The position numbers and the translations under genes were made by a program. From positions 1-34,975 of IMG/VR virus record IMGVR_UViG_3300031963_000501: a stretch of 34,975 nucleotides of DNA; one strand, written 5' to 3'. Below, in pieces: positions 1 to 34,975 of this stretch. Within the stretch, counting starts at the first letter, position 1; every line of letters begins with the position of its first letter. The notes under the pieces were generated by a model that was not told the DNA's origin, did not search any database, and was given only the letters and a program-made list of their open reading frames with translations. The DNA comes from a virus.

Positions 1-1286
1 TTTGATATTGAGAATTGAACGTCTTTTAAGGCTGGGTTATAAAGCCCAATTTCGGCTAAATAAGGATTTATAATTTTAGATAACATCAAGTTTTGGCGTG
101 GTTTAATAACCGTACTTTGCAAGTATTCCATTTCCTGACGTATCTGTTGATTACTTCCAAGTTGCCCCGCGGTTGCGAAGCCTGCAAGTGACTTGCTCCA
201 TCTGTTCGCCACAACGATCGCCGAGGCTGCCAAGTTTTGCAAGTTTAAAAATTCGCCCTCGTTTTCCTTTGAGGTCGGAATCCAATTAGCTTTTAATTTT
301 TCGTCCCTCAATACCTGTACAAATAACTTATGGTTATTTGCCATGCCTGTAAACTTGCTTTCTATTCCTTCAACAAGTTTCTTTGCCTCAGCTGGCGTAA
401 TTGAGCCGAAGAATTGCATGATGCCCGAAGGCATGAAGCCGTTTTCAAACTTGCTTGTATTAAACCTTTGAATCCTATATTCCATTTCAGCCCACATTTT
501 AGCGCCAATCCATTCAGGTAAACCGAAGTAAAAATAGCCTGCCGCGTATTGCTTAACATGGATAACGCTTCTTTGTGTTCCGTCCTCAAATTTCTTAAAA
601 TCTGGGTACATTGGTACCTCTCTAAATCCTTCGCTTTCGTAAAATACGCCGTCGGTGGTGAGTGGCACCTCCTCCCAATTATCATAAATGCCAACAGATT
701 TTATAATCTGATCCGCTTCCGCTTTTCTAATACCAATATTATACACGGGTACATGATAAATATAAGTAAAGGGTTCTGAACCTACTTTGCCCTTAACAAT
801 TTCGCAAAAGCTATTCCCAAAAGCATCATAGTCAAACGCAAGCTGAGCCAAAACCTCCTGCAGATTTTGACCATGTAAATTAACCTGTGAAATAACATCC
901 TCAATTTCATTTAAAGAATCGTCGGTGATAACCTCACCCTTCATCGTGGTTGTAAGCAATGTATTTGCCTTACCCTTCATGGGAATAAAGCCGTCACCGA
1001 CGACCATGTTTGTTTTATCTTCTATTATCCTTCTTAACGTCGGCGAATTATTAACAATGGCTATAAGGCTTTTTAAAAAGTCATCCTTTTGTGTAAAGAA
1101 CCTTACCCACTTTGCCCCCGTGAAATCAAGCCTCTCCCGTGACGGCTCATTAAAAATATCCTCCTTTACAAGCATTGTATTGGAGGTGTCTAAAGTAACG
1201 GAAGCAAGTAAAGGGCTTTGATTCCTTTTACTTACCCTGTTGTTCCTGTTCGGGACTGCCTGTATTTTCTTTAATTGTTGGCTCAT
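1..1286 (-). CDS. Phage portal protein (C-terminus beyond window)
   Basis: An open frame runs from the ATG at 1286 to the left edge with no stop: 428 codons are visible and the C-terminus is missing. The start reads MSQQLKKIQAVPNRNNR. Later stretches are typical of PBSX/HK97-like portals: DYDAFGNSFCEIVKG, then YHVPVYNIGIRKAE, then YFYFGLPEWIGAKMWAEMEY, then MQFFGSITPAEAKKLVEG. The portal forms the dodecameric ring at one capsid vertex through which DNA is packaged and to which the tail attaches. The gene overlaps the upstream 78-residue gene by 59 bases. An in-frame ATG at 1316 is an alternative start. Family assignment is by pattern recognition, not a search, but the length and motifs make it strong. 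Confidence 0.88.
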   Translation of the reverse strand, partial: MSQQLKKIQAVPNRNNRVSKRNQSPLLASVTLDTSNTMLVKEDIFNEPSRERLDFTGAKWVRFFTQKDDFLKSLIAIVNNSPTLRRIIEDKTNMVVGDGFIPMKGKANTLLTTTMKGEVITDDSLNEIEDVISQVNLHGQNLQEVLAQLAFDYDAFGNSFCEIVKGKVGSEPFTYIYHVPVYNIGIRKAEADQIIKSVGIYDNWEEVPLTTDGVFYESEGFREVPMYPDFKKFEDGTQRSVIHVKQYAAGYFYFGLPEWIGAKMWAEMEYRIQRFNTSKFENGFMPSGIMQFFGSITPAEAKKLVEGIESKFTGMANNHKLFVQVLRDEKLKANWIPTSKENEGEFLNLQNLAASAIVVANRWSKSLAGFATAGQLGSNQQIRQEMEYLQSTVIKPRQNLMLSKIINPYLAEIGLYNPALKDVQFSIS

Positions 1287-1464
1287 AGCTTTTTTTCTCA
1301 GGGGTATAAATGACATGTTGCCCAACGTCCTGAGGGCTTGATTTGTACCAAGCCCTCAATTCGTTTTGTGAAAGTTCGCCGATAGTTTTTCGAATGATTC
1401 CAGCTTTGCCCGAAAGGTCTGCACCCACGTAAAGCATTTGCTTACTTTTATCCCTTACTATCAT
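1228..1464 (-). CDS. Small hypothetical protein between capsid-region genes and portal
   Basis: This is a 78-residue protein that I do not recognise. Its N-terminal half is mixed hydrophobic and basic (MIVRDKSKQMLYVGADL), and its tail is hydrophilic and rich in E, Q and K with no obvious fold. It starts 8 bases after the preceding structural gene ends, and its last 59 bases overlap the portal start in another frame, so the two are probably translationally coupled. The position suggests a head-assembly or connector accessory role, but this is inference only. Confidence 0.6.
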   Translation of the reverse strand: MIVRDKSKQMLYVGADLSGKAGIIRKTIGELSQNELRAWYKSSPQDVGQHVIYTPEKKSYEPTIKENTGSPEQEQQGK

Positions 1465-1471
1465 ACTTTAT

Positions 1472-2020
1472 TTAATCTAAGGCGTTCATCACTGTTTCGC
1501 CGTTAACAATGTACCTTGCTTTGTTCGTGGTTCTGCAAGTAATGGTAAGCGTTTCTTGATTTGAATCGGTAAACAATGCACCCGATAAACCTTCGGCACT
1601 TGTTAACCTTGCCACCCTTTTCTTTGCCCCAATAGTTTCAACGCCCCAAATCCAATAGTTACCCGTGTTTTCCACGTGTACGCAAACCAAGCCGCACGCC
1701 TGACCTGCCATATCTTGAATAAGGTTTCTTAATTCCTGATCGCGGCAATTTATAACTCCCGTTAAACTTTGCTCAATGGCTACCGACAAAGTATCTGGAT
1801 CCTGCGTCACCGTTTCCGTGAATGCTCCTGAATTGTCCCTGAATTCGACCTCGTAAAAAACGGCAGCCGTGGAAGCCATTGTTATTGCCGTGGTTGCTCC
1901 CGATGCGTTGTTGGTTATGCTTGTCACTTGATTGGCATTGGCAATGTAAAATTTGCCAATACCACCAGCGCAAGTGCCATCTGTACATTGATTAAGCCAA
2001 CCGCCTGTTATTGCGCTCAT
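1472..2020 (-). CDS. Putative virion structural protein
   Basis: This is a 182-residue protein rich in T, A, N and G with a predicted beta-rich character and no membrane segment or signal peptide. It contains several cysteines (for example CTDGTCAGG near residue 12, and a Cys pair near residues 108-112). It lies just after the major capsid gene in the same operon with a 10-base gap. The composition resembles phage capsid decoration or tube proteins, but no diagnostic motif is visible. The C-terminal half (LTITCRTTNKARYIVNG) looks like a compact beta domain. The structural role is inferred from position and composition. Confidence 0.6.
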   Translation of the reverse strand: MSAITGGWLNQCTDGTCAGGIGKFYIANANQVTSITNNASGATTAITMASTAAVFYEVEFRDNSGAFTETVTQDPDTLSVAIEQSLTGVINCRDQELRNLIQDMAGQACGLVCVHVENTGNYWIWGVETIGAKKRVARLTSAEGLSGALFTDSNQETLTITCRTTNKARYIVNGETVMNALD

Positions 2021-2030
2021 TCGTTTTTGA

Positions 2031-3014
2031 TTAGTAGCCTAAGCTGATTAATGATGGGTGAATATAATTCACGCCCATTTTGAAACGTGCCTTAATATAC
2101 ACCTTTTCGTCCTTCTGGTCATACCAAAGTTCCAAAGCCGTTTCAGGGCTTAATACGTCGGTTGCAAGTACCTTGTTTTGAGGCGTAGTATATTCCACAT
2201 AATGCGGCTTAGCTGTTCCAAGTCCTGTGGCGATATCGTCCCAACGGAATTGAGGTACAACGGTTACTCCACGGAAAGTAAATTGTTCAACACCGTTAAT
2301 TAACTGAAGTAAACCGTAGTCACCACCACCGCCGTTTTCAATGTCCTCACGAAGCTGAGAATAAACGCTTTGCGTTACATTAAACACCTTTTGGTTCGCA
2401 GGTAAACCTTTCAACTGCAAAGGAGCCTGGTCATACACCGCGCGAAGGATTGCGAAGCCGTCACCCGCGCCAAGGTCTGCGCCTGATCCCGTGTTACAAC
2501 GTGGAACTAAGTCACTTGCAACCAACTGAGGATAATAAACAGTCCAAAAACCGTCTAATGAATCAAAGTTAGGATTGTTTGAAGACTGGTCGCCGAAGTA
2601 AGAAAGACGGGTAATGTCATTTCTTATCGCCTGTTGTGTACGGGTCAAAAGAATATTTTCAATCAATGTTCCCGAAACATCTGGAAGCCTTGTACCTGTT
2701 TTCAACAACTCTTCAAAAACGGTATCCTCGAACTCGTCCCAACACATTTCCAAATCAACCTTCATTTTTTCAACGTCGATTGTGCGCTGATAAATATCAA
2801 CCGAGCCAACGGGATTAAATCCGCAGCCTGAGTATTTACGTACAATGTTTTCCAACTGTTGTACGAAAACCATTTTCTTTTTATTTGCAACGTTTCCAAG
2901 TACACGGAATTGTCCGCGAAGGTCATCGTCAAAAAAGACTGGTTCTAAAAAAATGTTATTTGCCTCCGTGCCTCTGAAGGACACATCTAATTGGCTTATT
3001 TCAACTAATGCCAT
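2031..3014 (-). CDS. Major capsid protein
   Basis: This 327-residue protein is within the usual size range of HK97-fold capsid proteins. The N-terminal part (residues 1-120) is charged and helical (MCWDEFEDTVFEELLKTG). The middle carries a glycine-rich loop (GSGADLGAGDGFAIL), and the C-terminal part is beta-rich, ending NYIHPSLISLGY. It follows the protease-scaffold gene and one other head gene and precedes the portal, so the head genes form one block. There is no sign of frameshift or truncation. The call rests on size, abundance-type composition and genomic place rather than a recognised signature, so it remains an inference, though a likely one. Confidence 0.75.
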   Translation of the reverse strand: MALVEISQLDVSFRGTEANNIFLEPVFFDDDLRGQFRVLGNVANKKKMVFVQQLENIVRKYSGCGFNPVGSVDIYQRTIDVEKMKVDLEMCWDEFEDTVFEELLKTGTRLPDVSGTLIENILLTRTQQAIRNDITRLSYFGDQSSNNPNFDSLDGFWTVYYPQLVASDLVPRCNTGSGADLGAGDGFAILRAVYDQAPLQLKGLPANQKVFNVTQSVYSQLREDIENGGGGDYGLLQLINGVEQFTFRGVTVVPQFRWDDIATGLGTAKPHYVEYTTPQNKVLATDVLSPETALELWYDQKDEKVYIKARFKMGVNYIHPSLISLGY

Positions 3015-3026
3015 TTTGTTTTAATT

Positions 3027-3488
3027 TTAAAGATTTGGGTAAGAAATGGTTGCAGACGTATTGGTTAAAACCAATGAATCTTCAATCACAAATGAAAACT
3101 CGGTCTTTGCTCCAGCCGCTGCCGTTGCAAATAACACCTTCCAATCGTTGCCTTTATTCAACGCCGTGGTTGCTATCTGTAAGATTGCCGTCGGTGCTGA
3201 GGACTGCCAGTTGGCGTATGCCTCGTTACCTGATTCGTCTACGACGGTAACCTTGTAAAAATCACTTGCACTTGTTACACCCGTCAACGGTGCAACGCTT
3301 AAGCGATTGCCAGCCGTGGAAGTGCCATAAGTGAAGGAAACGGGAATGCGATCCTCAAAGGTATCGATGCCGTATAATTGCTCCGCGTTTATCCCTTGCG
3401 CGTTGGCATACGGGTTGGTGCGGTTTAAACTGTTTTGCCCGACGTATGTATTTGAATCGAGAAAACCATTAACGTTTGCTGTTGCCAT
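3027..3488 (-). CDS. Putative capsid-associated structural protein
   Basis: This is a 153-residue, Ala/Thr/Ser/Asn-rich protein with no cysteine, membrane segment or charged linker, predicted to be beta-rich. It sits between the protease-scaffold gene (1-base TAATG overlap) and the major capsid gene (12-base gap). Many phages encode a head decoration or stabilisation protein in this position, and the low complexity and alternating hydrophobic pattern (YKVTVVDESGNEAYANW) fit such a protein. No family signature is recognised. Confidence 0.6.
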   Translation of the reverse strand: MATANVNGFLDSNTYVGQNSLNRTNPYANAQGINAEQLYGIDTFEDRIPVSFTYGTSTAGNRLSVAPLTGVTSASDFYKVTVVDESGNEAYANWQSSAPTAILQIATTALNKGNDWKVLFATAAAGAKTEFSFVIEDSLVLTNTSATISYPNL

Positions 3489-3931
3489 TATCTTTGTGAG
3501 ATTTTGTTTTGAACTAATGAAGCGAAAGAATCAAAGTAACTCGATTTCGCTTTTGTTTCCTGAGTTTTTTCATGTGCTGAGCCGCCCGAAGGAAGTCCAA
3601 CTCCTTTTTTTACTTGCGCCCTGAGTGCAACCAATTCATTTCCCAATGTTTCAAGGACCGCCTCAATTTCATTGATAGAGTTCTTTTGTTCATCGGTCTT
3701 TTTGTACATCGATTCCATTTCCTCTTTTTGCTTTGTGTGAATGGCATCCATTTCCTCAGGTGACATTACAAAGTAGCCTTTTTCTTTGAGCATGGAAATA
3801 GCAACTTCCACCTCATCGTTTTTCGGCATTTCTTCAATTACTTTTTCTTCCTCAACAATATTTGTGACTTCTTCTTTTTCGTCCATATTGTTAAGCAAAG
3901 ATTTGATTTTTTCTAAAATGGAATTACCCAT
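3488..3931 (-). other. Possible internally initiated scaffold protein
   Basis: An in-frame ATG at 3931 (MGNSILEKIKSLLNN) follows a run of seven A and a short charged linker, exactly where the protease domain ends and the coiled-coil scaffold-like part begins. Initiation here would give a separate 147-residue scaffold nested in the protease gene, as with C/Nu3 of phage lambda. The A-rich upstream sequence suits Bacteroidetes initiation. This is inference from layout only. Confidence 0.35.
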
Positions 3932-4870
3932 GTCATCGTCTTTTTTTGTATTTGTTAATAATGCGGCTGGTACATTCAAGAACTTGTTTAGGCTATTTTG
4001 CAACGGTAACATATCAATGTTTTTTTCGCCAACTTTCACAATTTCATCAATGAAGCCAAATTCCAATGCTTCCTGAGCGGTCAGCCAAGTCTCGGCTGCC
4101 ATCATATTTGTAATAATTTCTTTTAGGTTGTTTTGGTATCCCCTGCGTTTAAGAACCGAAGCCGTGTAAATGTCAAGTAACTTTGCCTCCATTTTGTCCA
4201 ATAATTCAGCCGTTGCCTCAAGTTCGTCGGCGTTACCCATCGTATAACTCCAAGGTCGGTGAATCATCATGAAGGCGTTTTCAGTCATCTTAACATTATC
4301 AGCCGCCAACAGTACAACCGTTGCAATGCTTGCTACCAAGCCGATTCCTGTTGCCGTGGTTTCTTCGGGGTAATTTGCAACTAAATCAGCAATACCCATT
4401 CCTTCGGTGACACTGCCACCGCCTGAGGATATTGTTAAATTAATTGGTTGCCCGTTCGCCTGGTTAATCTTTGCCCTTACCGAGTTGTAAGAATTAACCG
4501 ATTCCGAAATTTCACCTAAAATATCTATGCTTACTTTTGCCATATTCTTTGCTTTGTCCTTTTGGATTGCTTTGTATTTCGCCTCAGCCCAAACCCTCAT
4601 CGCGCTACCACCCCATGCGTCATACATTACTGAGCCGCAAATTTCCGACCCATCTTCATCAAAGTATTTACCCTGGTCATACGTTTCCGCGCGGCTTAAA
4701 AAGGAATAAGTACGCTGAACCGTTTCTTCGCTTAATCCTTCACCGTTGGCGATTTGATTTGCCCGTTGCCAGCCGACAAGCGTTCCGCAATCAGACCCGT
4801 TCTTTTCCTTATGGTCAAGTGCGCGTCGTGCGTTGTTCTTTGCAGCATCTGGATAATCGGCGTATGTCAT
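3488..4870 (-). CDS. Prohead protease (ClpP-like, S14) fused to scaffold-like C-terminus
   Basis: This 460-residue protein has three parts. Residues 1-105 form a basic helical N-terminal domain (YPDAAKNNARRALDHKEKNG, then VGWQRANQIANGEGLS) seen in many phage capsid proteases. Residues about 110-300 form a ClpP-like serine protease domain: an NLTISSGGGSV strand-turn, the likely nucleophile serine in GLVASIATVVLLAAD, and the likely catalytic histidine in FMMIHRPWS. Residues about 310-460 are highly charged and coiled-coil-like (EEEKVIEEMPKNDEVEVA, QKEEMESMYKKTDEQK), as expected for a scaffold. The enzyme should mature the prohead by cleaving scaffold and possibly capsid protein. It precedes the head genes and overlaps the next gene by one base (TAATG). 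Confidence 0.87.
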   Translation of the reverse strand: MTYADYPDAAKNNARRALDHKEKNGSDCGTLVGWQRANQIANGEGLSEETVQRTYSFLSRAETYDQGKYFDEDGSEICGSVMYDAWGGSAMRVWAEAKYKAIQKDKAKNMAKVSIDILGEISESVNSYNSVRAKINQANGQPINLTISSGGGSVTEGMGIADLVANYPEETTATGIGLVASIATVVLLAADNVKMTENAFMMIHRPWSYTMGNADELEATAELLDKMEAKLLDIYTASVLKRRGYQNNLKEIITNMMAAETWLTAQEALEFGFIDEIVKVGEKNIDMLPLQNSLNKFLNVPAALLTNTKKDDDMGNSILEKIKSLLNNMDEKEEVTNIVEEEKVIEEMPKNDEVEVAISMLKEKGYFVMSPEEMDAIHTKQKEEMESMYKKTDEQKNSINEIEAVLETLGNELVALRAQVKKGVGLPSGGSAHEKTQETKAKSSYFDSFASLVQNKISQR

Positions 4871-4896
4871 AAAAGAAAAATAATTTATTTACAAAA

Positions 4897-5247
4897 TTAC
4901 TCGGTCTCGTTTTTATCTTTTCTTTTTTGCTTGATTTGATAACCAAACCTTTCAGGGTGCTGAACCATATTGTAAACGTGCTTCTTTGAAATACCCGTGC
5001 GTATGCTTATTTCCATCATGGCGTCCATCTTTGAATCATTTGAATAAAGGCTATTTGGATAAAGCTGCATGACCATATATTTTGCAACCGTCTTTTCCTT
5101 TACCACGTCGGTTTTAACCAGGAAGGAAATAAGATGAAAGAAACTGGGAGTTATTCCTTCCTTTTGGCAAAATGCACTGTATTTATTCAAGATTTCATGC
5201 GTAAAATCCTGTAACAAATCACCATTAATCATTTCAAATTCATCCAT
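4897..5247 (-). CDS. Hypothetical protein with helix-turn-helix-like C-terminus
   Basis: This 116-residue protein is not recognised. The C-terminal third (residues about 76-108, MMEISIRTGISKKHVYNMVQ) has the spacing of a helix-turn-helix, followed by a basic tail rich in K and R. The rest is helical. It lies between the tape measure side of the operon and the prohead protease gene and overlaps the upstream 87-residue gene by 8 bases. DNA binding is possible but unproven. A packaging role is unlikely because a better small terminase candidate is present at 19051-19359. Confidence 0.6.
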   Translation of the reverse strand: MDEFEMINGDLLQDFTHEILNKYSAFCQKEGITPSFFHLISFLVKTDVVKEKTVAKYMVMQLYPNSLYSNDSKMDAMMEISIRTGISKKHVYNMVQHPERFGYQIKQKRKDKNETE

Positions 5248-5503
5248 TTTCGTTCCAATATTGTACTATTTGCCTCATTTTACCAACTACTTTTGTTCGA
5301 CACGCGGGACAATTTCGACGCTCAGGCTCATAATGATTAACAAAATTGTTATAAACATTGAATAAATAATCCATATCATTCGGGTCAATACTCAAAACCC
5401 TGTATGTCCTGTTTACCGTGGCGGTAACTTGCGCCTTGTATTCCTCAGGGATTCGTGAACCAAGTTCCCCCCAGATGCTATCCGTTTTCATACAATTACA
5501 CAT
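5240..5503 (-). CDS. Small CxxC protein downstream of tape measure
   Basis: This is an 87-residue protein. There is a Cys pair in NCPACRTKVVG near residues 65-75 and a CNC cluster at residues 2-4, which together could bind one zinc ion. The ATG at 5503 abuts the tape measure stop codon, so it is probably translationally coupled. An ATG at residue 5 is an alternative start. No family is recognised. Confidence 0.6.
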   Translation of the reverse strand: MCNCMKTDSIWGELGSRIPEEYKAQVTATVNRTYRVLSIDPNDMDYLFNVYNNFVNHYEPERRNCPACRTKVVGKMRQIVQYWNENG

Positions 5504-8422
5504 TTATAAAGTGGCGTTTATTTTCAACTTGTTTCCCTCAGCAAGATCTCGCGCAATATCCTCGCTCACAACGTATGCCTGCAACCTGTCAATCCTGTTG
5601 TTTATCGCGTCCGTTTTTGCCTCCATGACTTGCAAAAATTCATTCATGTTCCCCTGTAAACCCATGCCTTGTATCGGTGGATTAATCGGTGGAACCATGC
5701 CACCCTCGGCGAAACCTTTGATACCAAGCCGCCTGAACGTGGGAGAACCGCCAAGTAAACTTTGTTGGCGTTGGTTCAATACAACCTCACCGCGTTTAAC
5801 GTATGCAAGTACATTGTCACCGTTTGAACGCGTTGGTATGTTTTGCTTTTGATTTACCCGTTGCCCTGTGACCACGCCACCCTCGGCAAGGGGCTGGGCG
5901 ATAATCGTCGCCGTTTGAATGCCTGCGAAAACACCTGCGGAAATGGCTGAACCAATGGTAAATGGAGGGCCAGGCGGAACGGCTAAAGCCCTGTTTACCG
6001 CTAAAGCGCCCTGAATGATTGATTGAAGAATAGCAATTTTCTTTTCAGCCTTCGCCGCCTTTAATTGTAATGCTTCGGCTTCTTTGTTTCTTGATTCTAA
6101 CAACGCCTTTTCTTGAACAATCTCTTTTTCTAATCGCCTCTTTTTTATACCACTTGCCTTTTCCGCTTTGGCTTCAAGCGTTGAAATATTTTCTTCTGTC
6201 AATTCAATCTGCTCATTTAATTGGTCAGCATCCTTTTTAAAACGCGCTTGCTGAACCGTGGAGAAAAAGTCGGTTACTAAAGAAGCGGTTTGCAAATAAG
6301 TTTCAATTCTTTTGGCGCGTTCCTCTAAATCTTCCTCTTCCTTTTTCTTTTGTTGTTCCCTAAAGTCGTCCGCGTTTTTTGTAACCTCTTTAAATACCTT
6401 TTGAATATCTTCAACCTCCTTTTTTAATAACTCAGGCGGCTTTGTTGTTAACGGAAGCGTTGCAAGTTGCTCAGCGTTTTTCAAGTTGTTAAGCAAATTA
6501 CCACGCGTGGCATCGGCTAATATTTGGTTCTGTTGTTCAACCGCTGATTTGATTTGATTATTAATTGCGTTCAACTTTACCGCAAGTTCCTTCTGTGTTC
6601 CTGAGCCAACCACGGCGTTTGAAAACGCGCTTTGCAGTTTACTTCGTTCATCCTCAAGGGCTGCAAGGGAACCCTCCGCGTATTCTTTTGCCGCGTCCCT
6701 TCCTCCTTTATTTGCTGTGGTGCTTAACTCTTTATTTTGGGTTTTTAACCTTTTCTTTTGTTCTTCGGCGTTTTGCTTTTCAAGTGCTATTCTTTCCTTT
6801 TCCGCTTTCTCAATAGCTAACTTATCCTCCTTATCTATCTTTTGTTTTTCGGCTCTAAATACATCTCGATTTGCTTTTAATGCACCGCTGATACTTCCTG
6901 TTGTAAAAAAGGTTGTTAACCCTGCCCCCATGGCTTTTAAGGTTGCAGGAAACTCATTGGCAAAATCAAGTAAACCACCTAATAGATTGTTAAAAAATAT
7001 CTTTGCTTTAGAGGATATAATTGTAAATTCCCCACCAAACTTTGTGAATGATTCATTTAATTCCGATTGACTTGCCTCTAAATCTAAGTTTGTTTGATAA
7101 AGAATCTCCTGTTGTGTTTGATATTGATTTGTTGACTTTGTTACATCGTCGGTATTTTTTAAAATCTTTTCCAACGAAAGAATATAAGCCAACCCAGCAT
7201 CTTCACCAGCTGCACCGAAAACGTCTGCGATAACCGTTTGTAATTTGTCGCCCGCAACCTCGGTATCACCCATTTTACCGCTAACCAACGATAAGGCTTC
7301 GGCGGTTGTAATTGAGCCGTTGTTTAAATTCTCAAATAATTCTCCCGTAAATTCTTCGCCAAACGCTCCCACTAAAGCATCTTTTGAAGTCTTTGTTTGC
7401 TCCCTAATTCTTAATCCAAATTCCTTAACAACATCCAAGCCCTTATCTGAATAAATACCTTGGTTCGCTGCCTCGATTGAAATGGCTAAATAATCTTTAA
7501 TACTTAATCCAGCCGCCGCAAATTGAGCGGGATATTCTTTTAAGTTATCTAAGAACTCACCATTACTATCTGCGCCCTTTCTGAACCCTGCCTCAATCGC
7601 GTCCAATGCCTCATTGAAACCAATGCCCAATGCTTTACTTGCGGTATTAGCTGCAACGGTTATGTCGTTTACATCTTTTTTATATGTGGTCGATATTGCT
7701 TTTGACTTGCTTACAAAGTCTGTTAAAACATTTCCCGTCGCGCCCGTAAACGCTGCCACCTGATTAGAAAGTTCTTTTGTTTCGGCGACTGATTCATTTA
7801 TACTTTGAAATATTTCAGATATACCACTAAATAGGGTTAATGCTATTCCAATAGCGCCAAGCGATTTATTAAACGCTCCCGTCGTTTGAGTTAACCCATT
7901 TATTCCCTGAGACAAACCGCCTATTGTACCCGTCACTTGTCCCAATGTTCCCCCAAGCTTCGGGAAAAATTGCCCTAATGCCTCAGTATATCCCCCGACG
8001 TTCCTTTGAAATTGTCCAACCGTGGCATCAATGCCCTTTAGCTTTTTATCGAGGTTGTTTATTGAAACCAATAAATCTTTTGCCTCCTGACTTGATTCCT
8101 GTTCCGCTGCCGCCAAATCCTTGTATCGGTTGCGCTGGTCATTCAACTCCTTGCTTAACTTGCGATAAGCCCCGTTAACTTTGTCGGTTGCAGTTATTTC
8201 TTCGTTGCGGCTTTTGATTTGCTCCTTAACAACTTTGTTAACCTCCATTTGCGCCGCCTTCAAATCAACCAACTTTGTTTCAAGTTTCTTGATTTCTTGA
8301 ACGTCGGTTGTTTTCTTAAGTTCCGCGTTAACGTCGGCAATGGCTCTTTTCAATTCCGTTGCCGTTTCAACCGTTTTGCCTAACCCGTCTATTTGTATCT
8401 GAAAACCTATTACCTGTGCCAT
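5504..8422 (-). CDS. Tail tape measure protein
   Basis: This 972-residue protein is the longest in the window. It begins with long coiled-coil heptads (residues about 20-130, rich in K, E, L, A, including ELKKTTDVQEIKKLETKL). A glycine-rich hydrophobic region follows (about 135-200, GTLGQVTGTIGGLSQGINGL), then a second charged coiled coil (about 530-780) and hydrophobic alanine-rich helices (about 800-830). The C-terminus has the common tape-measure ending with NGDNVLAYVKRGEVVLNQRQ and FAEGGMV. The protein sets tail length and is probably extruded at infection. It starts at a TAATG overlap with the upstream tail tip gene. Length, repeats and the C-terminal signature make this a firm call. Confidence 0.93.
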   Translation of the reverse strand: MAQVIGFQIQIDGLGKTVETATELKRAIADVNAELKKTTDVQEIKKLETKLVDLKAAQMEVNKVVKEQIKSRNEEITATDKVNGAYRKLSKELNDQRNRYKDLAAAEQESSQEAKDLLVSINNLDKKLKGIDATVGQFQRNVGGYTEALGQFFPKLGGTLGQVTGTIGGLSQGINGLTQTTGAFNKSLGAIGIALTLFSGISEIFQSINESVAETKELSNQVAAFTGATGNVLTDFVSKSKAISTTYKKDVNDITVAANTASKALGIGFNEALDAIEAGFRKGADSNGEFLDNLKEYPAQFAAAGLSIKDYLAISIEAANQGIYSDKGLDVVKEFGLRIREQTKTSKDALVGAFGEEFTGELFENLNNGSITTAEALSLVSGKMGDTEVAGDKLQTVIADVFGAAGEDAGLAYILSLEKILKNTDDVTKSTNQYQTQQEILYQTNLDLEASQSELNESFTKFGGEFTIISSKAKIFFNNLLGGLLDFANEFPATLKAMGAGLTTFFTTGSISGALKANRDVFRAEKQKIDKEDKLAIEKAEKERIALEKQNAEEQKKRLKTQNKELSTTANKGGRDAAKEYAEGSLAALEDERSKLQSAFSNAVVGSGTQKELAVKLNAINNQIKSAVEQQNQILADATRGNLLNNLKNAEQLATLPLTTKPPELLKKEVEDIQKVFKEVTKNADDFREQQKKKEEEDLEERAKRIETYLQTASLVTDFFSTVQQARFKKDADQLNEQIELTEENISTLEAKAEKASGIKKRRLEKEIVQEKALLESRNKEAEALQLKAAKAEKKIAILQSIIQGALAVNRALAVPPGPPFTIGSAISAGVFAGIQTATIIAQPLAEGGVVTGQRVNQKQNIPTRSNGDNVLAYVKRGEVVLNQRQQSLLGGSPTFRRLGIKGFAEGGMVPPINPPIQGMGLQGNMNEFLQVMEAKTDAINNRIDRLQAYVVSEDIARDLAEGNKLKINATL

Positions 8423-10857
8423 TATCCTTTTGTTACGCCGTTAACAATTACTTCATAATTTGCCCCATCGTAATGGGTATTTGTATCTATAGTCACGGTT
8501 GAGCCGCTTATTACATATTGAACCGTTGGAAGCAACTTTTGTCCGTTCTGGAATACAAGTACATTTGCATTCGTGTTTGAAACATTTGTCACGCCTGAGT
8601 TGACCGCCAATACAAGTACATTGGTATTCGATGAAAGGAACGGCGTGTAAGATAACTGAATGTTTACCGTTGCCCCATTTGCTCCAACTAATCCGCTGCC
8701 AGATCCTGTCACCGTGCCACCTTGCGGCGGTGCGCCTGCCAGTGTTATCGTATTACTTACTTTGCTTAAGTCATTTACATTTGGCTTTTCATCGTATAAG
8801 ATAACCGTTCTTGCTGGGCTATTGCTTTTGGGATTGTATTCAAGTTCTTGAATGATGAAATTGGAACTTCCAATCATTCCCTTTCGTCTGAATGACAGTT
8901 GCGTTATGTCCTTGTTTTCCCATTTGACAAAGGTCGTATATTGCTTTCCAAGTTCAATCCTTTTGTATGTTTGTAAATGAAACGTTTTAAAAACTCCTTG
9001 CATCACATTTGTATAATTCGTGACTTCATCCGAAAAGCTAAGGTTAAAATCTCCCCCGCTCGGATCATTGTAATTTACCATGAAAGCCGCAGGAAAATCA
9101 AATGCCGAAGCCGCTGAGCTTGCTTCGTCGTACAAACGAACGTATCCGTCTAATCCGCTTCGCCTGCCTGCGTAATAAAGCAAACGAGGTGCTAAGTTAT
9201 AATTAGGTTCGGCATCGGGAACGGTATTGTAATCGTCGCCGAAAACAAGAGGCATCTGAGCCCCGTATGTTCCACCCGTGGTAATTGCCACGTCGTTTAT
9301 ATGAATGGCTTTGGCAAAGAACTTTGTGTATAAAAATTCAATGCCATTTGGAAATCTGTCCTCAGGGAAATTGTAACCTCCTGAGTAAATGTTAACCCCG
9401 CGCCTTGCTTCCTCTTTGTTTGTCGTATCGTCATCCGTGGCGTATGCCAGTACCTGACTTGATTTGTAATTATCAAGAATGGTTAATTCGCTTCCATCAA
9501 TGTCACGGGTATTCAAGTCATACTTATTTGTATCCTTGAAAAAGCCGTCAAAGGTTGTAAGGGTAATCGCGCCGCTTGCATTGGCTCTGTACCTTACCGT
9601 ATAATTGTCCTTTGGATATGCGTAAACTTGCTTACTTAATACGTCGGTCTCCCATGCAAGATTAAAAATGGTTGTAAGGTCCGCGATAATGTCTTTTACA
9701 TACCAACTATTAGGTATAATGTATTCCAAATTTACCGTTTCCCCTTCCTCTAATCCTTCCTTTTGTGCCACCACGGAGAATGAGCCACCGATAACAAGGT
9801 TAAAGGTTACGTTCTCATATCTCAGCCTCATTTTAACCAAGTCACCTGCCACCAAGTCCCCCAGAAATTCAAGCGCAATGGAATCATTTAATGATGTTTC
9901 ATTGGTCAAATCATACGTTGAAACATTGTTTCCGTTAACCTCAAAGAAAAGAATGAGTTCTGCAAATTGATTTATATCACCGATTGAAGCCGTTAAGTTA
10001 ACGTTCAACTCAGCTATCAATTCATATAACGCATTAATGGGAACGGTATAAACGCCACCTGAGTAATTGCCCCCAGTGTCAAAGTTAGGTGACGTTGTTT
10101 CGTTTGTGAATGCAATGTCAACCGTTCCATAATCCCCAGCCGAATAAACGAAGGACGAAGGCGAAGGATTGGAAGCCCTGAGGTTTACAAAGTCGGCAAT
10201 GTAATCAGCATCCAAGTTAAGCCCCATGGGAATAATCAAGCGGCTGAAAGGATCGGTTTTGAAAATGCTGTTTAATTGGTATCCTTTATTTTGAAACGCC
10301 TTTTCAAGTATTTGCCAAATGAAAATGGCAGGCGTCAACTCATTGTCAACAATGTACGTTTCATTTTCCCACGCTTTCCATTTCATCAAGATGAAGCAAT
10401 GTTCCGAAGTCAATGGATTGTAATTGGTTTTTACCGTCGCCGTGGAAACGGTTATATCTTGCCAGCCCAATGACCTGACTAAAATATTACCCACGTCGGC
10501 AAACCAATCCGCATTGTTTCCAATCAAAGCAACCTTGTAATTATTCGCCTTGAATCCGTGGTTCATCGCATTCAATTCCCCTGAATCCAACCGCGCTTTT
10601 CCTGTAAGAATTGGAACGCCATTTGCCTCCAGCCGTGCGGGTAATAACTTGTAAGCATTGTTTACAATGACGTTGGGCGTCTCAATGTTTTCAAAGATTT
10701 CAATGTTTGTCTTTGTGCCTGGAAGTGTTACATTCCTTTTAGAATGAGCGCCCGATATATTTCCAAGTTCAATGTTTTCAATCGAATAATCAATAGTTAC
10801 ATTAACATCCTTTTGGTTTAAATCGACTTCTTGATTATTTATAAATAATTTTATCAT
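8422..10857 (-). CDS. Tail tip / baseplate hub-like structural protein
   Basis: This 811-residue protein starts MIKLFINNQEVDLNQKDVNV and is beta-rich, with many aromatic and Asn/Asp residues. The first half resembles hub or distal-tail proteins that organise the tail tip. The last 110 residues form a separate Ser/Thr/Gly/Asn-rich module, ending with a short repeated beta pattern (TNVLVLAVNSGVTNV, then NANVLVFQNGQKLLP). That module may be an exposed Ig-like or adhesion domain. It is coupled to its neighbours by ATGA (upstream) and TAATG (downstream). Its position directly before the tape measure is the reverse of the usual order. Function is inferred from size, position and composition. Confidence 0.65.
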   Translation of the reverse strand: MIKLFINNQEVDLNQKDVNVTIDYSIENIELGNISGAHSKRNVTLPGTKTNIEIFENIETPNVIVNNAYKLLPARLEANGVPILTGKARLDSGELNAMNHGFKANNYKVALIGNNADWFADVGNILVRSLGWQDITVSTATVKTNYNPLTSEHCFILMKWKAWENETYIVDNELTPAIFIWQILEKAFQNKGYQLNSIFKTDPFSRLIIPMGLNLDADYIADFVNLRASNPSPSSFVYSAGDYGTVDIAFTNETTSPNFDTGGNYSGGVYTVPINALYELIAELNVNLTASIGDINQFAELILFFEVNGNNVSTYDLTNETSLNDSIALEFLGDLVAGDLVKMRLRYENVTFNLVIGGSFSVVAQKEGLEEGETVNLEYIIPNSWYVKDIIADLTTIFNLAWETDVLSKQVYAYPKDNYTVRYRANASGAITLTTFDGFFKDTNKYDLNTRDIDGSELTILDNYKSSQVLAYATDDDTTNKEEARRGVNIYSGGYNFPEDRFPNGIEFLYTKFFAKAIHINDVAITTGGTYGAQMPLVFGDDYNTVPDAEPNYNLAPRLLYYAGRRSGLDGYVRLYDEASSAASAFDFPAAFMVNYNDPSGGDFNLSFSDEVTNYTNVMQGVFKTFHLQTYKRIELGKQYTTFVKWENKDITQLSFRRKGMIGSSNFIIQELEYNPKSNSPARTVILYDEKPNVNDLSKVSNTITLAGAPPQGGTVTGSGSGLVGANGATVNIQLSYTPFLSSNTNVLVLAVNSGVTNVSNTNANVLVFQNGQKLLPTVQYVISGSTVTIDTNTHYDGANYEVIVNGVTKG

Positions 10858-12056
10858 AGCTGAGCGACTGGCGTATTTTGGTAAATAATTTCAAATGAAA
10901 CACCAATATCCGTCGCCCTGTTGTTATCCGTGTTTATCTCCCCGTTGGCAATGGTTATATTGACATATTTGCCATTCTCAATAATATACACCTCAGGACT
11001 ATTAAACATCGTGGCAATATACAAGGCATCCTCATGACTTACAGCCACCGTGACCGTCTTACTTTTGTTTGACCTTTGATTAACCTTAATAACATTTTTA
11101 TCAAACGTGTTTGCTTTTGGACTTGCGGTAATGTTCCACCGTTGCGCAAGGTTAATCGTATCCGCGTTGCTCGTTTGCTTATCAATCATTAAGCCTGTGA
11201 ACTGGTAACTTTCCGCGCCGCCATATTTTCCGAACCAATGAAGCTCAATGTTATCGTTGCAATTTGGATAAATGTAAATGCGTTGCCTTTCGCTTAGGCG
11301 CGTGTATGTACCTGAGTAAACACCAACGGAAACATCGTAATAATCGTAAAGATCGGGATTGGTTGGAAAATTGCCAGCATGAAAAATGGCAGTGTTCCCA
11401 AATATATTTGATACGCCAACGGACAATGAATATAATTCATTATTTGCCGTGGAGTTTAAATTGTCAACAATGGTAACGGCTGAAGAACCAGACTTTAAAT
11501 AAAATTCAAATTGAGCCGCATTTGTGCCACGCCCAAGGTAACTTAAAAATATGTTACCCGATGAATTGCATTTAATAAAATCATTCCTTTGTGTCAGGAA
11601 TAAAAAAGGATTCGCAGACGGTTGATAAAAATCCCCCATGTCATATTCCCCATCGACAAACAATGAAGGCAACACGTATGCCGTGGTACTGCTTTGCGAA
11701 GCCGTGGAGGTAACGACGAAACCAGATGAATTAACCGTTTGATTAAACGCCGTGCAATACAAAGATGAAATAACGTCGGTATTATTTGTAAGGCTGAACC
11801 CGTAAAGGTTTCCAAAGAAACTTGTTTTGGCGTTTGTCTTTGGTGCAAGCTGAGTAATCAAGAACGATTGAACATTTGTATCAAACACCGCCGACGTTCC
11901 ACTTGTTCCCGTTTGCGCTGCTAAGAATGAGCCTTCAAGCGTTCCGTCAAGGTAAACATTGATTTGTTGCTGAATAACTCCCGACGGTTCAATGGAGCGA
12001 AAAGCCACGGGGTAAAGGCTGCTTGATATGGTATCGGGGTTTATCGTGTAACTCAT
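10854..12056 (-). CDS. Putative distal tail / minor structural protein
   Basis: This 400-residue protein is rich in S, T, N and aromatic residues, is beta-rich by pattern, and has no membrane segment. It shares ATGA overlaps with the HK97 gp10-like gene upstream and the 811-residue tail protein downstream. The C-terminus (SHEDALYIATMFNSPEVYI, then IGVSFEIIYQNTPVAQL) looks like a compact beta barrel of the kind found in distal tail proteins. There is no decisive motif, so the call is by context. Confidence 0.6.
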   Translation of the reverse strand: MSYTINPDTISSSLYPVAFRSIEPSGVIQQQINVYLDGTLEGSFLAAQTGTSGTSAVFDTNVQSFLITQLAPKTNAKTSFFGNLYGFSLTNNTDVISSLYCTAFNQTVNSSGFVVTSTASQSSTTAYVLPSLFVDGEYDMGDFYQPSANPFLFLTQRNDFIKCNSSGNIFLSYLGRGTNAAQFEFYLKSGSSAVTIVDNLNSTANNELYSLSVGVSNIFGNTAIFHAGNFPTNPDLYDYYDVSVGVYSGTYTRLSERQRIYIYPNCNDNIELHWFGKYGGAESYQFTGLMIDKQTSNADTINLAQRWNITASPKANTFDKNVIKVNQRSNKSKTVTVAVSHEDALYIATMFNSPEVYIIENGKYVNITIANGEINTDNNRATDIGVSFEIIYQNTPVAQL

Positions 12057-12580
12057 CTGTTAAGTATTGATTTGTAAAATGTTTCAATCGTGGTTTGAAT
12101 ACTGTATGTTATCGCCCTGTTTATCAAGTCAGCCATTTCAGCCTCCTTTGTTTCCAACGCCTGTTCAATAAAGCCTGTGCGTTTTCCCGTCTTTGAATGC
12201 TTTTGACTTTTAATCGTTGGCATTCCTTCTTTCTTGTGTTTACTTGCAATGGCGAAGGCAATTGACTTAGCTTCTTTATCCGATGCGCCAAACCTTTGTT
12301 TTGCATATTTCATTAAGCCTTTAATGTATTCACTTTCCTTTCGTCCGCTGCCTGGGTAATATGGTATCCGTGCCGCCGTGACCCCTGAATTATTTATCGC
12401 CATGTAATCAGGAACAAAGCCCTCAATGATTAATTCATTTGTTTGGAAGCGTATAACCGTCTCCATGTTCTTAATGGCCGCCCCTGTTAAGTTGTGCCCT
12501 TGCGCTTTCCATTCATTCGCCACGGCGTCAATAGCCATTTGCGCAATGTCATCCGCTAACTTTTGTAACTCTTTCTCCAT
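12053..12580 (-). CDS. HK97 gp10-like tail completion protein
   Basis: This 175-residue protein has the HK97 gp10 pattern: an N-terminal amphipathic helix (MEKELQKLADDIAQMAIDAV), a LTGAAIKNMET segment, a short beta section, then YYPGSGRKESEYIKGLMKYA and a helical C-terminus. Such proteins join head and tail or complete the tail. It begins only 5 bases after a terminator-like hairpin (12585-12610) and overlaps the downstream gene by ATGA. The assignment is moderate, based on helix pattern and motif order. Confidence 0.6.
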   Translation of the reverse strand: MEKELQKLADDIAQMAIDAVANEWKAQGHNLTGAAIKNMETVIRFQTNELIIEGFVPDYMAINNSGVTAARIPYYPGSGRKESEYIKGLMKYAKQRFGASDKEAKSIAFAIASKHKKEGMPTIKSQKHSKTGKRTGFIEQALETKEAEMADLINRAITYSIQTTIETFYKSILNR

Positions 12581-12584
12581 AATG

Positions 12585-12610
12585 AAAAAAGGTAACCCCG
12601 AAGGGCTACC
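12585..12610 (-). terminator. Terminator-like hairpin directly before a start codon
   Basis: Read on the minus strand, an 8-base-pair stem (GGTAGCCC with GGGTTACC, one G-T pair) closes a TTCG tetraloop and is followed by six T. The next gene's ATG is 5 bases further on. The hairpin also has seven T on its other side, so it could act in both directions. Between genes of one operon it may attenuate rather than stop transcription. Confidence 0.7.
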
Positions 12611-12618
12611 GTGTTTTT

Positions 12619-13008
12619 TTAATCAACGCGCAAGGTGAGCGCTAAGGCATTGAATTTAACTTCGTCACCAACTGCAATGGTTTTCGAGGTTGTTAATAAT
12701 CCATGAAACAAAAGGTTTCCCGATGCTGAGGAATCGAATACACCAACGTAATCAGCCACCGCCGAAGGTGATGCACTCGTGGTTATCGTCAACGCCGCCG
12801 TGTTGCTTATCGTTGCCGTGCTTCCCGTGGTTGTTGTCCAACCGCCTGCAGCAACCGAGGCACGCGTATAAAGAGCCGTGCCACCTGTGCCCGTGTCCGT
12901 TGGACTTCCGTTGAATAATTGTACCCATGTCGCCGTGGGCGGCGTCGGGAACGCTCCGCCGTTAATCCAATCGAGTATCTCATTTTCCATGTAATTTGAA
13001 AAAGCCAT
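12619..13008 (-). CDS. Tail fibre protein, Gp80-like
   Basis: This is a 129-residue protein of a common phage family annotated as tail fibre (Gp80-like). It opens MAFSNYMENEILDWINGG and then has ATWVQLFNGSPTDTGTGG, a Thr/Ser/Ala repeat stretch, DYVGVFDSSASGNLLFHGLL and TTSKTIAVGDEVKFNALAL. These blocks match the family in order and spacing, and the full length is typical. It probably forms part of the fibre or tail tip that meets the host surface. A terminator-like hairpin follows its stop codon. Confidence 0.8.
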   Translation of the reverse strand: MAFSNYMENEILDWINGGAFPTPPTATWVQLFNGSPTDTGTGGTALYTRASVAAGGWTTTTGSTATISNTAALTITTSASPSAVADYVGVFDSSASGNLLFHGLLTTSKTIAVGDEVKFNALALTLRVD

Positions 13009-13020
13009 GATATTTATTTT

Positions 13021-13260
13021 TTAGTTAAGGTTAAAATCTGGTTGAACAACGTCAAAGGTTTCAGGAATGCCAAGTATTTGACTTTCGTCGCAAAAGGTAA
13101 TATACCAAAATGGAGGTTCATTTAAGGCAGCGTGCTGTACGTCAACTGCCTGCAAGGTTGTTCCACCTGGCTTTGGTAAACCTTCGTTTATTCGACAAAT
13201 GTCCTGCGCGTGCAAGGCATTAGCCTCATTGTTATATTTGTAGCCGTTAATAGATTGCAT
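13021..13260 (-). CDS. Hypothetical tail-region protein
   Basis: This is a 79-residue protein with no recognised family. It starts within the last 14 bases of the preceding tail gene in another frame and ends 12 bases before the fibre gene. It has aromatic residues near the middle (PPFWYITFCDESQ) and an acidic C-terminal end. The position suggests a minor tail or fibre accessory role. Confidence 0.55.
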   Translation of the reverse strand: MQSINGYKYNNEANALHAQDICRINEGLPKPGGTTLQAVDVQHAALNEPPFWYITFCDESQILGIPETFDVVQPDFNLN

Positions 13261-14905
13261 AGTGTGTGTTTATGTTTGTGTTAATATTAACAATATTTGC
13301 ACTCTGGTCGTTTGCATATACGATTAATTCTGAAATATTACCATTTCTATTTGCGTTAATTCTATTGTATCTGCCAATTGTAAACTCATTCACTCCAGAC
13401 GATAAAGCTCCACTTCTTATAGAAGATGTAAATAATAAGTTATTATTTCTATATATTCTCGACACATACCCAATTAGTCTCGTGTATGAGTATAACCCTC
13501 CCGTTATAAATTGAGCATCGTTGTTTAAAGCATAACCTCCATTGTAATAATCATTTATAAAATTTTGATTGCCAATTCTTAATTCTGGGTCATCGACAGG
13601 CATTGATTGATAATTTATAAAACCTGAAGGATCTACGCCTACACTGCTATTAAATACTCCAAAAATGGATACCTGATCATTTAAAATAACTTGTGTTCCA
13701 ATATTTAAATGTTTTGAAATTAATTCTAAATTTGGTTTATTATATTTAATCAATATATTACCACTGTTTACAATTTGCGGCTGACTTGCCTGCGTTGCCT
13801 GCGTTGCATTCTTTGCATTCCCACTTTGGTCATACCACGTTGTGACAAATACATTTTGATTACTTCCTCCTGCATTCCAAAAAGTACTAAATGTAACTTG
13901 TTGTCCAATGCTAAGCCCACTTGTTCCAACGGCAGTAACTGTAACCGTGCTGCTTGCGCTTATTGTACTATTGACATCAAAAGAAACATCACCTTCTGCA
14001 CCACTTGTACTTGCCCTCACCCTTATCGCACTCCCACTATATGCCGTTCTTAACTTGCGCAAAGAATAAGCCGCTGCTGCATTTGGATACAAATCAAGTA
14101 ACAAACCAGCCGAAGGAGCATTCACCGTCAAATCTGCCGTTGTTGTCCCCGTGGCTAACAAGGAGGCTTGCGGCAACTTGCTAATCAATGCCGATGCGTT
14201 TACACTTGCCGACGTTAACAAGGAGGCTTGCGCCTTTTGAATAAAGTTAATATCACCGCTTAACAAGGCGTTGGCGTTTAAACTTGATGCAACCTTTTGA
14301 ACAAAGTTAATGTCAGCCGTCACCGTTGCCTTGCCTTCCAAACTTGCGGCAAATTTTAACACCGTGGTTAACGATGCGGTCAAGTTACTCGATGTTACAA
14401 TGTTTGCAATGCACTGAACCAAAGTAATAATGCCAGGGTCACAGTTGGTTGGAACAACCAAGTTAAAGCTAAGTTGTACGGTAATCATTCTTTGAAGTCC
14501 CGTAAATGAATCAAAGGTAATCGACGGCGCTTCGGGAATAAATAAATAATTTGGTAAAATGCTTTGTTTTATCTTGTTCAAACGTTGTACAAAGTAATTT
14601 GCATACTGTTGAAGATTTGCCCATTTGTCAATTTGTAACGTCGGGTCTTCATCGCCTTCGTTATCATAACCAAGCAAATCGTCAAAGAACAAAGTCACTT
14701 GATAAGTATCTTGTTTCCGTGTTTGGTCTGAGCCTGTTATCGTTGGCACGGCAAAGAACACGCGGGGGAACTCGTTCAACTCCTGAAAGTCCTCCGTGTT
14801 GCCTTGCCGCACACGGTCGGAAGCCCAACCGAAATTGTAGCTTTTTATCGCCGTTATATTATCAGCGGTATCTTTGAAAATGTCGCTTATTTCCCTAATA
14901 TTCAT
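13247..14905 (-). CDS. Tail protein with arabinofuranosidase-like lectin C-terminus
   Basis: This 552-residue protein is composite. Residues 1-160 resemble a tail-terminator or tail-connector domain (NEFPRVFFAVPTITGSDQTR, YQVTLFFDDLLGYDN, IDKWANLQQYANYFVQRLNK). Residues about 175-255 are 20-residue tandem repeats (VASSLNANALLSGDINFIQK and variants). Residues about 260-552 match the C-terminal region that phages share with alpha-L-arabinofuranosidase B-like and LamG folds: AAYSLRKLRTAYSGSAIRVR, VTTWYDQSGNAKNATQ, FTIGRYNRINANRNGNISEL. This last part could bind or degrade host glycans; catalytic residues cannot be assigned here. Its DNA is visibly AT-richer than the N-terminal part, which suggests domain exchange. 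Confidence 0.72.
   Translation of the reverse strand: MNIREISDIFKDTADNITAIKSYNFGWASDRVRQGNTEDFQELNEFPRVFFAVPTITGSDQTRKQDTYQVTLFFDDLLGYDNEGDEDPTLQIDKWANLQQYANYFVQRLNKIKQSILPNYLFIPEAPSITFDSFTGLQRMITVQLSFNLVVPTNCDPGIITLVQCIANIVTSSNLTASLTTVLKFAASLEGKATVTADINFVQKVASSLNANALLSGDINFIQKAQASLLTSASVNASALISKLPQASLLATGTTTADLTVNAPSAGLLLDLYPNAAAAYSLRKLRTAYSGSAIRVRASTSGAEGDVSFDVNSTISASSTVTVTAVGTSGLSIGQQVTFSTFWNAGGSNQNVFVTTWYDQSGNAKNATQATQASQPQIVNSGNILIKYNKPNLELISKHLNIGTQVILNDQVSIFGVFNSSVGVDPSGFINYQSMPVDDPELRIGNQNFINDYYNGGYALNNDAQFITGGLYSYTRLIGYVSRIYRNNNLLFTSSIRSGALSSGVNEFTIGRYNRINANRNGNISELIVYANDQSANIVNINTNINTHYAIY
14157..14318 (-). repeat. 60-bp tandem repeats encoding a linker
   Basis: A 16-base block (AACAAGGAGGCTTGCG on the plus strand) occurs at 14157 and again at 14217, and another block (CCTTTTGAA followed by a near-identical AAAGTTAAT) occurs at 14233 and 14293. 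Both pairs are exactly 60 bases apart, giving 20-residue units in the tail protein. The units link its N-terminal domain to its lectin-like domain and could vary in copy number. Confidence 0.75.
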
Positions 14906-15186
14906 TTTTTACTTTGCTTTTGTATTTCATGATACAAGTTATCCTCAGCCGCTTTGGACGCAAGGTATTGAAAGACTTCATATAAATTTGCCTTTTCGCT
15001 TGATTGTAAGGGTGTGAGCCCTGCCAAGTTAAACAATCCACACTCAGCTATTTTTTTAATCGTCAAGTACCAACCGTATTTGTCATTCAATTGTCTTGAA
15101 GCGCTGGCATACTTTGCATCGCCTTGCGAAGCATAGAGGTCTGCAAATCTACTTGATAACTCTCGCTTAACTTCGTCAAAAAAAAA
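14902..15186 (-). CDS. Tail assembly chaperone frameshift extension (gpT-like)
   Basis: This frame is open from the run of nine T at 15178-15186 to the stop at 14902, adding about 94 residues to the upstream protein by -1 frameshift (total 359 residues). The sequence reads FDEVKRELSSRFADLY, then KYASASRQLNDKYGWYLTIK, and looks protein-like throughout, including the part upstream of the only local start (a TTG at 15090). That favours frameshift over independent start. By analogy with lambda gpG/gpGT, the extended form would bind the tape measure protein. The TTG overlaps the upstream stop as TTGA, so low-level reinitiation is not excluded. Confidence 0.7.
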   Translation of the reverse strand, partial: FFFDEVKRELSSRFADLYASQGDAKYASASRQLNDKYGWYLTIKKIAECGLFNLAGLTPLQSSEKANLYEVFQYLASKAAEDNLYHEIQKQSKK

Positions 15187-15980
15187 CCAATTTCAAAGCC
15201 AACTTGTAAGGGCAATTTTAAAAAGTCAATGCAATTTCTTTGAAAAACCTCGTCGCTATATGCCTCGTCTTTCTTCCTGAGCAACACAGCAATAACATGA
15301 AGCAAGCCCTGAGCGTCATTGTTTTCAATCGCCTTGCGCCCTTTGTCAAATTGCGCAGCCTCAGCGAACTCAAGTAACGTGGATTTTGCCATTAGCTTAT
15401 CAGGAAGATAATACAAGGTTCCGTTGAAGTCGTAAATCTGTTTGTATTTAAGTTCCTCGGGTACGCTTATCGCATTGAGAATCTTTGAGAACATGAAGGT
15501 TAAATATTTTAGCTCCAGGCTTTCCGCAACCTTGCCATAACACGCATCTAAAGGAATGCCCGTGAAATAATTTACGACCTTTGCCATGTAAGGATATTTT
15601 ACCTGCGCCTCCCAAACCTCGTCCATAATTTCAAGACACTTGTCCAATGCCTTTTGACTTGCGTTGAATTGGTCAATCAATGCAGGAAGGAAACGACGCA
15701 CATTGTCTTTGACATCATTTGTCAAAAGGATTATTTCCAATTCTTGCACCACGTCCGTCGGCGTTGTTTTCAAGTCAACGTTTAACTTCTTTGCATACGG
15801 TTTGATTTTATCATACGCCGCGATCATTTGCTTTTGTGCAACAAGGGCATCAAGTTCAACCTCAGGATATTGAGGTAAAATAAACTTGTGGAAGTAAACG
15901 TATTGTTCCAACGTTATATCCGCTGCGGTCTCAGGATAAAAATACTTTGTATCGGAGTGGCTTAAATGAAATTGTACCAT
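15087..15980 (-). CDS. Tail assembly chaperone (gpG-like)
   Basis: This 297-residue protein is helical and rich in acidic, K, L and aromatic residues. It begins MVQFHLSHSDTKYFYPE and contains an alternating helical array (LDALVAQKQMIAAYDKIKPY, KYPYMAKVVNYFTGIPLDA). It carries no nuclease or transport motif. Near its C-terminus the codons GGT TTT TTT TTG form a slippery run, and the -1 frame is open to 14902. That arrangement is the hallmark of the tail assembly chaperone pair of long-tailed phages, even though this protein is longer than lambda gpG. It overlaps its upstream neighbour by TAATG. Confidence 0.62.
   Translation of the reverse strand: MVQFHLSHSDTKYFYPETAADITLEQYVYFHKFILPQYPEVELDALVAQKQMIAAYDKIKPYAKKLNVDLKTTPTDVVQELEIILLTNDVKDNVRRFLPALIDQFNASQKALDKCLEIMDEVWEAQVKYPYMAKVVNYFTGIPLDACYGKVAESLELKYLTFMFSKILNAISVPEELKYKQIYDFNGTLYYLPDKLMAKSTLLEFAEAAQFDKGRKAIENNDAQGLLHVIAVLLRKKDEAYSDEVFQRNCIDFLKLPLQVGFEIGFFLTKLSESYQVDLQTSMLRKAMQSMPALQDN
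15178..15186 (-). promoter_or_regulatory. Candidate -1 ribosomal frameshift site (T9)
   Basis: Nine consecutive T on the coding strand lie in zero-frame codons GGT TTT TTT TTG. The heptamer T TTT TTT (or T TTT TTG) lets both tRNAs re-pair after a -1 slip. The zero frame continues 30 codons to its stop, while the -1 frame is open for 94 codons with protein-like content. Confidence 0.68.
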
Positions 15981-16276
15981 TATTTGCGTTTGCTTTTTCT
16001 TGTTGGTTCGGGAATGTTATCTGCGATACTTGCGCTCGGTTCAATGTTCTTTGGCTTATCAACCATTTGCGGCAATGCTTTTTCATGGCTAACCAATGGC
16101 AATGACTCAGGGCGTTTTAATTCCCTATACCTGCCCGTGCCCGTTAACCGTACCGCCTTTTCAAGGTGAGAACGAAGCAAAAGCAGTTGTTTTCTTTTCA
16201 TTGGGTGTTCCTGTATCTCTTTGGTTATCTCCTCAATTAAGTGAATGATGTAAACCGCCTTTTCGTTGTTCGTCAT
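15980..16276 (-). CDS. Hypothetical helical protein
   Basis: This is a 98-residue protein. The first half is a likely long helix or coiled coil (AVYIIHLIEEITKEIQEHPM, KRKQLLLLRSHLEKAV), and the C-terminal 35 residues are proline-rich and end with a basic KSKRK. It is linked by overlaps to its neighbours (ATGA with the upstream gene, TAATG with the chaperone gene). No family is recognised. Position suggests a structural or assembly accessory role. Confidence 0.58.
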   Translation of the reverse strand: MTNNEKAVYIIHLIEEITKEIQEHPMKRKQLLLLRSHLEKAVRLTGTGRYRELKRPESLPLVSHEKALPQMVDKPKNIEPSASIADNIPEPTRKSKRK

Positions 16277-16515
16277 TTCGTTATTATGTTTTTTAAATGC
16301 AATTCAACTTCGCACCAGTACGCCGTGTTTTCATCCACGTCTGAGCCAAGTTGTCCGCAAATCGTTTGATTATTGCTTATGATTTGTTCGGTTAAAAACA
16401 AAGCTATTTCCTTTGCCTTTTTAAATCCGTCGTATTCACCCGTGACGTTATGCCTGTATGGCAATTGGTCATATATTTGTAAATGCAATTCCCTTGCTTT
16501 GTCCTGAGGCTTCAT
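16273..16515 (-). CDS. Small acidic paralogue, fourth in tandem array
   Basis: This 80-residue protein begins MKPQDKARELHLQIYDQLPY and ends YWCEVELHLKNIITK. It shares the frame of the three genes before it (an MxPxxKAxEL start and a YWxEVxxxI end), but it is the most diverged copy and carries an insert near the middle. The array is translationally chained by 4-base overlaps. The function of the family is unknown to me. Confidence 0.6.
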   Translation of the reverse strand: MKPQDKARELHLQIYDQLPYRHNVTGEYDGFKKAKEIALFLTEQIISNNQTICGQLGSDVDENTAYWCEVELHLKNIITK

Positions 16516-16739
16516 ATACTTTCTATTTCGTGTTCAACTTCTTCCCAATAATAATATTCATCTTCGCTGCCTTCTACCTCAATGTTCCACTTTTCCTTCA
16601 ATACCTCCCGTGCGGTAAACAAGGCGCTTTGCTTTGCAAGGATTGAAACAAGGATTTCCTGCCCAAGTTCGCCGCCGATGCTTTGAATAAGGTTGTGATA
16701 ATGGGTAAATAATTCCTCTGCTTTTTCTTTTGGTGTCAT
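16512..16739 (-). CDS. Small acidic paralogue, third in tandem array
   Basis: This 75-residue protein begins MTPKEKAEELFTHYHNLIQS and ends YYYWEEVEHEIESI. It is helical throughout, with a strongly acidic C-terminus. The start and end blocks match the neighbouring genes. It overlaps both neighbours by 4 bases (ATGA). Members of this family are frequent in Bacteroidetes phages, but no function is established to my knowledge. Confidence 0.65.
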   Translation of the reverse strand: MTPKEKAEELFTHYHNLIQSIGGELGQEILVSILAKQSALFTAREVLKEKWNIEVEGSEDEYYYWEEVEHEIESI

Positions 16740-16945
16740 AGGTTTTGTATTTCTTTTTTAACTTCATTCCAATAGTAGAAAAATTCAACACCTGATGTTC
16801 TAGTAATAATAATCTCATCCACGGCAACCAATGCGCATTGTTTAGCATATTGTTTATCTTCTTCAATTTGTATAATTAAATTCCTTACTGGAGTTTTTCC
16901 ATACATTTTGTCATATAATTCCTCTGCTTTTTCTTTTGGTGTCAT
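16736..16945 (-). CDS. Small acidic paralogue, second in tandem array
   Basis: This is a 69-residue protein when started at the ATG at 16945 (MTPKEKAEELYDKMYGKTPV). A longer frame begins at 16978, but the shorter start aligns with the MTPKEKA start of its paralogues and overlaps the upstream stop by exactly 4 bases (ATGA), so I prefer it. The middle contains QCALVAVDEIIITRT, close to GHALVAVDELIKI in the first copy. It ends FFYYWNEVKKEIQNL. Confidence 0.65.
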   Translation of the reverse strand: MTPKEKAEELYDKMYGKTPVRNLIIQIEEDKQYAKQCALVAVDEIIITRTSGVEFFYYWNEVKKEIQNL

Positions 16946-17175
16946 AGCTTTTGTATTTCTTTTTTTACTTCTTTCCAATAATTAATGGAAGGGGATGTGT
17001 CGTGTGTAGTCGTTAAAAGATAATGGATTTTTATTAACTCATCCACGGCAACCAATGCGTGTCCCTTTGCTTTTGACGAATCAACGTGTTCCACCAAGCC
17101 TTCTAATTCATAAATGGTCACAATGTGTTCACTAAACTTATATATTAGTTCTTTCGCTTTTTCCTTTGGTGTCAT
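16942..17175 (-). CDS. Small acidic paralogue, first in tandem array
   Basis: This 77-residue protein begins MTPKEKAKELIYKFSEHIVT, has KGHALVAVDELIKIHYLL in the middle and ends INYWKEVKKEIQKL. It follows the large terminase stop by 6 bases and is the first of four related genes in a row. Family features are a lysine-rich start, an ALVAVDE core helix and a YWxEVKxEI tail. The function is unknown. Confidence 0.68.
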   Translation of the reverse strand: MTPKEKAKELIYKFSEHIVTIYELEGLVEHVDSSKAKGHALVAVDELIKIHYLLTTTHDTSPSINYWKEVKKEIQKL

Positions 17176-17181
17176 GTGTTT

Positions 17182-18411
17182 TTAATTGTGCGCAAGTGAA
17201 TCCGAGCCCTGCATTAAACGAAGCGAACCATAGCGTGTTGCGTCAATCCCATGGTTATCAGCGTCTAATGGCGTTGAACTCTTTTTATCGTTCCATATAT
17301 AATTCCTTAATTCATGCTTCATGTTGTACGACTCCTCAGTGACCACGATGGTAAAATCAAGCATTCGTTTTATTCCATCCACCACGCTGCCAGCGTACTT
17401 TTCCGTCTTATGTACATTGATACCATTTGAGATAAGCGCGTCAATCAAACGTGGTTCGCTCGTGTCCGCAACAATCATGGTATCGTGTTCAACCTCATTC
17501 CTTATCCTTGTAACAACCATGTCGTATGAAAGGCTTTGTTCGTAAATTATTTCCTTCACATAAATCTTATTTGCCGTGGTATCAACAGCAACTTTGACAA
17601 GTGCCAAGGGGTCTGGATAAAATCCGAAGTCAAGCCCGTAGGCGAAAGGTAGGCTTGAATCAAATTCGCCCTCCACCCAATTTGGAAATATTACGCCCTG
17701 TTTCTTATCCAGCCACTTGCCTAAAAACCTGTGCGCGTATGCCTCAGGTGACTTGCTTTTTATCGCCTCAATCTTTGCAATATAATCCTTGCTTATGTTA
17801 TGATAGTTATCAAGGTACGTCGTATGGATATGCGTTATGTCCTCATGCGTGCTTATCGGTATCGAATGCCCGTCAATCGTCTCCATGCGATGCGACTTTT
17901 CAAACCACCGCTTCCAAATCCAATGCTCCACGTCTTGCGGGTTCATCACCAAGATAACAAGGTTAGGCGTGTCAGGCATACGAATGGATTCGTCAATGGT
18001 ATCGAAGTCCTTTTCGCTTACAAATTCCTCAGCCTCGTCAACGATGAAAACATTTAACCCGGGTATCGACTTTAACTTTGCCGTTTGATTTCCTGAGCTT
18101 GTTTTGATTCCTGAGAATATTATTTCACTCTTTGTGACCTTGTGCCCAATTTGCGCGTTGGTCATATTGAACTCGTCACCCACGCCAAGCAAATCAATCT
18201 TTTCCCTGAACTCAGGGATAACGGAAATGTTAGCACTTGATAACGTGTAACGTGTGAAAAGAACCTTCCACCCTTTGTTGGCAAGTAACATATTGCAAGC
18301 CCAAAGCCCCACGGTAAATGACTTTGCCGAACCACGTCCACCAGTTATCAGGAAGTAACGGGTTCGCGGTTGCCATAATGCTTCGTACTTTTCATTAACC
18401 TTTATCTGCAT
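17182..18411 (-). CDS. terL: Terminase large subunit (packaging motor)
   Basis: This 409-residue protein has the length and motifs of Terminase_3-type large subunits. The N-terminal ATPase domain has the Walker A loop GGRGSAKSF (about residues 24-32) and Walker B LNVFIVDEAEEF (about 128-139). The C-terminal RNase H-like nuclease has YGLDFGFYPDPLALVKV, MIVADTSEPRLIDAL and a final acidic DADNHGIDATRY. The enzyme cuts concatemeric DNA and drives it into proheads through the portal. It overlaps the upstream methyltransferase gene by one base (TAATG). All catalytic blocks are present and there is no sign of damage. Confidence 0.95.
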   Translation of the reverse strand: MQIKVNEKYEALWQPRTRYFLITGGRGSAKSFTVGLWACNMLLANKGWKVLFTRYTLSSANISVIPEFREKIDLLGVGDEFNMTNAQIGHKVTKSEIIFSGIKTSSGNQTAKLKSIPGLNVFIVDEAEEFVSEKDFDTIDESIRMPDTPNLVILVMNPQDVEHWIWKRWFEKSHRMETIDGHSIPISTHEDITHIHTTYLDNYHNISKDYIAKIEAIKSKSPEAYAHRFLGKWLDKKQGVIFPNWVEGEFDSSLPFAYGLDFGFYPDPLALVKVAVDTTANKIYVKEIIYEQSLSYDMVVTRIRNEVEHDTMIVADTSEPRLIDALISNGINVHKTEKYAGSVVDGIKRMLDFTIVVTEESYNMKHELRNYIWNDKKSSTPLDADNHGIDATRYGSLRLMQGSDSLAHN

Positions 18412-19058
18412 TATACCAATTCCATTTTTAACTGCGCAATGTGAGCCTTATATCTTTTTTCCTGAGCATCAAAATATTCTTTATCCAATTCAAAAGCCGT
18501 AAAATCAAAACCCATTTCATAGGCTGCAATCCTACTGCTTCCAGAGCCTAAATGAGTATCAATTATTTTATCTCCTTGCTTTGCGTAATTTTGCAAAAGC
18601 CATTTATAAAGAACTACGGGTTTTTGTGTTGCGTGTATACGTTCTTCTTGATTAGATGTAGCCCTATGTATTGTTTTTATTCGCATAGCTTTATGAAATG
18701 ATGTCCATGCCATTTCTCCATCTGCAAGCGAAAAATTTCGTTGACCTTTATCCCATATTAACCAACATTCAGAATTTGGTAACATATTAGCAAAATAATT
18801 ACCACCCCAAATTATTTGATTTTTAGAGACACGTTGAAGTTCTCTAAAATATTTAATATTTGGTTTATTTAGATTCCATCCTTTTGTACATTTATCCCAA
18901 TCAATATTTTTATTCCAATTATGCTTAGTACTTCGACCTCCATTTAAATTATTACCATAAGGCGGGTCAACAATTGCCAAGTCAAAGTATTTGTCTGGAT
19001 ACCGTGCCATGCCTTCCATGCAATCCTCATTCGTAACCTCGCTCAAATGTTTATTCAT
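18411..19058 (-). CDS. DNA adenine methyltransferase between the terminase genes
   Basis: This 215-residue protein is a beta-class amino-methyltransferase. The catalytic motif IV comes first (DLAIVDPPYGNNL, about residues 26-38) and the AdoMet-binding motif last (DTHLGSGSSRIAAYEMG, about 166-182, then FELDKEYFDA). DPPY is typical of N6-adenine enzymes. The target recognition region lies between the motifs, so the specificity is unknown. No cognate restriction enzyme is adjacent. The gene sits between terS (8-base overlap) and terL (1-base overlap) and is much AT-richer than both, which suggests later insertion. It may protect phage DNA or mark packaging sites. Confidence 0.88.
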   Translation of the reverse strand: MNKHLSEVTNEDCMEGMARYPDKYFDLAIVDPPYGNNLNGGRSTKHNWNKNIDWDKCTKGWNLNKPNIKYFRELQRVSKNQIIWGGNYFANMLPNSECWLIWDKGQRNFSLADGEMAWTSFHKAMRIKTIHRATSNQEERIHATQKPVVLYKWLLQNYAKQGDKIIDTHLGSGSSRIAAYEMGFDFTAFELDKEYFDAQEKRYKAHIAQLKMELV

Positions 19059-19359
19059 TTGCTTTGTCCTTTGTAAATATAATCGTTGGCACGGTCACCT
19101 TTTCCCCCTGTGTCGTGATGTCAATGTTTTGCTTTGCCTTCCCGTATGCCCTGTCAAGGAGCAACTGAGCCGCCTTGATATCACCCTTTGCCGCCTGTTC
19201 CCTTAGCTTCATGATAATTGCCTCAGCCGCCGTGATGCCGTCTTTTTCCTGCCCCATGACATTTGCCATTATCAAGTCAAGGGCAGGGAGCTTCTTAGGG
19301 CGACCTGTTCCAACCGTGTTTCCTGATTTTAATTTACCTCCGTGTTTTCCTTCCCTCAT
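19051..19359 (-). CDS. terS: Small terminase subunit-like protein
   Basis: This 102-residue protein has a glycine- and lysine-rich start (REGKHGGKLKSGNTVGTGRP, about residues 2-21) followed by two helices (KLPALDLIMANVMGQEKDG, then AAEAIIMKLREQAAKGDIKA) and LLLDRAYGKAKQ. This layout matches the DUF5681-like family that occupies the small terminase position. It would recognise phage DNA and recruit the large subunit. The large subunit gene follows after the inserted methyltransferase. It overlaps the GNAT gene by ATGA. Assignment is by layout and neighbourhood. Confidence 0.68.
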   Translation of the reverse strand: MREGKHGGKLKSGNTVGTGRPKKLPALDLIMANVMGQEKDGITAAEAIIMKLREQAAKGDIKAAQLLLDRAYGKAKQNIDITTQGEKVTVPTIIFTKDKANE

Positions 19360-19784
19360 GATTCGAGATTTAAACGAGAATTATATTCAAATACAATAGT
19401 AAGTCTATTTTCAGAACCAGATTTACTATTTTGCGTATTTTTTAAAACTCCTCGATGTGGCTTGTTTCTTCCAAAATTCTTACAAATCCATTCTTTTGAT
19501 TTTTTTAAACTATTTATTAAATTAGGCTGAGATGTTACAATGCTAAATCTATATTTTTGATTGCAATATATTTTTGCTATTTCATTGAGCATTCTGCCTC
19601 CAATTCCCAATCCTTGATAATCAGGCAAAACAACAAGTCTATGAACTTTTCTTAAATTTTTTACTTTAGGATGCGGAAAATGTAAAACGCTAATAAACCC
19701 CGCTATTTCATCATTAATCATGCAGATAAAAACATTTGCCGCGTTGTTGTGACTTGAACTTAAATAGTGGTACTTACTAAACAT
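19356..19784 (-). CDS. GNAT (Mom-like) acetyltransferase domain, probably fused to the ABC ATPase by frameshift
   Basis: This is a 142-residue open frame from the ATG at 19784. It holds the GNAT acyl-CoA-binding motif in VHRLVVLPDYQGLGIGGRML (about residues 48-67), followed by IVTSQPNLINSLKKSKEW and a final TIVFEYNSRL. It resembles the acetyltransferase half of COG2401 (ABC ATPase fused to acetyltransferase) and, more loosely, Mom of phage Mu. The same frame is open upstream of the ATG to 19846 and reads PDIKFEIYQATDKSIWK before MFSKYHYL, completing a typical W-x-x-F-x-x-x-H-Y-L block. The domain therefore probably begins inside the ATPase gene and is reached by -1 frameshift. Confidence 0.78.
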   Translation of the reverse strand: MFSKYHYLSSSHNNAANVFICMINDEIAGFISVLHFPHPKVKNLRKVHRLVVLPDYQGLGIGGRMLNEIAKIYCNQKYRFSIVTSQPNLINSLKKSKEWICKNFGRNKPHRGVLKNTQNSKSGSENRLTIVFEYNSRLNLES

Positions 19785-20449
19785 TTTCCAAATTGATTTA
19801 TCTGTTGCTTGATAGATTTCAAATTTAATGTCAGGTCTTTTTTTTTACCAGAATGCTTTATAAAAGTCATTGAATCTGTATTAAAAACCCAATCAGGCAT
19901 TAACCATTCTTCAATATCAAAATGACATGAAACCGCAATAAACTTTTTACCTGTTTTCCTTATTGCCTTCTGAGTGGCAAAAGAACCAATCTTTGCAATC
20001 TGTCTATCAACCACGCTTGTAAATTCATCAAATACAAATAACTCATTTTTTTGCAATATTGCATTAGCTAAGTCCACCCGCATTTTTTCGCCATTACTTA
20101 ATACTTGATATGGTTTCAACCAACTTGGTGGGCTGCTAAATCCAACACTATTAAAAGTATTTGTGATTTCTTCAATAGAACAATCTTTAGGCATATCATC
20201 TAAAATGCTTTCACATTTATATTCAAAATTTGTAATGTAACTTTCTGGAAATAATTGTTTTGCTATCGTGGTTTTTCCTGTGCCACTTTTGCCAACAATT
20301 AAACCAACTTGCCAATCATTATCAATATCAATGCTACCTTTAAACCTTTCGGTTATGTGATTGCTTTGTAAATCAAATCTTCCGATTATACTTGCAATCC
20401 TAAACGTTTCTTTAGGCTTGATTTCTTTTATAATGTCAAAAGTCGGCAT
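19760..20449 (-). CDS. ABC-type ATPase of a COG2401-like ABC-GNAT protein
   Basis: This 229-residue protein has all ABC ATPase motifs: Walker A IVGKSGTGKTTIAKQL (about 52-67), signature QVLSNGEKMRVDLANA (about 114-129), Walker B LFVFDEFTSVVD (about 137-148) and the switch histidine in AVSCHFDIEEW. It has no membrane segments and no permease partner, so it is not a transporter. In COG2401 this ATPase is fused to a C-terminal acetyltransferase. Here nine A at 19838-19846 could shift the ribosome into the GNAT frame (predicted fused length 364 residues). Without the shift it ends 28 residues later at 19760. It overlaps the ParB-like gene by 22 bases. Confidence 0.88.
   Translation of the reverse strand: MPTFDIIKEIKPKETFRIASIIGRFDLQSNHITERFKGSIDIDNDWQVGLIVGKSGTGKTTIAKQLFPESYITNFEYKCESILDDMPKDCSIEEITNTFNSVGFSSPPSWLKPYQVLSNGEKMRVDLANAILQKNELFVFDEFTSVVDRQIAKIGSFATQKAIRKTGKKFIAVSCHFDIEEWLMPDWVFNTDSMTFIKHSGKKKDLTLNLKSIKQQINQFGKCLVSTTI
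19838..19846 (-). promoter_or_regulatory. Candidate -1 frameshift or slippage site (A9)
   Basis: The coding strand reads GGT AAA AAA AAA GAC. A -1 slip on A AAA AAA continues into AGA CCT GAC ATT and then the GNAT frame without a stop. The same result could come from polymerase slippage on the A-run, or the run could mark a real one-base mutation or assembly error. Confidence 0.62.
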
Positions 20450-20940
20450 TCGTAATTCTGTTCAATAAGTTTATTATACGTTTTTTCTTGCTCCTGTTCA
20501 TCTTTACAAATAACCTCAATTTTAAACATTGATTTTATTTTGTCAGATAAATCTTCTAAATCTTCATCGTTGCCTTCATCAAACTGCGGTATCTCCAACC
20601 CCCACGCCTCCAAGTCCACCACTTCCCAATCGTTCGCAAGTGTGTCCCAGTCCCATTCGCCAAAGGCGACGTTATCCGCAATGATGAACCGCTTCTTTTC
20701 TTCCTCGGTTAAATCGCTGCTTCGCTTTACCCATGCGTCTTCGACGTCCGTGAAACCAAGTTCTTGCAAAGCGCGAAGCCTCATGTTTCCCCCGAGTACC
20801 ACGTTGTTTTCGTCAATAACCATTGGGCGAAGCGAAAGCATCTTTGGAAACTCCTGTATGCTTTGCTTTAGCTTTTGAAACTTGTCGTCCCTGAGGACGC
20901 GTGGGTTGTTCGGGTTTGGTTTTATATCTTTTAGCTTCAT
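20428..20940 (-). CDS. ParB-like nuclease-domain protein
   Basis: This 170-residue protein has a ParB/Srx N-terminal domain: MKLKDIKPNPNNPRVLRD, then LRPMVIDENNVVLGGNMRLR (the Gly-Gly-Asn-x-Arg block, about residues 38-57) and ALQELGFTDVEDAWV. A second helical part follows (KKRFIIADNVAFGEWDWD). The C-terminal 45 residues (FKIEVICKDEQEQEKTYNKL, ending ECRLLTL) look like a small alpha-beta domain. Such stand-alone ParB-like proteins occur beside methyltransferases and ABC-GNAT proteins in phages. The gene's 3' end, past about 20580, is much AT-richer than the rest, so the join between native and imported DNA may lie inside it. Confidence 0.85.
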   Translation of the reverse strand: MKLKDIKPNPNNPRVLRDDKFQKLKQSIQEFPKMLSLRPMVIDENNVVLGGNMRLRALQELGFTDVEDAWVKRSSDLTEEEKKRFIIADNVAFGEWDWDTLANDWEVVDLEAWGLEIPQFDEGNDEDLEDLSDKIKSMFKIEVICKDEQEQEKTYNKLIEQNYECRLLTL

Positions 20941-21176
20941 GCCTCCCTGCTTTTTAAAAAGATTTGGTAAACTTCGCTAAATGATAATATTTGTATATCA
21001 TCATTTAATTTTTCCCAGTTGCCATTTGAATAATTCAATTCCCATTCATTGTTTACAAGCCATTTGGAAAAATTGTCCATGACTTCCATTTGCAGCATTT
21101 CAGCAGTATCAAATAACATAGGACATTTATTGTCCTTATCTAAAGCAAATTTCAAATATTGAATGCCTGTTTTCAT
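20937..21176 (-). CDS. Hypothetical small acidic protein
   Basis: This is a 79-residue protein with aromatic and acidic residues (DNFSKWLVNNEWELNYSNGN), with no recognised family and no membrane segment. ATGA overlaps on both sides tie it to the ParB-like gene downstream and the 83-residue gene upstream. Confidence 0.6.
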   Translation of the reverse strand: MKTGIQYLKFALDKDNKCPMLFDTAEMLQMEVMDNFSKWLVNNEWELNYSNGNWEKLNDDIQILSFSEVYQIFLKSREA

Positions 21177-21424
21177 ATTTTCTTGAGCAACTCTTTAATT
21201 AATCGCTTGTAAATTTTTGTTTCAATTTTCTTTTCCAACCGTCTTTGTGCGTTGATTTCAGCCGCCCTTATCTTCCACTGCCTTTCGGCTTCGGCGTCAT
21301 AATAAGCGCCAGAGGATTGTTCCTGGTTAGCGTTAACCTCGGTGTTTGATTCATACAAATCTTTTGCCGTGTTTTCTTTTTCGTTTGGGTCAAACGATAA
21401 ATCATTATTGCCTGCTGTTACCAT
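21173..21424 (-). CDS. Hypothetical charged helical protein
   Basis: This is an 83-residue protein. The first half is acidic and Asn-rich and likely disordered. The second half is a strongly basic helix (RRLEKKIETKIYKRLIKELL). It overlaps the glycosyltransferase stop as TAATG. No family is recognised. Confidence 0.55.
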   Translation of the reverse strand: MVTAGNNDLSFDPNEKENTAKDLYESNTEVNANQEQSSGAYYDAEAERQWKIRAAEINAQRRLEKKIETKIYKRLIKELLKKI

Positions 21425-22428
21425 TATATTCCTTTTAACACTTGTTTACGTTTGTTGTTGACGGTTAATAAATTTCGCTCAGTCAAAAGCCACTTCCTTC
21501 CAGCCTGTAAATGGTTAAAATAATTCCCATCCTTTTCCAAAGCCTCTTTAAATTGTCCGCTTAAATCGTCGTTTCCTTCATACAACCGAACCCCTGGAAC
21601 ATTGAACTCCGTGATTTCCTTCGGTGCATACGGTACGCAACCTGTGACAAGCATTTCCATGGCAAAGTTATTCGACTTGCTTTGGTTAAAATTGTCATTT
21701 GTCAAAGGAAACACGGCGTAATGAGCCGCACTGTTTTTAATCAGCTCGAAATATTGAAATAATGAATTATTCCACGGTATGACCTTGACATTTGGATACA
21801 ATGTTTTTCCCAACCATTCAGGAATCCCGATAAATGCCACCTCGGTGTCCTTGCGGCTGCTGACATAATGCCAAAATGTATCCACGGTTTTCAAGTCCTC
21901 AATGTGTGTCATGCTTCCACGCCACAACACGCGTTTAATCTTTGCCTCCAGCTTATCAGGTGACACGGGACAAAGGGGTGTAACATGAAAGTCAATGGCG
22001 TTGGGGATAATCATTATCTTACTTTCGTCAAAGAATTGTTTGTAAAACTCTTTGAGGTAAGGCGTTGAAACAATGATATAATCTGCATACTTGAAAGCCT
22101 TTTCAACCGATTCTTTCACTTGCGTTTTACCAAAGTGTGCCGACGCTGGATTTGCGGCGTTGACCTCATGTAATAAATCGTCATGGTCAAGAATGATTTT
22201 TTTACCCATCTTCTTCGCCTCCGCGATCATGGATAACATGCCGTCGCCGTTGGGGCGTTGAAAGAGAATAACGTCAACGTCGTAAAAATCGTACCATTTT
22301 ACCGTCTCAGGATTCAAATAGGTAATGGTTAAATTTACCATTTGTGAGCGAAGCCGCATAAATGGATTGACCGAACGATAATAATCGGTCGTTGGGCTGG
22401 TTAAATTGGTTACAATGCCTAACCTCAT
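21424..22428 (-). CDS. GT-B glycosyltransferase
   Basis: This 334-residue protein has a GT-B layout. The N-terminal Rossmann part has GIVTNLTSPTTDYYR, DVDVILFQRPNGDGMLS, IILDHDDLLHEVN and ADYIIVSTPYLKEFYK. The C-terminal part opens with KRVLWRGSMTHIEDLKTVD and then TEVAFIGIPEWLG, and has a late donor-binding-like acidic region (KSNNFAMEMLVTGCVPYA, with the downstream APKEITE). It resembles family GT4-type enzymes. Acceptors could be phage DNA bases, virion proteins or host surface glycans; no substrate evidence is visible. It is co-transcribed with the ParB/ABC-GNAT genes. The ATG overlaps the upstream stop as ATGA. Confidence 0.82.
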   Translation of the reverse strand: MRLGIVTNLTSPTTDYYRSVNPFMRLRSQMVNLTITYLNPETVKWYDFYDVDVILFQRPNGDGMLSMIAEAKKMGKKIILDHDDLLHEVNAANPASAHFGKTQVKESVEKAFKYADYIIVSTPYLKEFYKQFFDESKIMIIPNAIDFHVTPLCPVSPDKLEAKIKRVLWRGSMTHIEDLKTVDTFWHYVSSRKDTEVAFIGIPEWLGKTLYPNVKVIPWNNSLFQYFELIKNSAAHYAVFPLTNDNFNQSKSNNFAMEMLVTGCVPYAPKEITEFNVPGVRLYEGNDDLSGQFKEALEKDGNYFNHLQAGRKWLLTERNLLTVNNKRKQVLKGI

Positions 22429-22598
22429 TTATTGTTCTTTTGGTAATTATCCAATAAAAGGTTTAAAACCTCCTCCATCGAGTGCTTGACATTGGTTTCC
22501 TTCCAGAGTTGAAATTGCAAATCAAGCAATTTTTTTCTTATTTTTTCGTCCCGATAGCTTACCGAAAATACGGCTGCGGCTGGTTTATTGACATTCAT
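22425..22598 (-). CDS. 57-residue possible ribbon-helix-helix protein
   Basis: This short gene begins at the ATG at 22598 and ends at 22425, overlapping the glycosyltransferase start by ATGA. It begins MNVNKPAAAVFSVSYRDEKI and ends with a likely helix SMEEVLNLLLDNYQKN. A short strand followed by two helices would fit a ribbon-helix-helix regulator, but the length is marginal. Coding is supported by neat overlaps on both sides and the lack of any other gene on this strand here. Confidence 0.6.
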   Translation of the reverse strand: MNVNKPAAAVFSVSYRDEKIRKKLLDLQFQLWKETNVKHSMEEVLNLLLDNYQKNNK

Positions 22599-22809
22599 TT
22601 TTTTGTTCTTTTAATCTGTAATAACGTTCCATTTGGTATTTATTTACCCTCTCTTTGTTGGCTTGATACCATGCCTTATTCCTAATGCTTTTCTCAGCCT
22701 TTTTCTCAGGCGTTTGGTTTTGGTGATAAAGCCTAAAATATTCCCTTAGCTTTTGCTTTTGGTACTCGGTCATATTTTCCCGATATTGCTTTTGATACTC
22801 AGGTGTCAT
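22585..22809 (-). CDS. Small K/R/Y/Q-rich basic protein
   Basis: This is a 74-residue protein with the start at 22809 (MTPEYQKQYRENMTEYQKQK), just after the ssb stop codon. A longer frame from 22851 would overlap ssb by 41 bases and is less likely. It is very rich in K, R, Y, Q and E, with a single predicted helical run (YRENM, EYFRLYHQNQTPEKK, AWYQANKERVNKYQMERYY). It resembles two proteins encoded at 30944-31439. Nucleic-acid binding is plausible from charge alone. Confidence 0.58.
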   Translation of the reverse strand: MTPEYQKQYRENMTEYQKQKLREYFRLYHQNQTPEKKAEKSIRNKAWYQANKERVNKYQMERYYRLKEQKNECQ

Positions 22810-22810
22810 A

Positions 22811-23191
22811 TTAAAATGGAAAATCTGATTCGTCTTTAACTGTTGTTTCATTTGTTATTTTCGGGTTGTTTTCCCCTGCCGTTGCCTTGCCTCCGAACTC
22901 GATATTGTTTACCGCGCAACGAATGATTCCCGTCGGTTCCCCGTTTTTCATATACGCATTCACGCCGCCTGTGCCTTCCACCACGACATACGTACCTTTT
23001 ACCAAGTGTGGCGCAAGTTTGGAACCACGTTCACCCCACATTGAGCAAGTGACCCAAACCGTCTTTTCTGTGGGATTGTTTCCAAATGTTTTTTCCGTGT
23101 GAGCAACGGAGAAGGAACAAACGGTTGTATCGCCAACAGACTTGATTTCAGCATCCTGACCAATGCGACCTGCAACTATTAATTTTATCAT
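22811..23191 (-). CDS. ssb: Single-stranded DNA-binding protein
   Basis: This 126-residue SSB has an OB-fold core: MIKLIVAGRIGQDAEIKSVG, then VCSFSVAHTEKTFGN, KTVWVTCSMWGERGSKLAPH and KGTYVVVEGTGGVNAYMKNG. A short linker leads to the acidic tip DESDFPF, which in SSBs binds replication and repair partners. The protein coats single-stranded DNA during replication and recombination. It is the first gene of the leftward unit, 17 bases from a candidate promoter box. Confidence 0.93.
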   Translation of the reverse strand: MIKLIVAGRIGQDAEIKSVGDTTVCSFSVAHTEKTFGNNPTEKTVWVTCSMWGERGSKLAPHLVKGTYVVVEGTGGVNAYMKNGEPTGIIRCAVNNIEFGGKATAGENNPKITNETTVKDESDFPF

Positions 23192-23208
23192 TGTATTTTT
23201 TCTTTCTG

Positions 23209-23236
23209 CAAAGATAATATTTTATTTGTTATCAAA
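23209..23236 (-). promoter_or_regulatory. Candidate leftward Bacteroidetes promoter for ssb and the late operon
   Basis: On the minus strand, TTTG (23233-23236) is followed after 16 bases by TATCTTTG (23209-23216), fitting the Bacteroidetes -33 and -7 consensus (TTTG and TAnnTTTG), though the spacing is slightly short. Transcription would start just before the ssb ATG at 23191. Confidence 0.55.
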
Positions 23237-23256
23237 TTTAAAATATTTTTTAAGAA

Positions 23257-23264
23257 TATATTTG
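23257..23264 (+). promoter_or_regulatory. Candidate rightward promoter -7 box
   Basis: TATATTTG matches TAnnTTTG exactly and lies in a very AT-rich stretch. The expected start, about 7 bases downstream, would place the tRNA-like sequence at the 5' end of the rightward transcript. No good -33 TTTG at standard spacing is visible. A second match, TAACTTTG, lies at 23265-23272. Confidence 0.45.
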
Positions 23265-23276
23265 TAACTTTGTGGC

Positions 23277-23397
23277 GCAAGGTAGCTCAGTGGGTAGAGC
23301 AACTGGCGACAACGGTTCGAGTCCGTTCCATACGAAAGTATGAGGTGTGTAGGGTGGCAAGCGAGTGTGCCGCGGGTTCGATTCCCGCCCTTGTTAC
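23277..23397 (+). tRNA. tRNA-derived composite with two T-arms and no clear anticodon arm
   Basis: A canonical D-arm (GCTC, loop AGTGGGTA, GAGC; 23285-23300) is followed by two complete T-arms: AACGG-TTCGAGT-CCGTT (23311-23327) and GCGGG-TTCGATT-CCCGC (23372-23388). Between them lies a perfect hairpin CATAC-GAAA-GTATG (23329-23342). The outermost CGCAAGG (23276-23282) pairs mostly with CCTTGTT (23389-23395). So the ends behave like one acceptor stem, while the inner part looks like a second tRNA with its 3' half before its 5' half. No 5-bp/7-base anticodon arm with a T33 is found. A functional tRNA is doubtful; a tRNA-mimic leader, a processed dimer or decayed tRNA genes are the options. Confidence 0.45.
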
Positions 23398-23410
23398 AAA
23401 AACAAAACAA

Positions 23411-24019
23411 ATGATTGATAACAAATTCTTTTTCGACAAGTCCGTTGAACTTGGTTTTACAACGACGGACTATGAACCCCTTGTTTCCTTGCATACCAAT
23501 GGCGCAAGGGTTTTGCAAAGTTTGGGGTGTGAAAGTGTTTTCGAGTTTGGCTCAGGACTTGGCTTCTTTTTGTCAGCGTGCCAGCGCGTGGGCTTGTATA
23601 AACACGTTGGCTATGATATTAACCCGTATGAAAGGGAATTTGCAATAAGCAAGGGCATTGACCCAAATAGATATTTACTTGCAAAATGGGTGACGAAATA
23701 CCAGTTGGGAAGATATGAATTAAAAACGCATGGCAGTTACGATGCCATTTATTCAACTGAGGTATTTGAACACATGACCGACGAACAAATATCCTTTGTC
23801 ATGCCAATCCTTTACAAGGCGTGTAAGAAGTATTTTTATTTTACGTCCACGCCTCATGCCTCAGCCGATCCAGCGTTTGACATTGAATGGGGACATATTA
23901 ACCTAAAGCAAAAGAACGAATGGGTTGCCATGTTTCACCGTCACGGTTTTGACTTGCTGAGGGAAACAACGGAGGTAACGCCGTGGGGGCTTTTGTTCGT
24001 AAAGAGGGAGAAAAAGTAA
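23411..24019 (+). CDS. Class I SAM-dependent methyltransferase
   Basis: This is a 202-residue protein started at the ATG at 23411 (MIDNKFFFDKSVELGFTTTD). A longer frame through the tRNA-like region is rejected. The AdoMet-binding motif is VFEFGSGLGFFLSA (about residues 43-56), followed by VGYDINPYEREFA and the motif IV-like DAIYSTEVFEHMTDEQ. The end has KNEWVAMFHRHGFDLLRET. This Methyltransferase_23-like layout is shared by small-molecule, lipid and protein O-/N-methylases, so the substrate cannot be told. It lacks DPPY/SPPY and so is not an amino-DNA methylase. Confidence 0.82.
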   Translation: MIDNKFFFDKSVELGFTTTDYEPLVSLHTNGARVLQSLGCESVFEFGSGLGFFLSACQRVGLYKHVGYDINPYEREFAISKGIDPNRYLLAKWVTKYQLGRYELKTHGSYDAIYSTEVFEHMTDEQISFVMPILYKACKKYFYFTSTPHASADPAFDIEWGHINLKQKNEWVAMFHRHGFDLLRETTEVTPWGLLFVKREKK

Positions 24020-24024
24020 ATGGT

Positions 24025-24180
24025 ATGGCAAATTTTATAAAGGAAGCATTAGACAAGGTTTTCACAGAGGGAAATGAATTTCCGTCTGTGACATACGAAA
24101 CCCCTGAAGCCGTGTTAAAATACATGGAAATGCAAAGCGCGCTGGGGAATCCGCCGTGGAAAAAAAGAAGGAGAAAGTAA
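24025..24180 (+). CDS. Small hypothetical protein
   Basis: This is a 51-residue protein from the ATG at 24025 (MANFIKEALDKVFTEGNEFP), 5 bases after the methyltransferase stop. A GTG at 23983 would extend it into the methyltransferase gene and is less likely. It ends with a basic KKRRRK. No family is recognised. The structured RNA element follows. Confidence 0.5.
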   Translation: MANFIKEALDKVFTEGNEFPSVTYETPEAVLKYMEMQSALGNPPWKKRRRK

Positions 24181-24191
24181 AGGAAATTGAT

Positions 24192-24199
24192 TATATTTG
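24192..24199 (+). promoter_or_regulatory. Candidate promoter -7 box for structured RNA E1
   Basis: TATATTTG lies 13 bases before the first base of the E1 hairpin 1. The same spacing separates the TATATTTA box from hairpin 1 in E2, which argues that both RNAs start at the same point, near the foot of hairpin 1. Confidence 0.55.
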
Positions 24200-24202
24200 T
24201 AT

Positions 24203-24304
24203 ATCCTTTGGAACGGACTAGACAACGTCCCAAAGGAGCATGAAACAAACTATTTTTGTTTCACCTTGCCCCAGTAGATGTCTAGCTATTGGGGCATTTT
24301 TTTT
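24203..24304 (+). ncRNA. Structured RNA element E1: three hairpins with kissing loops
   Basis: Hairpin 1 pairs CCTTTG (24205-24210) with CAAAGG (24231-24236), with an inner GGAC/GTCC. Hairpin 2 is GAAACAAA (24242-24249) with TTTGTTTC (24255-24262). Hairpin 3 is the 10-bp stem GCCCCAGTAG (24268-24277) with CTATTGGGGC (24286-24295), followed by eight T. Loop 1 carries CTAGACA (24218-24224), the exact complement of TGTCTAG in loop 3 (24279-24285), so a 7-bp kissing interaction can link hairpin 1 to the terminator. A homologous element, E2, lies at 25563-25656. The element may be a small RNA or a leader attenuator of the methyltransferase gene, which starts 7 bases after the T-run. Confidence 0.78.
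24268..24304 (+). terminator. Rho-independent terminator (hairpin 3 of E1)
   Basis: A ten-base-pair GC-rich stem with one G-T pair, an 8-base loop and eight T (24297-24304). The loop sequence can pair with the loop of hairpin 1, which could affect whether the terminator forms. Confidence 0.85.
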
Positions 24305-24310
24305 ATACTC

Positions 24311-25054
24311 ATGCAAATATTACAGGAAGTTGCTTATTCTAAATTTTGTTTATCTCATTGGGGAAATACTGAAAATGATATAGAAATATATCATGGAGAT
24401 AATAATCTTATATTACCAAAATTGGACATTGATTTTAACAAGGTAATATTTGTTTCCGACCCCCCTTTTAATATTGGTTATCATTACAATAATTATTCTG
24501 ACAAAATGAAAGAAAATGATTATTATAATTGGTTATCAAATATTTTTGGCTCAAACAAGCAAGTTATTATTCATTATCCAGAAAACTTATATAAACACAG
24601 TTATAATATAGGTATGTTTCCTGATAAGGTTGTAAGTTGGGTTTATAATAGCAATACTGGAAAACAACACAGGGATATAGCTTTTTTTGGTTTTAAACCA
24701 GATTTTAAAAAAGTACATCAAGATTATAAAAATCCAACGGATAAAAGAATTGCTAAACGTATTGAGGAGGGTAAATCAGCTAAATTATATGATTGGTGGG
24801 AAATTAACCAAGTCAAAAACGTAAGTGCTGAAAAAACAGAACACCCCTGCCAGATGCCTTTAAAGGTTATGGATAATATAATAGGAATTATTCCTGAGGA
24901 TTATATCATAATTGACCCTTTTATGGGAAGTGGAACAACGGGTTTATCTTGCCTAAGACATAAAAGAAAATTTATAGGCATTGAGATAGATGAAAAATAT
25001 TTTAAAATTGCCAAAGATAGAATAACAAGTAAAATGCTTACTTTAAATTTTTAA
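24311..25054 (+). CDS. DNA adenine methyltransferase (DPPF type)
   Basis: This is a 247-residue protein from the ATG at 24311 (MQILQEVAYSKFCLSHWGNT). A longer frame would start inside the terminator and is rejected. As in beta-class enzymes, the catalytic motif IV SDPPFNIGYHYNNY (about residues 49-62) precedes the AdoMet motif IIDPFMGSGTTGLSC (about 206-220) and FIGIEIDEKYFKIAK. DPPF favours N6-adenine methylation. Its coding region is very AT-rich compared with the flanking replication and structural genes. It is followed after 3 bases by an HNH-AP2 gene, and the pair lies between two copies of the structured RNA. Confidence 0.88.
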   Translation: MQILQEVAYSKFCLSHWGNTENDIEIYHGDNNLILPKLDIDFNKVIFVSDPPFNIGYHYNNYSDKMKENDYYNWLSNIFGSNKQVIIHYPENLYKHSYNIGMFPDKVVSWVYNSNTGKQHRDIAFFGFKPDFKKVHQDYKNPTDKRIAKRIEEGKSAKLYDWWEINQVKNVSAEKTEHPCQMPLKVMDNIIGIIPEDYIIIDPFMGSGTTGLSCLRHKRKFIGIEIDEKYFKIAKDRITSKMLTLNF

Positions 25055-25057
25055 CTT

Positions 25058-25540
25058 ATGAAAGAAATTCAGTTAACGCAAGGAAAAGTCGCGCTGGTAG
25101 ACAATGAGGACTACGATTTTTTAATGCAATGGAAGTGGTGTGTAAAAAATATGCAAGGTAGATTTTATGCATGTAGAGGATGTGTGTTAAATAAAAAAAA
25201 AATATGTATATATATGCATAGGTTAATTACAAATAACAATAATCCTAAAATGCATACCGACCATGTAAATAATAACTCTCTTGATAATCGAAAAAAAAAT
25301 CTTCGTATATGCACAAATAGTCAAAATCAAATGAATACAAAAGGTAAAATAAATAATACAAGTGGGTTCAAAGGGGTTTTTTCTAATAAAACAAATAAAA
25401 AATGGCGTGCTATGATAAAAATAAATTATAAATTAAAACATCTTGGTTATTATATAGACCCCATCGACGCCGCCCGTGCTTACAACGCCGCTGCTTTAAA
25501 GTATCATGGAGAATATGCTCAATTAAATGTTTTGGATTAA
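25058..25540 (+). CDS. HNH endonuclease with AP2 DNA-binding domain (homing type)
   Basis: This 160-residue protein has an N-terminal HNH nuclease region with IYMHRLITNNNNPKMHTDHV and NNSLDNRKKNLRICTNSQNQ (residues about 52-95), carrying the paired histidines and asparagines. The C-terminal half is an AP2-like DNA-binding domain: SGFKGVFSNKTNKKWRAMI and HLGYYIDPIDAARAYNAAA, then KYHGEYAQLN. This architecture is typical of free-standing phage homing endonucleases. It is AT-rich, ends just before the second structured RNA, and may have moved together with the methyltransferase upstream. A restriction partnership with that methylase is less likely because AP2-HNH proteins are usually selfish elements. 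Confidence 0.9.
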   Translation: MKEIQLTQGKVALVDNEDYDFLMQWKWCVKNMQGRFYACRGCVLNKKKICIYMHRLITNNNNPKMHTDHVNNNSLDNRKKNLRICTNSQNQMNTKGKINNTSGFKGVFSNKTNKKWRAMIKINYKLKHLGYYIDPIDAARAYNAAALKYHGEYAQLNVLD

Positions 25541-25559
25541 ATATTATTTCTTATATTTA
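25531..25559 (+). promoter_or_regulatory. Candidate promoter for structured RNA E2
   Basis: TTTG (25531-25534) is followed after 17 bases by TATATTTA (25552-25559), near the Bacteroidetes -33 and -7 consensus. It overlaps the end of the HNH gene. Hairpin 1 of E2 begins 13 bases after the start of the -7 box, as in E1. Confidence 0.6.
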
Positions 25560-25562
25560 CAT

Positions 25563-25656
25563 ATCCTTTGGACGGAGTGGACGCCATTCAAAGGAACTTG
25601 AAACAAATCTTTGTTTCACCCTGCCCGATAGCGTCCACCTATCGGGCGTTTTTTTT
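25563..25656 (+). ncRNA. Structured RNA element E2: three hairpins with kissing loops
   Basis: Hairpin 1 pairs CCTTTG (25565-25570) with CAAAGG (25589-25594). Hairpin 2 pairs GAAACAAA (25600-25607) with TTTGTTTC (25610-25617). Hairpin 3 is a perfect 9-bp stem GCCCGATAG (25623-25631) with CTATCGGGC (25639-25647), followed by T-run 25649-25656. Loop 1 carries GTGGACG (25577-25583), the exact complement of the 7-base loop CGTCCAC of hairpin 3 (25632-25638). Compared with E1, three of the seven kissing pairs differ, and all three differ on both sides so that pairing is kept. The next gene's ATG is 8 bases past the T-run. Confidence 0.8.
25623..25656 (+). terminator. Rho-independent terminator (hairpin 3 of E2)
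   Basis: A perfect nine-base-pair stem, a 7-base loop, one G, then eight T. The loop is fully complementary to the loop of hairpin 1. Confidence 0.87.
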
Positions 25657-25663
25657 ATAACTT

Positions 25664-26677
25664 ATGGAGTTTTCGTTTAACGTTGAATTTGCTAATCGTT
25701 ACGGTATTGACGAAGCCATTATGATAAAATCCTTCCAATTTTGGATAAGGTTAAATAAGGCTAATGGCAATAATTTTAATGATGGGAAGTATTGGACTTA
25801 CAACACGAATAAGTCACTGGCTTTGTATTTTAGCTTTTGGAGCGAAAAGCAAGTGCGAAGGATTATTGAAAGCCTTGTCGATAAAGGTATTTTAATAAAA
25901 GGTAATTATAATAAAATCGGTTACGACAGAACGATTTGGTATGCCTTTGTTAATGAAGATTTATACCTTTCAGATAACTTTCATTTACCAGATAATGGAT
26001 TTGACCAAAAGGGAAATACCATTTTACCAAATGGGCAAATGGATATTTCCAAAAGGGCAAATCGATTTTCACGAACGGGCGAACCTATACCAGTTGCTAA
26101 CCAAGTACTAAATACATTTACTAACTCAGATATTATTGAAAATCTTCCAGATTTTACCGACTTCACAAAAGTTGAAACAAATGTCCAAAGCCCCAAAGTG
26201 AATCCCTTTACCGTAATCAGCCAAGTTGAAAAAGAAAGAAAAGAAAATTTTGCGCCAAAAGAAAAGAAAGAAAAAGCCGAGCCGAAAGCCGAGCGCCAGC
26301 CCTCCCCCACTTACGCCGCCTTTTCCGTGTTTTGCCAAACGTTTGAAAACTTATCAGGCGCTGCGTATCCAACTGACCAAAATGGACATTACATCATGAT
26401 GCCCAAAGATGCAGGGCAAATGGCAAACCTCCTGCGTTACATTGACAAAATAGACAGGCAGGGCGATAGCCTTGAGGCATTGAAGGTGTTTATTCAAGCG
26501 GCATGGAACTTGAATGACAAATGGCTGAGGGCAAATTTTACAATAGCAAACCTTTATTCCCAAGCCTCAAAGATATTTACCGCGTACCAAACCACAAGCC
26601 CAGCGGCAAAGGACAAAGCGTATAATGACAAACTTCAGGAATTGCTTGCAGAACGCATGGCAAAGTTTCAAGATTAA
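25664..26677 (+). CDS. Replication initiator / replisome organiser-like protein
   Basis: This 337-residue protein has an N-terminal winged-helix domain of the phage initiator type: MEFSFNVEFANRYGIDEAIM, SFQFWIRLNKANGNNF, SEKQVRRIIESLVDKGILIK (recognition helix, about 65-84) and NKIGYDRTIWYAF. The middle (about 105-210) is a low-complexity linker whose DNA carries the candidate iterons at 26005-26084. A charged stretch (KEKKEKAEPKAERQ) leads to a helical C-terminal domain (FIQAAWNLNDKWLRANFTIA). The layout recalls lambda O, with the origin inside the gene, and the next gene may be its partner. The start is 8 bases after terminator E2. Confidence 0.72.
   Translation: MEFSFNVEFANRYGIDEAIMIKSFQFWIRLNKANGNNFNDGKYWTYNTNKSLALYFSFWSEKQVRRIIESLVDKGILIKGNYNKIGYDRTIWYAFVNEDLYLSDNFHLPDNGFDQKGNTILPNGQMDISKRANRFSRTGEPIPVANQVLNTFTNSDIIENLPDFTDFTKVETNVQSPKVNPFTVISQVEKERKENFAPKEKKEKAEPKAERQPSPTYAAFSVFCQTFENLSGAAYPTDQNGHYIMMPKDAGQMANLLRYIDKIDRQGDSLEALKVFIQAAWNLNDKWLRANFTIANLYSQASKIFTAYQTTSPAAKDKAYNDKLQELLAERMAKFQD
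26005..26084 (+). repeat. Iteron-like array, candidate replication origin
   Basis: Three copies of a motif near CCAAAAGGGCAAAT start at 26005, 26027 and 26049, exactly 22 bases apart, and a degenerate fourth keeps the GGGC register at 26071. Each is preceded by T-rich sequence. Because 22 is not a multiple of 3, the copies are read in different codon frames (Q-K-G-N, P-N-G-Q, K-R-A-N), so protein selection cannot explain them. They lie inside the presumed initiator gene, as in lambda. Confidence 0.65.
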
Positions 26678-26692
26678 TAAAAACAACCAATT

Positions 26693-27427
26693 ATGAACAA
26701 TTTACCAATGATTGCAAACCGCGTCGAAGAAAAGATACAAGACGTGCAGCTTGTTATCCAGAACCGCGAACTCAGGATTTTTAAAACGGGAACCAAGGAA
26801 GCCATTCCAAAGATTGCCCAAGCCCTGAGCCAACTTCTCCCCGTGTATGGCATTGAGCCAAAGCCCGAGCATTTAATGGAGGTAACCGACTTTATTTCAA
26901 ATTACAAGTTACTTGCGGTTGATGAGATTAAACTGGCATTTGAAAAATTTGCCAAACAGGAATTGGATATTAATGATCACAAATTATACGGCAAAGTTGA
27001 CCTTCATGCCATTGGGCGAATCCTGACGGCTTACATTACATGGAGACAAAAGATATATTTTGCCATGGATTCCGACATTCAGGCGAAGAAAGAAGAAGAA
27101 GATCGCATTAAACGCCTGGGCAAAGTGGCTGAGGAATACGATAAGGACTTTGATAACAAGTTGAAAAACTTTCAAAAGCCGCTCGATGAAATACCCGTAT
27201 TTTGGTACGACGAATGCGTGAAGCGTGGTTATATCAATGAATGGAACGAAGGAGAAAAGGAAGCCTTGTGGGCTGAGGCGCAGGAAATGGCAAAGAATGA
27301 AAAGCCCGACTCAGATAATATGATTGACAGGAAGAACCACATGAGGAAAATTGAAGAAGGAAATATGCCAAGAGCCCGCGCACTTGCTTACAAGTTAGCC
27401 GTCTGGCGAAAGGTATTATTAAGATAA
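26693..27427 (+). CDS. Hypothetical replication-associated protein
   Basis: This is a 244-residue, mainly helical and charged protein. Blocks include LMEVTDFISNYKLLAVDEIK, KLAFEKFAKQELDINDHKLY and VDLHAIGRILTAYITWRQKI, and the second half is a charged, coiled-coil-like region. There is no Walker A loop, so it is not a standard DnaC-type loader. Its place directly after the initiator gene, in the slot of lambda P, suggests a helicase-loading or initiation accessory role, by position only. A terminator follows at 27452. Confidence 0.6.
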   Translation: MNNLPMIANRVEEKIQDVQLVIQNRELRIFKTGTKEAIPKIAQALSQLLPVYGIEPKPEHLMEVTDFISNYKLLAVDEIKLAFEKFAKQELDINDHKLYGKVDLHAIGRILTAYITWRQKIYFAMDSDIQAKKEEEDRIKRLGKVAEEYDKDFDNKLKNFQKPLDEIPVFWYDECVKRGYINEWNEGEKEALWAEAQEMAKNEKPDSDNMIDRKNHMRKIEEGNMPRARALAYKLAVWRKVLLR

Positions 27428-27451
27428 GTTTCATAATTTGGTTTTGTTTTG

Positions 27452-27484
27452 GTGGGGTATAGAAATTATACCTCACTTTTTTTT
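27452..27484 (+). terminator. Rho-independent terminator
   Basis: A ten-base-pair stem GTGGGGTATA (27452-27461) with TATACCTCAC (27467-27476), one G-T pair, a 5-base loop and eight T. It ends the replication gene unit. Confidence 0.88.
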
Positions 27485-27493
27485 AATTTATTT

Positions 27494-27545
27494 TTGTAAA
27501 TATTTTTTTATTCAAATAATTATATTTAAATTTACGTATTGAAAA
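27494..27545 (+). promoter_or_regulatory. 52-bp repeated promoter block, copy 1
   Basis: This block aligns without gaps to blocks at 31779 and 33377. It starts TTGTAAATATTTTTT and ends ATTTACGTATTGAAAA. All three copies follow the end of one transcription unit and precede the start of the next, so it is probably a phage early promoter. Copies 1 and 2 are nearly identical. Confidence 0.75.
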
Positions 27546-27563
27546 TAACAAAAGCCAATTATC

Positions 27564-27782
27564 ATGATGACAATGAATGAATTAAAAAACCACTTTGACA
27601 AGGTTCACGAATTAGTAGCCGATGCAGCATTTGTAAAAACTGTTTACCACGCGGTAAAATCTCAGGGTTGCACCGACGAAGAATGGGAGGCAAACAAAAT
27701 GCCAATAGTTGCAAGAATGGCAAATGAGTATCTAAACAAATTAGACCAGGACATTAAAAAGGTTCAAGAATCATGGAGTTAA
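27564..27782 (+). CDS. Small hypothetical early protein
   Basis: This is a 72-residue acidic, helical protein (MMTMNELKNHFDKVHELVAD) with no recognised family. It is the first gene after the copy-1 promoter block. Its 3' end carries one arm of a perfect inverted repeat (27769-27795). Confidence 0.6.
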   Translation: MMTMNELKNHFDKVHELVADAAFVKTVYHAVKSQGCTDEEWEANKMPIVARMANEYLNKLDQDIKKVQESWS

Positions 27783-27795
27783 CCACTCCATGATT
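27769..27795 (+). repeat. Perfect inverted repeat across a stop codon
   Basis: AATCATGGAGT and ACTCCATGATT form a perfect 11-bp stem with a 5-base loop containing the stop codon of the preceding gene. No T-run follows, so it is not a typical terminator. It could be an mRNA-stability hairpin, attenuator or operator. An ATG at 27790 lies inside the stem and is unlikely to be used. Confidence 0.75.
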
Positions 27796-27816
27796 CCACC
27801 TTCAAAAACTTACCAA

Positions 27817-28080
27817 ATGAATATTACAAAATACACCTGCAAATGTACCCTTGATAAAAAACTGGGTCACTTTGTACACGTGATTTTCTCCCACGGCTTC
27901 GGCTTGTACGGGCAAACGTCACCGCATTCCCCTGAGGATAACATGGAGATCCACGGCTGGACATTTGAGCCAGAGGATATCGACCTTGAATTATATCCAA
28001 AAATCAACCGTTACAATCTCATGCCCCTTGTTGCTGAGAACGAAATGGACTGGACAATTTTAACAAATCAATCACTTTAA
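27817..28080 (+). CDS. Small hypothetical protein
   Basis: This is an 87-residue protein from the ATG at 27817 (MNITKYTCKCTLDKKLGHFV). I prefer this start to the ATG at 27790 because that one is buried in a strong hairpin. It has Cys residues at positions 8 and 10, then aromatic and acidic residues (MEIHGWTFEPEDIDLELYPK). No family is recognised. Confidence 0.55.
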   Translation: MNITKYTCKCTLDKKLGHFVHVIFSHGFGLYGQTSPHSPEDNMEIHGWTFEPEDIDLELYPKINRYNLMPLVAENEMDWTILTNQSL

Positions 28081-28093
28081 AAACAAACCAAAG

Positions 28094-28444
28094 ATGGAAA
28101 ACATTGAAAGCACTTTCACAAACAACAGTTTAACAAGGTATTATGAAGAACGCATCATTTATCTTGAGGGCGAAAACGAAAGATTAAGGAATGAGGCGCG
28201 CGCCGACTTTTTAACCGTGTTGGACTTTTGGATTTACGCCCAGCGTACTATTGAAACTTATGTAATGTTTCATAAAGAATCAAACCATGACCATTATATT
28301 GAGATGATTAAAACGATATTACAAAGCCTGGAATACCACGAAGAAAAAATGATGAAAACATCGATTAACAATTTAAGGCTTGAGGTTATCGCCCGTTGCA
28401 AAGAAGCCATTACCAAATGCCAACAAATAACCGCAGCAAGATGA
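28094..28444 (+). CDS. Hypothetical coiled-coil protein
   Basis: This is a 116-residue protein. An early helix (YYEERIIYLEGENERLRNEA) and a second one (IEMIKTILQSLEYHEEKMMK) suggest a coiled coil. It is coupled to the next gene by ATGA. No family is recognised. Confidence 0.58.
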   Translation: MENIESTFTNNSLTRYYEERIIYLEGENERLRNEARADFLTVLDFWIYAQRTIETYVMFHKESNHDHYIEMIKTILQSLEYHEEKMMKTSINNLRLEVIARCKEAITKCQQITAAR

Positions 28445-28701
28445 TTAACATACAAGACTTCGCGTTAAACGCATCACTGACCATTTGTCCCAACCATATC
28501 GTTGAACCAAAGCACTTGCAAAAATGGTGGAGAGAAAAAGGAGTAGGCGAAATTGAAAAATACTTTTGGACTGGAAAGAAAATATCTTACGATCAGGAAA
28601 TAGACTGGAAAGCAATAAGTAACCACAAAAAACAAATGTGGTACGATTCTCAAAATTTTCAAATCAATATGGGTCATGAATATTCTAAAAGGCAAGGTTA
28701 A
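28441..28701 (+). CDS. Small hypothetical protein
   Basis: This is an 86-residue protein from the ATG at 28441 (MINIQDFALNASLTICPNHI), chosen because it gives an ATGA overlap with the upstream stop; a longer frame starts inside that gene. It is rich in W, K and H (HLQKWWREKGVGEIEKYFWT). The fold is unknown. It overlaps the next gene by 26 bases. Confidence 0.55.
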   Translation: MINIQDFALNASLTICPNHIVEPKHLQKWWREKGVGEIEKYFWTGKKISYDQEIDWKAISNHKKQMWYDSQNFQINMGHEYSKRQG

Positions 28702-29134
28702 ATACACGGCGGGCAAAGTGTTTGAAGGTCAATACGGACCATCCATTAACGCCGCAATCACATTGGATAACGGCACGGACATCCGAGTTTACGGAAAACC
28801 AGACGATACAAAGTTAATGGCTTTGAAAAAAGACGATGCCGTGACCATTATCCACGACGGCAAAAGTTACAAGGTCGCATTTGACATGGTTACAGCGAAC
28901 GAAATACCCGAAAAGGTACAAACACCCACCGAAGGCGCGAACGTGCAACAGGCGGCAAATGTACCCCCTAAAAGCAACGGTAAGCTAACACATGATGAAA
29001 TCACGGAGAAAGCCACACTTATGACTTCGGTTTATGCGGACATATTTCACCAGTTGCAAGCCTCAGGACTTGAACCTGCTCAGGCGCAACCTGCCGCTGC
29101 CACGATCTTTATTCAAATCGGAAAATATTTTTAA
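28676..29134 (+). CDS. Hypothetical protein with beta N-domain and helical C-terminus
   Basis: This is a 152-residue protein. The first 80 residues look like a small beta barrel (KGKVKYTAGKVFEGQYGPSI, TDIRVYGKPDDTKLMAL), which would suit an OB-like nucleic acid-binding fold. A disordered Pro/Thr/Gln linker (about 83-105) follows, then a helical tail (YADIFHQLQASGLEPAQAQP). The linker and position near a RecB-like nuclease suggest a DNA metabolism role, which is inference. A terminator follows at 29153. Confidence 0.58.
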   Translation: MNILKGKVKYTAGKVFEGQYGPSINAAITLDNGTDIRVYGKPDDTKLMALKKDDAVTIIHDGKSYKVAFDMVTANEIPEKVQTPTEGANVQQAANVPPKSNGKLTHDEITEKATLMTSVYADIFHQLQASGLEPAQAQPAAATIFIQIGKYF

Positions 29135-29152
29135 TCAATTTGGTACGTTTTT

Positions 29153-29180
29153 CCCCAGCCTGTAAAATGGCTGGGGTTTT
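29153..29180 (+). terminator. Likely terminator
   Basis: A perfect eight-base-pair stem CCCCAGCC with GGCTGGGG, an 8-base loop and only four T. Termination may be partial. Confidence 0.65.
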
Positions 29181-29204
29181 ACCGCGCCGCAAAACAAAAT
29201 ATAA

Positions 29205-29426
29205 ATGGAAAACCAAGAAGAAAAAGAAACGTCTTTGGAATACTTTTATGACAAGGTATTGGACGCATCCGAGTTTTACGAAAGCGAATACAAAGCCATT
29301 GTTGATGCTTTGAACGAGGCAAAGAAAATGTATGCTGAGGAAATTGCTAAGGCTTTTGAAAAAGGCTACGAAGAAGGCGTTAAATATACCGATGGATTGA
29401 TAAGCGACGAAAGATTCCCATTTTAA
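29205..29426 (+). CDS. Small acidic hypothetical protein
   Basis: This is a 73-residue, strongly acidic helical protein (ENQEEKETSLEYFYDKVLDA, then AKKMYAEEIAKAFEKGYEEG). It ends SDERFPF, similar in flavour to the acidic tip of SSB (DESDFPF). Whether it competes for SSB partners is speculation. No family is recognised. Confidence 0.55.
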   Translation: MENQEEKETSLEYFYDKVLDASEFYESEYKAIVDALNEAKKMYAEEIAKAFEKGYEEGVKYTDGLISDERFPF

Positions 29427-29438
29427 AAAAAAATAATT

Positions 29439-30041
29439 ATGCTCCTTCCAAAAAAATATATATCAGTCAGCCAAATAAACCTTTGGTACAGTGACCGCCA
29501 AAAGTACATTAACCGATATTTTTTAAACCTTCCCGAAGAACCATCGATTTACATGGACTTTGGCAAACGCTTTGCCGAGGACACGGAAGCGTTTATCAAA
29601 AACGGTATTATCATGGAAACCTTTCCCAATTTTTACATTGACAAGATTCAAAGCTTCAAAGGGCTTGAAGCTGAGAAACCAATAAGCCTGAGTATAAACG
29701 ATATTCAAGTTGTTGGTTTTATCGACGCATGGGACAGGGAAAACAACCGCGTCATTGACTTCAAAACCTCAGGCAGACCGTGGACAATGATGACGTTGCA
29801 CAATAGCCTTCAAATGAAAGTTTACGCTCTGGCAATGTTTGTAAATGGTGATACGATTCCCGAAAGTCAAATCAATTGGCTGGGGACAAAGATGACAAAA
29901 AACGGCTTATCTTTCACGGGTGAAAGTTATGAATTAAACCACACCTTTGAAATGGATGATTTATTAAAAGCCATTGTTTTGATTGAGCAAACTTGCAAGC
30001 AGATAAGCGAGGTTTATAAAAGTTTTTTACACAGCCATTAA
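29439..30041 (+). CDS. PD-(D/E)XK (RecB/Cas4-like) nuclease
   Basis: This 200-residue protein has the RecB-family order: SQINLWYSDRQKYINRYFLN (early helix), MDFGKRFAEDTEAFIKNG, a conserved acidic residue in VVGFIDAWDR (about residues 91-100), the D-x-K core VIDFKTSGRPWTMM (about 105-118) and the following Q-x-x-x-Y-A helix SLQMKVYALAMF. It has no cysteine cluster, so no iron-sulphur site as in Cas4. It is likely an exonuclease in phage recombination or DNA turnover. Confidence 0.82.
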   Translation: MLLPKKYISVSQINLWYSDRQKYINRYFLNLPEEPSIYMDFGKRFAEDTEAFIKNGIIMETFPNFYIDKIQSFKGLEAEKPISLSINDIQVVGFIDAWDRENNRVIDFKTSGRPWTMMTLHNSLQMKVYALAMFVNGDTIPESQINWLGTKMTKNGLSFTGESYELNHTFEMDDLLKAIVLIEQTCKQISEVYKSFLHSH

Positions 30042-30042
30042 A

Positions 30043-30411
30043 ATGGAAGCCATGACCGATGATTTGGAAAATGAATTGAAAAAGATAATGAAATCAGACG
30101 CAAGGGGATTAAGGTTCAACGATGAAAAAATCAGGTATGACCTTATTCCCCCGTTGGCTCACCGTGAATGTGCCAAAGTTTGGACAAAGGGATTGGATAA
30201 ATATCCCGCAGGAAATTGGGAAAAAGGTATGCCGTGGAGCGAGGTGATTGCCTCCGCCTTGCGTCACCTTGAAGCCATTCGCCTGGGTGAGGATATTGAC
30301 CCTGAATCGGGCTTGCTTCATGCCGCACACTTGCAATGCAACGCCCAAATGCTCACTGAATATTATTTTACAAAAAAGGAATTTGATAACCGTAAAAAAT
30401 ACGACAAATGA
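30043..30411 (+). CDS. dATP/dGTP diphosphohydrolase-like protein (DUF5664)
   Basis: This 122-residue protein has the family's full set of blocks: LRFNDEKIRYDLIPPLA (about 25-41), KGLDKYPAGNWEKGMPWSEV (about 50-69), ALRHLEAIRLGEDIDPESGL and LHAAHLQCNAQMLTEYY. The histidines and acidic residues would coordinate metal. The family hydrolyses dATP or dGTP and shapes nucleotide pools during phage growth. It overlaps the dCTP deaminase gene by ATGA, so the two act together. Related enzymes serve base-modified genomes in some phages, but no PurZ or other modification biosynthesis gene is visible here. Confidence 0.85.
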   Translation: MEAMTDDLENELKKIMKSDARGLRFNDEKIRYDLIPPLAHRECAKVWTKGLDKYPAGNWEKGMPWSEVIASALRHLEAIRLGEDIDPESGLLHAAHLQCNAQMLTEYYFTKKEFDNRKKYDK

Positions 30412-30947
30412 TTTTAACCGACAAAACCATCATTGACGAAATTAACGAAGGTAACATCGTCATTGAGCCATTTAACCCTGAGAACCTTGGCACCAATTCC
30501 TACGACCTTACCCTGTCAAATACCTTGGTACTTTACACGGAGCGCGTGTTGGACGTGCGCAAGAAAAACCCCTCTGCACCAATGATTATTCCTGAGGAAG
30601 GGTTAATTCTCCAGCCTGGCATTGTTTACCTTGCCTCCACCGTGGAATATACGGAGACCTTGAAACACGTGCCAATTATTCAAGGCAAAAGTAGCCTCGG
30701 GAGATTAGGACTTTTCGTCCACGTTACAGCAGGATTTGGCGACGTTGGATTCAAAGGGCATTGGACGTTGGAGCTTTTAACCATTCAGCCGTTAAAAATT
30801 TACGCGGGTATGAAAATTGCGCAGTTGACTTACCAGGATATTTCCGAGATGCCAAATATTTCGTATGATAAAAAGCAAGACGCAAAGTATTCAAATCAGG
30901 GTAAAGATCCAGTTGCCTCAAAGAATTATTTAAACAAGCAGCCATGA
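30408..30947 (+). CDS. dcd: dCTP deaminase
   Basis: This 179-residue protein of the dCTP deaminase/dUTPase fold begins MILTDKTIIDEINEGNIVIE and contains NLGTNSYDLTLSNTLV (about 26-41), VPIIQGKSSLGRLGLFVHVT (about 88-107, with the catalytic QGKSSLGR block), GFGDVGFKGHWTLEL and YAGMKIAQLTYQDIS. The length is typical of the trimeric family. It deaminates dCTP to dUTP, feeding dTTP synthesis. It overlaps its neighbours by 4 bases on both sides. Confidence 0.93.
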   Translation: MILTDKTIIDEINEGNIVIEPFNPENLGTNSYDLTLSNTLVLYTERVLDVRKKNPSAPMIIPEEGLILQPGIVYLASTVEYTETLKHVPIIQGKSSLGRLGLFVHVTAGFGDVGFKGHWTLELLTIQPLKIYAGMKIAQLTYQDISEMPNISYDKKQDAKYSNQGKDPVASKNYLNKQP

Positions 30948-31195
30948 CCGAAGAAGAAAGGGAAAAGCAACGAGCGTATGACCGTGAATATTACCGTAAT
31001 ATGCCAGCCTTCCAAAAGGATAAAAGAAGGGAGGCAACACGGCTGAGGAATAAAGACAATTACTGGAAGTTGACCGACGAAGAAAGGCAAATAAGAAAAG
31101 ACAAAAGTCTTGCTTATTATTATGCTAATATTGAAGCATTGAAAATCAAAGCAAAAGCCTATCGAGAACGAAAATTAAAAAGTAAATATGAGTGA
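30944..31195 (+). CDS. K/R/Y-rich small protein, paralogue 1
   Basis: This is an 83-residue protein extremely rich in K, R, E and Y (REKQRAYDREYYRNMPAFQK, then KDNYWKLTDEERQIRKDKSL). It forms one likely long helix with alternating basic and aromatic residues. It overlaps the dCTP deaminase stop and the next gene, which encodes a similar protein. Like the gene at 22585-22809, it may bind nucleic acid, from charge alone. Confidence 0.6.
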   Translation: MTEEEREKQRAYDREYYRNMPAFQKDKRREATRLRNKDNYWKLTDEERQIRKDKSLAYYYANIEALKIKAKAYRERKLKSKYE

Positions 31196-31439
31196 CGAAG
31201 AAAAAAAGGCAAAGCGCGCCGCCTATATGGTTAAATGGAAGGCAAATTTAAACGTCTTTATAAAAGAAAAAAGGCGATTAAAAAACAATGAATACAGGAA
31301 ATACGCGCGAACAAAATGGTCTCCTGAGTATTTGGAAAAAATGAGGGAACGAAATAGGACTTATTATGCAAAAAATAAGGAAATTTTATTAGCCAAAATG
31401 GCAATTTATCGAGAACAAAAAAAAGAAAAATCATGCTAA
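31188..31439 (+). CDS. K/R/Y-rich small protein, paralogue 2
   Basis: This is an 83-residue protein similar in length, charge and spacing to the one before it: an acidic start (MSDEEKKAKRAAYMVKWKAN), then RRLKNNEYRKYARTKWSPEY and RERNRTYYAKNKEIL. The repeat is at the protein level; the DNA differs. A short membrane protein gene overlaps its end. Confidence 0.6.
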   Translation: MSDEEKKAKRAAYMVKWKANLNVFIKEKRRLKNNEYRKYARTKWSPEYLEKMRERNRTYYAKNKEILLAKMAIYREQKKEKSC

Positions 31440-31561
31440 CTGAAAACGAAAAGAAAAAATTGATTAAAGATGCTGCCACTATATTTGTTGCAGCTGGTGG
31501 TTTATTGACTTTGGCTTATGCCATTTACTTTATTGTTAACTTAGTTAAAAATTGGTACTAA
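31433..31561 (+). CDS. Short single-span membrane protein
   Basis: This 42-residue protein begins MLTENEKKKLIKDA, followed by a 20-odd residue hydrophobic span (ATIFVAAGGLLTLAYAIYFI) and a short basic tail ending KNWY. It overlaps the previous gene by 7 bases and the next by TAATG. The single membrane span and position near lysis-type genes are compatible with a small holin or spanin-like role, but nothing specific shows it. Confidence 0.6.
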   Translation: MLTENEKKKLIKDAATIFVAAGGLLTLAYAIYFIVNLVKNWY

Positions 31562-31707
31562 TGAAATACGAAATCAAGTACAATGACAAAAGAATGATTA
31601 TTGAAGCCGAAAGCGTAGAAAAGGCTTTGGAGCAATTTAAGGAATTAAAAATTGACGTGAAAAACTTTGAGATTAGTATTTCAAAGTTTGGCGAATACAG
31701 GAAGTGA
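31561..31707 (+). CDS. Small hypothetical protein
   Basis: This 48-residue protein begins MKYEIKYNDKRMIIEAESVE and is mixed charged, with no recognised family. The start codon overlaps the stop of the membrane protein gene (TAATG), which supports it as a real gene. A terminator follows. Confidence 0.55.
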   Translation: MKYEIKYNDKRMIIEAESVEKALEQFKELKIDVKNFEISISKFGEYRK

Positions 31708-31736
31708 GTGTTTAGTTGTTAAAAGTGTTCTAATTC

Positions 31737-31769
31737 ATGTCCGTGTCTTTCGATGCGGACATTTTTTTT
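31737..31769 (+). terminator. Rho-independent terminator
   Basis: ATGTCCG (31737-31743) pairs with CGGACAT (31756-31762), with a 12-base loop and eight T. It closes the nucleotide-metabolism unit just before promoter block copy 2. Confidence 0.82.
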
Positions 31770-31778
31770 ATTTTATTA

Positions 31779-31830
31779 TTGTAAATATTTTTTTATTCAA
31801 ATAAATAATATTAAATTTACGTATTGAAAA
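31779..31830 (+). promoter_or_regulatory. 52-bp repeated promoter block, copy 2
   Basis: This block is nearly identical to copy 1 at 27494, aligning without gaps over 52 bases; differences cluster near the middle. It follows a terminator and precedes the gene at 31847. The shared end ATTTACGTATTGAAA probably holds the -7 box and transcription start. Confidence 0.75.
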
Positions 31831-31846
31831 AACAAAAACAAACCAA

Positions 31847-32182
31847 ATGACAACTTTAGCAAAAACAACAGAAAACAACGCAAAAGTAAAAGCACTTAAA
31901 AAAATAGCTGAGACTAAATGGACTGGAACAACTATTCACACAAATTTAGATGCTTGTTTAACAGGAATAAATTTAGATAGTACAAATTCAGGATGGTATA
32001 AACCATCGGCATCAAGAATAGATGGATTAACTGGTATTTTTATGATAAATCAAGATGGTTCAATTTTTTGCGAAGCAAGAGTTATAAAAATAAGCGAAAA
32101 AGAATATAAAATAGAATATATGACAATGGCAGGATGGAACGAATTTGAAAATCTTTTTCATCAATTTATGGATGAAAACTAA
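31847..32182 (+). CDS. Hypothetical protein
   Basis: This 111-residue protein is Thr/Lys/Asn-rich at the start (MTTLAKTTENNAKVKALKKI) and has a mixed C-terminus with aromatics (YKIEYMTMAGWNEFENLFHQ). No family is recognised. It is the only gene directly after promoter block 2 before a weak hairpin near 32200. Confidence 0.58.
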   Translation: MTTLAKTTENNAKVKALKKIAETKWTGTTIHTNLDACLTGINLDSTNSGWYKPSASRIDGLTGIFMINQDGSIFCEARVIKISEKEYKIEYMTMAGWNEFENLFHQFMDEN

Positions 32183-32249
32183 AAATAAAAAAAAACAAGA
32201 GGTGGGGTATAAACTCCCTCTTTATTATTTACCATTAAAAACAAAACAA

Positions 32250-32513
32250 ATGGAAACAACAATTTTTACAGTGATGTACTTTGGCAACGCTAAAAGATAC
32301 CATGATTTAAATTACGAAATCGAAGCCTTTACCAAGCGCGAAGCCGTTGAAAAGTTTTACGAAAAAATGCGCAATGAGGATTATTTTCCTGAGGACGAAT
32401 TTGTTTACGGTGGACTTGTTCGCGACTGTGACGGCAATGTTATTGCTGACGCAAACGATGAAACGATCGAGTACGACGGTGGATATTTTTACGCAGAACC
32501 TGTAATTCTTTAA
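32250..32513 (+). CDS. Small acidic hypothetical protein
   Basis: This is an 87-residue protein from the ATG at 32250 (METTIFTVMYFGNAKRYHDL). A longer frame overlaps the previous gene and is rejected. It has a long acidic C-terminal part (NDETIEYDGGYFYAEPVIL). It is not recognised. Confidence 0.57.
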   Translation: METTIFTVMYFGNAKRYHDLNYEIEAFTKREAVEKFYEKMRNEDYFPEDEFVYGGLVRDCDGNVIADANDETIEYDGGYFYAEPVIL

Positions 32514-32515
32514 CC

Positions 32516-33358
32516 ATGAAAGAGCCAATCATTGATTACGTCCCTCAGAACAAACGCCTCCCTTACCAAGTTGCCGCTGGCGTTGGCGTCGCCTTCGTTG
32601 TTGGGTTGATTTATTCCCCAATAAATACCCAATATCATTATACCTCCTTCGTGCCAGTTATTGAGCGTGACACGGTGTACGTTCACAAAATTACAACGCT
32701 TACCTTCCCCGCAAAGGAAGAAAAAAGCGAAGTTGACGAAAGCGCGTATGGCTCAAGGTCATACGGCTGGGAGATTCGCAAAATGAATATCCATGAACTT
32801 AGAAAAACATTGCAAGGCAAAGGTTTCCGAAACCTTGATAAAATCGACTTATTTAAAATGCGTCGTATATGGCTTGCTTATTCTTATGAATCCATGCTTA
32901 TGAATGTGCATCACCTTACCGATTTCCCAGTTTCCATGATCTATTCCTTTTTCATCATTGAGGCAACGACCTCAGGGGTTGAAACCGAACTCTGGAGAAA
33001 ACACGCGAACGCTGGCGGCGTCAAGGCTTTGAAAAATCAAAAGTCGGTGACGTACAAAACACGGGAAGTGATCCGTGGACGTGACAAGTACATTCGCGCC
33101 AAGTTCATGAGCGCAAGCACCACGGAAGAAGGCATGAAGCTTTGGGCGGGTGTTTTGAACTCAGGAAGATACGCGGATTGCAAGAAGGCAAATTACAAGA
33201 TGAAAGGGATCAGGTTATACGAAAGCATTTGTAAGTGCGTTTACAAAAGCGGGTATCATACGGATCGCGATTATAAATTCCGTGCTTCGTTAATGGCTGA
33301 GTTCTGGGAGTTGAAAAAGAACCATTACCCATTGAAGGGGAAAAGAGATGAATTTTAA
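32516..33358 (+). CDS. Membrane-anchored glucosaminidase-like cell wall hydrolase
   Basis: This 280-residue protein has an N-terminal hydrophobic span (residues about 19-36, VAAGVGVAFVVGLIYSP), then a periplasmic part. The region from about 137 to 215 resembles a glucosaminidase domain: FPVSMIYSFFIIEATTSGVE with the likely catalytic glutamate in IIEA, then LWRKHANAGGVKALKN and a later YIRAKFMSASTTEEGMKLWA. Such enzymes cleave peptidoglycan. It is probably the phage endolysin or a related lytic protein, tethered by its N-terminal span as in signal-arrest-release enzymes. It starts 2 bases after the previous stop. Confidence 0.68.
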   Translation: MKEPIIDYVPQNKRLPYQVAAGVGVAFVVGLIYSPINTQYHYTSFVPVIERDTVYVHKITTLTFPAKEEKSEVDESAYGSRSYGWEIRKMNIHELRKTLQGKGFRNLDKIDLFKMRRIWLAYSYESMLMNVHHLTDFPVSMIYSFFIIEATTSGVETELWRKHANAGGVKALKNQKSVTYKTREVIRGRDKYIRAKFMSASTTEEGMKLWAGVLNSGRYADCKKANYKMKGIRLYESICKCVYKSGYHTDRDYKFRASLMAEFWELKKNHYPLKGKRDEF

Positions 33359-33376
33359 ATTATTTTGCATTTATTT

Positions 33377-33428
33377 TTGTAAATATTTTTTTGTTTAAAT
33401 ATTACTTTGTATATTTACATATCGAAAG
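33377..33428 (+). promoter_or_regulatory. 52-bp repeated promoter block, copy 3
   Basis: This block aligns without gaps with copies 1 and 2 but is more diverged (ends TATATTTACATATCGAAAG). The TATATTTA box also occurs before structured RNA E2. It precedes the gene at 33466. Confidence 0.7.
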
Positions 33429-33465
33429 AACGAAACGATATTTCACACAACAAAAACAAAACAAA

Positions 33466-33675
33466 ATGACATCAATTAGCTTAGGAAACATTGGTTGCAA
33501 AACTCAGGCAGAAAAAATTAAGTCTAAATTACAAGGTCAATCATGGATGAATTTTGAAGTTATTATTTGCTCTATGCAAAATAACTGGCCTGTAACAATA
33601 GCAACCGAAGATACATCGGTAACAAAAAAGCAATTAAGAAGAATGGTTACATTTGTTTTAGCAACAGAATTATAA
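33466..33675 (+). CDS. Small hypothetical protein
   Basis: This is a 69-residue protein from the ATG at 33466 (MTSISLGNIGCKTQAEKIKS). A longer frame through the promoter block is rejected. It has a mixed composition with a basic middle (VTKKQLRRMVTFVLATEL). It is a single gene between a promoter block and a terminator. No family is recognised. Confidence 0.57.
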   Translation: MTSISLGNIGCKTQAEKIKSKLQGQSWMNFEVIICSMQNNWPVTIATEDTSVTKKQLRRMVTFVLATEL

Positions 33676-33684
33676 TCACCTCAC

Positions 33685-33713
33685 AGGGCAGCTCCCCCAG
33701 CTGCCCTTTTTTT
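33685..33713 (+). terminator. Rho-independent terminator
   Basis: A nine-base-pair stem AGGGCAGCT (33685-33693) with AGCTGCCCT (33699-33707), a CCCCC loop and a T-run from 33707 to 33713. The strongest terminator of the rightward region. Confidence 0.92.
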
Positions 33714-33736
33714 ACACACAACAAAAACAAAATCAA

Positions 33737-34285
33737 ATGGAAAAGAATTTCACAAACACACAATTTAAATGGACATTCGAAAATATTTCGGATAACATTC
33801 CCACCATCATGCTTTTAACAATCGTTTTAACGTATGGCATCAATGCCTACCTAACCGCCATTTTTCTCCCTATTGACTTTTGGCTTGCGATCATTGCCGC
33901 CAGTATCTTGCAACTCGGACGCTTTGCCGTTGTTTTCATGGATTTCTTGAATCCAACCAAAGGGCGAAGTACATACCCACCGAAGATTGCCCTGGGCGCA
34001 ACCCTTGTGGCTTTGGTTGAAATCTTCTTCGGCTTGCAGGAAAAGTACGAAGGAGGCGAATTTATAACCATGTTTTTATTCGTGGGAACCATCGTTGTTT
34101 TCGGTTACCTGCTGGAAATCAACTTTGTTGACAAGGGCGTTGAAGCATACGGTATCAATGTACCTGAGCCAAAGCCAAAGCGCAAAAGGAAACCACGCGT
34201 AAAACCTGAGGCAAAAGAAAACAATGAAACCACGGGAACAACGGCAAAAAACTTTGTATCTTCATTTAAAACAATAACACTTTGA
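33737..34285 (+). CDS. Multi-span membrane protein
   Basis: This 182-residue protein has four likely membrane spans (residues about 22-44, 46-68, 83-100 and 107-126; for example IMLLTIVLTYGINAYLTAIF and MFLFVGTIVVFGYLLEINF). The C-terminal tail is basic and proline-rich (PEPKPKRKRKPRVKPEAKEN). The size and spans do not match classical holins closely, so the role is open. It overlaps the resolvase gene by 4 bases (TTGA). Confidence 0.7.
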   Translation: MEKNFTNTQFKWTFENISDNIPTIMLLTIVLTYGINAYLTAIFLPIDFWLAIIAASILQLGRFAVVFMDFLNPTKGRSTYPPKIALGATLVALVEIFFGLQEKYEGGEFITMFLFVGTIVVFGYLLEINFVDKGVEAYGINVPEPKPKRKRKPRVKPEAKENNETTGTTAKNFVSSFKTITL

Positions 34286-34764
34286 GGACACTTATCGGAG
34301 TTGACCCAGCGTTAAGAATAAAAGGAATGGCGGTTTGCATTATCGCAGACCGCACCATGATTTTTAAAAGGTATAAAAGGTTTGTCGATTTTATCGGAGA
34401 CGTTATAACGTGGGTAGCATACGAAAGCCCCATTGTTTTAGTGGAAGATTCAAGCCTCCAGAATGTGACCTTTAATAATTCAATCAACCGAGCGATCCTT
34501 TCCCGAATGTCTCGCAACGTTGGCATGAATCAAGCCGCTTCCAGGATTGCTTATGAATGGATAAAGGAACATGACATTGAGGCGTATAATATTAGCCCTG
34601 AGGCAAAGGGTAAAAAGTTTAATAAAGACGTGTTTATGCGCGTGGTCGCAAGTGAGCGATTGAAATTTGAACCAGATTTTAAAACAGCCAAAATAAGTCA
34701 AGATGAAATCGATGCTTTCTTTCTTGCGCTTATGGCAAAAAATTATATCAAGCATGGAAAATAA
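34282..34764 (+). CDS. RuvC-like Holliday junction resolvase
   Basis: This 160-residue protein of the RNase H fold has the four acidic positions of the RuvC family: LIGVDPALRIKG (first Asp), IVLVEDSSLQ (Glu), then the late DEIDAFFLALMAK block. It starts at a TTG at 34282 that overlaps the membrane protein stop (TTGA), and no ATG gives a better start. It would cut branched DNA before packaging or in recombination. It fits with the terminase and RecB-like nuclease of the window. Confidence 0.82.
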   Translation: MRTLIGVDPALRIKGMAVCIIADRTMIFKRYKRFVDFIGDVITWVAYESPIVLVEDSSLQNVTFNNSINRAILSRMSRNVGMNQAASRIAYEWIKEHDIEAYNISPEAKGKKFNKDVFMRVVASERLKFEPDFKTAKISQDEIDAFFLALMAKNYIKHGK

Positions 34765-34975
34765 AATAACAAGAGCAAACGATTTAGCTTATACTGTGAG
34801 AAAAATGGATACTATAAATTATACAGGCTTAACCAAACGTGAGTACTTTGCAGTAATAGCATTACAAGGAATAATAAGCAACAAAGATGGACTTGATATT
34901 AAAATTGAACGCATTGTTGAAAGTGCGGTCGATACGGCAGACGCCTTGATTGAGGAACTAAACAAAACAAAGTAA
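34754..34975 (+). CDS. Small hypothetical protein
   Basis: This is a 73-residue protein from the ATG at 34754 (MENKITRANDLAYTVRKMDT), overlapping the resolvase stop by 11 bases. Its stop codon is the last three bases of the window. It is helical and acidic (IKIERIVESAVDTADALIEE). No family is recognised. Confidence 0.58.
   Translation: MENKITRANDLAYTVRKMDTINYTGLTKREYFAVIALQGIISNKDGLDIKIERIVESAVDTADALIEELNKTK

Follow-up and report, generated by a model that had tools for sequence, protein, structure and literature searches.

In the ColE1 RNA I/RNA II pair, 7-nt loops pair completely with each other, and in 2010 Arbiol and colleagues reportedly described T4-type phages in which mobile cassettes of promoter plus stem-loop lie between shuffled modules. 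In SR4/bsrG, terminator loops take part in the RNA-RNA contact (PMC7430163). The lambdoid phage HK022 makes the put RNA, an early-promoter-proximal transcript of about 70 nt with two hairpins and two copies per genome, which binds the zinc-binding domain of the β′ subunit of RNA polymerase and makes the polymerase ignore distant terminators (PMC9378689). In the prophage Gifsy-1, one promoter gives rise both to a short terminated RNA, IsrK, and, by partial read-through, to an mRNA (PMC4825925).

Here we describe a phage RNA element that resembles each of these in part and is present in two copies, E1 and E2, in the stretch of DNA analysed (the window), namely the whole of the IMG/VR virus record IMGVR_UViG_3300031963_000501 (34,975 nt). 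The put RNA, similar in size, is the nearest functional idea, given its two early copies and its link to terminator read-through; however, it lacks a terminator and works on distant downstream terminators via RNA polymerase (PMC9378689), whereas the element ends in a terminator of its own, and so does not qualify as a put RNA, and has a variable kissing pair. HK022 also stands outside the lineage that carries the element. IsrK offers the nearest layout, a short terminated RNA plus a read-through mRNA, but it controls translation in trans in one Salmonella prophage, and its published abstract notes no internal kissing with a terminator loop (PMC4825925). Contacts of the ColE1 and SR4/bsrG kind join two RNAs, whereas the element has both loops in one RNA, with each copy matching itself. 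Mobility is common to the element and the T4-type cassettes, from which it differs in its three hairpins and conserved loop-loop helix, in the phages concerned and in the type of promoter. Classical attenuators and riboswitch terminators have the same succession of promoter, structured leader, intrinsic terminator and gene, but the element lacks their conserved antiterminator and conserves few unpaired bases that could form a ligand pocket. For kissing of a terminator loop within a single leader, we found nothing equivalent in the literature searched, which excluded most subscription papers.

Two elements in the early region of a phage

The left half of the window holds minus-strand genes, including those for the terminase and the tape measure, while plus-strand genes occupy the right half: first one for a methyltransferase, then, after E1, those for a DNA methyltransferase and an HNH endonuclease and, after E2, that for a replication initiation protein. 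Directly behind E1 lies the gene for a DNA N6/N4 methyltransferase (24311..25054; Pfam PF01555, E-value 1.3e-25), followed by that for an HNH (AP2-like) endonuclease, a cargo gene (25058..25540; phrog_99, E-value 7.6e-41), and directly behind E2 the replication initiation protein gene (25664..26677; phrog_11233, E-value 2.6e-32), all on the plus strand. The interval between the elements (24311-25540; slot 1 in related loci) is a variable cargo region, which depending on the phage codes for methyltransferases, HNH nucleases, ParB-like proteins or others, and is A+T-rich in the window (31% G+C). Since this cargo differs between phages, the elements flank an exchange hotspot just 5′ of the replication gene.

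Farther upstream, at 23276-23396, we observed a tRNA-like gene, which recurs in a related locus (L028, 2967-3088) after a tRNA of normal length. It is 121-122 nt long, scores 40-45 bits with Rfam and has about 50 additional bases between the D arm and the T arm, including a second T-arm-like stretch. ARAGORN makes no call for it; interruption, fusion or decay of a tRNA could explain its form.

Both elements lie on the plus strand. E1 follows a promoter −7 element of the Bacteroidota type TAnnTTTG (TATATTTG, 24192..24199), identified by sequence as an instance of the box common to all 69 contexts of the family. Hairpin 1 (24204..24237) carries the kissing sequence CTAGACA in its loop (24218..24224); hairpin 2 (24241..24263) comes next, and hairpin 3 (24267..24296), the stem-loop of an intrinsic terminator, displays the kissing partner TGTCTAG in its loop (24279..24285) and is followed by a U-tract of eight T (24297..24304). 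E2 repeats this arrangement with the −7 element TATATTTA (25552..25559; the same common box), hairpin 1 (25564..25595) with the kissing sequence GTGGACG (25577..25583), hairpin 2 (25599..25618), hairpin 3, again an intrinsic terminator stem-loop (25622..25648), with the partner CGTCCAC (25632..25638), and a U-tract of eight T (25649..25656). The U-tracts are read off the sequence, while the hairpins rest on folding together with covariation of their stems in the family, and the kissing segments on the sequence together with family covariation.

The plan common to E1 and E2 had been proposed in an earlier, sequence-only reading, and every feature that it named (−7 box, three hairpins, eight T) is present. 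The loop sequences are exactly complementary in both copies, as it claimed, and the three of seven kissing pairs that differ between them (pairs 1, 3 and 7) are each compensated on the other side. Its figure of 7-8 nt between terminator and ATG has to be corrected: the last T is separated from the start codon by 6 nt in E1 (ATG at 24311) and by 7 nt in E2 (ATG at 25664). Folding energies compared with dinucleotide shuffles give z-scores of −6.05 (E1) and −4.92 (E2), with no shuffle as good, and random 8-nt loops of the same composition contain a complement of at least 7 nt in only about 0.06% of trials.

A structured RNA family with a kissing helix

Nearly 200 viral loci were gathered by means of three DNA patterns (for hairpins 1 and 2), two scans for neighbouring proteins and two later patterns. 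The first regular-expression scan, which specified hairpins 1 and 2 only, returned new loop alleles, each of them self-complementary, while the second demanded loop complementarity and provided the seeds. As seeds chosen in this way carry a risk of circularity, the covariance model (20 seeds) was restricted to the three stems, without any loop-loop (pseudoknot) information, and run on all loci. Members score 61-101 bits and non-members at most 32 bits, and every member is encoded on the same strand as the early operon. Antisense matches of up to 32 bits were rejected as palindromes of the stems, not family members, and the hairpin 2 pattern on its own was discarded for its many false matches in coding sequence. 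After removal of duplicates there remain 59 distinct elements, each about 95 nt long, in about 85 IMG/VR contigs, with a maximum of two copies in any locus examined. Rfam 15 contains no match to the element above the gathering threshold, whether searched with the window, with the E1-E2 region at E-values up to 10 or with the corresponding loci of four relatives; permissive E-values add only sub-threshold noise. The earlier assertion that no described family has this plan holds against Rfam. We assign the element to none of the known systems compared above; it constitutes a new RNA family, broadly of the leader/attenuator kind.

The 7-bp helix between loop 1 and loop 3 was assessed in the model-fitted alignment A5, in which fitting to the stems biases stem counts toward stems but leaves the loop-loop counts unaffected. 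All 412 scorable cells of this helix are paired, every one of them Watson-Crick, with both-side changes at each of the seven pairs (125 cells in total) and a covariation score of 0.870 vs 0.206 when shuffled; sliding the partner by 1-3 columns lowers pairing to 24-42%. The proposal of homologous structured RNAs with a covarying kissing pair is thereby upheld on independent data. It was to be abandoned if no further homologues with compensated loop changes existed, and the family has 17 loop alleles, each complementary to its own terminator loop (in the allele GTGCAGC the aligner placed one loop 3 base in a stem column, but the actual sequence is exactly complementary). Between loops of different alleles a 7-base complement occurs in fewer than 1% of cross-pairs. 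The next pair inward (columns 25 and 80) is Watson-Crick in only 3 of the 59 elements; pairing therefore stops at the loop edges, which is what one expects of a kissing complex with both stems preserved, but not of strand displacement. Free duplex energies of the kissing helix are about −7 to −11 kcal/mol, and in folds of prefixes ending just past loop 3, before the 3′ arm of the terminator exists, the helix already belongs to the minimum-energy structure for 10 of the 17 alleles; since pseudoknots are beyond the reach of such folds, in which hairpin 1 is opened, they show only that the pairing is favourable. We also looked for avoidance of shared alleles between the two copies of a genome, and rejected it as not significant: none of 20 distinct pairs shares an allele, yet slot-wise shuffles give zero with a probability of 0.47.

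The stems themselves show both-side changes in A5, at 9 of the 12 pairs of hairpin 1, at 4 of the 8 pairs of hairpin 2 and at every one of the 10 pairs of hairpin 3. Their cores contain 132 G-U cells vs 8 A-C cells, and this commonness of G-U and rarity of A-C points to selection on the plus-strand RNA. By contrast with these 132 cells, G-U is wholly absent from the kissing helix (0 of 412; columns 18-24 with 81-87), an observation that is unexplained. Hairpin 3 with its U-tract meets the criterion of an intrinsic terminator, a G+C-rich stem followed by a U-tract. Outside the U-tract only one unpaired column is invariant (column 64, A), while T occupies column 40 in 54 of 59; with so few conserved unpaired bases, the 59 elements lack the conserved unpaired ligand pocket expected of a riboswitch. 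Nor does the 5′ arm of hairpin 3 have a consistent upstream partner in these elements, that is, a conserved antiterminator. Together, the two absences make a classical attenuator or a riboswitch less likely. Hairpin 2 is nearly invariant in one subclass, with GACAATATCCGCATTGTT in 36 viral stretches; many elements of slot 2 are of this kind, among them that at L039 5735-5837. Such conservation exceeds the needs of pairing and possibly marks a protein-binding site.

Distribution and genomic setting

All carriers belong to a single phage lineage, whose proteins share 30-98% identity with those of the window. BLAST with E1, E2 and another family member as queries detected no copy in 50,697 phage records, the sole match among phages, of E1 in a Geobacillus phage, being dismissed as chance-level, and E1 had no BLAST match in plasmids. 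One hairpin 1/2 pattern found 85 loci in GTDB genomes, and none of the 80 searched with the model exceeded 24 bits, a weak negative; equally weak is the absence from a sample of 395 Bacteroidota genomes, where only 10 candidates per genome were scored. The Riemerella phage RAP44, the nearest isolate by terminase, and part of a Flavobacterium phage yielded no copy either (best score 18.7 bits). The nearest terminases are those of Riemerella phages (46% identity), and this similarity together with the promoter type suggests, by inference from sequence, that the hosts are probably Bacteroidota.

The order of −7 box, hairpin 1, hairpin 2, terminator and start codon is constant in all elements. A TAnnTTTR box, mostly TATATTTG, TATATTTA, TATCTTTG or TATCTTTA, stands 3-5 nt 5′ of hairpin 1 in 69 of 69 distinct contexts, the upstream DNA of which falls into 32 dissimilar groups. 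No conserved −33 element was found in these contexts, and promoter strength is for that reason uncertain. The distance from U-tract to ATG is mostly 4-13 nt, and 21-26 nt in a few cases. The downstream ORFs belong to many families (several replication initiators, ParB-like proteins, HNH nucleases, methyltransferases and unknowns), which apart from the window's own genes were named by sequence resemblance without a search. One allele precedes several unrelated genes, thus meeting the criterion of a T4-type cassette (a unit before different shuffled genes), and one gene carries different alleles.

Other terminators of these loci served as controls. Most are separated from the following ORF by about 70-110 nt, often with a TAnnTTTG box in the interval, and an ORF within 15 nt is seen for only 13%; these controls, drawn from a small number of recurrent terminators, lack full independence. 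An example is the terminator at 27451-27477, whose gene begins at 27564. At two such recurrent junctions (27451-27564 and 31737-31847) the next ORF follows after about 80 nt, and in many relatives a TAnnTTTG-like promoter is located between. The ordinary junction is thus terminator, promoter, gene, and the junction with an element is promoter, terminator, gene. All 69 contexts satisfy the broad definition of an attenuator, a leader with a terminator between promoter and gene. With the terminator so placed and too little space for a further promoter, polymerase has to reach the downstream gene by read-through, either from the element's own promoter or from farther upstream, and the element is accordingly most likely a leader controlling read-through.

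Candidate functions and their implications

The comparisons above demonstrate a conserved structure with a kissing helix, under selection on the plus strand, in the order promoter-terminator-ATG and used before many unrelated genes. On this basis, we give a probability of roughly 60% to the reading that the element is a mobile promoter-leader cassette, namely a kissing-loop attenuator, in a lineage probably infecting Bacteroidota; conditional termination is untested and its trigger is unknown. Transcription would begin just 5′ of hairpin 1, and the nascent RNA of about 95 nt is predicted to fold hairpins 1 and 2. The 7-8 nt loop of the emerging terminator hairpin may then be captured by the 7-nt loop of hairpin 1, with both stems staying intact. 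If formed during the termination decision, this contact would alter its outcome, whether by helping or by hindering termination, and would set how often the polymerase halts at the U-tract and how often it continues into the gene about 10 nt on. The genes so controlled would include those for replication initiators, ParB-like proteins, methyltransferases, HNH nucleases and others. Given the lack of a conserved alternative antiterminator stem, this would not be a classical two-state attenuator. Read-through of the leader into the next gene and modulation of termination by the kissing contact are both inferred, in the absence of expression or termination data.

A strong terminator by itself would also fit a small-RNA gene, and to that extent counts against the leader reading. 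The element might instead be an independent small RNA of the phage, transcribed from its own promoter to its own terminator and acting in trans on RNAs or proteins of host or phage; the kissing contact would then shape or protect it, and the nearby gene would reflect mere compaction. It is indeed a complete promoter-RNA-terminator unit, highly conserved in structure across phages whose proteins have diverged as described, and placed independently of the gene; but an ORF 4-13 nt past the U-tract in nearly all contexts, unlike most terminators of these phages, would then be without a promoter of its own, and few unpaired bases are conserved to serve as a seed. We regard this as unlikely, though it is not excluded: where the sequence-only reading had listed a small RNA, a switch and a leader side by side, the anatomy favours a leader or attenuator, with function inferred in the absence of transcript data. 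Somewhat more doubtful is a passive promoter-plus-terminator cassette that insulates modules and rides on recombination junctions as in T4-type phages, with kissing merely strengthening the terminator; the same allele before unrelated genes and the variable cargo between E1 and E2 agree with it, but neither the exact 7-bp loop complementarity in 17 alleles nor the terminator between promoter and gene is explained.

An improbable alternative is a 5′-UTR stabiliser or an element of translation control, with the kissing pseudoknot shielding the 5′ end of an mRNA and the U-rich tract as a landing site for ribosomes: only a few nt do separate hairpin 1 from the probable transcription start, and the ATG is preceded by an AT-rich stretch, yet hairpin 3 and the long U-tract form a textbook intrinsic terminator in essentially all copies. 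We can give next to no credence to loop complementarity as chance or as a DNA-level inverted repeat, for which one could cite only that the loop pairs are all Watson-Crick without G-U; chance is excluded by 59 distinct elements with 17 alleles, and a DNA-level repeat is at odds with the strand-specific tolerance of G-U in the stems. As a speculative extension of the kissing-loop attenuator, which we hold only as a long shot, the leader hairpin might capture its own terminator loop while the short product also acts in trans on leaders of the same allele, so that alleles are specificity types. If true, alleles would prevent cross-talk between copies in one phage and between competing phages, amounting to allele-specific autoregulation or superinfection control built of RNA alone.

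The element adds a structured RNA family with unusually clean covariation to phages whose transcription control is scarcely known. It has the appearance of an RNA switch not described before, one that could determine whether the gene behind it is transcribed, and its copies are candidates for marking a checkpoint between the early and the replication genes of these phages. If kissing sets termination, it would represent an attenuator that needs neither a competing antiterminator nor a ligand, being built from interchangeable 7-base alleles, and it would be useful for orthogonal gene control.
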